Source of the DNA: an uncultured Burkholderiales bacterium
GTDB lineage: Bacteria > Pseudomonadota > Gammaproteobacteria > Burkholderiales > Burkholderiaceae_C
DNA: 64,000 nt
NCBI GenBank assembly: GCA_903830725.1
Contig: CAIKVH010000065.1
Span: 62,001-126,000 of the forward strand
Direction: 5' to 3'
Shown here: in pieces, positions 1 through 64,000 of the stretch
Numbering within the stretch: the first letter of the stretch is position 1
Layout: each line of letters opens with the position of its first letter
Program-made: the position numbers and the translations under genes
The notes under the pieces: model-generated
Database searches by the model: none
Seen by the model: only the letters and a program-made list of their open reading frames with translations
What the model was told of the DNA's origin: nothing

Positions 1-1542
1 TTTATTGTGTGGATCGTTTTACGGTTCGGATTGGATGAGCTCGTTTTATCTAGTTTTAAAAAACCGGGACTCAAACTTTTAATTCGAGTACTCACACTTG
101 GGCGAAATTTGAGCTCCCCCCGAGCAGTCAGGTTGCGACAAGCGTTAGAGCATCTTGGTCCGATTTTTGTCAAATTCGGCCAAGTCCTATCGACGCGTCG
201 GGACTTGCTACCGGAGGATATTTCTGATGAGTTGGCAAAACTGCAAGACAGGGTTCCACCTTTTGCGTCTGACATTGCAGTGGCCACGATCGAGAAAGCC
301 TTTGGTCGCAAAGTAGACGATATCTTTATTGAATTCCAGCGAACCCCAGTTGCAAGTGCCTCTATAGCGCAGGTCCATTTTGCAACACTTGCGACCAAGG
401 GAGGAGGGCAACGTGAGGTGGCTGTAAAGGTAATTCGCCCGGGTATGCTCAGTGTGATTGAGAAAGACTTGGACCTGATGCGCATGATGGCCGGGTGGAT
501 AGAGCGATTGTTTGAGGATGGTAAGCGACTGAAGCCGCGCGAGGTCGTGAAAGAGTTTGACAATCACCTCCACGATGAGCTTGATTTGGTCCGGGAGGCC
601 TCGAATGCGGCTCAACTCAGACGCAACATGGAGGGGTTGAACTTGGTTTTGATTCCTGAGATGATTTGGGATTATTGCCATACCGATGTCATTGTGATGC
701 AGAGAATGACGGGCGTTCCTATCAACCAAGTAGAACGATTGATACAAGCAGGTGTTGATATTAGCCAACTGGCTAAGGACGGCGTGACATTGTTTTTCAC
801 GCAGGTTTTTAGAGACGGTTTTTTCCATGCAGATATGCATCCCGGAAACATCCAAGTCAGTTTAGAGCGTGAGACATTTGGGCGTTATATTTCGCTTGAT
901 TTTGGTATTGTGGGCACGCTGACTGAGTTTGACAAGGAGTATCTGGCTCAAAACTTCACTGCATTTTTTAGACGTGATTACAAACGCGTGGCGCAACTCC
1001 ATATAGAGTCCGGTTGGGTGCCAGCGCAGACCAAGGTCAATGAGCTTGAGACGGCGATTAGAGCGGTTTGTGAGCCCTATTTTGATCGCCCCTTAAAAGA
1101 AATTTCGCTAGGGCTTGTTTTAATGCGTTTGTTTCAAACGTCCCGGCGCTTTAATGTGGAAATTCAACCCCAGTTGGTGCTTTTGCAAAAAACCTTACTC
1201 AACATAGAGGGTCTTGGTCGTCAACTAGATCCTGAGCTGGATTTATGGAGCACCGCCAAACCGTTTCTTGAAAAATGGATGTCACAACAGGTTGGCCCTC
1301 GAAAATTTTGGGACCAAATAAAGGATGAGGCTCCTTTATATGCAAAGATGATCCCAGCCTTGCCCAGGTTGTTTTATGATTATTTCAAAAATTCTCCTCA
1401 GGATTTGCGTATTGAATTAAATAAGTTAATTGAGGAGCAACGAAAAACCAATGCGCTTATGCAGCGCTTTATGTGGACAGTTATTGGTTTTGTTGCTGGT
1501 ATTTTATTGGTGCAATACTTTGTTCAAGCACAGTTAAATTAA
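1..1542 (+). CDS. ubiB: UbiB, ABC1-family atypical kinase of ubiquinone biosynthesis (5' end cut by window)
   Basis: Membrane-associated ATPase/kinase-like protein needed for ubiquinone (coenzyme Q) synthesis. The family hallmark KFGQ lies near residue 56 counted from the GTG at base 7; HADMHPGN near 274 and LDFG near 297 are the catalytic-loop and metal-binding (DFG-like) motifs. A hydrophobic C-terminal segment (about residues 488-506) is the membrane anchor usual for the family. The frame is open to base 1, and family members begin some 10-20 residues further upstream, so the true start is probably outside the window. About 60 bases separate it from the symporter downstream. Identity is firm; the start is not visible. 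Confidence 0.95.
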
Positions 1543-1605
1543 TGGGTTTAATGAGAGATTGGAAACTCCCACCTCTTGGGATTTGATTTATGAAGGGTAT
1601 GTAAG

Positions 1606-3051
1606 ATGTTATTAACATTGGTCATCATTTATTTATTGATTACGATTGCAATTGGTCTAATTGCAGCCAAGAAGGTTAAAAACTCTGCTGATTTTGCAAT
1701 TGCCGGTCGAAACCTCCCGATAGCGATGATTGTGACGACTACGTTTGCTACATGGTTCGGTTCTGAGACTGTGTTGGGAATACCGGCGCGATTTGTGAAT
1801 AATGGATTGAACGGCGTCGTGGAGGACCCTTTTGGGGCCGGAATTTGTTTGATATTGGTAGGTGTATTTTTTGCGTCCAGGCTCTACAAAATGACACTAC
1901 TCACCATCAGTGATTATTTCAGAGAGCGTTACGGCAAGGAGGTTGAGATACTGTGCTCAATCATTATTATGCTCAGTTATCTGGGATGGGTGTCAGCGCA
2001 AGTTACTGCTTTGGGTCTCGTATTTAATGTGCTTTCAGCGGGGGCCATTAGCATCTCGTTGGGGATGATTATTGGAGTCATCTCCATTTTGGCCTACACT
2101 TTGTTTGGGGGCATGTGGTCGGTTGCAATTACTGACTTTATTCAGATGATTATTTTGGTGGGTGGGCTGGCTATTTTGGCAGTTTTTGCGGGGGAACAAG
2201 CCGGGGGTGCAGGGGTTGTTATTCAATTGGCCGTGGATAAGGATATGTTTCATTTCTTACCCGATTCAGACTTTAAATCGTGGACGTTTTTTATAGCGTC
2301 TGCGCTTACGATGATGCTAGGCTCAATTCCCCAACAGGATGTATTCCAACGCGTGATGTCTGCCAACAATGAGTACTCCGCAACGCGTGGTCCAGTCATT
2401 GGAGGACTCTTTTATATTGCCTTTGCGTTTGTTCCTATGTTCTTGGTCGTGAGTGCATTAATTATCATGCCTGAGCAGGCCAACACCCTTATTTCTCAAG
2501 ATCCACAAAAGGTCTTGCCAACGCTTGTGATGGACAAAATGCCGTTCGTCATGCAGGTATTATTTTTTGGCGCTTTGCTGTCTGCGATTAAGTCCTGTGC
2601 TTCAGCCACGCTTTTGGCGCCGAGTGTTACGTTTACAGAGAATATATGGAGAAATATTGTTCCCCGTCATAGCGATCAAAATGAGTTGAAAGCCATGAGA
2701 GTCACTGTTTTGGTGTTTAGCATACTTGTCCTTAGTTACTCTATAGCCATGCAGGGCACGCCCATCTATGAACTTGTGTCTGGGGCGTACCAAATACCCC
2801 TTGTGGGTGCATTCATACCGCTTGTTTTTGGGTTGTACTGGAAGCGCGCCACAACTCAGGGTGCGCTCTTTGCGATAGTCTTGGGGGTTACTTCGTGGTT
2901 ACTTTTTGTTTTGACTCCGGCGGGAGAGTACTTTCCTGCGCAACTCCTGGGCCTGTTGGCCTCACTTTGTGGAATGGTGGCTGGATCCTTAGGGCCTCAG
3001 GCCATACGCAACTCTCATGCTAGCCACCACCGGATAATGGTTAGCAACTAG
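1606..3051 (+). CDS. Sodium:solute symporter family (SSS) permease
   Basis: A 481-residue, highly hydrophobic inner-membrane protein with about 12-13 predicted membrane spans, close to the usual SSS length. The N-terminal half carries the family-like stretch AIAGRNLPIAMIVTTTFATW and the SDYFRERYG segment after a membrane span, typical of Na+-driven symporters of the PutP/PanF type. The substrate cannot be read from sequence. It starts with ATG after a weak purine-rich stretch, follows ubiB in the same direction, and is separated from the FmdB gene by a 248-base gap that probably holds the promoter of the next unit. Nothing suggests truncation. Confidence 0.85.
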   Translation: MLLTLVIIYLLITIAIGLIAAKKVKNSADFAIAGRNLPIAMIVTTTFATWFGSETVLGIPARFVNNGLNGVVEDPFGAGICLILVGVFFASRLYKMTLLTISDYFRERYGKEVEILCSIIIMLSYLGWVSAQVTALGLVFNVLSAGAISISLGMIIGVISILAYTLFGGMWSVAITDFIQMIILVGGLAILAVFAGEQAGGAGVVIQLAVDKDMFHFLPDSDFKSWTFFIASALTMMLGSIPQQDVFQRVMSANNEYSATRGPVIGGLFYIAFAFVPMFLVVSALIIMPEQANTLISQDPQKVLPTLVMDKMPFVMQVLFFGALLSAIKSCASATLLAPSVTFTENIWRNIVPRHSDQNELKAMRVTVLVFSILVLSYSIAMQGTPIYELVSGAYQIPLVGAFIPLVFGLYWKRATTQGALFAIVLGVTSWLLFVLTPAGEYFPAQLLGLLASLCGMVAGSLGPQAIRNSHASHHRIMVSN

Positions 3052-3168
3052 CTGCGGACATTGATGGGCTAAAACGAGTGAAAACTACAGGGCTTTCAGA
3101 CTATAGGGCGACAAGCGGCATTTGAATTTCATTTGTTTGCAAAAGTCTATATTTCTACATGGGCACTC

Positions 3169-3174
3169 TATAAT
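3169..3174 (+). promoter_or_regulatory. Candidate -10 box for the fmdB-DUF502-aspS unit
   Basis: A perfect TATAAT lies about 125 bases before the fmdB start in the 248-base gap after the symporter gene. No convincing -35 box sits 16-18 bases upstream (TTGCAA at 3137 is too far away), so this is a -10 match only. Placement ahead of three closely spaced co-directional genes is the main support. Confidence 0.35.
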
Positions 3175-3299
3175 AGAGAGCTTTAGCTAAATTTGGATAT
3201 TTAGCGAGCCCTAAGCGAGGCGTTCACCGAGCAGCGTGTTTTATACAAGTGTTTGGGATTTTTGCCTCTTGGTCAGATCTCTTTTTTTAACCGAATATC

Positions 3300-3734
3300 A
3301 TGCCCATTTACGCTTATAAATGTGGGTCCTGTGGCCATGCCAAGGACGTACTGCAGAAAATATCAGATACTCCGCAAACTAAGTGCCCTGCCTGCGGCGA
3401 GGAGAGTTGGAGTAAGCAACTTAGTGCGCCTGGTTTTCAGCTCAAAGGTACAGGTTGGTACGCGACAGATTTCAAAAATGGAGGCACTGCGGCACCAGCG
3501 GTAGTGCCGGACGCTGATAAAACCAAGTCAACCGTCGAGAGCGCCGGCGCTGAAAGCAAGGCATCTGGTAACACGGGCACAACTTCTGCCGATCCTGGGG
3601 CAAGCGCTACTTCAACAAGTGCTGGAGCCTCTGCGCCATCAACGGCCCCAACTGCATCCACTGCAACACCTTCCGCTTCATCCTCTGGCGGATCTGGCGG
3701 GGCCGGTTGCGGCACGTCCTGCGCCTGCCATTAA
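3300..3734 (+). CDS. FmdB-family zinc-ribbon protein
   Basis: A 144-residue protein beginning MPIYAYKCGSCGH, the standard FmdB/CxxC_CXXC_SSSS start. Zinc-ribbon cysteines are C8/C11 and C29/C32. Residues about 40-60 (GFQLKGTGWYATDF) are the conserved end of the domain. The remainder is a low-complexity Ala/Ser/Thr/Gly tail (about 70-130) that ends in a Cys-rich GCGTSCACH; such tails are common in betaproteobacterial members. The family is called regulatory from work on the Methylophilus fmd operon, but its role here is unknown. It precedes DUF502 and aspS, a recurrent betaproteobacterial neighbourhood. No clear Shine-Dalgarno site is seen before the ATG. Confidence 0.88.
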   Translation: MPIYAYKCGSCGHAKDVLQKISDTPQTKCPACGEESWSKQLSAPGFQLKGTGWYATDFKNGGTAAPAVVPDADKTKSTVESAGAESKASGNTGTTSADPGASATSTSAGASAPSTAPTASTATPSASSSGGSGGAGCGTSCACH

Positions 3735-3782
3735 GGTCTTTTGCAGACAGGCTTTTTAGAAATAATCAACTACATACTGAAT

Positions 3783-4454
3783 ATGTCCTTTAAAAAATAT
3801 TTGCTTGCCGGACTGCTTGTATGGATCCCCGTCACCGTAACTGTATGGTTACTAAGTTGGATGGTCGGTTCCTTAGATGCAGTGTTCAGGGCTGTCCTAG
3901 ACGGTTTGTCAAAAGTATCCCCTGCCAGTGCAAGCGCATTGATGGATGACCTTGGTCAAATACACGGACTTGGTGTGATTTTGGTGGTTGTAACCCTTTT
4001 AGCAACTGGGGCCTTCGCCTCTAACGTATTCGGGAAATGGTGGCTGGGTCAGCTCGGAAAGATTTTTGCCGGAATCCCTATCTTTAAATCAATTTATACA
4101 AGTGTTAAGCGAGTATCAGACACGTTGTTCTCTGGTAATGGCAACGCATTCCGTCAGACCCTTTTGGTCCAGTATCCAAGAGAAGGTGTATGGACTTTAG
4201 CGTTTCAAACCGGCGAGCCGTCAGGGGAGATCGGGGATAAGTTAGGTCAGGGATTCGTGAGCGTGTATGTGCCCACGACACCGAACCCAACCAGTGGATT
4301 TTTCTTGCTGATGCCCAAGTCCGAGGTGATTGAATTAGATGTGGGTGTTGATGAGGCGTTAACCTACATCATTTCAATGGGCGCTGTCGCGCCCGCTCCT
4401 CATGGACTCGTTGTTTCTGAGCCTGAAGCTATTACCCACAACCCTTCTAAGTGA
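3783..4454 (+). CDS. DUF502 family membrane protein
   Basis: A 223-residue inner-membrane protein starting MSFKKYLLAGLLVWIPVTVT. It has two hydrophobic segments (about residues 7-27 and 58-80) followed by the conserved DUF502 sequence GIPIFKSIYTSVKRVSDTLF (about 99-118) and a soluble domain containing PTTPNPTSGF, a family hallmark. A longer frame could start at a TTG at 3741, but the ATG at 3783 matches the family N-terminus. The biochemical role of DUF502 is unknown. The gene lies 48 bases after fmdB and 33 bases before aspS and is probably co-transcribed with both. Confidence 0.85.
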   Translation: MSFKKYLLAGLLVWIPVTVTVWLLSWMVGSLDAVFRAVLDGLSKVSPASASALMDDLGQIHGLGVILVVVTLLATGAFASNVFGKWWLGQLGKIFAGIPIFKSIYTSVKRVSDTLFSGNGNAFRQTLLVQYPREGVWTLAFQTGEPSGEIGDKLGQGFVSVYVPTTPNPTSGFFLLMPKSEVIELDVGVDEALTYIISMGAVAPAPHGLVVSEPEAITHNPSK

Positions 4455-4487
4455 TTTTTTAGATTTTATAAATAAAGAGATTATCAA

Positions 4488-6290
4488 ATGGCAATGCGAA
4501 CACACTACTGCGGCTCGGTGACACAGGAGATTATTGGCAAAGAGGTCACCTTGTGTGGATGGGTCAATAGACGCAGGGATCACGGAGGCGTCATATTCGT
4601 GGACCTTCGCGACCGCGAGGGCTACGTTCAAGTAGTTTGTGATCCCGACAGAGCAGATACCTTTGCAGTGGCGGAAGGACTTAGGAATGAATTTTGTATC
4701 AAAGTAGTTGGACTTGTTAGAGCAAGACCAGAGGGCACTGTTAACGATCAAATCCCGAGTGGTCGTATTGAAGTGTTAGCGCACTCTGTTGCCGTGTTGA
4801 ACCCCTCGGTTACACCTCCATTCCAATTAGATGATGACAACCTATCCGAGACCACTCGGTTAACGCATAGGGTTTTAGATTTACGCAGGCCTTACATGCA
4901 GCGCAACCTTATGTTGCGCTATAAGGTCGCAATGCAGGTTAGGCAGTTTTTGGATAGCAACGGTTTTGTGGATATTGAGACTCCGATGTTAACTAAGAGT
5001 ACACCCGAAGGGGCTCGAGATTATTTGGTGCCGAGTCGGGTGCACGACGGTCAATTCTTTGCACTCCCGCAGTCTCCACAACTCTTCAAGCAGTTGTTGA
5101 TGGTTGCTGGCTTTGATCGGTATTATCAAATTACAAAGTGTTTTAGGGATGAGGACCTAAGAGCTGATAGGCAGCCAGAATTTACGCAAATAGATATTGA
5201 AACTTCCTTTATGAGCGAGGAAGAAATTCGCGATATGTTTCAAGGGATGATTGTCTCGGTATTCAAAAACGCACTGAATGTTGAGCTTGGTGAATTTCCC
5301 GTGATGACTTACGCTGACGGTATGCGTCTTTACGGTTCAGATAAGCCTGACCTAAGGGTAAAGATGGAGTTCACTGAGCTCACGGATGTAATGACTGATG
5401 TGGACTTTAAAGTGTTCTCAACCCCTGCAAACACGAAGGGTGGACGTGTTGTGGGACTTTGCGTTCGCGGCGGTGCAGAGTTAAGTCGTAGTGAGATTGA
5501 TGGGTACACAGACTTCGTGAAAATTTATGGCGCCAAGGGACTGGCTTGGATCAAAGTCGTTGAGCTTGCCAAGGGCAAGGAAGGTTTACAGTCTCCGATC
5601 GTAAAAAATATACACGACGCAGCAATCAAGACAATCTTGGAGCGAACAGGAGCGCAGGACGGGGACCTAATTTTCTTTGGTGCTGATAAAGCCAAAATCG
5701 TTAATGACTCAATTGGTGCACTTCGAATCAAAATTGGTCATAGTGAACTTGCCAAGAAAAATGGCTTGTTTGAAAATCGCTGGGCGCCGCTTTGGGTGGT
5801 CGATTTCCCAATGTTTGAGTTCGATGAGGAGGGGCAACGCTTTACGGCTGTTCATCACCCCTTCACAGCGCCAAAGGACGGCCATGAGGACTGGATGGTG
5901 ACTGACCCTGAGAAATGTCTAGCCAAGGGTTACGATATGGTTCTCAATGGTTGGGAGATTGGGGGGGGATCTGTGCGTATACACAGAGCCGACGTTCAGC
6001 AAAAGGTTTTTGACGCGCTCAAAATTACACCGGAAGAGGCCCAACTTAAATTTGGCTTCTTGTTAGATGCACTCCAATACGGGGCTCCGCCTCACGGTGG
6101 ACTCGCATTTGGGTTGGATAGAATTGTGACCTTGATGACGGGTGCAGAGTCAATTCGGGACGTTATTGCGTTCCCTAAAACTCAACGGGCTCAGTGTTTA
6201 CTCACTCAGGCTCCTAGTCCCGTAGATGAGAAACAACTTCGAGAGTTGCACATCAGACTTCGGACCCCACCGGCTGCTGCGACCCCTTAA
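4488..6290 (+). CDS. aspS: Aspartate-tRNA ligase, probably non-discriminating
   Basis: Class II synthetase charging tRNA(Asp), 600 residues, usual bacterial length. An N-terminal OB-fold anticodon-binding domain (about 1-105) is followed by motif 2 ([18 protein letters not shown], near 221-238), the bacterial GAD insertion, and motif 3 ([13 protein letters not shown], near 540). In the anticodon-binding domain it has H32 (in RRRDHGG) and G83 (in RPEG). From memory of work on Pseudomonas AspRS, His and Gly at these places mark enzymes that also charge tRNA(Asn), which would need GatCAB; E. coli has RRDLGS at the first site. GatCAB is not in the window. Start ATG at 4488; last gene of the fmdB-DUF502-aspS run. 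Confidence 0.97.
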
Positions 6291-6338
6291 TCGCTTGCTC
6301 CGTGGTTGATTCTTTAGCTAATTGGAAATTGATCTTTA

Positions 6339-7055
6339 GTGTCTAAACCACATCTGTTGCTACTTCCTGGGCTTATGTGCAATGAGGAAGTCTGGATACC
6401 CGTTATGGGTGTTTTGAGTCAAACACATCAGTGCACTGTAGTTGACCACGGGCGCGCGGATTCCTTAAGCGCAATGGCAAGAAATGTATTGCGGCAAGCC
6501 CCTGACAGGTTTGCTCTTGCTGGCCACTCGATGGGTGGGCGAGTAGCCCTAGAGGTTTACCGTCAAGCGCCTGATAGAGTTTCTCGTATCGCTTTAATGA
6601 ACACAGGGTATAAAGCCCGTAGTGCAGGCGAGGCGGGTCAAAAAGAAACACAAACGCGTTATGAGTTACTCAAAATTGCTATGGAGCAAGGGGTTCAAGC
6701 CATGGCTGCTAAATGGGTTTTGGGAATGATTGCGCCGTCGCGTTTGTCGGATACGGCATTTGTGGAAACTATTGTGAATATGTGCGCAAAGAAGAGTGTT
6801 GATATTTTCAAGCACCAAATAGCAGCCCTCTTGAATCGTCCTGATGCAAGCGATGTTCTTAGACAATTAACCGTACCAACTTTAATTCTGTGTACTGAAT
6901 ATGATCTTTGGTCGCCAGTTTCTCAGCACCAAGAGATGTCTGATTTGATGTCCCAAAAGCCGATATGGGCTGAAATCAAAGGAATTGGGCATATGTGCAC
7001 AATGGAGAATCCAGATGCAGTTGGTTCTGCCATGGCGAAGTGGTGCAGGGCTTAG
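6339..7055 (+). CDS. Alpha/beta hydrolase
   Basis: A 238-residue cytosolic alpha/beta-fold hydrolase. The nucleophile elbow is GHSMGG with Ser64; the acid is probably Asp in EYDLWSP (near residue 188), and His218 in GIGHM completes the triad. The N-terminal LLLLPGLMCNEEVW supplies the oxyanion loop. Start is a GTG 48 bases after aspS. The substrate is unknown. In many Burkholderiales the slot between aspS and the EEP-family gene holds nudB; this gene is unrelated to Nudix proteins and occupies that position instead. Confidence 0.85.
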   Translation: MSKPHLLLLPGLMCNEEVWIPVMGVLSQTHQCTVVDHGRADSLSAMARNVLRQAPDRFALAGHSMGGRVALEVYRQAPDRVSRIALMNTGYKARSAGEAGQKETQTRYELLKIAMEQGVQAMAAKWVLGMIAPSRLSDTAFVETIVNMCAKKSVDIFKHQIAALLNRPDASDVLRQLTVPTLILCTEYDLWSPVSQHQEMSDLMSQKPIWAEIKGIGHMCTMENPDAVGSAMAKWCRA

Positions 7056-7116
7056 CCGGGCACTTCGCTGATCAAGGGGAATTGCTGTTCATAAATGGAT
7101 ACTGTTAGTATTAGGC

Positions 7117-7953
7117 ATGACATTTCGACATCCCAACACAACGTTTCCATCAGAAAACCAATTGCGATTAGTAACCTATAACATTCACAAAGGTGTCCAG
7201 GGTGTTGGCCCATTAAGTCGTTTAGAAATTCATAATTTAAGAAATGCTATTGAACAATTTAGCGCGGACATTGTGTGTTTGCAAGAAGTTCGGCACTTTA
7301 ATACTCAGCAAGCCAAGAGATTTAAGCATTGGCCACAGTCATCTCAGTCTGAATTTTTGGCTCCCTCGGGATATTACGTTGCTTATAAAACCAATGCCGT
7401 GACCCAACACGGTGAGCACGGAAATGCGGTTCTGAGTAAGTGGCCTATTCTTAAAAATCAGCATGAGGATATGTCAGATCACCGATTAGAGCAGCGGGGG
7501 TTATTGCATGTTGTTATCGATTTTAAGAATACACCGATTCATGTGGTTGTCCTTCATTTAGGACTTTTTGCCAATAGTCGCAAAAGACAAATTGAGCAAC
7601 TAAGGCGTTACATCGAACGTGAGATCGAATCCAGCGAACCGCTCATTGTCGCTGGAGACTTTAACGACTGGAGTAATGCACTTGCTCCGTTGATTTTAGA
7701 CATGGGTTTGTCACTAAGCTCTCAGGCGTTTAATAGGAAATCGAATACAAAATATGGGTCAGTGATTGAAAGTAAAAAACCTTTACAAAAAATTCCAACC
7801 TTCCCATCCCGACTTCCCCTGCTACAACTCGATTACGTTTATTCAAGGGGGTTGAAAGCGTTAACGAGTTTCACGCCCCCGGGTAAGCAATGGGCGCGAC
7901 TCTCGGATCATTTGCCGTTGATGGTTGAATATGATGAAGTTATTTTTAGCTAG
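7117..7953 (+). CDS. Endonuclease/exonuclease/phosphatase (EEP) family protein
   Basis: A 278-residue metal-dependent phosphodiesterase-fold protein. EEP signatures occur in order: TYNIHKGV (near 19-26), the metal-binding Glu in LQEVRH (near 53), AGDFNDW (near 183) and the C-terminal SDHLPLMVEY with catalytic His (near 265). It has no signal peptide. The pairing with a cardiolipin synthase immediately downstream (14-base gap) recurs in betaproteobacteria and hints at a phospholipid or membrane role, but the substrate is unknown. Confidence 0.88.
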   Translation: MTFRHPNTTFPSENQLRLVTYNIHKGVQGVGPLSRLEIHNLRNAIEQFSADIVCLQEVRHFNTQQAKRFKHWPQSSQSEFLAPSGYYVAYKTNAVTQHGEHGNAVLSKWPILKNQHEDMSDHRLEQRGLLHVVIDFKNTPIHVVVLHLGLFANSRKRQIEQLRRYIEREIESSEPLIVAGDFNDWSNALAPLILDMGLSLSSQAFNRKSNTKYGSVIESKKPLQKIPTFPSRLPLLQLDYVYSRGLKALTSFTPPGKQWARLSDHLPLMVEYDEVIFS

Positions 7954-7967
7954 GTCTGGGTTATAAC

Positions 7968-9182
7968 TTGCAAAATAACGCACACCAACTAACGCTATTG
8001 CAAGGATCTAGTGAATTCTTTCCTGCTCTCATTACGGCTTTAGACGGGGCTAATGAGGAGGTAAGGTTAGAGACTTATATTTTTGACTTTCATGCGGACT
8101 CTTTACTTGTAGCGCACGCCCTAGAGCGCGCGGCATTGCGCGGTGTAAGAGTGTGTTTAATTATGGACGGTGTGGGTACGCCAAATATCCCTCCTGATTG
8201 GCAAGAGCGCTGGAGAAGATCGGGCGTTGCTTACAAAATTTTTGATCCGGTTGGACCAAGAGCGCTGTGGTATCCGAACCGGTGGAGACGTTTGCACCGA
8301 AAACTTTGCGTAGTGGATAGAGCAATTGGATTTTGTGGAGGCATCAATATCCTCGATGATCATTTTGATCCGCACCGTCAATCTGCGATGCAGCATGCGA
8401 GACTCGATTTCGCTGTGCAAGTGGTGGGGCCTTGTGTGTTGGCCATTTGGGAGGAGATGCAGCGAATGTGGAATCGGATGGAGTGGATTGAGGGGTTGCG
8501 AAAATCTAAGCTCATCACTGTTATTCGAGAACTCAAGGGGGAGCATATTGCGCCGCTCCTAGGTTTGCACAACGCGAGAAAGGCAAAGCACGCCGCGTAT
8601 CCCAATCACGCACATTGCCATCTACTGCTTCGCGATAATTTACTCAACAGACAAAGCATAGCAAGTGCATATATCAATGCAATCGATCAAGCTAGAAATG
8701 AGGTGATTATTGCAAGTGCTTTTTTCTTGCCCCAGTCAAGCCTGCAAAAGGCTTTGATTCAAGCAGGAAAGCGGGGTGTGCAGGTGACACTGGTGCTGCA
8801 GGGGCATTATGAGTTCGCACTTCCCTACCGCGCTGCTAGGAGGCTTTACGGTGAGTTACTAGATGCGGGGGTCAACATTGTTGAGTATCAATTAACCTAT
8901 TTGCATGCCAAAGTGGCTTTTGTGGATACACACTGGTGTACGGTCGGCTCCTCAAATCTAGACCCCTTGAGCCTTTTGTTGGCTAGAGAGGCGAATCTCG
9001 TTGTTAAAGATCCAGTGATGACCAAGGACTTAAAATCTCGACTTAAAATAGCAATTGATGCTGGGGGAGCAAGAGTGGACCCGGAGCTTTTTAAAAATAG
9101 ACCGTATTGGGAACGCTTGGGCGATCAGGTATCTTTTTGGTTGATGAAGTTGGCTATATTTGTTACTGGTAAGCACTATTAA
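7968..9182 (+). CDS. clsB: Cardiolipin synthase B (phospholipase D family)
   Basis: Joins phospholipids to make cardiolipin at the inner membrane. Two HKD motifs are intact: HRKLCVVD starting at H110 and HAKVAFVD starting at H313. At 404 residues without N-terminal membrane spans it matches ClsB (about 400-415) rather than ClsA. The most plausible start is TTG at 7968, giving the common opening of QLTLLQGSSEFFPAL. It follows the EEP gene by 14 bases, so the two are probably one transcript. Confidence 0.92.
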   Translation: MQNNAHQLTLLQGSSEFFPALITALDGANEEVRLETYIFDFHADSLLVAHALERAALRGVRVCLIMDGVGTPNIPPDWQERWRRSGVAYKIFDPVGPRALWYPNRWRRLHRKLCVVDRAIGFCGGINILDDHFDPHRQSAMQHARLDFAVQVVGPCVLAIWEEMQRMWNRMEWIEGLRKSKLITVIRELKGEHIAPLLGLHNARKAKHAAYPNHAHCHLLLRDNLLNRQSIASAYINAIDQARNEVIIASAFFLPQSSLQKALIQAGKRGVQVTLVLQGHYEFALPYRAARRLYGELLDAGVNIVEYQLTYLHAKVAFVDTHWCTVGSSNLDPLSLLLAREANLVVKDPVMTKDLKSRLKIAIDAGGARVDPELFKNRPYWERLGDQVSFWLMKLAIFVTGKHY

Positions 9183-9227
9183 GTTTAAGAAAAAGCTGAT
9201 TAAAAGACCTATTAAACCCATCTCAAC

Positions 9228-9254
9228 TTGTACAAATGTCCATAAACCTATAAA
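9228..9254 (+). promoter_or_regulatory. Candidate promoter for folE
   Basis: TTGTAC (9228-9233) and TATAAA (9249-9254) are separated by 15 bases, a short but tolerable spacer. They lie in the 134-base gap between clsB and folE. Just downstream is a 6-bp inverted repeat CAGTAG/CTACTG (9258-9276, 7-base loop), where transcription would begin. Sequence match only. Confidence 0.35.
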
Positions 9255-9316
9255 TTGCAGTAGAAATTAACTACTGTTAAGATCTATTGTTCGGCCCTAT
9301 TTTGATTGATATATAT

Positions 9317-10018
9317 ATGAGTGATTTAGACTCTAGCGACGGAACACCAGTCTCTGTCAAAATTCGTGAAAAGTTGAATGCAGCCAAAAAGCGCTTCCAC
9401 GCCAACGATAATATTGCTGATTTTTTAGATCCCGGTGATTTAGATAAGTTGATCGACGAGGTCGAGGGCAAGTTTCAAACGGTTTTGGACAGCTTAGTGA
9501 TTGACACGTCCTTAGATCACAATACTGATAAAACAGCTCGCCGAGTAGCCAAGATGTTTTTAACGGAAGTCTTCAAGGGACGATATTTCCCTGCCCCCGT
9601 TATCACGGAGTTCCCCAACGCTGAAAAATTGAATGAGCTACTCATCGTGGGTCCTATTACGGTTCGTAGTGCATGCAGCCATCACTTTTGCCCTGTCATT
9701 GGGAAAATCTGGATCGGCGTTATGCCCAATCAAGCTACAAATGTAATCGGACTTTCTAAATACGCTCGACTAGCCGAGTGGGTGATGGGTCGTCCGCAAA
9801 TTCAAGAAGAAGCGGTGATGCAGCTTGCCGATCTCATTGAGAACAAAACAAAACCCGACGGATTAGCCATTGTGATGGAGGCAACACATTTTTGTATGTC
9901 CTGGCGTGGTGTAAAAGACATGGATAGCAAAATGATTAACTCGGTGATGCGTGGAGCTTTCTTAAAAGACCCAACTTTGCGCCGTGAATTCCTATCCTTA
10001 ATTCCAGGACGCAACTAG
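9317..10018 (+). CDS. folE: GTP cyclohydrolase I
   Basis: First step of folate/tetrahydropterin synthesis: GTP to dihydroneopterin triphosphate. A 233-residue zinc-dependent type IA enzyme. Zinc ligands C120 and H123 (in SACSHHF) and C193 (in HFCMSW) are present with the spacing seen in E. coli FolE. The ATG at 9317 gives the family-like N-terminus MSDLDSSDGTPVSVKIREKL; a TTG 30 bases upstream is less likely. The next pathway enzyme, nudB, is absent from the neighbouring aspS locus, where it is often found. Confidence 0.96.
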   Translation: MSDLDSSDGTPVSVKIREKLNAAKKRFHANDNIADFLDPGDLDKLIDEVEGKFQTVLDSLVIDTSLDHNTDKTARRVAKMFLTEVFKGRYFPAPVITEFPNAEKLNELLIVGPITVRSACSHHFCPVIGKIWIGVMPNQATNVIGLSKYARLAEWVMGRPQIQEEAVMQLADLIENKTKPDGLAIVMEATHFCMSWRGVKDMDSKMINSVMRGAFLKDPTLRREFLSLIPGRN

Positions 10019-10046
10019 AGAGTTTGTATCAAGGAGTTGTCTTAAG

Positions 10047-10937
10047 TTGTTAGAAAAGCCAACTCTTATAGGGTGTGATTTTACGAGTCGCCCGACCCGC
10101 CAAAAACCAATCACCGTTGCCGTAGTCCGCTGGCTACCTCTAGACTTGCCTACGGGGCGGTCCCGTTCAGTCCTTAAAACGAATGAGACACTTCAATTAA
10201 ATGAAATCCATCGCTTTGATAATTTTATAGACTTTGAACGGTTTTTAAGTACGGACTGTGCCGAGTTAAAAGGGCCGTGGGTTGGGGGTTTCGATTTGCC
10301 GTTTGGACTACCCAGAGAGCTTGTCCAAACGCTGTGCTGGCCACTTGAGTGGGGGGCTTGTGTTCAACACTACTGCACACTAGAGCGTTCTCAAATTCGA
10401 GAAATATTCAAAGATTTTTGTGCCAATCGTCCCTCAGGCTCTAAGTTTGCTCACCGAGAGACGGATTACGTGGCTAACTCAAGCCCTTCAATGAAATGGG
10501 TCAACCCTCCCGTGGCTTATATGTTGCACGCGGGGATTCCTGTTTTGATAAAAGCCAACCTAACACTCCCAGGTATTCGTCGTGGCAACTTAAAACGGAT
10601 TGGCCTTGAGACCTATCCTGGAATTTTAGCTAGGGAGATCGTTGGACATCAAAGTTATAAAAGTGATGACAAGCAAAAACAAAACTCGGAGCGACTCTTG
10701 GCGAGAGAGAAGATTCTAAAAACGCTAGCCAAGGGTGACTATTCCTTGGGCTTTAAGATTAAGACGAGTAAAGCCCAAGCAAATCAGTTGCTTGAAGATG
10801 CTAGTGGGGACTCCTTGGATGCTTTGATGTGTGCAGTCCAAGCGGCTTGGGGTGCCAAGCAATTTGAGCAGGGTAATGCGCTTTATGGTTTGCCAAGTGC
10901 AATGGATCCATTGGAGGGTTGGATCTTGACGTGTTGA
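10047..10937 (+). CDS. DUF429 family protein
   Basis: A 296-residue protein opening with IGCDFTSRPTRQKPITVA, which matches DUF429 proteins, a predicted RNase H-like nuclease fold. Asp in GCDFTS (near residue 11), Asp in VGGFDLPFG (near 84) and the late SGDSLDALMCA segment fit the scattered acidic residues of that fold, but activity is not shown for the family. Start is TTG at 10047, ten bases after AAGGAG. It is the last plus-strand gene before the convergent moeB-like gene, with which it leaves only a 20-base gap. Confidence 0.75.
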   Translation: MLEKPTLIGCDFTSRPTRQKPITVAVVRWLPLDLPTGRSRSVLKTNETLQLNEIHRFDNFIDFERFLSTDCAELKGPWVGGFDLPFGLPRELVQTLCWPLEWGACVQHYCTLERSQIREIFKDFCANRPSGSKFAHRETDYVANSSPSMKWVNPPVAYMLHAGIPVLIKANLTLPGIRRGNLKRIGLETYPGILAREIVGHQSYKSDDKQKQNSERLLAREKILKTLAKGDYSLGFKIKTSKAQANQLLEDASGDSLDALMCAVQAAWGAKQFEQGNALYGLPSAMDPLEGWILTC

Positions 10938-10957
10938 GCAAATGAGAGTGTTCTTGG

Positions 10958-11716
10958 TTAGCGATTGGCGCAGACTGGGCATTGCATATTTCGTTTGAAA
11001 CCAATTTCAGTCCACTTAAACCTAGTGGCATTGAACATGAGGAGTCGACCAACCAAGGGATCGCCCATTTGCATCAGCATTTTTAGCCCTTCATTGGCCT
11101 GTGCCGATCCGATAATGCCAACTAATGGGGCAAAGACACCCATTGTTGAGCAACTCGTCTCCTCTGGCTCCTCATCGGGGGGGAATAGACAGGCATAGCA
11201 AGGAGAATTGTGTAGCCCAGTATGAAACGTACTAAGTTGCCCATCCATTTTGAGGGCTGATCCGCTGATCAGTGGCGTTTGCGTTAACGCGCAAGCTGCG
11301 TTCACAGCCTGTCTAGTTTTAAAGTTATCGCTGCAATCAAGCACAACACTTATAGTGTTACTGGCTTGCAGAAGTTGCGTTAGAAGGGATTGCGTTGCAC
11401 GCTTCTCAATAGCGTGAACCTGCACAAGTGGATTGATATCCAAGATAGCAGACGCAAGTGAGCTAACCTTGGAGTGATTGATGCGAGCGGTTGTGTGAGC
11501 GATTTGACGCTGCAAATTGGTGAGGTCTACTTTGTCGTCATCAACAAGTGTAAGACACCCGACCCCAGCAGAGGCCATATAAAGTGCCGCAGCGCATCCT
11601 AGACCGCCTGCGCCAATGACGAGAGCGTGACTGGCAATAAGCCGTTCTTGCCCCTCTATACCGAGTTCATTGAGTAAGATGTGACGCGAGTAGCGCAACA
11701 ACTCATCGTCATTCAA
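10958..11716 (-). CDS. HesA/MoeB/ThiF family adenylyltransferase
   Basis: E1-like enzyme that adenylates the C-terminus of a ubiquitin-like sulfur carrier (MoaD or ThiS), for molybdopterin or thiamine synthesis. 252 residues. The Rossmann motif GAGGLG is at 35-40, NLQRQI supplies the activating Arg, zinc Cys pairs are C173/C176 and C246/C249, and C189 sits in the mobile loop SCSTMG. MoeB and ThiF cannot be separated confidently by eye. It lies 7 bases after ctpA and is likely co-transcribed with gpmA-ctpA, a conserved betaproteobacterial order. No MoaD or ThiS gene is nearby. Confidence 0.88.
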   Translation of the reverse strand: MNDDELLRYSRHILLNELGIEGQERLIASHALVIGAGGLGCAAALYMASAGVGCLTLVDDDKVDLTNLQRQIAHTTARINHSKVSSLASAILDINPLVQVHAIEKRATQSLLTQLLQASNTISVVLDCSDNFKTRQAVNAACALTQTPLISGSALKMDGQLSTFHTGLHNSPCYACLFPPDEEPEETSCSTMGVFAPLVGIIGSAQANEGLKMLMQMGDPLVGRLLMFNATRFKWTEIGFKRNMQCPVCANR

Positions 11717-11723
11717 CTTGGAT

Positions 11724-13169
11724 TTACTCCTTCTTCTCTGCTGGACGTTCTGTCTGTGTTTTACTAACTACAACATTAAGTCCCTTCAGACGGTTCATGG
11801 CTTGTTGGAGTTGAAAGTCTTGCGCAGACCCGTACTCAGGTGGACGTCGCTCAGCCACTGGTTTCCTAGATTCTTCTTCTAATTTTTGGATAGCCAATTC
11901 ACGCGCTTTGTCGCGCCCTGGATCTTTAATTTCATTGCCTTGACCACTGTTCAGATGTTTGTCTAGGTCTGCTTCGCGAGTACGCAAGATTGCAAATGGA
12001 CTACCTTCAAGTGTTTCATCAACGAGAACGTCTGGGACAATTCCTTTGGCTTGTATTGAGCGACCACTTGGGGTGTAATAACGAGCCGTTGTGATTTTGA
12101 GAGCTGTGTCAGGACCGAGAGGGCGGACAGTTTGCACGGATCCTTTGCCAAAAGTTTGGCTGCCCATGATAGTTGCGCGTTTATGGTCTTGCAGTGCACC
12201 AGCAACGATCTCACTCGCCGAGGCGGAGCCCTCGTTGACCAATACGATCATCTTTAGTTTTTTAAACGATCCGTGGGTAGCCTCAGTAAGCTGAGAGATG
12301 GGGTCATCGCTTGAGCGACGTTGATAAAACTCAGGTGATGCTTTAAATGTGTATTTGCTGTCTGCAATTTGACCGTTGGTAGAAACCACTGTGACGTTAT
12401 CCGGCAAGAACGCAGAAGAGATCGCAACGGCGGAGTCTAGTAGACCACCCGGATCGTTACGTAAATCAAGTACAACGCCTTTTAAGTTGGGATCTTGCTT
12501 GTAAATGGCAATTAGTTTTTGAGAGAAGTCATCCACTGTTCTTTCTTGAAATTGGCTAAGTCGCACCCAAACATATCCAGGCTCAATCACCTTTGCCTTT
12601 ACGCTAACTGTCTTGATTTCTTCGCGAGTAATGGTGACTGGAAAGGAACGACTTTCATCTTTTCTAAAGATGGTCAAAACAACTTTCGTGTTAGGTTCTC
12701 CGCGCATACGGGAGACGGCTTCATTCAAGGTTAAGCCCTTAACCGCTGTGTCATCAATTTTGGTGATGAGATCGTTTGTCTTCATACCACCACGATCTGC
12801 GGGAGACCCCTCGATGGGAGATACAACTTTGACTAAGCCCTCTTCCATGGTAATTTCAATGCCTACCCCGACAAACTTACCCGTTGTTCCTTCGCGAAAC
12901 TCTTTGTAACTCTTTTTGTCGAAATACTGAGAATGAGGGTCTAGACTGGAGACCATGCCTGAGATTGCATCCGTGATTAATTTTTTTTCATCTACGGGTT
13001 CTACATAATCGGACTTAATCATGCTGAACACGGCGGCAAGCTGTTGGAGTTCCTCAAGCGGGAGGGGCGTCATGTTGGCGCGTGCAACGGTTTGCAAAGA
13101 AATCGTTGTTAGAGCTCCCGCGAGAACTCCAATGGTTAACCAACCGGCTATCTTAATTTTTTGACCCAT
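11724..13169 (-). CDS. ctpA: Carboxyl-terminal processing protease, S41 family
   Basis: Periplasmic serine protease of 481 residues. An N-terminal signal or membrane anchor (about residues 8-30) is followed by a PDZ domain (about 95-180) and the S41 catalytic domain. The Ser/Lys dyad is S317 in GSASASEI and K342 in TFGKGSVQ, exactly 25 residues apart as in characterised CtpA/Prc enzymes. The C-terminus is charged and low in complexity. Members cleave C-terminal tails of envelope proteins and act on peptidoglycan hydrolases. It lies between gpmA (134-base gap) and the moeB-like gene (7-base gap) on the same strand. Confidence 0.94.
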   Translation of the reverse strand: MGQKIKIAGWLTIGVLAGALTTISLQTVARANMTPLPLEELQQLAAVFSMIKSDYVEPVDEKKLITDAISGMVSSLDPHSQYFDKKSYKEFREGTTGKFVGVGIEITMEEGLVKVVSPIEGSPADRGGMKTNDLITKIDDTAVKGLTLNEAVSRMRGEPNTKVVLTIFRKDESRSFPVTITREEIKTVSVKAKVIEPGYVWVRLSQFQERTVDDFSQKLIAIYKQDPNLKGVVLDLRNDPGGLLDSAVAISSAFLPDNVTVVSTNGQIADSKYTFKASPEFYQRRSSDDPISQLTEATHGSFKKLKMIVLVNEGSASASEIVAGALQDHKRATIMGSQTFGKGSVQTVRPLGPDTALKITTARYYTPSGRSIQAKGIVPDVLVDETLEGSPFAILRTREADLDKHLNSGQGNEIKDPGRDKARELAIQKLEEESRKPVAERRPPEYGSAQDFQLQQAMNRLKGLNVVVSKTQTERPAEKKE

Positions 13170-13302
13170 GGTGCCTCAGTAAAAATGCGAGGAAATGTAA
13201 ATAAATGCAATAGAAGCAGATTTTACTCCACCCCTTGTTTTCTTCATAGCTATTTAGCCCTAAAGGCCTATAGATTTAGCTATTTCGGACCCGCGCCTTA
13301 CC

Positions 13303-13995
13303 TCAAGCTTCTAGGTAGTAGTGTTTTGTGGGCTTTAGATTGGAGTCTAATTCGTAGACAAGAGGGGTCCCATTTGGGATGTTGAGTCCAACAATATCTT
13401 GTTCTGAAACGTTATCCAGGTACTTAATTAGGGCGCGGATCGAGTTGCCATGGGCAACAATGACTGGCCTTTTGCCAGCCTTTAACGCAGGGGCAATGGA
13501 ATCGTTCCATAGGGGGAGCACCCTTGAAACCGTGTCTTTGAGGCATTCAGTTAAGGGAAATTCCTCGGCCTTTAATCGTCCGTATCTCGGATCAAGACGC
13601 TCTGTCTGAGCATCCTCAGGGCTCATTGGAGGTGGTGGGACGTCATAACTTCTCCTCCAAGCAAGGACTTGGGCATCACCGTATTTTTCGGCCGTCTGCG
13701 CTTTGTTGAGACCTTGAAGCCCGCCGTAGTGTCGCTCGTTTAGGCGCCAAGAATTCACGACGGGTAACCAAGCGCGGTCAGCCCCGTCTAGTACCTGCCA
13801 AAGGGTATGAACAGCACGCTTGAGTACGCTCGTGTAGGCAATGTCAAATTCGAAGTTGTTGTTTTTGAGGAGCTTTCCAGCATTTTGTGCTTGGGCAACG
13901 CCTTTAGGTGTCAAGTCAACATCTACCCATCCCGTGAACCGGTTTTCAAGATTCCAGGTCGACTCGCCGTGACGAATAAGTACCAACTTGTGCAT
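13303..13995 (-). CDS. gpmA: 2,3-bisphosphoglycerate-dependent phosphoglycerate mutase
   Basis: Interconverts 3- and 2-phosphoglycerate in glycolysis/gluconeogenesis. 230 residues, normal dPGM length. The phosphohistidine motif [10 protein letters not shown] has H9, [16 protein letters not shown] follows, and the second catalytic His is in [12 protein letters not shown] (near 183). Start ATG at 13995. It diverges from the rhodanese gene across a 122-base region that holds an 8-bp inverted repeat (14011-14050), and it heads the minus-strand run gpmA-ctpA-moeB-like. Confidence 0.97.
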
Positions 13996-14010
13996 ATGTA
14001 TCTTAGGTGA

Positions 14011-14050
14011 AGGGTTAATAGATTGGGATAATCGACAGGTATTTAACCCT
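14011..14050. repeat. Inverted repeat in the gpmA/rhodanese divergent region
   Basis: Perfect 8-bp arms AGGGTTAA (14011-14018) and TTAACCCT (14043-14050) enclose 24 bases that contain a further small GATT/AATC pair. It sits 16 bases from the gpmA start and 68 bases from the rhodanese start. It could be an operator or a leader hairpin for gpmA. Inference from position only. Confidence 0.5.
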
Positions 14051-14117
14051 CGATAAGAAAGTTCATAAGATTCATTTTAAAATAAACCCAACAGAATAAT
14101 TTAAATAGGGATTAAAA

Positions 14118-14525
14118 GTGGAATTTATTATTGATAACTGGATGCTTTTCAGTATCGCTGCCCTATCGGGTTCTTTACTACTTTTACCGATTATCCAAAC
14201 TGGAATGGCTCAGGGGCTCTCCACGGCTGAGGCTGTGTTGTTGATGAACCGCGAAAAAGCTGTCGTAATTGATTTAAGCGAGCCAGATCAATTCGCGCTA
14301 GGCCATCCCGGTGGCGCTATCAATTTAAGTCTGAAGACCTTGAGTAATGAATTGACAAAGTCGGTTTCGGACAAATCCCGTCCCTTAATTTTCTTTTGCC
14401 AAACTGGTGGCGTTTCTGCTAAGGGCGTCGCTGAGGCTCAAAAACTTGGGTTCACCAAGGTCTATCTCTTAGGCGGTGGACTTAAGAGTTGGAAAGAGGC
14501 TAATTTGCCGCTACAAAAAGCTTGA
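14118..14525 (+). CDS. Rhodanese-like domain protein, membrane-anchored
   Basis: A 135-residue protein with an N-terminal hydrophobic segment (about residues 8-30) and a single rhodanese domain (about 38-133). The active-site loop is FFCQTGGVSA with C94. Such proteins may carry sulfane sulfur, but the substrate is not known. It starts with GTG at 14118 and lies 27 bases before grxC. The run rhodanese-grxC-secB-gpsA opposite gpmA is a conserved betaproteobacterial arrangement. Confidence 0.88.
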   Translation: MEFIIDNWMLFSIAALSGSLLLLPIIQTGMAQGLSTAEAVLLMNREKAVVIDLSEPDQFALGHPGGAINLSLKTLSNELTKSVSDKSRPLIFFCQTGGVSAKGVAEAQKLGFTKVYLLGGGLKSWKEANLPLQKA

Positions 14526-14552
14526 TATTTATTTTTTAAATCATAAACGCCT

Positions 14553-14813
14553 ATGCCTTCCGTAAAGATGTACACAACAGCAGTTTGTCCTTATTGCATT
14601 AGGGCCAAGCAGTTCCTGAAATCCAAGGGAGTCGACTCCATAGAGGAGGTGAGGATTGATCTCCTCCCTGCTGAAAGAGACCACATGATGGCCGTTACTG
14701 GACGCAGGACCGTTCCCCAAATCTTTATTGGGGAACACCATGTAGGAGGTTGCGATGACCTTATTAACCTTGACAACCAAGGCGGGCTTGCTCCCCTTTT
14801 GCAAGCTAGTTGA
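14553..14813 (+). CDS. grxC: Glutaredoxin 3
   Basis: Small dithiol glutaredoxin of 86 residues reducing disulfides with glutathione. The active site is C12-P-Y-C15; the TVPQIFI cis-proline segment (about 50-56) and GGCDDL glutathione-binding loop (about 63-68) are present. It follows the rhodanese gene closely. Its 3' side carries a short palindrome (14825-14834) and then the extended -10 element and terminator described separately before secB. Confidence 0.95.
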   Translation: MPSVKMYTTAVCPYCIRAKQFLKSKGVDSIEEVRIDLLPAERDHMMAVTGRRTVPQIFIGEHHVGGCDDLINLDNQGGLAPLLQAS

Positions 14814-14879
14814 TCTTAATTTATTCTGATCAGATCTGCCTTTGGGGCTATTTTTAGTCTAAATTTTGATTGCCGCATC

Positions 14880-14888
14880 TGAGATAAT
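14880..14888 (+). promoter_or_regulatory. Candidate extended -10 promoter upstream of secB
   Basis: TG-A-GATAAT at 14880-14888 is a good extended -10 element; no recognisable -35 box lies 17 bases upstream, which extended -10 promoters tolerate. Transcription would begin near 14895, giving a leader of about 60 bases that runs straight into the hairpin at 14925-14957. Confidence 0.4.
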
Positions 14889-14924
14889 ATCCGTTATCGA
14901 GATGGGCTAATTGCTCCCCCTTAC

Positions 14925-14957
14925 AACCCGCTTTGGAATGTCTAAAGCGGGTTTTTA
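14925..14957 (+). terminator. Rho-independent terminator directly before secB
   Basis: Arms AACCCGCTTT (14925-14934) and AAAGCGGGTT (14944-14953), with a 9-base loop, followed by TTTATT. The 10-bp stem is perfect. It ends about 22 bases before the secB ATG, too close for another promoter to fit between, so it either ends the grxC transcript or a short leader RNA, or acts as an attenuator of secB. Confidence 0.8.
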
Positions 14958-14978
14958 TTGAATTACCAGGATTTTTTT

Positions 14979-15431
14979 ATGTCTGAGTCAGATCAAGCAA
15001 CTCCCGTTTTCACCATTCAACGCGTCTATTTAAAAGACTTGTCTTTAGAGCAGCCCAATTCCCCTGGTATTTTCTCGGTCCAAGAACTCCCCCACGTTGA
15101 TATCAAACTTGGACTAGGAGCAGAGCACATCGTTCCCGGAATTATGGAGGTCACTGTTACAGCCACGATTACAGCAAAAGTTCAGGATAAAACACTTTAC
15201 TTGGTCGAGGTTAAACAGGCCGCTATATTTGAGATTCGCAACATCCCTGAGGAGCACGTTGATCCCATAATAGGGATTCAGTGTCCTACGATTATTTACC
15301 CTTATTTGCGCGCCAACGTTGCAGATATCATCCAACGCGCAGGCTTCCCTCCAGTTCACTTGACAGAGATTAATTTCCAAAACATGTATGAACAACAAAG
15401 AGCGCACGCTCAACCCTCTGACAGTCAGTAA
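14979..15431 (+). CDS. secB: Protein-export chaperone SecB
   Basis: Cytosolic tetrameric chaperone that keeps exported precursors unfolded and hands them to SecA. 150 residues from the ATG at 14979; a TTG 21 bases upstream lies in the terminator tail and is unlikely. Family segments [19 protein letters not shown] (about 9-27), the acidic patch used for SecA and the [17 protein letters not shown] stretch (about 107-123) are clear. AGGA seven bases before the ATG is the ribosome site. The terminator immediately upstream implies that secB expression depends on read-through. Confidence 0.97.
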
Positions 15432-15451
15432 ACAAAGCAGGGTCTTTTGAG

Positions 15452-16501
15452 ATGAAGATCGCAGTACTTGGGGCCGGGGCTTGGGGTACTGCTATGGCTT
15501 TACAAGCCAGCGAGAGGCATAGTGTTCTCCTTTGGGCTCGAAGTCCCGAGCACGTTGCAGCCATGCAAATGCAACGGACAAATAGCAAATACCTCCCCGG
15601 TCATACGTTTGCTGATTCACTGCAAGTGTCTTGTGAGCCACTTGGCCCGAGGTTGCAGGAGTTCGATCTTCTAATCATTGCGACCCCGATGTCCGCGCTT
15701 AGGTCAATGCTTGCTCAACTCTCAGGCTTGTCCATTAAAGCGCCCATTGTTTGGCTTTGCAAGGGCTTTGAGCTACCTGTAAGGGATGATCCAGGAGCGA
15801 TTCAAGGTGCAACTGGCCATTTGATAAAAGGGCTTTTGGCGCATGAGATTTTGGCAAATGTTGCCCCAAACCTTGTGGCCGGCGTATTGAGCGGGCCTAG
15901 TTTTGCTCAGGAAGTGGCTTGCAATCAACCAACTGCCTTGGTTGCAGCGAGCATGCACACTAACGTCACTAAGGTTTTGGTTGACGCTTTTCACACAGAC
16001 AAGTTAAGGGTCTACTCCAGCGATGATGTGATTGGTGTTGAGGTTGGAGGGGCAGTAAAAAATGTTTTGGCGATTGCCACCGGTTTGTGCGACGGCTTAG
16101 AGCTCGGGCTTAATGCTCGCGCCGCGTTGATTACGCGAGGCTTATCGGAGATGACCGCTTTAGGAGTAGCTCTTGGGGCAAAGGCACATACATTTATGGG
16201 GCTCAGTGGACTAGGGGACTTGGTCTTAACAACGACTGGGGATTTGTCGCGCAATAGACGAGTCGGACTGTGCCTGGCCAAGGGGATGAGCTTGGAGGAA
16301 ACGTTAGCATCCCTAGGGCACGTAGCAGAAGGTGTTTACTCGGCTCAAACAGTGATTCAAAGAGCGGCTGAGGTTGGGGTTGAGATGCCCATTTCAAGCG
16401 CCGTTGTAGCTTTGCTTCAGGGCAGATTAAAGATCTCCCAAGTGGTTGCGCACTTAATGGGTAGAAGCGCCAAGGATGAGGCTTTAGATCTTGGCGATTA
16501 A
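15452..16501 (+). CDS. gpsA: Glycerol-3-phosphate dehydrogenase [NAD(P)+]
   Basis: Reduces dihydroxyacetone phosphate to sn-glycerol 3-phosphate, the backbone of phospholipids; cytosolic. 349 residues. The nucleotide-binding motif GAGAWGTA begins at residue 7 and the catalytic Lys is K203 in EVGGAVKN. It begins 20 bases after secB, a common secB-gpsA pairing. Its 3' end converges on scpA with 48 bases between; a 7-bp inverted repeat AACGCAC/GTGCGTT spans that gap but has no clear T tract. Confidence 0.97.
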
Positions 16502-16549
16502 CCAACGCACTGCACCCTCTAAATCTCACGCTTGACTTGGACTGTGCGT

Positions 16550-17401
16550 TCAGCTTGATGAGAATGTCAGACGCACATAAATTGGCGCATACACCTCGGC
16601 CTGGGTGATTTCGATTAACGTCTCTTTTGCAAGCTCCAAAAGAGCAACAAACGTCACCACCAAGGTTGACACACCTTTGGTCGGATCAAAAAGATCTTCA
16701 AATTGAACAAAGCGTTGACCCTGCAACTTTTTGATGACCAAGCTCATGTGCTCGCGAACGGAGAGCTCTTCGCGCGCAATTTTGTGGTGTTGAACTAATT
16801 TGGCGCGTTTCAAGATGTCGGCCCAAGCTTGTTGAAGCTCAGAGATCTCAACGTGAGGGAAGCGCGGTTGAAGAGACTGCTCGATGTAAATGTGCGCCTT
16901 GAGGAAATCCCGCCCGTACTGAGGGATTTGCGTGAGTTGTGCTGCGCCGAGCTTGATCTGTTCATACTCGAGGAGTCTGCGAACAAGCTCAGCTCTTGGG
17001 TCCTCTACCTCCTCACCTTCCGCAATCTTTTTGGGAGGGAGTAGCATCCGAGATTTAATCTCAATGATCATGGCTGCCATGAGTAAATATTCTGCAGCCA
17101 ACTCTAAATTCGAGTTTCTGATTTCCTCAATGTAGCTGAGATACTGGCGCGTTAAAGCAGCCATTGGAATGTCTAAGATATTGAAGTTTTGTTTGCGAAT
17201 TAAATACAGTAATAAATCGAGAGGGCCCTGAAAGGCTTCTAGAAAAATCTCTAACGCATCGGGTGGGATGTATAAATCTTGGGGGAGAGAAAAAAGGGGC
17301 TCGCCGTACAGGCGTGCGACGGCGACATGGTCAATAACTTGAACCATCCCAGAGGCGTTCATCGCCTCCTCAGAGGATGAGGGCAGGACAGTAGAGTTCA
17401 C
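16550..17401 (-). CDS. scpA: Segregation and condensation protein A
   Basis: Kleisin subunit that bridges SMC heads in bacterial condensin. 283 residues, slightly longer than the usual 240-270 because of an N-terminal extension of about 40 residues before FLEAFQGPLDLLLYLIRKQN (about 52-71), the family start region. The C-terminal winged helix contains FVALLELAKETLIEITQAE (about 248-266). Its start overlaps the stop of the DUF3460 gene by 4 bases, so translation is probably coupled. scpB and smc are not in the window. Confidence 0.94.
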   Translation of the reverse strand: MNSTVLPSSSEEAMNASGMVQVIDHVAVARLYGEPLFSLPQDLYIPPDALEIFLEAFQGPLDLLLYLIRKQNFNILDIPMAALTRQYLSYIEEIRNSNLELAAEYLLMAAMIIEIKSRMLLPPKKIAEGEEVEDPRAELVRRLLEYEQIKLGAAQLTQIPQYGRDFLKAHIYIEQSLQPRFPHVEISELQQAWADILKRAKLVQHHKIAREELSVREHMSLVIKKLQGQRFVQFEDLFDPTKGVSTLVVTFVALLELAKETLIEITQAEVYAPIYVRLTFSSS

Positions 17402-17601
17402 GAGCCGTTTTGGTAGACGTAAGGCTTTTGGGCAACTCTCGCAGCAGAGAACTCTTTGAGGGATTCAGAATCGAGTTTTTGGTCCCACAAGAGCGAGCGA
17501 CCCAGGCGTTGCTCGGACTCCAATTCTGGATGGGAGACTTTAAGCTTTTGGAGAAATTGGGTTGTGTCTGACAAATAGTCAGCACGTCTAAAAAATGGCA
17601 T
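17398..17601 (-). CDS. DUF3460 family protein
   Basis: A 67-residue protein that matches DUF3460 by its pattern: D/TTQFLQKLK, then HPELESEQRLGRSLLWDQK (about 25-43), and a terminal PYVYQ. The family is small, betaproteobacterial, of unknown function, and usually sits directly upstream of scpA, as here (4-base ATGA overlap). Start ATG at 17601. Confidence 0.85.
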   Translation of the reverse strand: MPFFRRADYLSDTTQFLQKLKVSHPELESEQRLGRSLLWDQKLDSESLKEFSAARVAQKPYVYQNGS

Positions 17602-17730
17602 ATTGATTCACTCTCTTCATGGTTTGTCCATTCTACAGGGATGGGGCATTTGAGAGCCAATCAGAGCCCCGAAGTGACCCACAAATGCCCGATGAGAGGA
17701 AGATTTTTATTAAATCTTAAACTTTTCTTA

Positions 17731-19407
17731 CTAGTTTTCGATAAGCTCTGCGTTTAAAGCAGTTGCAATATCAGAGTAAAAGTTTGAGCTCGGTAATCTA
17801 TTCAGAAGATTTGAGCGCTGCATCATTCCTTGGGGTTGGTGGTTGAGGCCGCAAATAATGAGGCGTAAACTTTTCTTCTCGCACGTTCTCATTAGGCTGG
17901 AGAGTGCATCAGTGCCAGAGGTATCTAAGTAGATGAGATTTTTAAAATCCAAAATAAGAACCTTCTCAGGCAGATCGGCTTCAATTTTTTCAATCAACTG
18001 TACGGCCCCAAAAAATAAGGCCCCGTACAGCCGGTGGGCCTGAAGTTTAGGGGATCTGTAAAAGAGCTCAGTGCGAGTGAGACTAGAAATTCTGTATATA
18101 AAGGTAATGCAAGCGCCAATCAGTCCAAATTCCACAGCACTAGCCAAGTCAACCAAAATGGTCAGCAAAAATACAGTAAGGAGGATGATTCGGTAAGGCA
18201 ATCTAAATTCTTTTAAGTGAATAAATTCACTCCACTCCCCCATATTCCAAGCCACAAACATCAAAATGGCCGACAAAGCGCAAAGTGGAATATGAAAAGC
18301 AAGAGGTGCGGCAATTAAAACGATGAGCAGGAGTATCAGGCAATGCACGACACCAGCGATAGGACTTACAGCCCCATTTTTGACATTGGTCACTGTTCTC
18401 GCAATAGTGCCGGTAGCAGGCATACCGCCAAAGAGGGGTGCAACAAAGTTGGCAATCCCTTGGCCCATTAACTCCTGGTTAGGGTTGTGATGGTCATCCA
18501 CCAAGTTGTCTGCAATTCGGGCACACAAAAGTGATTCGATGGCGCCTAAGAGGGCAAGCGTCAAAGCAGGACGAAGAAGTTGCGGCCATTGATCTAGTGC
18601 TAGAGCTGGCCACTCAAATTTGGGCAACTGGTTTGGTATTCCCCCAAACCGGGTGCCGATAGTTTCAACGGGCAAGTCAGTCAAAAACGCAGTTGCCGTT
18701 GCGCAGACCAACACAATGATTGATCCAGGTATTTTTTGTAACTTGCTCAGGAAAATCGTAAGGGTTGGGGCCAAGCCCATTGCACTCTTTGTCCTTGAGG
18801 GGTTTGATAACCAGCGCGGTAGCCACCACTGCCAAATGAACAAGAAAATGAGTGAACACAGTGCAAGTAAAAATGCAGCCATATTTAGGGACTCAAATGC
18901 GCCAACAATGGCTTTTATTAGACCCAGGAAATCAGCAGGCATCTTTAGGATGTTTAAACCCAAAAAATCTTTAATTTGGGACAACATAATCAACACAGCA
19001 ATAGCATTGGTGAATCCAATGACGACAGCAATCGGGATAAAGCGAATTAAGGTGCCTAATCTTAAAAGTCCCATCAGAAAAAGCAAAACTCCAGACATGA
19101 TTGTTGCGATGATGAGTCCTTGAAGGCCATTGTTTTGGACGATGCCGTAGACAATCACAATAAAGGCACCCGCTGGTCCTCCAATTTGTACTTTGCTTCC
19201 CCCAAAGACAGAGATTAGGAAGCCTGCAATGATGGACGTAAAGAGGCCAACTTGAGGAGGGAGCCCTGATGCGATTGCAAACGCCATTGCAAGCGGGAGA
19301 GCAACAACACCAACGGTTAGGCCCGCTCCAATATCGCTCCAGAAGTCGTGAGCGCCGTAGCCGCGCAGTACCTCCAGTAATTTTGGGCGAAAAGTAAATT
19401 TAAGCAC
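17731..19407 (-). CDS. SulP family anion transporter with STAS domain
   Basis: A 558-residue inner-membrane transporter. About 10-14 membrane spans cover residues 20-415, with the SulP motif near GLTVGVVALPLAMAFAIASG (about 29-48). The C-terminal STAS domain (about 430-555) holds DTSGTDALSSLM, the conserved Ser region resembling SpoIIAA. The substrate may be sulfate, bicarbonate or a dicarboxylate and cannot be told from sequence. It is on the same strand as metG, with a 105-base gap. Confidence 0.9.
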   Translation of the reverse strand: MLKFTFRPKLLEVLRGYGAHDFWSDIGAGLTVGVVALPLAMAFAIASGLPPQVGLFTSIIAGFLISVFGGSKVQIGGPAGAFIVIVYGIVQNNGLQGLIIATIMSGVLLFLMGLLRLGTLIRFIPIAVVIGFTNAIAVLIMLSQIKDFLGLNILKMPADFLGLIKAIVGAFESLNMAAFLLALCSLIFLFIWQWWLPRWLSNPSRTKSAMGLAPTLTIFLSKLQKIPGSIIVLVCATATAFLTDLPVETIGTRFGGIPNQLPKFEWPALALDQWPQLLRPALTLALLGAIESLLCARIADNLVDDHHNPNQELMGQGIANFVAPLFGGMPATGTIARTVTNVKNGAVSPIAGVVHCLILLLIVLIAAPLAFHIPLCALSAILMFVAWNMGEWSEFIHLKEFRLPYRIILLTVFLLTILVDLASAVEFGLIGACITFIYRISSLTRTELFYRSPKLQAHRLYGALFFGAVQLIEKIEADLPEKVLILDFKNLIYLDTSGTDALSSLMRTCEKKSLRLIICGLNHQPQGMMQRSNLLNRLPSSNFYSDIATALNAELIEN

Positions 19408-19512
19408 ACTGTTTCTCCAAAAAGGTGGGGAGTGAATCGATCCATGCGCCGCCTGGGGGCCTGATCTTTAAATACATCCGAGCAAAGAGAAGCTCAAATG
19501 AACCATCTTTTA

Positions 19513-21669
19513 TTAATGAATACGCATTCCAGGCTTTGCGCCGTCCCAAGGGTGCAGGATATAAATGCCAGGCGTTGATTTCTCGTCCGCATGACTTGCG
19601 GCTAGCACCATACCCTCGCTCACGCCAAACTTCATTTTTCGTGGCGCTAAATTAGCGACCATGACGGTGAGCTTGCCCACCAAATCTTCGGGCTTATAAA
19701 CACTTGCAATACCACTAAAGACTTGACGAGTTCTGCCTTCTCCGACATCCAGCATGAGACGCAGTAACTTGGTGGAGCCCTCCACAGCTTCGCATGAAAC
19801 AATTTGAGCAATACGAAGATCTATTTTTGAGAAGTCTTCGATACCAATAGTCGGTGCGACAGGCTCTCCCCCCGGGGCATCAGCGCTGTGCGCAGGCTGA
19901 CTGCCCCCTTTGGCTTTGGGGGACTGAGGTTTAGAAGCGCTCCCTGGTGTAGTCTCCACGACTTCTGGGAGCTCAAACAACTTATCTAGCACTTTCTCAT
20001 CAACTCGTTGTATGAGATGTTTGTAATCGTTAATGACGTGTCCCGCTCCAAGTCGAGTGTTTGCATCTGCAAATACGAGGGGTGGACATTTGAGGAATGT
20101 TTCGACCTGTGCGCATAGAGCAGGCAATACCGGCTTCAAATAGATACTGAGATATCTGAACGCCTCAAGACATGTAGTGCACACTGCCTGTAGCTGCTCC
20201 TCAGCGCCTTCTTGCTTGGCCAACTCCCAGGGTTTGTTTTGATCTACGAACTCGTTGACCAGATCCGCGAGCGCCATGATGTCACGCAGCGCTTTGGCAA
20301 ATTCGCGCTCCTCATATAGTTTGCTAATCTCATGCGCTGCAGATTGAAGTTGAGACAGGAGTTGTTCGCCGTTTGAATTTACGGTGCCTAATTTTGCGCT
20401 GAATTGTTTGTGAATGAAGTTTGCTGCTCGCGAAGCAATATTGATGTATTTGCCGACCAAGTCTGAATTGACGCGAAGCATGAAATCTTGAGGATTAAAG
20501 TCAACGTCCTCAACACGGGCGCTTAGTTTTGCTGCTAAGTAATATCGCAACCACTCGGGGTTCATACCAAGTGCAAGATATTTAAGCGGATCGATACCCG
20601 TGCCGCGACTCTTACTCATTTTCTCGCCGCTTACCGTAATGAAACCGTGTACGAAGATACTAGAGGGCGTCTTTCTCCCACTGAAATGCAACATAGCGGG
20701 CCAAAATAGGGTGTGAAAGTAGGTGATATCTTTGCCGATGAAGTGATACTGTTCAACACCTGGGTCGCCAAGGAATGAATCAAATGAGACAACTCCTGGA
20801 ACATTATTTTTGGTGTTTTCCTGGTCCAAATAGTTCTTAAGGGAAGCCAAGTAACCAATAGGAGCATCGAGCCAGACATAAAAATATTTTCCTGGAGCGT
20901 TGGGTATTTCAATACCAAAATAAGGAGCGTCCCGGCTGATGTCCCAGTCTCCCAGGCCGCTCTTGCCGGACTCATCAGTTACAAACCATTCTTTGATTTT
21001 ATTGAGCACTTCGGGTTGCAAACGGCTGCGTCCTTCAGCGTTTAGTCCTTGCGTCCATTCCTGAAGAAAAGTGATGCACCGTGGGTCTGAGAGTTTGAAG
21101 AAATAGTGATCTGATTTTTTAAGAATCGGCTTAGACCCAGACAAGGCAGAGTAGGGGTTTTTTACCTCTGTTGGGCTGTAAACTGCGCCACAGGACTCGC
21201 AACTATCCCCGTATTGGTCTTTGGCCCCACACGATGGGCACTCTCCTTTGATGAATCGATCGGGTAAGAACATGCCCTTTTCTGGATCGAAGAACTGCTC
21301 GATTTCACGAACTTCAATCAATCCGGCGTCTTGGAGTTCGAGATAAATTTGCTTTGCAAGCGCATGGTTTTCCTCCCCGTCTGTGGAGTGCCAGTTGTCA
21401 AAGCTTATGTGAAATCCATCTAAATAAGGTTTTCTTCCGCTTGCAATATTGGCAACAAATGCCTGGGGTGTAATACCCGCCTTTTCAGCAGCAATCATGA
21501 TCGGTGCGCCGTGGGCGTCGTCTGCGCAAACGAAGTGAACCAAATTACCCTGCATTCTTTGAAAGCGCACCCAGATATCTGCTTGGATGTATTCCATGAT
21601 GTGCCCGATATGGAATTTTCCATTGGCATAGGGCAATGCTGTAGTTACAAATAGGCGACGCTTGGACAT
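19513..21669 (-). CDS. metG: Methionine-tRNA ligase
   Basis: Class I synthetase charging initiator and elongator tRNA(Met). 718 residues. HIGH is at 20-23, a zinc-binding knuckle follows (ECPSC...YGDSCESCG, about 144-163), and KMSKS lies near residue 345. A Pro/Ser/Gly-rich linker (about 570-605) leads to the C-terminal EMAP-like tRNA-binding and dimerisation domain (about 610-718). It diverges from apbC/mrp across a 136-base intergenic region, the usual betaproteobacterial metG/mrp pairing. Confidence 0.97.
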
Positions 21670-21805
21670 AACTCGACTTTCAATTAGGTGAGTGATTTTA
21701 TTCCCTAGTTTGGATCATTTTGATCTTTTAAAGCCTTTTACTCATGGAGGTCGGGCTATTTGGTTAGACTCTGAGAGTTTTAAAAGAATTTTGGAGAATT
21801 TTTCG

Positions 21806-22903
21806 ATGACATTGACACAAGAGCAGGTATTTGGCGCTTTAGGGCAAGTTCACGATCCTTATACGGGGCGTGACTTTTTAAGCTCTAAGTCAATTAAAAA
21901 CCTAGCCATAACTGCAAGTACTGTTGGCTTCGAACTCGAGCTGGGCTACCCAGCCAAGAGCATGTGGGGTTCATTAAAAGAGACCTTGACTCGTGCCATA
22001 CACCAATTGCCTGAGGCGGCGGGGATTCAGGTTCATATTGAATGTTCGACCCAGGTCGTTGCACACGCGGCCCAAGGAGGGGTTCAGTTGCTCCCCCAGG
22101 TAAAAAACATCATCGGTGTTGCCTCCGGTAAAGGGGGGGTGGGAAAGAGCACTACCGCTGCTAACTTGGCCCTTGCACTTCACTTAGAGGGGGCTCGGGT
22201 TGGTTTATTGGATGCGGATATTTACGGGCCTAGTCAACCGATGATGATGGGACTTACGGGCAGACCTGAGAGCGCAGACGGTAAAACCATGAACCCCTTG
22301 ATAGGTCACGGTGTGCAAGTGATGTCGATTGGTTTTTTGGTCAACCCTAATGAGGCAATGGTTTGGCGTGGACCCATGGCGACACAGGCGCTTGAGCAAC
22401 TGCTGCGGCAAACGAGCTGGGAATCTTTGGATTACTTGATCATTGATCTCCCCCCTGGTACGGGAGATATACAGCTCACACTCAGTCAACGAGTTCCAAT
22501 GACGGGGTCGGTGATCGTCACTACCCCTCAAGACATTGCGCTCATTGATGCCAAAAAGGGTGTCCGTATGTTTGAGAAAGTTGGAGTCCCGATCTTAGGC
22601 GTACTTGAGAACATGGCGGTTCATGTTTGCTCTAATTGCGGACATGCAGAGCACATCTTTGGCGAGGGAGGGGGACAGGCTATGGCTACTGAGCTAGGGG
22701 TTGATTATTTGGGCGCTTTGCCACTAGATATCAATATCCGCTTGCAAGCGGACATGGGACGACCCACAGTTGTTGCTGACCCAACGAGTCAAGTTGCGGA
22801 AATTTACAAAGACGTTGCTAGACGTGTAGCTGCTAAAGTTTCGGCAAAGGCCAAAGACTTTTCTTCTAAATTTCCAACCATCAAAATTTCAAAAGCAACT
22901 TAG
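21806..22903 (+). CDS. apbC: Iron-sulfur cluster carrier protein ApbC (Mrp/NBP35 P-loop ATPase)
   Basis: Cytosolic Fe-S cluster carrier. 365 residues from the ATG at 21806, which has GGAG upstream and gives the family start MTLTQEQVFGALGQVHDP; a longer frame from a GTG at 21692 is unlikely. An N-terminal DUF59/MIP18-like domain (about 1-85) is followed by the deviant Walker A GKGGVGKST (108-116) and a C275/C278 pair in CSNCGH that binds the cluster. It is divergent from metG and convergent with the ABC exporter gene (37-base gap). Confidence 0.95.
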   Translation: MTLTQEQVFGALGQVHDPYTGRDFLSSKSIKNLAITASTVGFELELGYPAKSMWGSLKETLTRAIHQLPEAAGIQVHIECSTQVVAHAAQGGVQLLPQVKNIIGVASGKGGVGKSTTAANLALALHLEGARVGLLDADIYGPSQPMMMGLTGRPESADGKTMNPLIGHGVQVMSIGFLVNPNEAMVWRGPMATQALEQLLRQTSWESLDYLIIDLPPGTGDIQLTLSQRVPMTGSVIVTTPQDIALIDAKKGVRMFEKVGVPILGVLENMAVHVCSNCGHAEHIFGEGGGQAMATELGVDYLGALPLDINIRLQADMGRPTVVADPTSQVAEIYKDVARRVAAKVSAKAKDFSSKFPTIKISKAT

Positions 22904-22940
22904 CTTACTCTAGTTGCTCTAACTAAAGAGAGGCACCGCC

Positions 22941-24797
22941 TTAAGCGGTGAACTCCTGCGAAGTTCGATTGACATTGAACTGCAACTTGGCGAGCCCCGC
23001 GTACAACCCCCCTCGCTCTAGCAGTTCTGTGTGAGTGCCTTGCTCGCTAAGACTTCCCTGATCAAACACCCAAATGCAGTCAGCTTGTTGCACGGTTGCG
23101 AGACGATGGGCAATGACGAAGGTTGTTCGGTTTTTCATCGCTCGGTTGAGAGCTTCTTGTACAACGCGCTCGCTATGAGCGTCTAGGGCGCTTGTAGCCT
23201 CATCCAATAGCAGCAGGGGAGGATTTTTTAGAATAGCTCTTGCAATTGCAATTCTTTGGCGTTGCCCTCCGCTCAGGCGCACACCTCTTTCGCCCAAGAA
23301 CGTATCGTAGCCGTTGGGTAAGGCTTGTATGAAGTCATCTGCAAAGGCGGCTTTTGCGGCTTCAATAACCTCCTCAAGTGTCGCATCAACGCGTCCATAT
23401 CTGATATTCTCCATGGCGGTGCCCGAGAAAATAATGGGTTCTTGAGGCACTAGTCCAATCCGGTTCCTAAGGGCATTAAGGCTGATTGCGTCTATTCGAG
23501 CTCCGTCCATCTCAATATGCCCCGATAAGGGGTCGTGAAAACGAAGTAACAAACTAAATAGTGTGCTTTTCCCAGCCCCACTGGGGCCCACAATGGCGAT
23601 AGTTTGACCAGATAGTGCAGTACCCGTTAAATCCTTTAGTGCCCACTGGTTGGGTCTTGATGGGTATTTGAAACTTAAATTTTCAATTCGAACGATCGAG
23701 CCATTTTGGGGCCAAGCAGGCTCTACGCTTGAGGGGTTGGAGTTGATGGAGCTCCTAGTCTCAAGCAACTCCATCAGTCGCTCAGTTGCGCCCGCGGCTC
23801 TGAGTAAGTCTCCGTAAACTTCGCCCAGCACGGCTGCTGAGCTGGCCAACAATATGACATAAACAATGGTTTGTCCTAGCTCGCCAGCGCTGAGAGTTCC
23901 GGCTTGCACTGCGAGTGTTCCCTCATAGAGTCCCCAAAGCAAAGCTGCGCTAGTGGCCATGATAATGAAGCCCACCAAGACTGCGCGCGCTTTGGTCCGA
24001 TTGACAGCAGTCAAGAACGCAAATTGCGTAGATTCTGTGAACCTTGCGGACTCTCGGGATTCGGCCGTGTAGCTTTGGACGACTGGAATTGCGTTAAGCA
24101 CCTCACTGGCTAAGGCGCTTGCGTCAGCAACACGGTCTTGGCTGGCGCGGGAGAGTCTGCGAACGCGTCTGCCCATTCGCATACTTGGCCAAACGACTAA
24201 GATTAAGAGACCCATCACTTGAAGCATGAGCAGGGGATTCATCCATATCAACATGATCAGGGCTCCAGACCCCATCACCAAGTTTCTAAGGCCCATCGAC
24301 AAAGAGGAGCCGACGACTGTTTGCACGAGGGTGGTGTCATTTGTGAGTCTAGAGAGGATCTCTCCCGATTGGGTGGTCTCAAAGAACTCTGCACTTTGTT
24401 TTAGAACGTGAGCGTAGACTGCGTTCCTGACATCCGCTGTGATGCGCTCACCAAGCCAGCTGACGGTGTAAAACCGCGCCGCAGAAAATATTGCCAATGC
24501 ACAGGCAACACCAAACAGCGCTAAAAAATGTTCAGCTAAGTGCAATCGCCCCTCTTGTTTTGCTAGTCCCTGATCGATGAGAATCTTTAAAGCCCAGGGA
24601 AACGCCAGCGTTGCCCCAGCAGCGAGGGCCAAGAAGACTGCGGCCAAGGCCATGACCCATTTGTATTGACTTAGAAAGGGCCAAAGTCTTTTAAGGGCGT
24701 TAGGACTCTTTGCCGCCAGACGTACAGGGTGTTGATCGTTGGCTAGGGCTTGCCCAGCGGGGGCAGACGCGGGTTTGTTTTGATCTTGGTTTGACAT
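22941..24797 (-). CDS. ABC transporter, MsbA-like exporter with fused membrane and ATPase domains
   Basis: A 618-residue half-transporter. Six membrane spans (about residues 50-335) precede a nucleotide-binding domain with Walker A GPSGAGKST (near 405), signature LSGGQRQRIAIARA (near 508) and Walker B LLLLDEATSALD (near 528). The family resembles lipid A/multidrug exporters such as MsbA; the substrate is undetermined. A hairpin CACCGC/GCGGTG (22934-22950) overlaps the stop codon. The gene is divergent from the Nudix gene with only 32 bases between the starts. Confidence 0.9.
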   Translation of the reverse strand: MSNQDQNKPASAPAGQALANDQHPVRLAAKSPNALKRLWPFLSQYKWVMALAAVFLALAAGATLAFPWALKILIDQGLAKQEGRLHLAEHFLALFGVACALAIFSAARFYTVSWLGERITADVRNAVYAHVLKQSAEFFETTQSGEILSRLTNDTTLVQTVVGSSLSMGLRNLVMGSGALIMLIWMNPLLMLQVMGLLILVVWPSMRMGRRVRRLSRASQDRVADASALASEVLNAIPVVQSYTAESRESARFTESTQFAFLTAVNRTKARAVLVGFIIMATSAALLWGLYEGTLAVQAGTLSAGELGQTIVYVILLASSAAVLGEVYGDLLRAAGATERLMELLETRSSINSNPSSVEPAWPQNGSIVRIENLSFKYPSRPNQWALKDLTGTALSGQTIAIVGPSGAGKSTLFSLLLRFHDPLSGHIEMDGARIDAISLNALRNRIGLVPQEPIIFSGTAMENIRYGRVDATLEEVIEAAKAAFADDFIQALPNGYDTFLGERGVRLSGGQRQRIAIARAILKNPPLLLLDEATSALDAHSERVVQEALNRAMKNRTTFVIAHRLATVQQADCIWVFDQGSLSEQGTHTELLERGGLYAGLAKLQFNVNRTSQEFTA

Positions 24798-24829
24798 AAG
24801 GTATTGATATTTGATGTCACAATGGCATC

Positions 24830-25711
24830 ATGGAAATCCAAAAAGATGTTATTACAACTGCACCCTTAGATTCAGCCACCCTTTTGATACTCAGGGATTC
24901 AAAGACTGAGCCTGGGGTTGAGGTTTTCATGATCAGACGGCATGTTAAATCCTCAGTACTGGGTGGAGTGTATGTGTTTCCTGGCGGGAAAGTAGACCCT
25001 AAAGACGCGAGCGATGATTTTTTAAGTCGGTTGGACTTGGGGGATCATATTCTCAAACAACGTTTAAGTGAGACTGAGCTATCAGGCACCCAAGCGGCCG
25101 CTATTTTTATTGCCGCAATAAGGGAAACATTTGAGGAGTGCGGGGTTTTATTTGCGCACTCTAAGCAGGACTCAACCCGTTTACCTCAGGAATTTGATCC
25201 ATCACAAGATCTTTTGAGTATTTTGGATCAACAGGGCATGTGTCTCAGCACCAAGGATTTGATTCCGTTTAGTCGCTGGATAACGCCTCAAATGTCCTCT
25301 GTAATGAATAAGCGGTTTGATACGCGCTTTTTTTTGGCCAAGCATCCTGATTTACAAGTTGCAAAACACGATAATCACGAGGCAAGTGATAGCGCTTGGA
25401 TGAGTCCTCGGACTGCGCTTGAAAAATACTGGGAAAAGGAGATTGAGATGGCTCCGCCTCAAATTATGAGCTTGGTTAATTTATCAAATTATCAAAGTGC
25501 AGATGAAGCCTTGATAGCAGCCAAGGCCAAGGCTCCTGCACTAATTCAACCAGAGCCTTTTGATGAGAACGGGGTTAGACATATTGCTTACCCCGGGCAT
25601 CCAAAGCATAGTGAGAGTGGGGTGGTTATGAGCGGGCCAAAGATGTTGAGATACGTGAATGATCGATTTGAACCTTTAGGTGGATTTGAAGCATTTTTTG
25701 AAAATAAATAA
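24830..25711 (+). CDS. Nudix hydrolase, NUDT7/NUDT19-like
   Basis: A 293-residue protein with a split Nudix box: VFPGGKVDPKD (about 51-61) and RETFEECGVLF (about 101-111), separated by an insertion of about 40 residues, as in NUDT7/NUDT19-type proteins that hydrolyse CoA-type substrates. The catalytic RExxEE glutamates are intact. Actual substrate unknown. It starts 32 bases from the divergent ABC exporter start and is followed by the Bug gene after 55 bases. Confidence 0.85.
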   Translation: MEIQKDVITTAPLDSATLLILRDSKTEPGVEVFMIRRHVKSSVLGGVYVFPGGKVDPKDASDDFLSRLDLGDHILKQRLSETELSGTQAAAIFIAAIRETFEECGVLFAHSKQDSTRLPQEFDPSQDLLSILDQQGMCLSTKDLIPFSRWITPQMSSVMNKRFDTRFFLAKHPDLQVAKHDNHEASDSAWMSPRTALEKYWEKEIEMAPPQIMSLVNLSNYQSADEALIAAKAKAPALIQPEPFDENGVRHIAYPGHPKHSESGVVMSGPKMLRYVNDRFEPLGGFEAFFENK

Positions 25712-25766
25712 GCTTTATTACGAGTAAATTCGAATGACTACGATTTAATAGAAAAGGATTGAGTAA

Positions 25767-26753
25767 ATGAAATTTATTTCTACAAAAACTCTGGCGACTT
25801 TTGTTTGTGCGATTTTCGGGATGAGCTTCAGCCTGGCGAGCATCGCAGCAGATATCTACCCGAACAAACCGATTCGTTTGGTCTGTCCTTTTCCGCCTGG
25901 TGGTGCAGTGGACATTGCCTCTCGGGCAATTGCGGTGGAATTGGCTAAGAATTTGGGTCAACCAGTAACGGTGGATAACCGCCCCGGGGCGGGGGGGAAC
26001 ATAGGGGGAGCAGAGGTTGCGCACGCGCCGCCCGACGGATACACCATCATGCTGACGACGAGCGGTATACAGGCGATTAATCCTGCGCTTTACTCCAAGA
26101 TGCCTTTTAGTCCGAGCAAGGACTTTGCGTTTATTGGAACAATTGTTTCTATGAACAATGTTTTGGTTGTTGGGGTAAATTCTAAAATCAAATCAGTACC
26201 TGAACTAATTGCAATGGCGAAGGCAGCGCCTGGAGAGTTAAATTTTGCTTCCAGTGGCAACGGAACCAGCATTCACATGTCTGGGGAGATGTTTAAGAAT
26301 CTTGCAAAAGTCGATCTTATCCATATTCCCTATAAAGGCAGTTCGCCCGCGTTAACCGATTTGATGGGCGGGCAGGTGATGATGATGTTTGATAATATTC
26401 CTGCATCTATGCCTTTTATTAAGTCCGGAAAGCTCAGAGCTATTGCTACAACGGGTGCAAAACGCGATCCATTCTTGCCAGATTTGCCAACCATGGCAGA
26501 GGCGGGTGTGCCAGGCTATGAGTCAGGGGTTTGGTTTGGTTTGGTGGCTCCAAATGGCACACCCAAGGAAATTATTGCGAAAATAAACACGGAAATGCTT
26601 AAAGGACTTAAGTCGCCAGATTTCGTGCGCAAAATGAATGAGTCTGGATATATTGTTAGCGGATCAACGCCCGAGCAAATGGTCGAGCTAGAGCGTGTAG
26701 AGGTGCCGCGTTGGGCGGCAATTGTGAAGGCATCTGGCGCCAAAGCTGATTAA
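25767..26753 (+). CDS. Tripartite tricarboxylate transporter substrate-binding protein (Bug/TctC family)
   Basis: Periplasmic solute-binding protein of 328 residues. A signal peptide of about 28 residues ends in SIAA, and the mature protein starts DIYPNKPIRLVCPFPPGG, the Bug signature. PADGYT-like PPDGYTIMLTTSG (about 89-101) and the IPYKGSSPALTDLMGGQV segment (about 190-207) are typical. The ligand is unknown. No TctA/TctB gene is adjacent; the only pair in the window is 20 kb downstream (46547-48569). AAGGA precedes the ATG. Confidence 0.93.
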   Translation: MKFISTKTLATFVCAIFGMSFSLASIAADIYPNKPIRLVCPFPPGGAVDIASRAIAVELAKNLGQPVTVDNRPGAGGNIGGAEVAHAPPDGYTIMLTTSGIQAINPALYSKMPFSPSKDFAFIGTIVSMNNVLVVGVNSKIKSVPELIAMAKAAPGELNFASSGNGTSIHMSGEMFKNLAKVDLIHIPYKGSSPALTDLMGGQVMMMFDNIPASMPFIKSGKLRAIATTGAKRDPFLPDLPTMAEAGVPGYESGVWFGLVAPNGTPKEIIAKINTEMLKGLKSPDFVRKMNESGYIVSGSTPEQMVELERVEVPRWAAIVKASGAKAD

Positions 26754-26848
26754 TCCGTTCAATCAGACCCGTTAAATGCACCCATGCCGTCGTTCAAAGC
26801 AAACCTACCTTAACTCCCTCCTTTGATTAACTTGCCTGTTTGCTTCGC

Positions 26849-27478
26849 GTGACTTTATTAAATCACTTGGAAATCAAAAACCTCTCTTTATCAAGAGGGG
26901 GGAGAGGTTTATTGCAAGGCGTTAACTTTACTTTAAATGCGGGGGAGTGGCTACATTTACAGGGCGACAACGGCATAGGTAAAACCAGTTTGCTGAGGGT
27001 TATTTGTTCACTTGCTCCCCTAGATCAGGGCGAGATACTTTGGCGTGGACATGACATTTACCAAGACCTTCCGCTTTATTTGAGAAACATTTTCTTTTTC
27101 GGTCATAAATTAGCCCTGAAAGAGGAACTAAGTCCATTGGAGAACTTGGCGATTGAATGCGCTTTGATGGATGTGCCCGCTTGCGATTTAGATTTAATGA
27201 GCGCTTTGGCTCATTTTGGACTCGAGGGTCGGGCTCATGTGCCTTTAGGCATCCTCTCTCAGGGGCAAAAACGCAGAGTTGCCTTGGCAAAGTTAAAGCT
27301 TTCGCGCGCGCCCTTGTGGGTCTTAGATGAACCCTTGGTTGCGCTGGATACAAATACGGTTGCTTTGTTCAGGCAATTATTGGAAGAGCATTTAAAGGCT
27401 GATGGATTGGTCATACTGACCAGCCATCAAAACATAGAATTAAATGGACGGGGTCGCACGCTCTTGCTCTCCTCATGA
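26849..27478 (+). CDS. ccmA: Cytochrome c maturation ABC transporter ATPase CcmA
   Basis: ATPase of the CcmABCD complex that releases haem-bound CcmE. About 209 residues. Walker A GDNGIGKTS is near 39-47, the signature is LSQGQKRRVALAK, and Walker B is LWVLDEPLVALD. The start is ambiguous: GTG at 26849 or TTG at 26840; neither has a clear ribosome site. It overlaps ccmB by 4 bases (ATGA), indicating translational coupling. First gene of an uninterrupted ccmABCDEFGHI cluster. Confidence 0.93.
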   Translation: MTLLNHLEIKNLSLSRGGRGLLQGVNFTLNAGEWLHLQGDNGIGKTSLLRVICSLAPLDQGEILWRGHDIYQDLPLYLRNIFFFGHKLALKEELSPLENLAIECALMDVPACDLDLMSALAHFGLEGRAHVPLGILSQGQKRRVALAKLKLSRAPLWVLDEPLVALDTNTVALFRQLLEEHLKADGLVILTSHQNIELNGRGRTLLLSS

Positions 27479-28140
27479 ATGCATTCATTGCTATTTTGCG
27501 GCGTGATTTGAGAGTCGCCATGCACCGCAAGATCGAGGTACTTAGCGGTCTGTTCTTCTACCTTGTAGTAGCAACCCTGTTCCCCTTAGCTATTGGATCG
27601 GATTTGGATATCCTTAGACGCATTGCGCCGGGGATTTTATGGGTTGGCGCACTCTTGTCTTCCATGCTGACTTTGGGAAGACTGTTTGAGGCTGATTGGC
27701 AGGACGGGAGCTTGGAGCAACTGGTTTTGACCCCACATAATTTATCCTTTTTGGTATTTGCGAAAATACTCTCTCACTGGGCACTGTGTGGGCTGCCACT
27801 GGTTGTTTTGGCTCCAGTACTCGGCTTGATGTTTGACCTGCCCACTGAATCTGTTTGGGTGTTGATGGGTACTCTTTTGTTGGGTACACCGGTGTTATCT
27901 TGTTTGGGGGCTATTGCTTCGGCCTTGACCCTTGGCCTCAGAGGTGGAGGGGTGTTGATTTCTTTATTGGTGTTGCCCCTCTTTGTACCAGTTTTGGTGT
28001 TTGGCACGGGTGCTGTGGAGTCGCTGAGCGCGGGTTTGGGGGCGCAGGCCTATTTCTCGGTTTTGACAGCGATGCTTATCCCGGCCTTATTTTTCAGCCC
28101 TTGGGCATGTGCCTCAGCGCTTAAGGTTGCTTTTGAGTAA
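27475..28140 (+). CDS. ccmB: Cytochrome c maturation membrane protein CcmB
   Basis: Membrane subunit of the CcmABCD complex, 221 residues, with six predicted spans. The opening FIAILRRDLRVAMHRKIEVLSGLFFY and the segment LEQLVLTPHNLSFLVFAKILSHW (about 82-104) are typical of CcmB. Its start overlaps ccmA by 4 bases; ccmC follows after 36 bases. Confidence 0.95.
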   Translation: MNAFIAILRRDLRVAMHRKIEVLSGLFFYLVVATLFPLAIGSDLDILRRIAPGILWVGALLSSMLTLGRLFEADWQDGSLEQLVLTPHNLSFLVFAKILSHWALCGLPLVVLAPVLGLMFDLPTESVWVLMGTLLLGTPVLSCLGAIASALTLGLRGGGVLISLLVLPLFVPVLVFGTGAVESLSAGLGAQAYFSVLTAMLIPALFFSPWACASALKVAFE

Positions 28141-28176
28141 TGAATGGGTAGTTGGTAAAACAATACGGATAATACG

Positions 28177-28923
28177 ATGATGGGTTTTTTCTTCAGATAC
28201 GCTGCCCCCCAAGCTTTTTACCGCTTGGCGGGCCAAATGCTTCCCTGGTTTTGGGGCTTAGCGTTAGCGTTGACTCTTGCGGGTCTTTGGGTTGGGCTTG
28301 GCGTTGCCCCCACTGATGCGCAGCAAGGGGAGGGCTACAGAATTATTTTTCTGCACGTTCCAGCCTCTTGGATGTCGATGGTGATTTTCATGGCGATGGC
28401 CTTTTGGAGTTTTTTGGGGCTGACTTTTAAAACTCGGTTGTCTGGGATGATGACTGCCGCTTTGGCTCCAACTGGAGCTATCTTTGCGTTTCTTTCGCTG
28501 TGGACTGGGGCCATGTGGGGCAAGCCCATGTGGGGCGCATGGTGGGTCTGGGATGCAAGACTCACCTCGGAGCTGATTTTGTTCTTCCTCTACCTGGGCT
28601 ACATTGCTTTAACCTCCGCCATAGATAACCCTACCAGGCGGGATAAGGCGGGTGCAATATTGGCGTTGGTTGGATCCATTAATGTTCCAATCATTTATTT
28701 TTCAGTCATTTGGTGGAACACACTGCACCAAGGTGCGTCCATCTCTATGACCAAAGCGCCTAGCATGGCGCATTTGATGCTCCTTGGGATGTTACTGATG
28801 GCACTTGCCTTTTGGATGTACTCAATCGCTGTTGCTTTGTACCGCGTACGCACACTGATCTTGGTGAGAGAGGGTGAGGCTAAATGGGTGCAGTCTTTGC
28901 CAGAGGTAATGGATTTACCTTGA
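28177..28923 (+). CDS. ccmC: Haem handling protein CcmC
   Basis: Presents haem to CcmE at the outer face of the inner membrane. 248 residues with six spans. The WWD domain WGAWWVWDARLTSELILF lies near residues 118-135, with flanking external histidines (IIFLHVPASWMSM near 53-65 and NTLHQGASI near 182) that act as axial ligands in the family. Positioned between ccmB and ccmD. Confidence 0.96.
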   Translation: MMGFFFRYAAPQAFYRLAGQMLPWFWGLALALTLAGLWVGLGVAPTDAQQGEGYRIIFLHVPASWMSMVIFMAMAFWSFLGLTFKTRLSGMMTAALAPTGAIFAFLSLWTGAMWGKPMWGAWWVWDARLTSELILFFLYLGYIALTSAIDNPTRRDKAGAILALVGSINVPIIYFSVIWWNTLHQGASISMTKAPSMAHLMLLGMLLMALAFWMYSIAVALYRVRTLILVREGEAKWVQSLPEVMDLP

Positions 28924-28956
28924 GTATGAAACAATCTAGGGATGTAAGGGGAAGCA

Positions 28957-29127
28957 ATGATTTGGAATAGTTGGAGTGAGTTCTTCGCGATGGGTGGTTA
29001 CGCAGGCTACGTGTGGAGTAGTGTGGTGGTTACTTTTGGGCTCATCGCCGTAGAGGTTTTTCAGATCACTCGATCTAGACGCGCATCGCTTTTGTGGGTT
29101 AAGTCCAATCAGATCACCTCTTTGTAA
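28957..29127 (+). CDS. ccmD: Haem exporter protein CcmD
   Basis: Small 56-residue membrane protein beginning MIWNSWSEFFAMGGYAGYVW, the characteristic CcmD start (FxMGGYxxYVW). One membrane span covers about residues 18-36, followed by a basic cytoplasmic tail starting ITRSRR. It lies in the expected slot 33 bases after ccmC and 98 bases before ccmE, with GGGGAAG upstream of the ATG. CcmD is needed to release holo-CcmE from CcmC. It is short enough to be missed by length-filtered gene finders. Confidence 0.9.
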   Translation: MIWNSWSEFFAMGGYAGYVWSSVVVTFGLIAVEVFQITRSRRASLLWVKSNQITSL

Positions 29128-29225
29128 TAGCAACGCTTTCCCTAGACTCTTTCATTCTGCTCTTTGCTTTATCACCTCATAACCTTAATTTTTCCTAACC
29201 TCTAGCCCCCACAACCTGCTTATCC

Positions 29226-29672
29226 ATGACCCCTAGACAAAAAAGATTTTGGTTTATAACCTGCGGTATTGCAGTCCTTTGTGTGGCAGCTGCTTTCGTA
29301 TTAAACGCATTTCAAAGCAACCTGGTTTTCTTTTTCACGCCCTCGCAGGTTGCAAAGGGTGAGGCGCCCAAGAATCGACTATTTAGAATAGGCGGAATGG
29401 TCAAAGAGGGTTCTCTGAAAAAGGGAAGCGATGAAATTGAGTTTGTAGTGACTGACTTTACAAGCGAGGTGAGCGTTCACTACACTGGCTTATTGCCCGA
29501 CCTCTTTAAGGAAGGTAAGGGCGTGGTTGCACAAGGTCGATTGAATGAACAAGGCTCATTTGGGGCGACCGAGGTGCTTGCCAAGCATGATGAGAACTAC
29601 ATGCCCCCTGAAGCTAAGGGCGCGATCGACAAAGCAGCGCTTGAGCGCGCTGCTAAAACGGTGAAGCCCTAG
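29226..29672 (+). CDS. ccmE: Periplasmic haem chaperone CcmE
   Basis: Membrane-anchored haem chaperone, 148 residues. One N-terminal span (about residues 8-28) is followed by a beta-barrel OB-fold domain. The covalent haem ligand is H121 in LAKHDENYMP with Y125 four residues later, the spacing of H130/Y134 in E. coli. It passes haem from CcmC to CcmF. ccmF starts 89 bases downstream. Confidence 0.95.
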   Translation: MTPRQKRFWFITCGIAVLCVAAAFVLNAFQSNLVFFFTPSQVAKGEAPKNRLFRIGGMVKEGSLKKGSDEIEFVVTDFTSEVSVHYTGLLPDLFKEGKGVVAQGRLNEQGSFGATEVLAKHDENYMPPEAKGAIDKAALERAAKTVKP

Positions 29673-29761
29673 ATGCCAGGCATCTAGCGATTGAGCTTGA
29701 ATGAATTTCATTGTCCATAAAATTTTTGTGACAAATTAACAAATTACTTAGAAGGCTGTAC

Positions 29762-31813
29762 ATGATTGCTGAGTTAGGTCAATACATATTGATTTTGGCG
29801 CTACTGGTTGCTTTGGTGCAGTGTGTGCTGCCATTGGTTGGGTCTTTGACCAAGCAACATGCTTGGCAATACCTTGCAAGGCCAACGGCTTGGTTGCAGT
29901 TTGTGCTCATCGCGGCAGCTTACGGCTGTTTGTTGACAGGTTTTTTGAGAGATGATTTTTCGATTGCCTATGTTGCACAACACTCCAATCACTTATTGCC
30001 TACTGCCTATAAGGTTGCCGCTGTTTGGGGAGGTCATGAGGGCTCCCTTATGCTTTGGGTCTTGCTTTTGTCGATTTGGACTTCCTTGGTTGCGTACTTC
30101 TCCAAGAGCCTGCCTATTGGCGTTATCTCCCGCGTTCTCAGCGTAATGGGATTTATTTCGGTTGGCTTTATTCTTTTTATTCTGTTCACCTCAAACCCTT
30201 TTCTAAGAGAGTTGCCCGTCCCTGTAGAAGGTCGTGATTTAAACCCGCTCCTCCAAGATCCTGGGTTGGTGATTCATCCCCCGATGCTGTACATGGGGTA
30301 TGTGGGTATGTCTGTCGCATTTGCGTTTGCAATTGCAGCGTTAATTACGGGGCGACTTGATTCAGCTTGGTCTAGATGGTCTAGGCCTTGGACTGTGATT
30401 GCATGGTCCTTTTTAACGCTGGGGATTGGTCTGGGGTCTTGGTGGGCTTATTACGAACTCGGGTGGGGCGGGTGGTGGTTCTGGGACCCTGTTGAGAATG
30501 CATCTTTGATGCCTTGGTTGGTCTCAACCGCACTGATCCATTCCCTAATGGTTACGGAAAAACGCGGCGGCTTTAAGGCATGGACCGTTTTGCTCGCCAT
30601 CGCTGCTTTTTCGCTCTCTCTTTTAGGGACCTTCTTGGTCCGCTCGGGTGTTTTGACCTCGGTTCACGCCTTTGCAGCAGATCCTACGCGTGGTGTCTTT
30701 GTGCTTTGCTTTTTAGCAATTGTTGTTGGTTCATCGCTGACACTTTTTGCGTGGCGAGCGCCCGCAGTAACTCTAGGCGGGACGATAGGCTTGTTGTCTA
30801 GAGAAACTTTTATGTTGATCAATAGTGTTTTGCTAAGCGTTGCCACTGCGGCAGTTCTTTTGGGAACGCTCTATCCACTGGTTATCGATGCGCTAAATTT
30901 AGGCAAACTGTCGGTGGGCCCGCCTTATTTCAATTTGGTATTTGCCCCTCTCATGGTTCCCATACTTTTTTTACTGATACCGGGTACGGTTGCGAAATGG
31001 AGAAGCGCTGATTTGCATAACATGTTCATGCACTTGCGTTGGACAGCGTTAGTCAGTTTGGTTTTGGGCGCAGTTTTGCCCCTTGCCGTTGGGGACTGGT
31101 CATTCGGTGCCTTTTTGGGTTGGACCTTAGGCCTATGGGTGGGACTGGGGACTTTGCAACACATGGTTGAGCGTGTCTTAAAGCCAGGGCGAATTGGAGG
31201 ATCTTTCTGGGGAATGCACTTTGCGCACCTAGGCTTGGCTATTGTTGTCTTAGGCGTAACGGGTGTTAAGTCTTTTGAAGTGGAGCGAGACGTAAAAATG
31301 GCGATCGGCGACGAGGTTACGATAAAGCCGTACGTTTTCCGCTTGAACTCAATTGGAGAAGTCAAAGGTGCCAATTACACTGCCAGTCAAGCACAAATCG
31401 AAGTATTTGAGTCCGGTGAAAGTGTCGAACTATTAAGACCCGAGAAAAGACGCTATCTCTCATCCGCTATGCCCATGACTGAGGCTGCGATTAGTTCAAA
31501 TTTATGGCGCGATTTGTATGTGTCGATGGGTGACCCATTGCCCGGCGCAGCGCAGCAGTGGAGTATGCGCATTTACTACAAACCCTTTGTTCCTTGGTTG
31601 TGGGTAGGCATTTTGGTGATGGTCTTTGGAGGTATATTGGCTGCGCTGGATAGAAGGTACCGACGCGTTGCCACACAAAGTCCATTGCAAACAGCAGCTC
31701 AAGCGCTTTCTTCGCCAGGGGGAGAGCTGTCCGAGCCCTCTCAGTTCGAAGAAACTCACCCCTCAAGTCTTGTTGACATCGAAGTCCCTGGTGGGCAAGG
31801 GGTAAGAACATGA
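29762..31813 (+). CDS. ccmF: Cytochrome c haem lyase subunit CcmF
   Basis: Large integral membrane protein of the haem ligation complex, 683 residues with about 14-15 spans. The WWD motif WGGWWFWDPVENASLMPW lies near residues 237-254, and AVWGGHEGSLMLW (near 88-100) is conserved. The long periplasmic loop and last span (about 500-630) are present; the C-terminal tail (about 635-683) is low in complexity and hydrophilic. It overlaps ccmG by 4 bases. Confidence 0.96.
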   Translation: MIAELGQYILILALLVALVQCVLPLVGSLTKQHAWQYLARPTAWLQFVLIAAAYGCLLTGFLRDDFSIAYVAQHSNHLLPTAYKVAAVWGGHEGSLMLWVLLLSIWTSLVAYFSKSLPIGVISRVLSVMGFISVGFILFILFTSNPFLRELPVPVEGRDLNPLLQDPGLVIHPPMLYMGYVGMSVAFAFAIAALITGRLDSAWSRWSRPWTVIAWSFLTLGIGLGSWWAYYELGWGGWWFWDPVENASLMPWLVSTALIHSLMVTEKRGGFKAWTVLLAIAAFSLSLLGTFLVRSGVLTSVHAFAADPTRGVFVLCFLAIVVGSSLTLFAWRAPAVTLGGTIGLLSRETFMLINSVLLSVATAAVLLGTLYPLVIDALNLGKLSVGPPYFNLVFAPLMVPILFLLIPGTVAKWRSADLHNMFMHLRWTALVSLVLGAVLPLAVGDWSFGAFLGWTLGLWVGLGTLQHMVERVLKPGRIGGSFWGMHFAHLGLAIVVLGVTGVKSFEVERDVKMAIGDEVTIKPYVFRLNSIGEVKGANYTASQAQIEVFESGESVELLRPEKRRYLSSAMPMTEAAISSNLWRDLYVSMGDPLPGAAQQWSMRIYYKPFVPWLWVGILVMVFGGILAALDRRYRRVATQSPLQTAAQALSSPGGELSEPSQFEETHPSSLVDIEVPGGQGVRT

Positions 31814-32391
31814 AAAAGTTTTTGATCCCCCTGGGTTTATTTGTTGTCTTGGTGCTTTTTTTGGCGGTTGGACTCAAGCGGGATCCGCACGAAATACCCT
31901 CTCCACTCATTAACCGTGCAGCCCCAGATTTCTCGTTACAAACTTTATCTGGCACCGCAACTTTTAGTCCCGCTGACTACAAAGGGCGAGTATGGATGCT
32001 CAACGTATGGGCCACGTGGTGCGTGAGTTGCAGAGAGGAGCACCCGGTGTTGGTGGCCTTTGCTAAACAAATTGGCGTACCTATTGTCGGTTTGAGTTAT
32101 AAGGAAATTCAGCCCCAAGATGATCCGGAGAAAAAGCTCACCCCCAATGCGCAGCTAAACCTAGCGCGCTCAAGGGGAGCGGTTTGGTTGGAGCGTCACG
32201 GTAATCCCTATACTCTATCGGTGATGGATTTGGATGGTCGGGTAGGGATTGATTACGGGGTGTACGGCGTTCCAGAGACCTATATTATTGATAAGTCGGG
32301 GGTGATTCGGTATAAACAAATTGGACCCGTCACGCCGCAAATATTGTCGGAAACTTTGTTGCCAATCATCAGAGATTTGGAGAAATCATGA
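31810..32391 (+). CDS. ccmG: Thiol:disulfide interchange protein CcmG/DsbE
   Basis: Periplasmic thioredoxin-like reductant for apocytochrome c, 193 residues, anchored by an N-terminal span (about 4-22). The active site is WCVSC with C71 and C74; GVPETYIID (about 154-162) gives the cis-proline loop and the GVYGVPE signature of CcmG. Overlaps both ccmF and ccmH by 4 bases (ATGA), so translation is coupled on both sides. Confidence 0.95.
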   Translation: MKKFLIPLGLFVVLVLFLAVGLKRDPHEIPSPLINRAAPDFSLQTLSGTATFSPADYKGRVWMLNVWATWCVSCREEHPVLVAFAKQIGVPIVGLSYKEIQPQDDPEKKLTPNAQLNLARSRGAVWLERHGNPYTLSVMDLDGRVGIDYGVYGVPETYIIDKSGVIRYKQIGPVTPQILSETLLPIIRDLEKS

Positions 32392-32984
32392 GCTCCTTCA
32401 AGTTCTTTGCTCAAACAACAGCGCATCGATTTTTGATTTCAAATGGACTATCGTTCGGGCTTCTCCTGTCACTCGCCCTGGTCTGTAATCAGACGCTGGC
32501 GAAGGAGGCGGAGCTCATGGCAAGTGATCCTCAAGTCGAGGCGAGGCTTGTGCATATCGCTGAGGAGTTGAGGTGTCTGGTTTGTCAAAACGAATCTTTA
32601 TCCTCCTCAAGAGCAGACCTTGCAGAGGATCTTCGATCACAAGTGCGTGAGCAAATTGTTAAAGGCCGCACGGACCAAGAGATTAAAGATTATTTAGTAG
32701 AGCGCTACGGAGATTTTGTTTTATACCGCCCCGCCGTAAAACCTATGACATGGGCGTTATGGTTTGGACCTTTTGCGGTGTTGTTGATTGGAGTGGGTGT
32801 ATTGTTGAGTGCGATTAATAAAAGAAATAAAAAGATTGAGTCCCTCAAACGCGATTCACAAAGCAGTGCGCACTGGGATACACAGGCTCTAGAAGATGAG
32901 CAGGACGCGCTGGCCGGTTCGGCGCATCATTTAAACTCAGATTCGAATGTACATACAAATGAATCTTCGACCCACAGAGCATAA
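32388..32984 (+). CDS. ccmH: Cytochrome c maturation protein CcmH (CcmL-like)
   Basis: Thiol-oxidoreductase that handles the CxxCH motif of apocytochrome c. 198 residues. A signal peptide (about 1-38) precedes the family motif LRCLVCQNESLSSSRADLA with C63 and C66; a membrane span follows (about 120-142). The final 50 residues are hydrophilic and low in complexity, longer than usual. ccmI follows after 8 bases. Confidence 0.94.
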   Translation: MSSFKFFAQTTAHRFLISNGLSFGLLLSLALVCNQTLAKEAELMASDPQVEARLVHIAEELRCLVCQNESLSSSRADLAEDLRSQVREQIVKGRTDQEIKDYLVERYGDFVLYRPAVKPMTWALWFGPFAVLLIGVGVLLSAINKRNKKIESLKRDSQSSAHWDTQALEDEQDALAGSAHHLNSDSNVHTNESSTHRA

Positions 32985-32992
32985 GGATTGAT

Positions 32993-34330
32993 GTGAACGA
33001 GTCTCTTTTATTTATCATCCTAGCCCTGAGTTTGATGCTATTGGTGATCGCATTTTTTTGGGCTACTTTAAAGTCTGCTGTCTACAAAAGTCGCGCCGTT
33101 CAACTCGACCCTAAAGAGGCGATGATGGCCAATGTAGCGGTCTACCGCGAACAGTTAACGGAGTTGGCGGCTGAGTTTGAGATCGGTCGCCTAAATGAGC
33201 ACGAGTTTGAGACCGCCAGGGATGAGTTGGCTCAGCGACTTCTTGAGGACTCCCAAGCCCAGACCCTGGCTCTAGCCAGTCTTAACGCCCAGGATTCAAA
33301 AAGCAAGGAAGCCTTTAAGCCAACGGATTCCGCTTTGTTTGCCTCCCAACGCACCCCCACCCCTTGGATTAGGTGGACTGTTCCAGCCCTAGCTGTCTTC
33401 ATACCAGTGCTCTCCATTTCTCTTTATCTACTTGTGGGTACACCAACTGCACTAGATTATGTGGAAACCGTAGCGGGACCCACAGATGAGGCGTTCACGC
33501 CTGAAAAACTCGCCCAAATGGCAGAGGAGTTAACCAAGCGCTTGCAGCAAGAGCCGAGTAATGCCGATGGTTGGGTCATGCTTGCTCGGGTTGAGCGTTC
33601 TTTGTCCCATTTTGATAGCGCTGAAAAGGCGCTTACCAAGTCCCTTAGTTTGAGCAAAAACGATGACGTTGAGATCGAACGTGCCGAGGTGCTCGCACAG
33701 ATAAACCGCGGCAGCTTCAAGGGTGAGCCTTGGGCGATCATTACGCGTGTATTAAAAGCCAATCCAGACCAAGGGAATGCTTTGCTCTTGGCCGGTAGTG
33801 CAGCGTTCTCTGAGGAACATTACTCGGAGGCCTTGAAATACTGGCAGCATGTTCAAAAGTTTGTTCCCCCCAACTCTCCCGACAGTGCTGCTTTAGCAGA
33901 TGCTATCTCTAAAGCTCAGGAGCGATTAGGAGTTAAACCCGGCGCTCAAATCACAGCGCAGTCAACCACAAAACCAGTTGATACAGCAAAGTCAAGACTG
34001 ATGGGTCGGGTGGATATCTCAAGCTCGCTTGCCACAAAGATACAACCAACCGATACAGTTTTTATTTACGCAGTTCCCGCCTCTGGCTCCAGGATGCCCC
34101 TTGCGATGATTAAAACAACGGTTGCTCAAATGCCCTATGATTTTGTGTTGGATGATAGTAATGCAATGAATCCCTCAGCCAATTTATCATCTGTGTCTGA
34201 GGTGCTGATTAAGGCGAGAATCTCGGCCTCAGGCAATGCAATGCCCCAGCCCGGCGATTTCGGAGTCACCAAAGGACCCGTAAAAGTGGGTGCCCAGAAC
34301 TTACGCTTAACTATTGCTGAACCCTTGTAA
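32993..34330 (+). CDS. ccmI: Cytochrome c maturation protein CcmI (CycH-like)
   Basis: Apocytochrome c chaperone, 445 residues. It has a first membrane span (about 3-25), a cytoplasmic segment with the CcmI leader region (NVAVYREQLTELAAEFEIGRL, about 44-64), a second span (about 125-147), a TPR region (about 165-310), and a C-terminal beta-rich domain (about 325-445). Starts with GTG. It ends the ccm cluster; a rho-independent terminator follows within about 10 bases. Confidence 0.92.
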   Translation: MNESLLFIILALSLMLLVIAFFWATLKSAVYKSRAVQLDPKEAMMANVAVYREQLTELAAEFEIGRLNEHEFETARDELAQRLLEDSQAQTLALASLNAQDSKSKEAFKPTDSALFASQRTPTPWIRWTVPALAVFIPVLSISLYLLVGTPTALDYVETVAGPTDEAFTPEKLAQMAEELTKRLQQEPSNADGWVMLARVERSLSHFDSAEKALTKSLSLSKNDDVEIERAEVLAQINRGSFKGEPWAIITRVLKANPDQGNALLLAGSAAFSEEHYSEALKYWQHVQKFVPPNSPDSAALADAISKAQERLGVKPGAQITAQSTTKPVDTAKSRLMGRVDISSSLATKIQPTDTVFIYAVPASGSRMPLAMIKTTVAQMPYDFVLDDSNAMNPSANLSSVSEVLIKARISASGNAMPQPGDFGVTKGPVKVGAQNLRLTIAEPL

Positions 34331-34334
34331 ACAA

Positions 34335-34370
34335 ATAAACCATCTCAAGTTGCCTCGAGATGGTTTATTT
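34335..34370. terminator. Terminator after the ccm cluster
   Basis: Hairpin arms AAACCATCTC (34337-34346) and GAGATGGTTT (34356-34365), flanked by an A-rich 5' side and TATTTAAT 3' side. It begins within about ten bases of the ccmI stop codon and may work in both directions, also bounding the minus-strand response regulator gene. Confidence 0.8.
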
Positions 34371-34459
34371 AATAAGACTCTATGGCTAGATAGCGATAAA
34401 AAAAACTATAAAAAGCTAAAAGTACTTACTCTTTTCCTGTGAGAGGAAACAGCACGACA

Positions 34460-35065
34460 TCAGCTCATCAAAAGACCGCGAGAACGGGCAAAGTGCAGTG
34501 TTTGGGTTCTGCTCTTAACCCCTAGGCGTCTAAAGAGTCTCCATAGATGCACTTTAACGGTGTGTTCACTAATGTTGAGCTCAGCGGCAATATCTCGGTT
34601 GCTAAGTCCCCTATCAAGCATGAGGATCAGTTGTTTTTGACGTTTGGAGAGTTTAGTGTCTCCAGTTGGGCTTGGTAAGGCCTCCTCGTCGCCTTCCTCA
34701 TCCACGTGTAGTAGCCCTTGGATGGCACTTGATATGTCATTTGAATTCGAGGTCTTCTCTAAGTAAAGGTCCGCTCCCGCCTCTAAACAAGCCTCTTTGG
34801 CTTCTCCCGCAGGCATGGCTGAGAAAACCACTAAAGGGGTATTGGGGTACATGCCCTTGATCTCACTGATCGCACTGGCACCTTTGATGCCTGGGAGCAA
34901 TAAATCTAAAACAAAGAGTTCAGGTTCTCCGTTTTTGATCAAAGCCGCCTGCAACTCGCTATAGCGGTCGAGCTCGACAACCTTGGATGCTGGGTGAATT
35001 CTTCGCAACAACATGCCAATGGCTTGTCGAACGAGTGGATGATCATCAATAACGTATAAGCTCAT
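34460..35065 (-). CDS. NarL/FixJ (LuxR-type) response regulator
   Basis: A 201-residue two-component regulator. The receiver domain (about 1-118) has the acidic pair in VIDDHPL (near 6-8), the phosphoacceptor Asp in FVLDLLLPG (near 54), the Ser switch in VVFSAM and the Lys in YLEKTS. The C-terminal helix-turn-helix (about 135-198) contains LSKRQKQLILMLDRGLSNRD and ISEHTVKVHLWRLFRRLGVK-like sequence. No sensor kinase is in the window. It lies 21 bases after trpS on the same strand and is probably co-transcribed with it. Confidence 0.92.
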   Translation of the reverse strand: MSLYVIDDHPLVRQAIGMLLRRIHPASKVVELDRYSELQAALIKNGEPELFVLDLLLPGIKGASAISEIKGMYPNTPLVVFSAMPAGEAKEACLEAGADLYLEKTSNSNDISSAIQGLLHVDEEGDEEALPSPTGDTKLSKRQKQLILMLDRGLSNRDIAAELNISEHTVKVHLWRLFRRLGVKSRTQTLHFARSRGLLMS

Positions 35066-35086
35066 TTTATTTACTCTCCCTAATCA

Positions 35087-36283
35087 TTAATAATTCAAAC
35101 CTATTGCGGTGCGGACATCTCTCATGGTTGCTTGAGCCACTTGGCGCGCTCTATTTGTTCCGCTCTCAACAATCTCTCTAACTAACTTTGGATTTGACAT
35201 ATACGGCTCAGCCCGTTCAAACATGGGCTGTTGCTCTTTTAAAATTCCGTCGATGACCGGTTGCTTACATTCTAAGCATCCAATTGCGGCACTTTTGCAT
35301 CCTGTTTGTACCCATTCACGTGTGCTCTCATTTGAGTACAAAATGTGGAATTGCCATACAGGACATTTACTAGGGTCGCCAGCATCAGTCCTTTTGATTC
35401 TGGCCGGATCGGTTGGCATGCGCCTGATTTTGTGCTCAAGATCTGCCTTTTCCTCGCGAATGGCAATCGCATTGTTATAGCTCTTGCTCATTTTTGCGCC
35501 GTCTAGACCCGGGACACGACTCGCTTGTGTGAGAAGGGTCTGGGGCTCAGTGAGAATTTCTTGGCCAGTCCCTCTCACATATCCCGTTAACCTTTCTCGG
35601 TCTTGGGGAGATAACTGAGTTTGTTCGCTAATAAACCCGAGGGCGCCTTCAAGTGCTTTAAGGTCTCCGCCTTCTTGGAACTTTTTGCGGGATTTCTCGA
35701 GCCGCTTAACGTTCTCAGACGGGAGACTGGATAAAACGGTTTGGACCCGCTCAGCGTAGTCAAACTCACGACCATACAAGTGGTTAAATCGTCTAGCCAC
35801 CTCACGGGTCAACTCAACGTGGGAGGACTGATCCTCTCCAACCGGTACATATTTAGCCTTGTAGATCAAAATATCGGCCGCTTGTAACAAGGGATATCCT
35901 AGGAAGCCATAGGTTGAGAGATCGTGGTCTTTGAGCTTCTCTTGTTGATCTTTGTACGTGGGGACGCGCTCCAACCAACCAATGGGTGTTCCCATTGCAA
36001 GCAGTGTGAAGAGTTCAGCGTGCTCGGGGATCTTGCTTTGAAGAAAAATAGTGCACAGGTTGGGATCGAGTCCAACAGCGAGCCAATCGATCACCATTTC
36101 ATAGACGTTTTTTTCGATCACTTCACGACTTTCGTAGTGAGTCGTCAGCGCATGCCAATCCGCTACAAAGTAGTAGCACTCCATCTCGTTTTGAAGGCGC
36201 ACCCAGTTTTTGAGGGCACCGTGGTAGTGGCCTAAATGAAGTGCCCCTGTTGGGCGCATACCTGATAAAACGCGTTCTTTCAT
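35087..36283 (-). CDS. trpS: Tryptophan-tRNA ligase
   Basis: Class I synthetase charging tRNA(Trp), 398 residues from the ATG at 36283. The HxGH motif is in GALHLGHYHG (near 13-22), and KMSKS is in AKMSKSYNNAI. It is about 60 residues longer than E. coli TrpS because of the insertion after GEDQSSHVELTREVARRFNH, a feature shared with other Burkholderiales enzymes. An upstream in-frame ATG at 36322 would overlap the site-2 protease gene and is not favoured; the ATG at 36283 lies just after that gene's stop codon. Confidence 0.96.
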   Translation of the reverse strand: MKERVLSGMRPTGALHLGHYHGALKNWVRLQNEMECYYFVADWHALTTHYESREVIEKNVYEMVIDWLAVGLDPNLCTIFLQSKIPEHAELFTLLAMGTPIGWLERVPTYKDQQEKLKDHDLSTYGFLGYPLLQAADILIYKAKYVPVGEDQSSHVELTREVARRFNHLYGREFDYAERVQTVLSSLPSENVKRLEKSRKKFQEGGDLKALEGALGFISEQTQLSPQDRERLTGYVRGTGQEILTEPQTLLTQASRVPGLDGAKMSKSYNNAIAIREEKADLEHKIRRMPTDPARIKRTDAGDPSKCPVWQFHILYSNESTREWVQTGCKSAAIGCLECKQPVIDGILKEQQPMFERAEPYMSNPKLVREIVESGTNRARQVAQATMRDVRTAIGLNY

Positions 36284-36287
36284 GGCT

Positions 36288-36956
36288 TCAGCGAAACAAA
36301 AGTTCAAGAGGGTGGAGTGCAAAGTCTAGGACGGTCAGCGTCAGCCCCATGATGGGGGTCATCCAAACGGGGTTAATAATTTTTAAAAAAATCAGTGCCA
36401 TAACGATATAAAAACCGTAAGGTTCAATGCGAGAGAACTCCATTGCCATTTTGCGCGGCAATAACCCCACCATGACACGGCCTCCATCAAGAGGGGGGAT
36501 GGGAAAGAGGTTAAAGGCAAACATCACAGTGTTGACTAAAACGCCGGCTTTACACATTTCTAAGAAAAATGCCTCATCTAGGTCGACGCCTAAGAGGATG
36601 TATAGAGCAACACCCCAAATAAAGGCTTGGAGTAAATTCATCGCAGGGCCTGCTAATGCAACCCAAACCATATCCCGCTTTGGATTGCGAAGATCTCCAA
36701 AGCGAACAGGCACGGGCTTGGCGTATCCGAAGAGAAAAGTCCCTGCAGTTGCGAAATAGATGATCAGCGGCATGATCAAAGTGCCTACAACATCGATATG
36801 TGAGGCTGGGTTGAGCGTAACTCGCCCCATCATCCACGCTGTATTGTCGCCAAAGTACCTAGCCGCGTAGCCGTGAGCCGCCTCATGAAGTGTGATGGCA
36901 AACAACACAGGCAATGCGTTGATCGTGACTGTTTGAATTAGGTGAGAAATATCCAC
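36288..36956 (-). CDS. Site-2 protease family (M50) membrane metalloprotease
   Basis: A 222-residue integral membrane zinc protease. The zinc motif is H24-E-A-A-H28, with the third ligand in NLFPIPPLDGGRVM (near 152-165), and four to six hydrophobic spans. It is a compact member without a PDZ domain, so it is not RseP. The start is GTG at 36956. A candidate promoter (TTGTGG, 16 bases, TATAAA) lies just upstream. The order yciO, M50, trpS is common in betaproteobacteria. The substrate is unknown. Confidence 0.9.
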   Translation of the reverse strand: MDISHLIQTVTINALPVLFAITLHEAAHGYAARYFGDNTAWMMGRVTLNPASHIDVVGTLIMPLIIYFATAGTFLFGYAKPVPVRFGDLRNPKRDMVWVALAGPAMNLLQAFIWGVALYILLGVDLDEAFFLEMCKAGVLVNTVMFAFNLFPIPPLDGGRVMVGLLPRKMAMEFSRIEPYGFYIVMALIFLKIINPVWMTPIMGLTLTVLDFALHPLELLFR

Positions 36957-36999
36957 ACCTATATTTTCTCACTTGAATGACTAAAAAAGACTAAAAATC

Positions 37000-37027
37000 T
37001 TTATAAAGTGATTATTTTTTACCACAA
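37000..37027 (-). promoter_or_regulatory. Candidate sigma70 promoter for the M50-trpS-response regulator unit
   Basis: On the minus strand, TTGTGG (37022-37027) and TATAAA (37000-37005) are 16 bases apart, putting the start of transcription near 36993, some 37 bases before the M50 start. The surrounding 177-base gap is AT-rich and holds no other gene. Confidence 0.5.
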
Positions 37028-37133
37028 ATGGGTGAATATGCCTAATACATTAGTGCTCTTTTATATTAAATCTACGCAAAATGTTTGGATAAAACCTAAT
37101 TAGTCCTTTCGGATGTATAACAAAACTTTACGC

Positions 37134-37769
37134 TTACAGTCCTAAAGTTGCAAGCTCTCCTCGGCCCTGACGAATAAGCACCGCCGCTTGCCCGTCGCCC
37201 ATAGGCGTTAAGTCGACAACGGTTGTTGGGTCAAGGTGGCATGCGCCGGCATCAATAATGACGTCAATTGCGTTTTGAAATCGTGCTTCTATGACATCTG
37301 GGTCGTTAATGGGCTCATGTTCGCCGGGTGCTATCAGCGTGGTGGACAAAAGCGGGGCGCCGTGCACGGCCAAAAGCTCCAGTATCACTTTGTTGTCGGG
37401 AACTCGAAGTCCTATGGTTTTTCTTTGTGGATGACAAACTCGGCGCGGAACTTCCTTGGTCGCCTCAAGTATGAACGTATAAGGTCCAGGGGTTGCAGAT
37501 TTAATCAACCGGAATTGACGGTTATCGACCCGGGCGTAGTGAGCTAGCTCTGATAGATCCTTGCAAATTAAAGTTAAGTGGTGCTTTTCATCAACGCCCC
37601 TTATTCGGCGAATCTTATCGACCGCCGTTTTGTCCTCAAGGTGACAAACTAAAGCGTAGCTAGAGTCTGTTGGAACGGCCGCGACTCCTCCAGCGCCCAA
37701 AATGGTGGCCGCTTGTTTGAGAAACCTAACTTGTGGATTCTCAGGGTGAACGATGAGGCGAAAGGTCAT
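37134..37769 (-). CDS. yciO: YciO, Sua5/YrdC-family protein
   Basis: A 211-residue YrdC-fold protein. It follows E. coli YciO closely: RLIVHPENPQVRF, PTDSSYAL, HHLTLICKDLSELAHYARVDN-like sequence and RKTIGLRVPDN. TsaC/Sua5 relatives make threonylcarbamoyl-AMP for tRNA t6A; YciO is a paralogue whose physiological role is less clear. It lies upstream of the M50-trpS genes in a conserved betaproteobacterial group that also includes rnm, here interrupted by a DMT exporter gene. Confidence 0.92.
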   Translation of the reverse strand: MTFRLIVHPENPQVRFLKQAATILGAGGVAAVPTDSSYALVCHLEDKTAVDKIRRIRGVDEKHHLTLICKDLSELAHYARVDNRQFRLIKSATPGPYTFILEATKEVPRRVCHPQRKTIGLRVPDNKVILELLAVHGAPLLSTTLIAPGEHEPINDPDVIEARFQNAIDVIIDAGACHLDPTTVVDLTPMGDGQAAVLIRQGRGELATLGL

Positions 37770-37832
37770 GGGGTTATTAATTTGTCAAATCAAATTTCTA
37801 GCTAACTTAATCAAGCTTAGGCTAATGGGGTA

Positions 37833-38720
37833 TTAAGGAACCGGATTTGTTATGGGCGCCAAACTAGGCGCCCCCCTCCAAGCGGCGGCGACTCCGCAAA
37901 TTGCGATTAAGCAAATACCTGCCAATTCAAGTCCCTGAGGGTTGTAACCAAAAATAATCCAACCCGTAAACCAGGAAAATACGATTTGTAGATACAAATA
38001 GGGCGCTAACCGGTTTGCGGGTGCTTTGGAGTATCCAACAATCAGCAGGTAGTGACCAAGGGTGCCTGTCAAACCTGAGAGGCACATTAAAAGCCAAAAG
38101 TTGGTGGTCAAGTTAACGTCCCAGGCCCAGGGCACGAGGACTGAGCAAACAATAAAGCCAACCCAACCCGTGAATAAGTGTAGGGTCATGGGATCCTCTG
38201 TCCTGGATAGGTAGCTGGTTAGTACTTGATACAAGGCATTGGAGACTGACATGGCGAGTGGGAAAAGAGCGTCAAGGCCCTTTAAATTTCCACCAGGACG
38301 CACGATGATCATGGCCCCTATTAGGCCACCCACCACACAAAGATTTCTAAACCATGTGACGTGCTCTTTTAAAAAGAAATGAGATAAAACCATCACTAAC
38401 AAGGGGGTCAACATACCAATCGCTGCAAATTCTGCAACAGGCATTCTTTGCAAACTCAGAAACGCAAGGGAGCTGCTCATCAAGAGCAACATACCGCGAA
38501 GAATTTGTAATTTCAAGCGAGTTGTTCTAAACAGTGCGCGTCCCCTGCGGGGGAGTAAAAAAGCGGCGCTCAAACCCGAATGAGCCGCATATCTAAACCA
38601 CATCACCATTACCAGGGGGACCTCACTCATCAGGTATTTGTTGGTCGTGTCCAGGACGGCAAAGCACATCAAGGAGCATACTAGGGATAACACACCAAAT
38701 AGGAACGTACGGTTTGACAT
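37833..38720 (-). CDS. EamA/DMT superfamily transporter
   Basis: A 295-residue membrane protein with about ten spans in two EamA repeats (about 10-140 and 155-285). MSNRTFLFGVLSLVCSLMCF forms the first span; the interior motif VPLVMVMWFRYAAHSG is typical. Substrate unknown; family members export amino acids or related metabolites. It sits between yciO and rnm on the same strand, interrupting a group that is contiguous in many relatives. Confidence 0.88.
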   Translation of the reverse strand: MSNRTFLFGVLSLVCSLMCFAVLDTTNKYLMSEVPLVMVMWFRYAAHSGLSAAFLLPRRGRALFRTTRLKLQILRGMLLLMSSSLAFLSLQRMPVAEFAAIGMLTPLLVMVLSHFFLKEHVTWFRNLCVVGGLIGAMIIVRPGGNLKGLDALFPLAMSVSNALYQVLTSYLSRTEDPMTLHLFTGWVGFIVCSVLVPWAWDVNLTTNFWLLMCLSGLTGTLGHYLLIVGYSKAPANRLAPYLYLQIVFSWFTGWIIFGYNPQGLELAGICLIAICGVAAAWRGAPSLAPITNPVP

Positions 38721-38850
38721 GGTGTGTTTGAGAGAGTTAAGTTATGGGGGCTTGCGGTTAAGGGGCGGGCGGATTAGGTGCTAAATTTCTAGATGCAGAA
38801 AAGAAATAAAGCGTCAAAAAACGGGAGCACGGGGGTGCATTAATAAATAT

Positions 38851-39702
38851 TCAGTGCACTTGCTCTTTCAGTAAACTCCAAACAGGGGTCAAATCAAGTG
38901 GCAACGCAGGCAACGAGCCCAAGTCTTGTCTACTTTCCTCTGGGCTGTGAAAGTCGCTACCTCTTGAGGCTAAGAGGTTGAATTCACGCGCTACATCTGC
39001 ATAACGGGCCGCCTCTGCTTCAGTGTGACTACCGGTCACCACTTCAATCCCTTTACCCCCGTGTTCAATGAACTCAGTAATAAGTGCGTACTCCTCATTG
39101 GGCGTAAAACCGTAGCGAGCAGGGTGAGCAATGACTGCGATACCCTTGGCTTGGGTGATCCAACTCACTGCGTCCGATAAGCGAGCCCATTTGTGTTCTA
39201 CGAACCCAGGTTTACCGTCTGTTAAATATTTGCGAAAGACCTCTGAGGTGTCTGAGCAAACTCCACTTTCGACCAAAAATCTTGCGAAATGGGTTCTAGA
39301 GATAAGCTCCGGGTTGCCCACATATTTGAGCGCTCCTGCGTATGCGCCCTTAATCCCGACTCTCTCAAGTTGGGCAGACATATCCTGCGCCCTAAGTTCA
39401 CGCCCCCCACGGGTAGCCTGCAGCCCTTGCACCATAGAGGGTTGGGTGTGGTCAAACCCGAGTCCAACGATATGAACCGTTTTACCCGCAAAGCTGACGG
39501 AGACCTCGGTTCCCGTGAGATATCTAAGTCCAACAGTCTTTGCCGCTTCAATTGCGCGGTCTTGCCCGCCGATCTCATCGTGATCGGTTAGCGACCAAAG
39601 ATCGACGCCGTTTGCTTTGGCGCGCTGAGCCAGTACCTCTGGGGTCAAGGTCCCATCGGATACAACTGAGTGGCAGTGGAGGTCAGCGTTTAGATAATTC
39701 AC
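38851..39702 (-). CDS. rnm: PHP-domain phosphoesterase, RNase AM (YciV/TrpH family)
   Basis: A 283-residue metal-dependent PHP enzyme. Motifs in order: ADLHCHSVVSDGTL (H9, H11), LWSLTDHDEIGG (near 36-47), TGTEVSV (near 62), and late SRGSDFHSP (near 253-261). The E. coli homologue is a 5'-3' exonuclease (RNase AM) that trims rRNA 5' ends and hydrolyses 3',5'-bisphosphonucleotides. It lies just downstream of recJ on the same strand (79-base gap). Confidence 0.9.
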   Translation of the reverse strand: MNYLNADLHCHSVVSDGTLTPEVLAQRAKANGVDLWSLTDHDEIGGQDRAIEAAKTVGLRYLTGTEVSVSFAGKTVHIVGLGFDHTQPSMVQGLQATRGGRELRAQDMSAQLERVGIKGAYAGALKYVGNPELISRTHFARFLVESGVCSDTSEVFRKYLTDGKPGFVEHKWARLSDAVSWITQAKGIAVIAHPARYGFTPNEEYALITEFIEHGGKGIEVVTGSHTEAEAARYADVAREFNLLASRGSDFHSPEESRQDLGSLPALPLDLTPVWSLLKEQVH

Positions 39703-39781
39703 AGAGCTATTTTAGTCTGAGCTTGGGTTTTGTGCTGATCCCTAAGGTTTCCTGTGAAAAATGAGAGAGTTTGTACTCAAA

Positions 39782-41560
39782 TCAATCAAAATCTTTGATG
39801 GCTTCGACGTAGAGCTTTAACTTGGGTGTGCCAGACCACGTATCGATCGCAATTTTAAAGACCATAGTAACGCGGCGTGCTAGGGTCTCGGTATGGTTGA
39901 ACCAAATGGCGTCGCATTCCTGGTTGTGAATCAAGACTTTGAGTGATAAATGCTTTTCGCCGAGAATGCGTTGTTTTAGTATTTCTACTGCATTACAAAA
40001 TAGCGGCTCCGCAAAACCTTGTCCCCAAACCTGCGCTTGGATCATCCGAGCCGTCTCTTGGTTGAAATACTCGGACTCTAATTCGCCGTCTGTCAAAATT
40101 TCTTTTTCGCCCCTGCTCTCGCCTAGCCAAGATTTTGCAATAGCTGACAATGCACTCTCAAAGACTTGGAAGTCTTTTTCAAGGAGTGTGCAGCCCGCAG
40201 CCATTGCGTGGCCGCCGAATTTGAGGAGCACATTGGGATGTCTTTTAGAAATCAGATCAAGTGCATCCCTTAAATGAAATCCAGCAATGGAGCGCCCCGA
40301 TCCCTTCATCACAGAAATGGGACCTTGCGGCGTATTCATCTGGCTAGGAGCGAACACAAAGGTCGGCATGTGGTGGCGCTCTTTAATTCGTGAGGCCACA
40401 ATACCGACAACGCCTTCGTGGAAGCTTTTATCAAAAACGCAGAGTGCGTGATTTTGATGGGTTTGGTTTAAAGACTTTTGCTCCGCTATCTCCCAAGCTC
40501 CCTCCAGCATTTCGGCCTCGACGCTACGGCGTTGGAGATTGATTTTGTGGAGCTCTTGGGCGAGTTGGCTAGCTTTCTCGTAGGAGTTGGTGATTAAGCA
40601 TTCGATTCCTATCGTCATATCACTTAGGCGGCCTGCAGCGTTAATGCGCGGGCCAATAAAAAAACCAATGTCTTGGGCAGTTGCTTTTTCTGGATCTTTG
40701 TCGCAGACCTCAAAGAGACAGCGCAACCCAATCGGCATGCTCAAAGCCCTCATCCTGCGAAGTCCTTGCTCTACCAATCTTCGGTTGTTGGCGTCTAGTG
40801 GGACGACATCAGCGACGCTGCCTAATGCAACAAGGGGCAGCAAAATATCAAGTTTGGGTTGTGAGTGAGGAGGGTGTGAGGACGAAACGCCGTTGTTACG
40901 GTGTTGCGTATCAAATAGACCTTCTCTTCGCATCTGCGCTCGCACCCCAAGCAACACATAAAACATGACGCCCACGCCAGAGAGATTTTTACTCGCAAAA
41001 GAGCAACCCCATTGATTGGGATTGACGATTGCGTCTGCGCTTGGGATGCTTTGCCCGGGGAGATGGTGATCTGTGATTAGCACTTGTAGTCCTAGGCTCT
41101 TGGCCACTTGAACTCCCTCAACGCTTGCTATCCCGTTATCAACCGTTAACAGGACGTCTGCGCCTGTGGCGGCGACCCTTTGAGAGATCTCTGGAGTAAG
41201 ACCATATCCATCCACAACCCGGTCTGGTACCAAATAGCTCACGTGCTTGGCCCCAAGCAATCGCAGTCCTGTGATAGCTAGCGCACAGGCACTTGCTCCG
41301 TCGCAGTCATAGTCCGCAACAATACAGATCGATTGGTTATTCAAAATCGCCTCCACCAGCAACTTAGCAGCCTCTTGCATTCCGAGTAAGCTCTCTGGTG
41401 GGAGAAGATTTTTAAGATCACACTCTAAATCCAGCGCAGAGCCTACCCCGCGACTAGCAAAAAGCCTAGCCATTAATGGGTGTATGGGACTTTGAGCGCT
41501 TGATTGCTCAAGTTGCCAAAGTAGGCGTGGATCAATAACTCGGTCTTTAATAATGGGCAT
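39782..41560 (-). CDS. recJ: Single-stranded-DNA-specific exonuclease RecJ
   Basis: 5'-3' ssDNA exonuclease of recombination and mismatch repair, 592 residues. DHH-family motifs: VADYDCDGASACALAI (near 98-113), TVDNGI, LITDHHLPG (near 163-171), PRINAAGRL and the DHHA1 motif GGHAMAAGC (near 440). The C-terminal OB domain is present. Length is normal. It is followed on the same strand by rnm; the unknown 349-residue gene lies immediately upstream on the same strand (33-base gap). Confidence 0.96.
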   Translation of the reverse strand: MPIIKDRVIDPRLLWQLEQSSAQSPIHPLMARLFASRGVGSALDLECDLKNLLPPESLLGMQEAAKLLVEAILNNQSICIVADYDCDGASACALAITGLRLLGAKHVSYLVPDRVVDGYGLTPEISQRVAATGADVLLTVDNGIASVEGVQVAKSLGLQVLITDHHLPGQSIPSADAIVNPNQWGCSFASKNLSGVGVMFYVLLGVRAQMRREGLFDTQHRNNGVSSSHPPHSQPKLDILLPLVALGSVADVVPLDANNRRLVEQGLRRMRALSMPIGLRCLFEVCDKDPEKATAQDIGFFIGPRINAAGRLSDMTIGIECLITNSYEKASQLAQELHKINLQRRSVEAEMLEGAWEIAEQKSLNQTHQNHALCVFDKSFHEGVVGIVASRIKERHHMPTFVFAPSQMNTPQGPISVMKGSGRSIAGFHLRDALDLISKRHPNVLLKFGGHAMAAGCTLLEKDFQVFESALSAIAKSWLGESRGEKEILTDGELESEYFNQETARMIQAQVWGQGFAEPLFCNAVEILKQRILGEKHLSLKVLIHNQECDAIWFNHTETLARRVTMVFKIAIDTWSGTPKLKLYVEAIKDFD

Positions 41561-41593
41561 TGCTTTTCTTGACGTGAGAGTCTTTGTTTTTTT

Positions 41594-42643
41594 CTATAGA
41601 CCGAGTTGGCGGGTGATTTTGGAGGACTTAAATAAGTTTTTAAAACCGCTTACCCACTGCGACTTGAAGGGAGTCAGGGTAATGCAAGTTGTGTCGTTGC
41701 ATAAACTAATTTCTGCGTCTGGAGATAGGTTTAAAAAATAGTCAAGATAAATTTTAATAACACTCTCATCTAGGCTTTCCCATTCTCGCGACCAAATTTC
41801 GGCCCACTTTTGTTCGTCACTATGGACTAATTCCATCTCTGATGTCCAAACATCAAAGCTTTGAATACGCTGGTAATTCTCCAGTATCGTTTGTTTCGAG
41901 TCCTGAGCCGCCTTGAACTGACCGGTACCGCTAATCCAAAAAGAATTGATGGGCATAGATTTTTGATCATTGATGCTGTGTTGATGCAAGAGCATTTGCA
42001 TTTCGTTTTGCAAACGTCGAAGCGTACGCTCGCTTTTGTGGCCTTTGCTTTTACCCGTTCCAATTAAAAAATCATCTATAACTCTCCCAGACACTCTAGC
42101 AAGGCTTGCGCTGGCGAGTCCGTTAAAGTGTTCGCTGTATGCAAGCCATTGACCGGGTTTAAGTTTGGGGTGTGAGATGAGGTGTACCGAATCTTCCTGG
42201 AAATAAGCTTTCATATCGTGTAGGACGTGATCGGACTCGGTTTGGGTGAGTCCTACTGCGTTAGCATCTCCCCTAAAGGTGACCTGTCCGTGTTGCACGT
42301 GCCAGGAACATAAGGTGATGAAGGCCCAACTGCCTTGGGTCATCTCACTTGGGGCGTGCAACCCTAATTCTGCAGCCTTAAGCGCTGCAAAGGGTAATTC
42401 ACCCTCTACACTGTCCCAGCCCATCGCCCGCGCCGTTGCTTCCTCGGTCGGGGTATTGAGCGCGTCAGGGCTTTGAATTTTTTTAAAACATTGGGGGTTG
42501 AGTTTTAATATTTTCCTGAAATATGGGATTTTTAGCTTGTTAATGAGTTGCAGGGCGGAATTAGTCGTTCTATGCTCATCGGGATAGGTATCATTGGGGG
42601 GGAGCGCATGGTTAATGATGAGTTTGGAAAAATTGTTTTGCAT
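41594..42643 (-). CDS. Conserved betaproteobacterial protein of unknown function
   Basis: A 349-residue soluble protein with no signal peptide or membrane span. I recognise it as a betaproteobacterial family, often found beside recJ or lolC, from the block TLRRLQNEMQMLLHQH followed by PINSFWISGTG (about 205-240) and WAFITLCSWHVQHGQVTF (about 105-122). Database entries sometimes call the family phosphoglycerate-mutase-like, but I see no metal- or phosphate-binding motif of alkaline-phosphatase-type mutases that would support that. It is upstream of recJ by 33 bases and divergent from lolC (101-base gap). Confidence 0.7.
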   Translation of the reverse strand: MQNNFSKLIINHALPPNDTYPDEHRTTNSALQLINKLKIPYFRKILKLNPQCFKKIQSPDALNTPTEEATARAMGWDSVEGELPFAALKAAELGLHAPSEMTQGSWAFITLCSWHVQHGQVTFRGDANAVGLTQTESDHVLHDMKAYFQEDSVHLISHPKLKPGQWLAYSEHFNGLASASLARVSGRVIDDFLIGTGKSKGHKSERTLRRLQNEMQMLLHQHSINDQKSMPINSFWISGTGQFKAAQDSKQTILENYQRIQSFDVWTSEMELVHSDEQKWAEIWSREWESLDESVIKIYLDYFLNLSPDAEISLCNDTTCITLTPFKSQWVSGFKNLFKSSKITRQLGL

Positions 42644-42744
42644 GGTGTATTGTGCAAGATTGATCGAGATGGTGCGCAGTTAAATGACCTGAGTTGGCCA
42701 CGCGCGCTAATAACGGTGCAATATTAATTTAAGAGATTATTACT

Positions 42745-43992
42745 TTGTTTGAACTTTTGATTGGTTGGCGTTATACGCGGGCGGGAAAGTCCACGCGCAA
42801 GAATGGCTTCATATCCTTCATCTCCGCGGTCTCTATGACCGGTATTGCGCTTGGTGTGGCAGCCCTGATCATAGTGCTAAGCGTGATGAATGGTTTTCAA
42901 AAAGAGGTGCGCGACAGGATGATCGCGGTGTTGTCGCACGTTGAGATACTTTCTGCTAGCGGTGAAAGTGTGGAGGATTATGAAAGCGTTAGGGCTATTG
43001 CAGTTCAAAATCCTGAGGTGTTAGCGACCGCGCCTTTCGTTTATTCGCAAGTGCTGATGGCCCACGGCGAGGACATGAGGGGTGCCTTGGTCAGGGGAAT
43101 AGATCCTGGGCAAGAGACTGAAGTAACCGACGCTGTGACGCAGTTACCCCTAGAGGTTCAAGCCCAGTTGTCGCCGGGTACTTACAACGTCGTTTTGGGG
43201 GTAGAGCTTGCGCGTTCCCTAGGCGTAGAGGTGGGCGAGCCTGTGACGCTCATAGCCCCGCAGGGTCAAGTGACTCCAGCGGGAGTGATCCCTAGATTAA
43301 AGCAATTGAAGGTGATCGCCCTATTGGATACGGGGCATTATGATTTTGATTCAAGCCTTGCGCTCATATCGATTGATGACGCAGAGCGTATTTTCAGACT
43401 TTCTGGCCCGATGGGTATGCGCTTAAAGGTTAAGGATCCGCAGCGCGCTAGACAAATCGCAGATGATTTGCTTCAAAGGATCCCGCCGCAACTTTTCGTG
43501 AGAGACTGGACGCGTCAAAATAAAAGTTGGTTCAGTGCCGTACAAATTGAGAAAAGGATGATGTTCATTATTTTGACTTTAATAGTTGCTGTTGCGGCCT
43601 TTAATTTGGTCAGCACACTTGTGATGACGGTGACAGATAAGCGCGCCGATATTGCAATTTTGCGAACAATGGGTTCGAGTGCCCGCTCCATTTTGTTGAT
43701 TTTCATGGTTCAAGGCGCACTGATTGGTGTGGGCGGGACGTTGATTGGCGCCGCCTTAGGCCTTGGCATTGCATTTAACATTGATGTCATCGTGCCTGCT
43801 ATAGAGCATTTACTTGGGATGAGTTTCTTGCCTAGAGATATTTACCTTATCAGCAGAATGCCGAGTGATCCACAATCAAGTGATATATTGCCCATCATTT
43901 TCATTTCCCTGATCATGTCACTTTGCGCGACACTTTATCCCAGTTGGCGTGCGAGTCGCGTTCAACCCGCACAGGCTCTAAGATATGAATAA
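42745..43992 (+). CDS. lolC: Lipoprotein-releasing system permease, LolC/LolE/LolF type
   Basis: Inner-membrane permease that extracts outer-membrane lipoproteins and passes them to LolA. 415 residues; four spans (one near 25-47 and three near 270-400) flank a large periplasmic domain, as in MacB/FtsX-like permeases. FELLIGWRYTRAG and FISFISAVSMTGIALGVAAL are typical. Start is TTG at 42745. Only one permease gene accompanies lolD, so the complex may be a homodimer of this protein rather than LolC plus LolE. It overlaps lolD by 8 bases. Confidence 0.92.
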   Translation: MFELLIGWRYTRAGKSTRKNGFISFISAVSMTGIALGVAALIIVLSVMNGFQKEVRDRMIAVLSHVEILSASGESVEDYESVRAIAVQNPEVLATAPFVYSQVLMAHGEDMRGALVRGIDPGQETEVTDAVTQLPLEVQAQLSPGTYNVVLGVELARSLGVEVGEPVTLIAPQGQVTPAGVIPRLKQLKVIALLDTGHYDFDSSLALISIDDAERIFRLSGPMGMRLKVKDPQRARQIADDLLQRIPPQLFVRDWTRQNKSWFSAVQIEKRMMFIILTLIVAVAAFNLVSTLVMTVTDKRADIAILRTMGSSARSILLIFMVQGALIGVGGTLIGAALGLGIAFNIDVIVPAIEHLLGMSFLPRDIYLISRMPSDPQSSDILPIIFISLIMSLCATLYPSWRASRVQPAQALRYE

Positions 43993-44668
43993 AACAGTGT
44001 TGGATGCAAAAGGGTTGACTCGAAAATTTTTAGAGGCGCCAAACGAAATTGTGGTTTTAAACGGGGTTAATTTATCCGTCAGGGAAGGGGATTCGGTCGC
44101 AATCCTCGGAGCCTCTGGGTCTGGTAAAAGTACGTTGCTTCATTTGCTAGGCGGACTTGATAACCCCAGCAGTGGTGTAGTTCAGTTGATGGGCGATGAT
44201 TTCTCCAACATGCAAGAGAGAGACCGCGACGGTGCGCGTAATCGCTCGCTAGGGTTCGTCTATCAGTTTCATCATTTGTTGCAAGAATTTGATGCAACTG
44301 ATAACGTAGCTATGCCGCTCATGATTGCCCGAATGGAGAAAGAGCAAGCAAGAGCGCGCGCAAGAGCGATTTTACAAAAAGTGGGTCTAGGTGCCCGGAT
44401 GCAGCACATGCCAAGCGAACTCTCGGGTGGGGAGAGGCAGCGCGTTGCAATTGCAAGAGCCTTGGTGATAAAGCCCAAGTGTTTACTCGCCGATGAACCT
44501 ACTGGCAATTTGGACGGTGCTGCAGCGAGCGCAGTATTTGATTTGATGCTTGAGTTAACCACTGCGCAGTCTATGTCTTTTGTGGTCGTCACGCACGATG
44601 AATCGTTGGCGGCACGGTGCGCTCGCAGATTTAGATTAATTCAAGGACAACTAGAAGAGGTTGTGTGA
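43985..44668 (+). CDS. lolD: Lipoprotein-releasing system ATP-binding protein LolD
   Basis: ATPase of the Lol exporter, 227 residues. Walker A GASGSGKST (near 38-46), the LolD-type FVYQFHHLLQEFDATDNVAMPL segment after the Q-loop (about 90-111), signature LSGGERQRVAIARA and Walker B CLLADEPTGNLD. Its start lies 8 bases inside lolC. The tatD-family gene follows after 51 bases. Confidence 0.95.
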   Translation: MNKTVLDAKGLTRKFLEAPNEIVVLNGVNLSVREGDSVAILGASGSGKSTLLHLLGGLDNPSSGVVQLMGDDFSNMQERDRDGARNRSLGFVYQFHHLLQEFDATDNVAMPLMIARMEKEQARARARAILQKVGLGARMQHMPSELSGGERQRVAIARALVIKPKCLLADEPTGNLDGAAASAVFDLMLELTTAQSMSFVVVTHDESLAARCARRFRLIQGQLEEVV

Positions 44669-44719
44669 GCGCTTATTTCTTAGCCAAGCGTAAAGATTTA
44701 GGGAGGAAATAAAAAATAA

Positions 44720-45595
44720 ATGGGTTTTTTGTCTTCACACAGTCCCATTCGGTTTGTAGATTCACACTGTCACCTAGATGCTGATGAGTTTCAAGGCGAC
44801 GTGAATGCAATGCGCGAGCGCGCCAGACAGCAAGGGGTAGATCTGTGCTTAATTCCCTCTGTTGATAAAAACAACTTTCAAGTGGTCTGTGACCTTGCCC
44901 ACCGGTTTCATGACTTGTATGCGCTAGGTATACATCCCCTGTACACCAAGGATGCGGTTGCTGAGGATCTTGGACTGCTTAGAGAGCAGTTGGCGAGAGC
45001 GCTGGCAGGGGCGCATGATTTGACGTGGCAAGCACCACTCCTTGTTGCTGTTGGGGAGATAGGGCTAGACGGGGCTGTTAAGAGTTTGGACTGGCAAAGA
45101 CAAGTCTATTTTTTTGAAGAGCAGCTCAAAGTCGCCGTAGATTTTGATTTGCCTGTTGTCCTTCATGTTCGCAGTGCTGTTGATTTTGTTTTGAAAGGTC
45201 TGCGAAAGTTCAAGGTGAAGGGCGGTATTGCTCACGCATTTAATGGGAGCCTGCAGCAGGCAGAACAATTTATTGCGATGGGCTTTAAACTAGGTATGGG
45301 CGGGGCGCTCACCTATCCAAGGGCGCTGCACCTGAGGAGGCTTGCACAGGAGTTGCCCGCGGAGTCGATTGTTTTGGAGACAGATTCCCCGGATATAGTG
45401 CCCGTATGGAGATATGTCAACGCAGAACTAAGAGACAGAGGGCATTCGCAGGGCAGGAATGAGCCCGCCGAGTTGCCCCGAATCGCACAAGAGATCGCAG
45501 ACCTTAGGGGGGTTCCCCTGCAAAGGCTTATGCAAGAGAGTACAAACAATTTTTTAAATGTTTTTAATTTGGAAATATCAAATTCAATCGTTTAA
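44720..45595 (+). CDS. TatD family metal-dependent hydrolase
   Basis: A 291-residue TIM-barrel amidohydrolase. FVDSHCHLDADEF (H17/H19, metal ligands), GIHPLY (near 74), GEIGLDG (near 114-120), LPVVLHVRSA and the late VLETDSPDIVP (near 220) match TatD deoxyribonucleases. Activity is assumed from the family. A charged insertion of about 15 residues occurs near residues 240-255. Located between lolD and the spermidine-synthase-like gene. Confidence 0.92.
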   Translation: MGFLSSHSPIRFVDSHCHLDADEFQGDVNAMRERARQQGVDLCLIPSVDKNNFQVVCDLAHRFHDLYALGIHPLYTKDAVAEDLGLLREQLARALAGAHDLTWQAPLLVAVGEIGLDGAVKSLDWQRQVYFFEEQLKVAVDFDLPVVLHVRSAVDFVLKGLRKFKVKGGIAHAFNGSLQQAEQFIAMGFKLGMGGALTYPRALHLRRLAQELPAESIVLETDSPDIVPVWRYVNAELRDRGHSQGRNEPAELPRIAQEIADLRGVPLQRLMQESTNNFLNVFNLEISNSIV

Positions 45596-45627
45596 TACGT
45601 AACGTTAATTTTGTAATTATCAATCCC

Positions 45628-46383
45628 ATGGCTTTCAAAAAGAATCAACTACCAGATGTCAATCTTTCCGAACAAGGAGGCGTGCGGTATTTGCATTTTG
45701 GAACCCCTTGGGTACAGGGGTCCATGGAGATCGCGCGTCCTTTTGATTTGGACCTAGAGTATGCGCAGCGCATGATGGGGTGGCTGCTATTCGTGGATCC
45801 TTTATCAGCGGAACATATTAAATCTTTACATTCCATGCATTTAGGTCTGGGTGCAGCTTCGTTGACCAAGTTTTGCTATAAAAAACTTCAAATGAAGACG
45901 ACCACCATTGAGCTTAATCCCAAGGTTATTGCGGCGTGTAGGTTATGGTTCAAATTGCCGAACGATACCGATCGCTTATCCGTGATACTGGGTGACGCCG
46001 CAGAGGTGGCTGGTCACGCCCACTGGGCTGGACAAATAGACGCGCTTCACGTTGATTTGTACGATGAGGAGGCAGCGGCTCCCGTTATTGAGGGCGTTGA
46101 CTTTTATTCCGGCTGTCGAAATCTGTTAACCGAAAAAGGAGTGATGGCCGTAAACTTATTCGGGCGAAGTGTAAAGTTTGATCAAAGCTTAGAGAAAATA
46201 GAGAAAGCATTTGGTCCTGAGAATGTTTGCGCATTTAAGCCCACCAAAGAGGGGAATACGATTGTTTTAGCATTAAAGAGTGGCTCAATTCCTACTCGGG
46301 AAATTCTTCGAGAAAGGGCCGCCCTCATTGAGGAGTTATGGTACCTTCCTGCACTCAAATGGATCAAAGTTTTGGATCTTTAA
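45628..46383 (+). CDS. Spermidine-synthase-like methyltransferase-fold protein
   Basis: A 251-residue Rossmann-fold protein related to spermine/spermidine synthases. The nucleotide-binding loop reads HLGLGAASLTKF (near 71-82) in place of the GGGDGG loop of true SpeE, followed by TTIELNPKVIAACR with the ribose-binding acidic residue and LGDAAE. The catalytic region VDLYDEEAAAP differs from the usual SpeE DSTDP. A polyamine role is therefore not supported; it may be a catalytically different relative. Starts 32 bases after the tatD-family gene. Confidence 0.78.
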   Translation: MAFKKNQLPDVNLSEQGGVRYLHFGTPWVQGSMEIARPFDLDLEYAQRMMGWLLFVDPLSAEHIKSLHSMHLGLGAASLTKFCYKKLQMKTTTIELNPKVIAACRLWFKLPNDTDRLSVILGDAAEVAGHAHWAGQIDALHVDLYDEEAAAPVIEGVDFYSGCRNLLTEKGVMAVNLFGRSVKFDQSLEKIEKAFGPENVCAFKPTKEGNTIVLALKSGSIPTREILRERAALIEELWYLPALKWIKVLDL

Positions 46384-46546
46384 AAAGCCTACATACATTT
46401 AGTTAAAAATGTTGTGGTTTATGGGTTAAGTGGAAACCCTAGTTCGTCCATTTGAGATTATCATAGACGGTTTTCAAAAATCCACATTCTGAGTTGCGAT
46501 GTGGTTTAACTCAATTGTTGTTGATAATTCTTCGAGGAGAAGCCCT

Positions 46547-47044
46547 GTGAATATTAAGAGTCAAAAAGACTTTTTCTCTGGCGTCATGTTTATGATCGTT
46601 GGAGGAGCATTTGGGTGGGGGTCTTACAGTTCTTACTCTATCGGGACCGGTGCTCGCATGGGCCCTGGTTATTTTCCTCTCATGTTGGGCGGACTCTTGG
46701 CCCTGCTTGGTTTGATTATTCTCATGGGCTCGATACTGGCGCGTGAACAACAAGCGGAACATGAGATTGGTGCAATTGCTTGGCGCCCATTGATATTCAT
46801 TCTCCTTGCGAATCTTTCTTTTGGTGTGTGTCTCGGGGGATTGCCCGCCATTGGTCTTCAGCCATTTGGAATGATTATTGGTATTTTTGCTCTGACTATT
46901 ATTGCCAGTTACGCTGACATGCATAACTTTAGTTTCAAGGGCATTTTCATTTTGGCTGTGATTTTGTCAATTGGTAGCTATCTAGCCTTCATACTACTTT
47001 TGCAATTGCAAATTCCGGTGTGGCCTACTTTCATAACCGGTTAA
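46547..47044 (+). CDS. tctB: Tripartite tricarboxylate transporter small permease TctB
   Basis: Small membrane subunit, 165 residues, with four spans. NIKSQKDFFSGVMFMIVGGAFGWGS and the motif GTGARMGPGYFPLMLGGLLA (about 32-51) are characteristic of TctB. I prefer the GTG at 46547, which has GAGGAGA six bases upstream, over an in-frame ATG at 46499. Upstream are inverted repeats (CCACAT 46482-46487 with ATGTGG 46499-46504; GAGTT with AACTC) that could be an operator. tctA follows after 13 bases. Confidence 0.88.
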   Translation: MNIKSQKDFFSGVMFMIVGGAFGWGSYSSYSIGTGARMGPGYFPLMLGGLLALLGLIILMGSILAREQQAEHEIGAIAWRPLIFILLANLSFGVCLGGLPAIGLQPFGMIIGIFALTIIASYADMHNFSFKGIFILAVILSIGSYLAFILLLQLQIPVWPTFITG

Positions 47045-47057
47045 GGAGAATTTAAGA

Positions 47058-48569
47058 ATGGATTTATTTCATAACCTGGCGCTTGGATTTAGCGTAGCAG
47101 TAACTCCCATTAATTTGGTTTATGCATTTGTAGGTTGTGTTCTTGGAACGCTCATTGGGGTGCTTCCTGGCATTGGCCCTGTTGCAACAATCGCAATGTT
47201 GTTGCCTGCAACCTATGCACTGCCTCCCGTATCTGCACTGATTATGCTGGCCGGTATTTACTACGGCGCTCAGTACGGTGGATCGACAACTGCTATTTTG
47301 GTTAATTTGCCAGGGGAGTCCTCCTCTGTTGTGACCACGATTGATGGTTACCAAATGGCACGCAAGGGTCGCGCGGGCCCAGCCCTCGCTGCCGCGGGGC
47401 TTGGCTCATTCTTTGCCGGTTGCGTTGGTACGCTTATATTGGCGGCCTTTGCCCCCCCTTTAACTGAATTGGCTTTCAAATTTGGTCCAGCTGAGTACTT
47501 TTCTTTGATGGTGCTGGGATTGATTGGGGCAGTTGTTCTGGCCTCAGGCTCACTCCTTAAAGCGATTGCCATGATCGTGCTTGGTTTGTTGCTTGGTTTA
47601 GTTGGTACCGATGTGAACTCCGGTGTTGCACGCTTTAGCTTTGATATTCCCGAGTTAACAGACGGGATTGGCTTCGTTGTTGTTGCGATGGGTGTGTTTG
47701 GATACGGTGAGATTATTAGTAACCTATCTGTAGACCCGGATGATCGAGAGGTCTTTACCGCAAAAGTACAAGGTCTTTTCCCGACAAAAGAGGACTTCAA
47801 ACTAATGTTGCCCGCAGTCATGCGTGGAACTGCACTAGGTTCAGTGCTCGGCGTGTTGCCTGGTGGTGGGGCTTTGTTGGCCGCTTTTGCTGCATACACA
47901 CTTGAGAAGAAAACGAAATTACGTCCTGGTGAAGTTCCCTTCGGACAAGGTAATATCCGCGGCGTTGCCTCGCCTGAGTCTGCTAATAATGCGGGTGCCC
48001 AAACTTCATTTATTCCTCTTTTGACACTGGGTATTCCACCCAACGCTGTGATGGCCTTGATGGTGGGTGCAATGACAATTCACAACATCCAACCCGGACC
48101 TCAGGTGATGACGAGTAATCCGGAACTGTTTTGGGGCTTAATTGCTTCGATGTGGATCGGTAACTTGATGTTGATTATTTTGAATCTACCCATGATTGGT
48201 GTGTGGATTAAATTACTATCCGTGCCTTATCGGTATTTATTCCCCGCAATTGTTTTGTTCTGCGCTATCGGGGTTTACTCAACAAACAACAATACGTTTG
48301 ATGTTTGGATGGTTGCACTGTTTGGTTTGATTGGTTATCTTTTTGTTAAGTTGGGTTGCGAGCCTGCGCCTTTGTTGCTTGGATTTATCTTGGGGCCCAT
48401 GATGGAGGAAAATCTCAGACGCGCTCTGCTATTGTCTAGAGGCGATTGGTCCGTGCTCGTCATGCGTCCGTTGTCTGGTGGGTTGCTCGGTGCGGCTTTG
48501 TTGCTGTTGGTGATTGTTTTGTTGCCTGCAGTTAAATCCAAGCGCGAAGAGGCGTTCGTTGAAGATTAA
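47058..48569 (+). CDS. tctA: Tripartite tricarboxylate transporter large permease TctA
   Basis: Large permease, 503 residues with about 11-12 spans. The family signature GTLIGVLPGIGPVATIAMLLP (about 30-50) and its repeat GSVLGVLPGGGALLAAFAAY are intact, as is YGAQYGGSTTAILVNLPGE. It needs a periplasmic Bug/TctC protein, but none is adjacent. The substrate is unknown. A strong bidirectional terminator follows the stop codon. Confidence 0.95.
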   Translation: MDLFHNLALGFSVAVTPINLVYAFVGCVLGTLIGVLPGIGPVATIAMLLPATYALPPVSALIMLAGIYYGAQYGGSTTAILVNLPGESSSVVTTIDGYQMARKGRAGPALAAAGLGSFFAGCVGTLILAAFAPPLTELAFKFGPAEYFSLMVLGLIGAVVLASGSLLKAIAMIVLGLLLGLVGTDVNSGVARFSFDIPELTDGIGFVVVAMGVFGYGEIISNLSVDPDDREVFTAKVQGLFPTKEDFKLMLPAVMRGTALGSVLGVLPGGGALLAAFAAYTLEKKTKLRPGEVPFGQGNIRGVASPESANNAGAQTSFIPLLTLGIPPNAVMALMVGAMTIHNIQPGPQVMTSNPELFWGLIASMWIGNLMLIILNLPMIGVWIKLLSVPYRYLFPAIVLFCAIGVYSTNNNTFDVWMVALFGLIGYLFVKLGCEPAPLLLGFILGPMMEENLRRALLLSRGDWSVLVMRPLSGGLLGAALLLLVIVLLPAVKSKREEAFVED

Positions 48570-48605
48570 CTCACCCTGCTTGTTCGCTCTGTTCTTTAAG
48601 AGTTA

Positions 48606-48634
48606 AAAAATGGCACCTCCGTGGTGCCATTTTT
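48606..48634. terminator. Terminator after tctBA
   Basis: AAAAATGGCACC (48606-48617) and GGTGCCATTTTT (48623-48634) form a perfect 12-bp stem with a 5-base loop and A/T flanks, so it can work in both directions. It separates tctBA from the gamma-glutamyltransferase-family gene and rules out an upstream start for that gene. Confidence 0.88.
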
Positions 48635-48771
48635 CTTATGTGCTCCTAGGATTTGTAAGGCAAGTTCTGCGAGATTATTCGGGCCGTGCTAAAGTCCTTG
48701 TCCTAAGAAGCCTTACACTGCAATTAGACCTAAATCTAACTGAAACCAATTCTTTTCCTTGGACTCTAGCC

Positions 48772-50394
48772 GTGAACTTTAATTTCAACAACCCGTACCC
48801 TTCGACACGTTTACCTGTTTTTGCGCGTAACGTTGTTTCCACCTCTCATCCCACTGCGGCACAGGCGGGTTTGAAAATCCTACAAGCTGGTGGCAACGCC
48901 GTAGACGCAGCCATTGCAGCGGCTGCTGTAATTACGATAACAGAGCCCGTCAGTAACGGCTTAGGCTCCGATGCGTTTTGTATTTTGTGGGACGGTAAAT
49001 CAATGCATGGGCTTAACGCTTCAGGATGTGCAGCGAAAGGATGGACCCCTGAGTATTTCCAAAAGAAATACGGCAAAGGCGAGACAACGCCTCCAAAGCG
49101 AGGCATGGATTCAGTGACTATCCCAGGTGCTGTAGCAAGTTGGATGGCTTTATCCGAACGATTTGGCAAACTGGCCTTTGAAGACCTATTGGCCCCAGCA
49201 ATTGAAACGGCTGAGAGAGGGTATCTATTGCCCGTCGTCGTTCAACAAAAATGGGCGGCTGGAGCTGCAGAGTTAGGTTCCCTCCCCGGGTTTGCAGAAG
49301 CTTTTATGCCCAAAGGACGAGCTCCTAATGTGGGTGAGCTGTTTCAGTTCAAGGCCGCAGCCAAGGGACTCAAAGCGATTGCAAAGACCAAAGGTGAGGC
49401 GTTTTACGGGGGCGAGATTGCGCAGGCCATAGAGCGCTTCTCTGACGCCAATGGGGGCTGCTTGAAGGCGAGTGATTTTAGAGACTACAAGCCCGAATGG
49501 GTTGTCCCAATTGAGAAAAATTACAGGGGTTATACAGTGCATGAAATCCCGCCCAACGGCCAAGGGATCGCCGCTTTGATAGCGCTGGGTATTTTGGAGA
49601 ACTTTGATATAGCCAGTTTGCCAGTTGACGGCGTTATGTCTCAGCATCTGCAAATTGAGGCAATGAAGCTTGCCTTTGCCGATGTATACCGCTACGTTGC
49701 TGAACGCTCGGGTATGCAGGTCACAGTAGATCAAATGCTCGACTCCCATTACTTGGCAAGCCGTGCTAAATTGATAGATATGAAGAGAGCCCAAGAATTT
49801 GGTGCCGGAAACCCCGTTAAGGGAGGGACCATTTACCTAAGCGCTGCGGACGAGAGCGGCATGATGGTGAGCTTTATTCAAAGTAACTATATGGGTTTTG
49901 GTTCTGGCTGTGTAGAGCCCGAGTTCGGCGTTAGTTTACAAAACAGAGGACACGGATTTAGTACGGTTGCAGATGGACTTAATCCCGCCAACTTGGTTGC
50001 CCCTGGAAAGCGTCCTTTTCACACCATCATCCCAGCTTTCCTGACCAAGGCGGGTGAGCCAGTGATGAGCTTTGGCGTTATGGGCGGAAATATGCAACCC
50101 CAAGGGCATATGCAAACGCTTATTCGCATGCTCGATTACAAGCAAAATCCTCAAACTGCGTGTGACGCGCCTAGGTGGAGATTTAATGCGGGTAGAGAAA
50201 TTAACGTTGAATCAGCGATGGATACCAACACGGTCCAAGGTCTAAAGCAATTGGGCCACGTTGTTGAGGTGATCAACGATAGTTATCAAGATTTCGGGGC
50301 TGGTCAATTTATCTGGCGCGCCGGCGATCCCAAGGTCGAGGGCTATATCATTGCGAGTGATTCGCGTCGAGATGGGTTGGCTGCAGGGTATTGA
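48772..50394 (+). CDS. Gamma-glutamyltransferase family protein
   Basis: An Ntn-hydrolase of 540 residues that would self-cleave before the catalytic Thr, here T353 in KGGTIYLSAADESG. VVSTSHPTAAQAGLKILQAGGNAVDAA (about 23-49), split over several motifs, and QSNYMGFGSG (about 371-380) are hallmarks. The substrate may be gamma-glutamyl peptides, acyl side chains or other amides; it lacks an obvious signal peptide, suggesting a cytosolic member. Start GTG at 48772 is preferred: the longer frame from 48610 begins inside the terminator stem. The DMT exporter gene follows after 54 bases. Confidence 0.88.
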   Translation: MNFNFNNPYPSTRLPVFARNVVSTSHPTAAQAGLKILQAGGNAVDAAIAAAAVITITEPVSNGLGSDAFCILWDGKSMHGLNASGCAAKGWTPEYFQKKYGKGETTPPKRGMDSVTIPGAVASWMALSERFGKLAFEDLLAPAIETAERGYLLPVVVQQKWAAGAAELGSLPGFAEAFMPKGRAPNVGELFQFKAAAKGLKAIAKTKGEAFYGGEIAQAIERFSDANGGCLKASDFRDYKPEWVVPIEKNYRGYTVHEIPPNGQGIAALIALGILENFDIASLPVDGVMSQHLQIEAMKLAFADVYRYVAERSGMQVTVDQMLDSHYLASRAKLIDMKRAQEFGAGNPVKGGTIYLSAADESGMMVSFIQSNYMGFGSGCVEPEFGVSLQNRGHGFSTVADGLNPANLVAPGKRPFHTIIPAFLTKAGEPVMSFGVMGGNMQPQGHMQTLIRMLDYKQNPQTACDAPRWRFNAGREINVESAMDTNTVQGLKQLGHVVEVINDSYQDFGAGQFIWRAGDPKVEGYIIASDSRRDGLAAGY

Positions 50395-50448
50395 TCAAAA
50401 ATTTAGGCCTTAACCACTGTTTCAATTACCTTTATAGCTTCAATTTCT

Positions 50449-51369
50449 GTGTCCCTCAAACAACCCAAAAGTTTTGGTATCGGATTAACACTTGCTGCGC
50501 TTGGGGCAGTTGCCTTTAGTGGCAAAGCAATCATCGTTAAACTGGCTTATCGATACGGCGTAGACGCAGTGACTGTGATCATGTACCGCATGCTTTTTGC
50601 GTTACCCCTGTTTATCGCTATGGTGATTTGGGCCTCAAGACAAGCGCATTCAAGGGCCAATCCACTAAAGTTGGGTGATATCTTTCCCATATTGAGCTTG
50701 GGCTTTATTGGGTATTACTTTTCAAGTTATCTGGACTTTCTTGGGTTGCAGTACATTTCCGCCGGACTGGAGAGGTTGATTTTGTACTTAAGTCCCACCT
50801 TTGTGATGCTAATAGGTCGAGTCCTTTATAAAAGGAAGGTAGAGCCTGTGCGCATTCTTGCCATGTTAATTAGCTATTTAGGCATTTGCGTGGTGTTTGG
50901 GCACGAGGTAAGTTGGGCAGGGCCCTCGGTTGTATTGGGTTCTTTATGGGTTCTCGCAAGTGCGCTTAGTTACGCAGTTTATCTAATTTACAGTGGGCAA
51001 TTGGTTCACCGAATTGGCTCTTTGCGACTTGTGGGTTGGGCTTCTAGTTTTGCAAGTATTTGTTGTATTCTTCAGTTCCTGGTGCTCAGACCTTTAAGCT
51101 CTGCGGTTGTCCCCCAAGAGGTCTTGCAGTTATCGCTTGTGAATGCAGTGCTTTGCACCGCAACACCAGTCCTTATGGTGATGATGGCCATAGAGCGCAT
51201 TGGACCAGCGCTTACCTCTCAAGTCGGGATGGTAGGGCCGTTGTCCACGCTATTATTAAGCGTATTAATATTGGGTGAGCCACTTAACATCTGGATTGCT
51301 TTGGGTACCTCTTTGGTTATTGGGGGTATTTATTTGGTTACAAAATTTGGATCTCAAAAAGGAAGTTAA
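50449..51369 (+). CDS. EamA/DMT superfamily transporter
   Basis: A 306-residue membrane protein with ten spans in two EamA repeats. GLTLAALGAVAFSGKAIIVKLAYRYGVD (about 11-38, read across span 1) and VSWAGPSVVLGSLWVLASALSYAVYLIYSG (second repeat start) are typical. Starts with GTG. Its position between a GGT-family hydrolase and an SDR enzyme suggests metabolite export or uptake linked to them, an inference from context. Only 2 bases separate it from the SDR gene. Confidence 0.88.
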   Translation: MSLKQPKSFGIGLTLAALGAVAFSGKAIIVKLAYRYGVDAVTVIMYRMLFALPLFIAMVIWASRQAHSRANPLKLGDIFPILSLGFIGYYFSSYLDFLGLQYISAGLERLILYLSPTFVMLIGRVLYKRKVEPVRILAMLISYLGICVVFGHEVSWAGPSVVLGSLWVLASALSYAVYLIYSGQLVHRIGSLRLVGWASSFASICCILQFLVLRPLSSAVVPQEVLQLSLVNAVLCTATPVLMVMMAIERIGPALTSQVGMVGPLSTLLLSVLILGEPLNIWIALGTSLVIGGIYLVTKFGSQKGS

Positions 51370-51371
51370 AA

Positions 51372-52169
51372 ATGGATTTAAAAATAAAGGGTAAATGGGC
51401 GCTCGTTTGCGGGGCTAGCAAAGGGCTAGGACTAGGCTGTGCGAGCTCTCTTGTCAAAGAGGGTGTGAACGTTGTGATTGTTGCCCGAGGCGCTGAGGCG
51501 CTTGAGGCATCCCAGGCTGCACTGCAAAAACTCGGTTCAGCAAAAGTCCTCGCGGTTGCTGCTGATATCACAACGGTTGAGGGGCGTGACGCGGTTTGGG
51601 CGGTACAGGGCGGACCGGGCAAGAATTACGATATCGTGATCACCAATGCAGGAGGGCCCCCACCTGGAGATTTTAAGGATTGGGACAGAGATGCTTGGAT
51701 AAAAGCAATTGATGCAAATATGCTAACCCCCATTGAGTTGATTAAAGCAACGATAGACGCAATGGCAGAGCGTAAGTTTGGTCGAATTATTAACATTACC
51801 TCTGGCGCTGTAAAAGCGCCCATCGAAGTGCTCGGACTCTCAAACGGTGCTCGAAGTGGTTTGACTGGTTTTGTAGCAGGCGTTGCTAGGGCCTCCAAGT
51901 ACGTTGCCAATAACGTCACCATCAACAATTTGTTGCCAGGTGCTTACGACACAGACCGTTTGAAAGTGACGATGAGCGGGGCCGCGAAAAAGACTGGACA
52001 AAGTGTTGAAGACGTTGCGCAGGCTAGAAAGAAAACCATTCCAGCACAGCGATTTGGACACCCCGATGAATTTGGAGACACCTGTGCGTTCCTTTGTAGC
52101 GAACAAGCGGGATACTTAACGGGTCAAAATATTTTGACCGACGGCGGCGCCTATCCCGGCACCTATTGA
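51372..52169 (+). CDS. SDR family protein lacking the usual catalytic Tyr/Lys
   Basis: A 265-residue short-chain dehydrogenase/reductase fold. The cofactor motif is GASKGLGLGCA (near 14-24) and TNAGG (near 90-94) is the NAG-like motif. The catalytic Ser is S144 in NITSGAV. Thirteen residues later, where Tyr normally stands, is S157, and the YxxxK Lys is R161 (LSNGARSGLTGF). The SNGAR form recurs in a betaproteobacterial subgroup from memory, so it is not a sequencing error. Standard oxidoreduction is therefore doubtful. Follows the DMT gene by 2 bases; convergent with the CoA-binding gene. Confidence 0.88.
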   Translation: MDLKIKGKWALVCGASKGLGLGCASSLVKEGVNVVIVARGAEALEASQAALQKLGSAKVLAVAADITTVEGRDAVWAVQGGPGKNYDIVITNAGGPPPGDFKDWDRDAWIKAIDANMLTPIELIKATIDAMAERKFGRIINITSGAVKAPIEVLGLSNGARSGLTGFVAGVARASKYVANNVTINNLLPGAYDTDRLKVTMSGAAKKTGQSVEDVAQARKKTIPAQRFGHPDEFGDTCAFLCSEQAGYLTGQNILTDGGAYPGTY

Positions 52170-52174
52170 TCGTT

Positions 52175-52585
52175 CTAAGCGAAGAGTCTTTGGTGTTCAA
52201 TTTTGATACATAAATCTTGTATCACTTTCAGCCCCTTTGATTCAGCTAGTTGGCAAGAAGCAGCGTCCTCTAACCCCAGTTGCATCCAAATGGCTTGCGT
52301 CCTTATTTGGATGCTCTCGTTGACCAGTTCTGGAATGTGTTCAGGGGCGCGAAAGCAGTCAACCATATCAACTTTCACTGGAATATCTCCCAGGCTTGGA
52401 TAGCACTTTTGCCCCAAAATGCTATCAATCACTGGGTTAACGGGAATGACGGTGTAGCCTTGTTCGATTAAATATTTAGCCACACTGTGGCTCGGTCTGG
52501 CTTCATTTGCAGATATGCCAACCACTGCAATGGTCTTGGTGGACTTTAAGAGCTCACGGATGAAAGAGTCGGAGTATCTGAGCAT
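52175..52585 (-). CDS. CoA-binding domain protein
   Basis: A 136-residue single-domain Rossmann protein of the CoA-binding (YccU-like) family. TIAVVGISANEARPSHSVAKYL (about 17-38, spanning the cofactor loop), YTVIPVNPV (near 45-53) and CFRAPEHIPELV are family marks; the HAQAIWMQLG-like segment RTQAIWMQLGLED follows. Start taken as ATG at 52585, which fits the family length; a frame from TTG at 52666 would add 27 atypical residues. No strong ribosome site (the upstream sequence is C-rich on this strand). Function unknown. Convergent with the SDR gene, 5-base gap. Confidence 0.85.
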   Translation of the reverse strand: MLRYSDSFIRELLKSTKTIAVVGISANEARPSHSVAKYLIEQGYTVIPVNPVIDSILGQKCYPSLGDIPVKVDMVDCFRAPEHIPELVNESIQIRTQAIWMQLGLEDAASCQLAESKGLKVIQDLCIKIEHQRLFA

Positions 52586-52849
52586 AAACGGGGGGGGTCT
52601 CAAGAGGCGCTTTAAAAGCGAAATGTTTACGGATATTTTGGGTGAGGTAAGACGCGAAAACTTCAATTGTTTGATAATTTACTCGTTATGTACAAGATAT
52701 TTTCAACTATATTTATACTTCCCTGCAAATTGCTTCGGTTTTAGGGGCTTGCTTTTTTGAATTTATACCCCAAATAAAGGGAGCAAATAAGTGAACGAAT
52801 GGGTTGTAAAAGTGAGTCAGAGCTACGATCTTCAATGGGGAATTTTGAG

Positions 52850-54391
52850 ATGAAAAGTTTAACGAAATCACGTCCAGCAAAATGGTTTGTTAGTGGCGCT
52901 GCTGTTGCCGTATTTATGATGGTTTGCGCCCAGCCGTGGAGCGGCTCTGCGATGCGAGCCCAGGCCCAGTCAACGGTTTCTAAAGATAACTCGGGTGCAG
53001 TGAGAAGCTTGCCCGACTTTACCGATTTGGTAGATCAGGTGGGCCCATCTGTTGTCAACATTAGAACCCTAGAGCGGATCCAAAAACCTGCCGCGTCCAC
53101 GGGTGATCAAGATGATGAGATGCAAGAATTATTCAAAAGGTTCTTTGGCATACCCATTCCGAATATGCCCCCAGGTCAAGGCGCGCCTGGAGCGCCGAAG
53201 ACGCCTAAACCAAGAGGTGCTCCACGAGGTGAGGAGGAGCAACCCAGAGGGGTGGGTTCAGGTTTTATTTTGAGCAGTGATGGCTATATCATGACCAACG
53301 CACATGTGGTGGATGAGTCGGTCAAGGTTATCGTGACTCTACCCGATAAACGCGAATTCAAGGCAAAGATTGTCGGTGTTGATCGCCGCACAGACGTTGC
53401 AGTGGTAAAGATCGACGCCTCTAATTTGCCTTCTGTAAAAATTGGTGACGTTTCTAAATTACGCGTTGGCGAATGGGTTATGGCTATTGGCTCTCCCTTT
53501 GGACTGGATAACAGTGTGACCGCCGGCATTGTGAGTGCTAAGCAGCGCGATACGGGTGAGTTCTTGCCTTTTATTCAAACCGATGTTGCCATCAATCCTG
53601 GTAATTCCGGTGGGCCGTTGATAAATATGCGCGGCGAAGTGGTCGGCATTAACAGTCAGATTTATTCTAGATCTGGGGGATACATGGGAATTTCTTTTTC
53701 TATCCCCATTGATGAAGCCATTAGAGTTAGCGATCAACTAAGAGCAAGTGGGCGTGTTCAAAGGGGCCGCCTGGGGGTTCAAATCGATCAAGTTAGTAAG
53801 GAAGTGGCTGATAACCTGGGGTTAGGTAAAACGCAAGGTGCGTTGGTCCGAGGTGTTGAGACCAACTCTCCCGCTGAGAAGGCGGGCGTTGAGGCGGGTG
53901 ACATCATCGTCCGTTTTGAGGGAAAGAGTATTGAAAAGTTTGCTGACCTGCCCCGTATTGTTGGCAATACCAAGCCCGGTACCAAAGGTGTTTTAACGGT
54001 CTTTAGGCGCGGTGCGTATAAAGATCTCACCGTTGTTGTGGGAGAGTTTGAGAAAGAGGCGGTTGCAGAAGATAAGGATGACTCCAACGACAAACCAGCC
54101 AAACTCGCGAGTTACCCCGCCTTTGGACTGTCGTTGTCTGAGCTGAGTGATGCGCAAAAGAAGGAGCTAAAAATCAAAGGCGGTGTAAGAGTGGAGTCCG
54201 CAACCGAGGCTGCTGCGACGGCGGGACTGCGAGAAGGGGATGTCATCATTACAGTTGCAAACGTAGAGATTACAAATCTCAAATCATTCGATGCGGTTGC
54301 CAGTCGCCTTGACAAGACTAAACCTGTTAGTCTTTTGATTCGACGAGGAGCCTGGGCTCAGTACACTTTGATTCGCCCTGTTGCGAAGTAA
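52850..54391 (+). CDS. degQ: Periplasmic Do-family serine protease (DegQ/MucD)
   Basis: Envelope quality-control protease, 513 residues from ATG 52850 (an ATG at 52835 is also possible). A signal peptide (about 1-40) precedes the trypsin-like domain with triad H152 (TNAHVV), D182 (RRTDVAVV) and S253 (GNSGGPL). Two PDZ domains follow (about 305-400 and 420-510). A Gly/Pro/Arg-rich loop occupies about 100-135. In many betaproteobacteria this gene closes an rpoE-rseA-rseB-mucD operon before lepA; those regulators are absent upstream here. Confidence 0.95.
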   Translation: MKSLTKSRPAKWFVSGAAVAVFMMVCAQPWSGSAMRAQAQSTVSKDNSGAVRSLPDFTDLVDQVGPSVVNIRTLERIQKPAASTGDQDDEMQELFKRFFGIPIPNMPPGQGAPGAPKTPKPRGAPRGEEEQPRGVGSGFILSSDGYIMTNAHVVDESVKVIVTLPDKREFKAKIVGVDRRTDVAVVKIDASNLPSVKIGDVSKLRVGEWVMAIGSPFGLDNSVTAGIVSAKQRDTGEFLPFIQTDVAINPGNSGGPLINMRGEVVGINSQIYSRSGGYMGISFSIPIDEAIRVSDQLRASGRVQRGRLGVQIDQVSKEVADNLGLGKTQGALVRGVETNSPAEKAGVEAGDIIVRFEGKSIEKFADLPRIVGNTKPGTKGVLTVFRRGAYKDLTVVVGEFEKEAVAEDKDDSNDKPAKLASYPAFGLSLSELSDAQKKELKIKGGVRVESATEAAATAGLREGDVIITVANVEITNLKSFDAVASRLDKTKPVSLLIRRGAWAQYTLIRPVAK

Positions 54392-54562
54392 AGACTAACT
54401 GAGTGCTCTGTAGGGTTGCAAATTCTGGGGTGTGCTGGCTAACAATACGGGATACCCCGGGATTTCAATTTGAGCCAAGCACCCATCCCAAGTTTTTGCG
54501 CCAAACAAACCCCTCTAAATTATTAGGTTTTTGTAAAAAAACCAAATATCTAAAATAAATAT

Positions 54563-54592
54563 AAAGTAAGTGCACACTCACTTATTTTTACA
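54563..54592 (+). terminator. Possible terminator downstream of degQ
   Basis: Arms AAAGTAAGTG (54563-54572) and CACTTATTTT (54579-54588) pair at 9 of 10 positions around a 6-base loop and run into TTTTTA. The stem is AT-rich and therefore weak. It lies about 170 bases after the degQ stop. Confidence 0.5.
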
Positions 54593-54769
54593 TTTGTATC
54601 GGATTTTGAGTAAAATGGGCCCTAGAAATATGAACTTTGAGTGACTTCGTTGACTTTGAAATATCAAATGCAAGTAAAAATTACCAATTTTGTAACACTC
54701 CACAGAGTTCCCACATCTTGTCCAAAGGATCCTCACTTATTATGTGAATAAACTGTTAATAAAATTCGT

Positions 54770-54910
54770 GTTGCGGGACGACAACGAGCCGTTGTAACCG
54801 GAGTTGGGGCTGTACAGAAGGCTGAATATGCCTACAATGAAGCTTCCAGCTATCGCAGTTGCCATAGATTGTTGGTTCCGGGCGCGTCATCACCTGACGC
54901 GCCCTTTTTT
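54770..54910 (+). ncRNA. Candidate small RNA or lepA leader ending in a terminator
   Basis: About 140 bases with several local hairpins: ACAAC/GTTGT (54781-54795), AGGC/GCCT (54819-54832) and the closing terminator stem. CCGGA near 54798 can pair with TCCGG near 54876. A 37-codon reading frame (54828-54941) with AGAAGG six bases upstream runs through the terminator and could alternatively be a leader peptide. I do not match it to a known RNA family. The 5' end is a guess. Confidence 0.35.
54880..54910 (+). terminator. Strong rho-independent terminator before lepA
   Basis: GGGCGCGTCA (54880-54889) and TGACGCGCCC (54895-54904), a perfect 10-bp GC-rich stem with a 5-base loop, followed by six T. 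The lepA ATG is 43 bases further on. Confidence 0.9.
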
Positions 54911-54953
54911 ATGTCTCTCTCTTTTAAATTCAAATACTTAAACGTGTCCGTTG

Positions 54954-56765
54954 ATGAACCACATCAGAAACTTTTCGATCATAGCTCACATAGATCATGG
55001 TAAATCAACTCTTGCAGATCGGTTAATCCAACGCTGCGGGGGCCTAAGCGAGAGAGAGATGGAGGAGCAAGTTTTAGACTCCATGGATATAGAAAAAGAG
55101 CGTGGGATAACTATCAAAGCTCAAACAGCTTCGCTCAGGTACAAGGCCCTAGATGGGCAGATATATTCATTCAATCTCATTGATACCCCTGGTCATGTGG
55201 ACTTCTCCTACGAAGTCTCAAGATCACTCAGCGCTTGTGAGGGTGCACTGCTCGTGGTTGATGCGAGTCAAGGCGTTGAGGCGCAAACTGTAGCGAATTG
55301 TTATACAGCGCTTGATTTGGGAGTGGAAGTTGTTCCCGTCTTAAACAAGATGGACTTACCGCAAGCAGATCCTGATAACGCCAAATCCGAGATTGAAGAC
55401 GTCATTGGTATCGACGCAACGGATGCGATTCCTTGCTCAGCCAAAACCGGAATGGGAATAGATGAGATCTTAGAGGCAATCGTACACAAGATACCCCCGC
55501 CAAGAGGTAACCCAGATGGGCCCTTGCGGGCGATGATTATTGACAGTTGGTTTGATACCTATGTCGGTGTGGTCATGCTGGTTCGTGTGGTTGATGGGCG
55601 CCTAGCCAAGGGTGAGCGAATCAAGCTGATGGCAACAGGGGCCACTTACAACGCAGATAATTTGGGTGTATTTACCCCTGCCAATCAACCCCGAGAGGCT
55701 TTAGAGGCAGGTGATGTCGGCTATATTATTGCCGGCATTAAAGAGCTTCAAGCGGCAAAGGTGGGAGATACGGTTACTTTAATTAAGCCAGGCACTGGAG
55801 GTGCAAGTGCTACAGCAACTCAGGCCTTACCAGGGTTTAAGGAAATTCAACCCCAGGTGTTTGCTGGGCTGTATCCCACAGAGGCGAATCAATATGATTC
55901 ACTCAGAGATGCACTGGAAAAATTAGAGCTCAATGATTCCTCACTGAGGTACGAGCCCGAGGTATCTCAAGCTCTAGGCTTTGGGTTTAGGTGTGGATTC
56001 TTAGGTCTGCTGCACATGGAGATTGTGCAAGAGCGCTTGGAGCGAGAGTTTGATCAAGACCTGATCACGACCGCACCCAGTGTGGTCTACCAAGTTGTTA
56101 AAGGTGACGGCGAATTGATGATGGTTGAAAATCCATCCAAAATGCCGGAGCAGGGAAAGCTACAAGAAATCAGAGAGCCCATCGTGACCGTGCATCTGTA
56201 TATGCCACAAGAATATGTGGGTGCGGTGATGACGCTTGCAAACCAAAAGCGGGGCGTTCAAATGAATATGGCTTATCACGGGCGCCAGGTCATGCTGACC
56301 TATGAGATGCCCTTGGGGGAGATTGTTCTAGATTTCTTTGATAAGTTGAAATCCGTGAGCCGCGGTTATGCCTCAATGGATTATGAATTTAAAGAGTACC
56401 GGGCCTCTGACGTGGTTAAGGTTGATATATTACTTAACGGCGAGAAGGTGGATGCATTATCAATCATAGTGCACCGCTCGCAGTCACAATACCGGGGACG
56501 GGCGGTGGTTGCAAAAATGCGGGAAATCATCAGCAGACAAATGTTTGATGTAGCGATTCAAGCCGCCATAGGTGCAAACATCATCGCGCGTGAATCAATT
56601 AAAGCTTTAAGAAAGAACGTCTTGGCAAAATGCTACGGTGGAGACATAAGTCGCAAGAGAAAACTACTTGAGAAACAAAAGGCAGGAAAAAAGCGAATGA
56701 AGCAAATCGGATCTGTAGAAGTCCCCCAAGAGGCATTCTTGGCTATTTTGCAAGTAGAGGATTAA
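54954..56765 (+). CDS. lepA: Elongation factor 4 (LepA)
   Basis: Ribosome-associated GTPase acting on initiation/back-translocation, 603 residues. G1 [13 protein letters not shown] (near 12-24), [15 protein letters not shown] (near 76-90), NKMD (near 130) and SAKTG are present, and the LepA-specific C-terminal domain carries [20 protein letters not shown]. The ATG at 54954 gives the conserved [16 protein letters not shown]; a TTG one codon earlier is an alternative. First gene of the run lepA-lepB-rnc-era-recO-pdxJ-acpS-nagZ. Confidence 0.98.
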
Positions 56766-56766
56766 G

Positions 56767-57765
56767 ATGATGTCATTTATTACGGCCTGTGTACTGGGCG
56801 CGTTTGCAACTTACATTGGGAGTTGGTATCTGGGATACACGGAAGGGAACTTTGCATTACTGCTTTTCCTGGCAAGCGTAGTGACAGGCATTTATTGGCT
56901 CGCAGAGCAGTACTACTTCTTACCGATGCGTCTGAAAAATGTACAAGAACAACAAGAACAAGAGCATTCACGCGATACCCAATTGCGAAATCTAGGGATT
57001 ACGCCGCAGGAAACGGACAGAAGTGCAGCGCATGAGGAAATGGCTCGACAACCCTGGTGGTTAGACTGGACAGCGGGTCTGTTTCCCGTGATTGTGATGG
57101 TTTTTTTGTTGAGATCGTTTTTATTTGAACCATTCAAAATCCCCTCAGGCTCGATGATCCCGACTCTGTTGGTGGGGGATTTGATTTTGGTGAATAAATT
57201 TCATTACGGCGTCAGGTTGCCCGTCATCAACACCAAGATTACAGACGGTACCCCAGTCGAGCGCGGAGATGTAATGGTGTTTAGGTTCCCGCCTAAACCA
57301 ACGCTTGACTACATAAAGCGCGTGATAGGCGTGCCAGGGGATGAGGTTTCGTATTTAAATAAACAACTAAAAATCAATGGTGTACCGGTCCCCAAAAAAG
57401 AGTTGCCTGAATTTTTCGAAGAAGAAAGCCTGCGTTATATAAAGCAGTTCTCTGAGGATTTGCCGCTCAGCCATGATCAACAACCGACATCTACGCTTAA
57501 AACACATCCTTTGCTCAATGAGGATGAGCGTCCTGCGTTTGTGGCGGGTGCTGATAACTTCAAATACAAAGAGCTTTGCAGTTATAGTGTCGAAGGATTT
57601 ATCTGTAAAGTACCCAAGGGACACTACTTTATGATGGGAGACAACCGGGATAACTCCTTGGACTCTAGGTATTGGGGCTTTGTTCCTGATGAAAATATTG
57701 TGGGCAAGGCTATTTTTGTGTGGATGAATTTTGGTAGTCTAAGGCGTATTGGTAGCATTAATTAA
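56767..57765 (+). CDS. lepB: Signal peptidase I
   Basis: Inner-membrane Ser/Lys protease removing signal peptides. 332 residues. Membrane segments lie at about 4-20, 25-45 and 100-120; the catalytic Ser is S129 in IPSGSMIPTL and the Lys is K184 in DYIKRVIGVPGD. Box E GDNRDNSLDSRYWGFV lies near 292-307. It starts one base after the lepA stop and overlaps rnc by one base (TAATG), so translation is likely coupled. Confidence 0.96.
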   Translation: MMSFITACVLGAFATYIGSWYLGYTEGNFALLLFLASVVTGIYWLAEQYYFLPMRLKNVQEQQEQEHSRDTQLRNLGITPQETDRSAAHEEMARQPWWLDWTAGLFPVIVMVFLLRSFLFEPFKIPSGSMIPTLLVGDLILVNKFHYGVRLPVINTKITDGTPVERGDVMVFRFPPKPTLDYIKRVIGVPGDEVSYLNKQLKINGVPVPKKELPEFFEEESLRYIKQFSEDLPLSHDQQPTSTLKTHPLLNEDERPAFVAGADNFKYKELCSYSVEGFICKVPKGHYFMMGDNRDNSLDSRYWGFVPDENIVGKAIFVWMNFGSLRRIGSIN

Positions 57766-58460
57766 TGGATGTGAAGTCACAAGCACTTTTTTATGAAGCC
57801 TTAGAGCGTCGCTTAGAGCACTCTTTTACCCATCCAGATTTAATCGTTCAGGCTTTGACACACCGCAGTCATGCGGCAAACCACAATGAGCGATTAGAGT
57901 TCTTGGGAGATTCGGTCTTAAATCTAGCCGTTTCTCAAATGCTTTTTAAAGCCTTGGCCAATTTGCCAGAAGGTGACTTGTCAAGGGTTCGCGCTAACTT
58001 GGTTAAACAAGATACGCTCCACAAATTGGCTTTAGATCTGGGCTTAAGTGGGTTGATTAAACTCGGCGAGGGTGAGCTCAAATCGGGCGGGCAAAAAAGG
58101 CCCTCCATTTTGGCTGACGCATTAGAGGCGGTCATCGGGGCTGTGTTTGTTGATGCGGGGTACGCTGCAGCGGAGGCCCTGGTCTTTAGACTCTTTGATC
58201 AGGTCAGCATCAACCCAGCGATGTCCGCTGCCGCCAAGGACCCCAAAACCGAGTTACAAGAGTGGCTTCAGGCTAGACGTCTGAAGCTGCCCATATATAA
58301 AGTTGCGGGTACGACGGGTGCTGCACACCAACAAACCTTTGATGTGGAGTGCGAGGTGGTTGAGTTAAATATCAGTCAAAGGGGCATTGGAGAGTCCAAA
58401 AGGGCGGGTGAGCAGGCCGCAGCAAAAGCGATGCTCGATTGGCTCAGAGAAAATAAATAA
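57765..58460 (+). CDS. rnc: Ribonuclease III
   Basis: Double-strand-specific endoribonuclease for rRNA and mRNA processing, 231 residues. The signature ERLEFLGDS is at 42-50 with catalytic acids E45 and D49; a second acidic site is in DALEAVIGAVFVDAG (near 122-136). The dsRNA-binding domain (about 158-228) ends with GESKRAGEQAAAKAML. The start shares a base with the lepB stop. Confidence 0.97.
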   Translation: MDVKSQALFYEALERRLEHSFTHPDLIVQALTHRSHAANHNERLEFLGDSVLNLAVSQMLFKALANLPEGDLSRVRANLVKQDTLHKLALDLGLSGLIKLGEGELKSGGQKRPSILADALEAVIGAVFVDAGYAAAEALVFRLFDQVSINPAMSAAAKDPKTELQEWLQARRLKLPIYKVAGTTGAAHQQTFDVECEVVELNISQRGIGESKRAGEQAAAKAMLDWLRENK

Positions 58461-58554
58461 GGATTGCAAAACTAGTTTTTGTAAGATTAGAAATAACAGT
58501 TACGAAGTTACGGTGCAATACCTGCACAGTTTATAAAGATCTAAAAAATTATTC

Positions 58555-59637
58555 ATGACCGAAAAAGCGACTCCCAAGAAAAGAACAAAGAAAGCGACAC
58601 CCGTGCCCCAGGGGGATTCGGATGAAGCGATTAAAGTTTCAACTGCAACGCCTCAAGAGGGGGGTGCGGGAGAGGATATCGCTGAGGTAGACAAAGATAC
58701 ATTAACGCAGATGCTACAAGCCGCTATGGGGCCCTCCAATCCCCTGCACCGGTGCGGAACGGTGGCCATTGTGGGTAAGCCTAACGTAGGCAAGTCAACA
58801 CTCTTGAATGCCTTGGTAGGCCAAAAAATAAGTATCACCTCCAAGAAAGCACAAACAACCCGTCACCGAATTACGGGTATCAGAACCGAGGGTACCTCCC
58901 AGTTTGTGTTTGTGGATACGCCGGGATTTCAGACCAGGCATTCAAATGCTTTGAACCGTTCCCTCAACAAGACCGTTGTAGGAGCCGTGAGCGGGGTGGA
59001 TTTGATTTTGTTTGTTGTGCAGTCAGGCGCTTTCTCTGTTGCGGACGCAAAAGTGCTCGCTTTACTTGGGCAACACACGCCCATTATTTTGATCGCCAAT
59101 AAACTAGATATGATCCACCGACGTGGGGATTTAGCGCCTTGGTTGCAAGATATGCAAAAGAAGGCTGAGTTTATAGAGACAGTACCGATGTCGGCTAAGA
59201 GCGCCAAGGATGTGGAGCGTTTGCTAGGGGTATGTTCTAAATATCTACCTCACCAGCCTTGGTGGTACAACGAAGATGAGTTAACCGATAGAAGTGAGAA
59301 GTTTTTAGCGAGTGAGATTATTCGCGAAAAATTATTTCGACTAACTGGGGATGAATTGCCCTATACCTCAACTGTGATTATTGATAAGTTCACGGAGGAG
59401 CCGGGCAAGACGGTTGCGCGAATGGTGCGCATTGCAGCCACCATCGTGGTCGAGCGAGATGGGCACAAGGCGATGGTGATTGGTGAGAGCGGTGACCGAT
59501 TAAAACGGATTGGATCTGAAGCGCGCCAAGAATTAGAAAACTTAATGGGCGCAAAGGTCTTCTTAGAGATTTGGGTCAAAGTTCGCTCGGGTTGGGCGGA
59601 TGATGAGGCGCGGGTGCGCAGTTTTGGCTACGAATAG
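58555..59637 (+). CDS. era: GTPase Era with long N-terminal extension
   Basis: Ribosome-assembly GTPase that binds the 3' end of 16S rRNA. 360 residues. G1 GKPNVGKST starts at 74, [10 protein letters not shown] is the G3 region, NKLD is G4, and the C-terminal KH domain contains [19 protein letters not shown] (about 311-329). Residues 1-60 are a Lys/Ala/Thr- and then Asp/Glu-rich extension absent from E. coli Era, whose P-loop starts near residue 15. No better internal ATG start is seen near the domain boundary. RecO begins inside its 3' end. Confidence 0.95.
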
Positions 59638-60400
59638 GGTCTCCGCAGCGAGCCGAGTTGTAGATGAACCGGCCTATGTTCTTCAAGCGTTCGATTGGAG
59701 TGAGTCGAGCCTAATTGTTGAAGTGCTTACACGCAATTTTGGTCGAATTACGCTCGTAGCCAAAGGTGCTAAAAGACCGAGCTCTAATTTTCGTCCCATC
59801 CTCTTGCCTCTACAAATTATCAAAGTCGCCTACTCCGGAGATGCTCAGATTAGAACCCTGAAATCTGCCACCTGGGGCGGTGGGACGGTCATGCCTAAGG
59901 GCGAGGCATTGCTTTCGGGCTTTTATCTGAATGAACTCATATTGAGATTGTTGCAAAGAGATGATCCTCATCCTGCGCTATTTGATATTTATTCGCAAAC
60001 GGTCTCAATTCTCTCAACTCAAGATGACAGCGTGAAAGCCCCAGCGCTGAGAAGCTTTGAGTTGTTGTTGTTACAAGATTTGGGGTGGCTGCCGGACTTT
60101 AAGCGCCAAACCCTGACGCTGCAGCCTTTGAGGGATGATGACCTGTATATTTGGATTGCTGAGGCGGGACTTAGAGAGGTCGGGGACTCAGAGAGCGGGC
60201 TGCCGGGGAGTTTGTGGCAAGAGTTAGGTGTTGCTCTAAATATGCCCTATCCCCTACCGGCTTTAATCCGCATTTGTGCCCAAGTGAGCTCTCAGCACAG
60301 ACAGCCACTGCAAAGTCAACTACGCTCTGTCTTACACTACCATTGTGGTGTTTCTAAGCTGAGAACTCGTCAATTTATGATGGATCTTCAGTCTCTTTAA
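59600..60400 (+). CDS. recO: DNA repair protein RecO
   Basis: RecFOR pathway protein loading RecA onto ssDNA, 266 residues. An N-terminal OB fold (about 22-95) contains [20 protein letters not shown] and [13 protein letters not shown]; the remainder is the helical C-terminal domain ending with [15 protein letters not shown]. No zinc-finger cysteines are seen. The start is uncertain: ATG at 59600 overlaps era by 38 bases, and TTG at 59624 would give a slightly shorter protein. Confidence 0.92.
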
Positions 60401-60423
60401 GAACTAAATTTTTGCGTCCAACT

Positions 60424-61173
60424 ATGACTGCTTTGTCTGTTAATTTAAATAAAGTTGCAACCATTCGCAACACCAGAGAGCTTGGAATACCTAGCGTTCT
60501 TAAAGCGGCCTCCCTGTGCCTAGAGGCCGGCGCCAACGGCATCACAGTGCATCCCCGACCCGATGCGAGGCACATCCGAGCGCAAGACGTCTACGACCTA
60601 TCTCAACTCTTAAAGGATCGGGCCCATGTTGAGTTCAACATAGAGGGCAATCCCTTTCACAATTTGATGGACTTTGTGCGTGTTTGTAGACCAGAGCAAG
60701 CGACGTTTGTCCCTGACGAACAGGGGCAATCAACAAGTGATCACGGATGGAGCTTTCCAAAGGATTTTGAGCGGTTGCGACCCTTCGTACAAGAGTGTTT
60801 GGGTTTGGGGGTTAGAGTGAGCTTGTTCATGGACGCGCAACCGAGTCAGATGCATTACGTGCGTGAGTTAGGCGCGCAGCGCGTTGAGCTTTATACGCAG
60901 CCCTATGCGAGTGCATACGCAACGCCTGAGCAAAGCTCAGTGCTTGAAGCGTTCAAGCAAGCCGCCCAAAGCGCTAGTTCACAGGGTCTGGTGTTGAATG
61001 CGGGACATGATCTGAGCTTGATTAATTTAGGACTTCTTTTAAAGACCATTCCACTCATTGAGGAAGTCTCCATTGGTCACGCCCTCATTGGAGATGCTTT
61101 AGAGATGGGGTATCCGAGCGCAGTAAAAGCGTACCTCGCATGTATTCAAGCAGCGAAGCCGGCCAAAAAATAG
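60424..61173 (+). CDS. pdxJ: Pyridoxine 5'-phosphate synthase
   Basis: Last step of de novo vitamin B6 synthesis in the DXP-dependent route, joining 1-deoxyxylulose 5-phosphate with 3-amino-2-oxopropyl phosphate. 249 residues, TIM barrel. LSVNLNKVATIRNTRE (about 4-19), GITVHPRPDARHI (near 39-51) and NAGHDLSLINL and SIGHALIGDAL segments are characteristic. The ATG at 60424 matches the family; a TTG 12 bases upstream is less likely. Standard position between recO and acpS. Confidence 0.97.
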   Translation: MTALSVNLNKVATIRNTRELGIPSVLKAASLCLEAGANGITVHPRPDARHIRAQDVYDLSQLLKDRAHVEFNIEGNPFHNLMDFVRVCRPEQATFVPDEQGQSTSDHGWSFPKDFERLRPFVQECLGLGVRVSLFMDAQPSQMHYVRELGAQRVELYTQPYASAYATPEQSSVLEAFKQAAQSASSQGLVLNAGHDLSLINLGLLLKTIPLIEEVSIGHALIGDALEMGYPSAVKAYLACIQAAKPAKK

Positions 61174-61211
61174 AATGAACTTATAAGTACAAAGTACAGG
61201 AGCAAGCGCAA

Positions 61212-61607
61212 TTGATATACGGGATTGGTACAGATATTTGTGATGTTCGCAGAATTGCACGATCCGTTGAGCGACACGGAGATCGTTTTGCGTTAAAAAT
61301 CCTTGCACAGGGTGAGTTTAAAACCTATCAATCTCGTAGCGCTCGGTTTAATGAAAGAGGTATTCGGTATTTGGCTACTCGCTTTTCAGTCAAAGAAGCG
61401 TTTAGCAAGGCGATTGGACTGGGTATGCGCATGCCAATGTGGTGGACGCGCTGTGAGGTTACATCGCTTGCCAGCGGTCAACCCACGATTAAACTTCATG
61501 GTGAATTGTTGGAATGGTTTGAGGCGCGTGGGTTGCATGCCCATGTCTCTTTGAGCGATGAGTCAGATTATGCAACCAGTTATGTAATTGTTGAGGATAG
61601 AAAATGA
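61212..61607 (+). CDS. acpS: Holo-[acyl-carrier-protein] synthase
   Basis: Transfers 4'-phosphopantetheine from CoA to acyl carrier protein. 131 residues. [12 protein letters not shown] (about 4-15, Mg-binding Asp) and [19 protein letters not shown] (about 54-72, with the second acidic residue) are the AcpS motifs. TTG start at 61212. Its stop overlaps the nagZ start by 4 bases (ATGA). Confidence 0.96.
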
Positions 61608-62704
61608 TCAATCATTGCCCTATTATTTTGGATATCGCAGGGACCAGTTTAACCAAAGTTGATACAGAGCGCTTAATGCACCCACTCACGGGTGGGATTA
61701 TTTTGTTTAGCCGTAACTGGGAGTCCAGGGCGCAACTGAGTGCACTGTGCAGTGAAATCAAACGCGTGCGCTCAGACTTACTTATTTGTGTGGATCATGA
61801 AGGAGGTCGAGTACAGCGTTTTAAGACGGATGGTTTCACACACCTGCCGGCCATGGGGGAGTTGGGACAGATGTGGATTGAGGACTCAGATGGGCGAACC
61901 GGTAGTGGCGCTTTGAGGGCGATGGACGCAGCTACAGCATGCGGTTATGTCTTAGCGTCCGAGTTGCGCGCGTGCGGTGTGGACTTGAGCTTTACCCCGG
62001 TACTCGATTTGGACTGGGGAAGCAGTGGGGTGATTGGGGACAGAGCGTTTCACGCCGATCCGCGCGTTGTGAGTGTTTTGTCCAAGAGTTTGATGCACGG
62101 GCTATTAAAAGCGGGCATGGCCAATTGCGGCAAACATTTCCCCGGACACGGCTTTGTAAAAGCAGATTCACATATTGATATCCCAGTTGATGAGAGATCG
62201 TTAAACGAGATACTCTCTAAGGATGCTTGGCCATATGAGGTGCTGACGACAGTACTCTCTAGTGTTATGCCAGCGCACGTTATCTATCCGCTTGTTGACA
62301 AACGGCCTGCAGGTTTTTCTAAGCACTGGTTAGAGAAGATCCTTCGCGAGCAGATGAAATTTCAAGGCGCAATTTTTAGCGATGACTTATCCATGGCAGG
62401 AGCTAGAGAGATTGACGGGCGAACTGTGACTTATGTAGAGGCTGCCATTCAAGCTCTCATTGCGGGTTGCGATATGGTACTTTTATGTAACCAAAGCATA
62501 GAAGGCGTAGGTGCCTCAAAGCAGGGAAGTCCAATCGATGAGTTACTTGAGGGCTTAGAGGGTGCTTTAATGAACGGAAAATGGACTGCAAGGCAAGTAA
62601 GCGAGGAGCGCAGATTGTCTTTGCTAGGACGCTTTGAATCGCAGGATTGGATGAGTTTAATGAAGGATCCTGAGTATATTCATGCACTTACACTTCTTCC
62701 TTGA
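61604..62704 (+). CDS. nagZ: Beta-N-acetylhexosaminidase NagZ
   Basis: Cytosolic glycoside hydrolase family 3 enzyme releasing N-acetylglucosamine from muropeptides in peptidoglycan recycling. 366 residues. [11 protein letters not shown] (near 64-74), CGKHFPGHG with K177/H178, and the nucleophile Asp in [10 protein letters not shown] (near 262) are present; the mobile-loop His follows in [11 protein letters not shown]. Coupled to acpS by a 4-base overlap; last gene of the lepA run. Confidence 0.96.
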
Positions 62705-62711
62705 TTTATTT

Positions 62712-62750
62712 GGTGAATAAAAACTTTTTTAATATTTATTTTTATTCATC
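62712..62750. terminator. AT-rich inverted repeat after nagZ, possible terminator
   Basis: GGTGAATAAAAA (62712-62723) pairs with TTTTTATTCATC (62739-62750) over 12 bp with one G-U pair; the 15-base loop is T-rich. It starts 8 bases after the nagZ stop. Partly overlapping it, a 10-base unit ATTCATCATC/ATTCATCATT is tandemly repeated (62744-62763). Confidence 0.45.
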
Positions 62751-62824
62751 ATCATTCATCATTAAATATCGATTTGATTCATTTTTACGAGTGTGAGGCA
62801 TTAAAATATTCCTATAACAATAAA

Positions 62825-62842
62825 ACGAAATTTAAATTTCGT
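62825..62842. repeat. Perfect 18-bp palindrome in the leader of the small zinc-ribbon gene
   Basis: ACGAAATTTAAATTTCGT is its own reverse complement over all 18 bases. It lies 33 bases before the ATG at 62875 and just after a TATAAC (62813-62818) that could be a -10 box, placing it at the likely transcription start. It could be a repressor operator or a leader hairpin. Confidence 0.7.
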
Positions 62843-62874
62843 AGTTCATCTTTAAAAAGAACAAGGAATTTTTA

Positions 62875-63117
62875 ATGGCGACAAAAACTGGCAAGAACGC
62901 TGTAGCCGAAAGTGGACTGCGTTTTACGAGTCGTGAAAACGGTTCCCCCTTTGCAGGCATGGGAAAGATTGGTGAGACGATGTCTTGCATGATGTGTGGT
63001 CACCATAAACCACGTAGCCAGGGAAGCCAAAGACGCTTTGCCGGCAGTCTTGCTTTCTTTTGCTTTGAGTGCAAGCCCCAAGTCGCTGTGGAAAAGCCTC
63101 TGAAGGTAGCCGCTTGA
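62875..63117 (+). CDS. Small double-CxxC (putative zinc-binding) protein
   Basis: An 80-residue basic protein with two Cys pairs, C38/C41 (CMMCGHH) and C63/C66 (CFEC), 21 residues apart, a likely four-Cys zinc site with additional His at 43-44. The N-terminal 35 residues are hydrophilic and Gly/Ser-rich. AAGGAA lies about seven bases before the ATG. I recall similar short proteins in Burkholderiales but no function is assigned. It is flanked by AT-rich non-coding DNA with palindromes on both sides and converges on lysS. Confidence 0.7.
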   Translation: MATKTGKNAVAESGLRFTSRENGSPFAGMGKIGETMSCMMCGHHKPRSQGSQRRFAGSLAFFCFECKPQVAVEKPLKVAA

Positions 63118-63131
63118 TTTAGATAAGCGTA

Positions 63132-63151
63132 TTGAACGTACCTACGTTCAA
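63132..63151. repeat. Perfect inverted repeat between the small zinc-ribbon gene and lysS
   Basis: Arms TTGAACGTA (63132-63140) and TACGTTCAA (63143-63151) are separated by 2 bases. A second small dyad TCACTG/CAGTGA lies near 63187-63199. Both are in the 117-base gap between two converging genes. Without a T tract a terminator is only possible, not shown. Confidence 0.6.
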
Positions 63152-63234
63152 CAAGCTTTAAGTTCGCTTAGTGCAATATGTGCACTCACTGTCAGTGACT
63201 CATGACTAGGCGAGTATCTCCCTAAGGCGCTTTC

Positions 63235-64000
63235 TCAAGTGTGTTGTTCTTTGCGAAGAGCAGGGAACAATATAACGTCCCTAATACTTGCGCTGTCTGT
63301 GAGCAACATCATCAGGCGATCGATGCCAATTCCGCAACCCCCCGTTGGCGGCATACCGTACTCAAGCGCTTTGACAAAGTCGTGGTCGTAGAACATTGCC
63401 TCATCATCACCACTATCTTTCGCATTAACTTGGGATTGAAAGCGTGCCGCTTGGTCTTCTGCGTCGTTCAGCTCGGAGAACCCATTCCCAAACTCCCGTC
63501 CCGTTATGTAGAGCTCAAAGCGCTCAGTCACCTCAGGATTGCTATCGCTGGCTCTGGCGAGCGGGGAAATCTCAACCGGGTGCTCACAAATAAATGTAGG
63601 TTGCCATAAACGTTCTTCAATAACTTCTTCAAAATAAAGAACCTGCAGCGCAGCCAAAGAGCGTTTAGATAACTGGTGCTTGTGCTCATTGAGACCTAGT
63701 CCCTCTAGGGCTTTAATCATCCCATCCACTGAAGTGAGGGGGACTGGATTGGGGGCAAATTTTTCAATCGCTTGGGGTATGGTGAGTCGAGCAAAAGGAG
63801 CGCTCAAGTCAACCTCCTTGCCGGCATAGTTCAGACTCAGCGAACCAGTGGTTTCAAGGGCTACTGCGCGGATCAGGGACTGCGTGAACTCCATCAGGTC
63901 CAAATAATTCCAGTAAGCAGCGTAGAACTCCATCATCGTAAACTCAGGATTGTGTCTAACTGAGATGCCTTCGTTTCTAAAATTGCGGTTGATCTCAAAT
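63235..64000 (-). CDS. lysS: Lysine-tRNA ligase, class II (C-terminal part; gene runs out of window)
   Basis: The frame is open to the window edge on the minus strand and encodes the C-terminal 254 residues of class II LysRS. It begins inside motif 2 ([23 protein letters not shown], read in two parts around base 63936) and contains motif 3 [26 protein letters not shown] near the end. The N-terminal anticodon-binding domain lies beyond 64000. Charges tRNA(Lys). An internal ATG at 63936 is not a start. Confidence 0.96.

Follow-up and report, generated by a model that had tools for sequence, protein, structure and literature searches.

The DNA between a protease gene and lepA in an uncultured Burkholderiales bacterium likely carries a genuine small-RNA gene that is family-wide and apparently undescribed. 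Judging from comparisons of sequence, the trans-acting RNA encoded at positions 54833–54910 of the window (the whole 64,000-nucleotide stretch analysed here) probably represses the translation starts of lysine-rich nucleoid proteins. Because the loop of this RNA exactly matches the starts of histone-like genes, the RNA probably switches off DNA-packing proteins. The window is part of one of the 144 contigs of the source genome, and its relatives point to Burkholderiales, close to Comamonadaceae. The features of the locus are as follows.

52799–54391, plus strand: degQ/mucD-type protease gene, the upstream neighbour, with Trypsin_2 and PDZ domains
54743–54751, plus strand: DnaA-box-like 9-mer 1 (TGTGAATAA), first of a tandem pair
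54754–54762, plus strand: DnaA-box-like 9-mer 2 (TGTTAATAA), two bases after the first
54770–54785, no strand assigned: dyad GTTGC-N6-(G)CAAC, candidate regulator site upstream of the promoter
54833–54838, plus strand: −10 promoter box TACAAT, a sigma-70-type match
About 54845–54910, plus strand: predicted small RNA of ~66 nt, with the 5′ end placed from the −10 box and the 3′ end from the T-run, on the basis of alignments and a covariance model
54846–54875, plus strand: hairpin 1, arms at 54846–54850 (CCAGC) and 54871–54875 (GTTGG)
54855–54865, plus strand: seed loop GCAGTTGCCAT, complementary to the 11-base start of the proposed target genes
54880–54910, plus strand: intrinsic terminator, a 10-bp stem and T6
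54954–56765, plus strand: lepA, the downstream neighbour, with LepA_C and GTP_EFTU domains and its ATG at 54954

The name degQ/mucD for the upstream gene is our assumption from general knowledge, and the domains fit it.

Structure and distribution of the small-RNA gene

With a promoter and an intrinsic terminator both present, the element has the appearance of a discrete gene. The preliminary description of this DNA had reported a GC-rich 10-bp terminator with a T6 tail 43 bases before lepA, and we found exactly this: the stem at 54880–54904 consists of 10 pairs, 8 of them G–C, closed by a 5-nt loop, T6 extends to 54910, and 43 bases separate the T-run from the lepA ATG at 54954. In the small RNA, a U-run stands after the terminator. 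The terminator has the longest stem among the 8 terminator-like sites in 52500–57500, an interval whose shuffles contain a mean of 4.9 such sites of any quality. The several hairpins described earlier stand in part. The 184-nt segment (−57.8 kcal/mol, z −2.4) folds better than 196 of 200 shuffles, the other four folding at least as well, but some of the apparent structure consists of DNA signals, such as the conserved dyad at 54770–54785 ahead of the promoter, and only after the −10 box would the conserved RNA begin. The 72-nt element by itself has a folding z of −3.9.

The two-helix structure pairs in 96.1% of the cells in 68 sequences. Changes on both sides were found at four pairs, three of them in hairpin 1, a result equalled by 1 of 500 shuffles; in hairpin 1, C–G becomes U–A, both sides changing, in 3 of the 68 sequences, and A–U becomes G–U in two. 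With so little variation in the sequence, the covariation is modest. When seven diverse members were folded, the terminator was retained and the seed fell within or next to the upper portion of hairpin 1. RNAalifold, given a full alignment that misplaces the Roseateles-type rows, returned a short hairpin CAAC:GUUG instead of hairpin 1, covering part of the loop; a competing fold that hides part of the loop is possible.

A nucleotide search of 61 genomes detected the segment in its own genome, in 32 of the 36 other genomes of the genus and in none of the 24 outside the genus, with most matches in the genus beginning at 54829–54831, just 5′ of the −10 box. A LepA search of named genomes gave 571 lepA loci, of which the best 80 were used (Ramlibacter, Variovorax, Acidovorax, Limnohabitans, Polaromonas, Comamonas, Delftia, Roseateles, Rubrivivax and others). 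Adding the loci from the genus brought the readable lepA-upstream stretches to 110, in which some genomes are counted twice; two loci with an unreadable upstream region (L034 and L010) were left out. The core CAGTTGCC followed by a T-run is present in 101 of the 110 stretches. Among the elements of these 101 loci, 81 are distinct, and their alignment columns are on average 77% identical. The loop GCAGUUGCC / GCAGTTGCC is invariant in all 81, and so are CCA in hairpin 1 and most bases of the terminator, so that conservation extends past the terminator stem.

We ran a covariance model, R1, on 300 genomes of the order and separately on a family-wide draw of 299 genomes. The family draw gave matches in 269 of the 299 genomes at E up to 0.001. 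In the order-wide draw, 9 family genomes were among the matches listed (E up to 7e-11), all beside lepA, and 42 of the 291 genomes outside the family had weak matches (E 4e-6 to 0.01); the latter were rejected as homologues, since none of the 21 fetched adjoins lepA or carries the loop where the model matches. The source genome itself holds one good copy of the gene, and one query for similar DNA in plasmids returned nothing.

The earlier suggestion of an unannotated small RNA is supported by a block that is conserved from the −10 box to the terminator across the family and matches no Rfam family. In the covariance search of Rfam, nothing reached the gathering score for the element. The 'toxic sRNA' family (RF02278) had no covariance-model match in the window at E up to 10. 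A weak match to ncS025 (Burkholderia sRNA 25, RF02869) spans the whole model including the terminator, scoring 15.9 bits (E 2.9) where the gathering score is 46, and the element was not accepted as a member. No description of the RNA was found in the full-text literature on lepA-linked small RNAs, on small RNAs of Burkholderiales, Comamonadaceae and Variovorax, on DnaA boxes with small RNAs or under the sequence itself, most subscription papers lying outside that scope. The 37-codon frame that had been noted as reading through the terminator does exist, starting at the ATG at 54828, but an ATG is found there in 2 of 94 distinct relatives, and the frame was rejected as functional because its start codon is not conserved.

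Complementarity to the starts of histone-like genes

The loop is fully complementary to AUGGCAACUGC, the 11 bases with which the coding sequences of lysine-rich histone-like genes open; it is the reverse complement of ATGGCAACTGC, which covers the start codon and codons 2–4. The target was found post hoc, starting from a weak reverse-strand match in the source genome (E 0.3) that coincides exactly with the start of the gene encoding a 146-aa SWIB-domain protein. This protein has an HC2-like lysine-rich tail, with an HC2 score under the cut-off, and the SWIB/HC2 protein has a match in all 60 family genomes searched. Among 30 fetched loci, 29 SWIB genes start with exactly ATGGCAACTGC, and the remaining one (L176) ends at a contig edge and was left out, its genome (G352) being omitted from the tree described below. 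Another 26 loci from the family draw added 21 genomes with a strong small-RNA match, all 21 having the same start. Altogether, ATGGCAACTGC stands at the SWIB start in 50 of 50 genomes with a strong small-RNA match (E up to 1e-8) and a readable gene, in 7 of the 12 examined with a weak match (E 1e-8 to 1e-3), in 8 of 19 family genomes with no match, and in 1 of 10 relatives from the order outside the family with a readable standalone SWIB gene (L223). For these counts, 20 listed genomes among the 30 of the family without a model match were followed, together with 12 of the weak ones; left out were G382 and G370, for which no standalone gene turned up, G396, where the SWIB domain was seen only in a long frame, and G475, as were L215 and L224–L227 outside the family, where the start is unreadable. 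Long open frames (about 800–1100 codons) with a SWIB-like domain also occur in many family genomes (L205–L212) and are possibly topoisomerase–SWIB fusions.

The same 11 bases recur at other genes. In 15 genomes, ATGGCAACTGC was counted 105 times, some of these on the reverse strand of the small-RNA gene itself, compared with 13 for the reversed control, and most of the other sites, being within genes or on the wrong strand, have no meaning. An H1-like gene with this start was found in all 15 genomes, each of which also has it at the SWIB start; the H1-like genes were read from hits of the pattern itself, and therefore their presence in every genome counts as evidence and their codons do not. 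The H1-like protein of the source genome matches Pfam HC2 at 111 bits, and the copy of one relative (L373) reached no Pfam family. Thirteen of the 15 proteins share a WPFP end, and the other two are cut by the fetched stretch. The H1-like (HC2) gene (L163 1500–2123, own-genome C132), which starts with ATGGCAACTGC, lies just 3′ of what appears by eye to be a ribonucleotide reductase small-subunit gene. Five HU-like starts in four genomes (one Pfam-tested) also carry ATGGCAACTGC, and so do pilC-like genes of two genera (L391 and L430, one Pfam-tested), which are unrelated to histones. Predicted duplexes between the small RNA and its targets have energies of −28 to −38 kcal/mol in nine pairs, compared with shuffled means of −16 to −21, although in two of the nine (G338 and G373) the best of 200 shuffles beats the real duplex. 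On these comparisons, the RNA appears to carry a conserved seed complementary to the translation-initiation regions of its targets, and the predicted antisense targeting of histone gene starts is well supported.

The strongest single result is a silent freeze that ends where the complementarity ends, with relatedness held constant. In the 50 SWIB genes, codon 2 is always GCA and codon 3 always ACT; codon 4 can be GCA, GCG, GCC or GCT, and there is variation among the lysine codons. Elsewhere in these genes, T is the last base of 5.4% of Thr codons and A that of 16.5% of Ala codons, and the ATGGCAACTGC start is kept at up to 73% local G+C. A tree was built from 960 bases of lepA, and the 31 loop-bearing rows compared on it were those in which the 11 bases are intact. 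The third base changed zero times at codons 2 and 3, at least 9 times at codon 4 and at least 12 times at codon 7; the loop-bearing but altered G376, which was omitted, would contribute a single change, at codon 2.

Co-occurrence of loop and target is less decisive. The start sequence is present in 51 of 53 genomes with the loop at lepA, compared with 15 of 29 genomes without it. Among the 53, the loop was read directly in G376, G401, G402 and 31 of the 50 strong genomes and taken from the model score in the other 19; G376 and G401 have an altered target despite the loop. Plain Fisher tests give p 2.7e-6 by genome and 7e-7 to 2e-5 by genus, values that overstate the link, since related genomes are not independent samples. 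On the lepA tree the loop has 8 changes of state, and only five independent pairs lie on well-supported branches; among these, the start sequence changed in the same direction in 2–3 and in the opposite direction in 0–1. With phylogeny considered, the association was not significant (median p 0.5 for the pairs; p 0.12 in a rate test), and no compensatory change of loop and target was seen among 30 weak or negative genomes. Six more loop-less genomes (reached via L053, L075, L079, L081, L088 and L095) stand outside the Fisher tests, G398 among them being probably the same genome as G458; two keep the start sequence and four do not.

Because 15 of 29 loop-less genomes keep ATGGCAACTGC, some other constraint, or inertia and slow decay, must also preserve it. 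The RNA could then be real but have another main target or a protein ligand, with ATGGCAACTGC kept for efficient translation starts and the complementarity coincidental. Codons 4–6 likewise lean to A near the SWIB start, and by our estimate any 9-mer is expected to match over some gene start about 0.3 times per genome. Against this explanation, two four-fold sites are completely frozen and the next one shows no freeze, and H1-like, SWIB, HU-like and pilC-like genes share the same 11-base start, making it, in our view, unlikely.

Upstream signals and the relation to lepA

A TA(C/G/A)AAT box stands at the −10 place in 101 of 101 core-bearing loci, where its third base, the one informative position because the others were fixed by the search string, is C in 97% of 94 distinct loci. 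Upstream of the box, conservation is patchy, with signals that recur at fixed spacing. In 52 of 93 distinct loci, the tandem TGTKNATAA-N2-TGTKNATAA lies at −96/−95, counted from where the −10 box ends, and none of 50 base shuffles has it; relaxed DnaA-like boxes occur in 84 of the 93 upstream stretches compared with 0 of 97 control stretches inside lepA, the base composition of which differs. We label these sites DnaA boxes on a consensus that we take to be TTATCCACA, and they are putative by sequence. The dyad is present in 59 of the 93 loci, with 55 occurrences at −69, where base shuffles average 0.08 loci. It may be the binding site of some regulator, and DnaA control of the promoter is a lead suggested by the boxes. 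None of the 29 loop-less genomes has a DnaA-like box or the dyad in the 260 bases before lepA (85 bases read for G498), and in G376 the loop is present and the boxes are absent.

The preliminary description had also proposed a leader that attenuates the run from lepA to nagZ. Transcripts from the promoter at 54833 would mostly stop at the terminator, and regulated read-through would set expression of the lepA operon. The T-run does end 42–46 bases 5′ of the lepA ATG in 68 of 99 loci, and 24 of the 29 loop-less genomes have a −10-like string and 9 have a terminator-like end by a strict pattern within the same 260 bases. The other core-bearing loci, however, range from about 0 (L098) to about 155 bases from lepA, the Roseateles/Rubrivivax-type ones mostly near 100, and an attenuator leaves the invariant loop antisense to histone starts unexplained. 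By inspection, the aligned element holds no conserved anti-terminator, nothing conserved that could pair with the terminator arm GGGCGCGUC, and no mutually exclusive anti-terminator structure was seen, the seven folded members keeping the terminator. Attenuation is unsupported because no complement to GGGCGCGUC was seen and the upstream signals are fixed relative to the −10 box, and we give it rather a small chance of being correct, although some read-through into lepA may occur. It is scarcely credible that the region is only a conserved degQ–lepA terminator with no separate transcription, since the terminator is conserved together with a −10 box, the fixed-spacing dyad and tandem boxes and an invariant loop, for which a terminator has no need.

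In some loop-less genomes (the L312–L341 set), a terminator stands at lepA with a different hairpin between it and the −10-like string, which suggests a degenerated or different RNA there.

A probable mechanism and related small RNAs

We know of no regulator of the lysine-rich H1-like and SWIB proteins of Burkholderiales, and a full-text search on these proteins yielded none. In the mechanism we favour, translational repression by a trans-acting RNA, the region 54833–54910 would be transcribed from its own promoter to its own terminator, giving an RNA of about 66 nt. Its loop GCAGUUGCCA(U) would pair with the start codon and codons 2–4 of nucleoid-protein mRNAs, namely those of the SWIB/HC2 protein and the H1-like histone, with HU-type proteins as further targets in some genomes. 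With the AUG paired in this way, the 30S ribosome would be barred and translation repressed. Hfq might assist the pairing, and the promoter might be under DnaA and/or a dyad-binding factor.

The nearest working model is IhtA of Chlamydia, which the small RNA might resemble in its action, by anatomy and with no claim of homology. IhtA represses the histone HctA, pairing through its loop 1 with CAUGGCG at −1 to +6 across the hctA start, and controls a second gene; the target ORF is 100% conserved between species over its first 31 nt (PMC4355289). Both are terminator-ended RNAs with a loop complementary over the AUG of a histone-like mRNA and more than one target. IhtA, however, belongs to another phylum, has three stem-loops and targets HctA, whereas the targets here are H1-like, SWIB and HU-like and the complementarity is 11 rather than 7 nt, running downstream from the AUG. 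S17 of Bordetella pertussis is likewise a conserved Burkholderiales small RNA with a terminator and a short form of 67 nt, and acts at ribosome binding sites; the S17 locus lies between a glycosyltransferase gene and coq7, unlike the lepA locus here, and the short form is made by RNase E, with pairing sites at the 5′ end and the first loop (PMC11722255).

If the predicted action is correct, a family-wide small RNA acting on several histone-like start codons would offer a single handle on bacterial chromatin composition and would be an independent parallel to IhtA. Tentatively, we further consider a replication-linked chromatin switch possible, in which DnaA on the tandem boxes drives or represses the small RNA and so sets the translation of H1-like, SWIB/HC2 and HU-type proteins together. 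Such a switch, if real, would couple the start of replication to DNA packing across a free-living family of freshwater and soil bacteria, and, with DnaA-box-like repeats at a fixed place in the promoter, culturable relatives would allow a replication–chromatin link to be tested directly.

Other elements were seen around the gene. In the gap between terminator and lepA (54911–54953), a block AATTCAAnCACTTAA is kept in many relatives and may be a promoter or translation element of lepA, the ATG of which is preceded by no clear Shine–Dalgarno sequence. On the other side, an A+T-rich inverted repeat noted by eye at 54565–54595 (TAAGTG ... CACTTA, then T5) could terminate degQ transcription.
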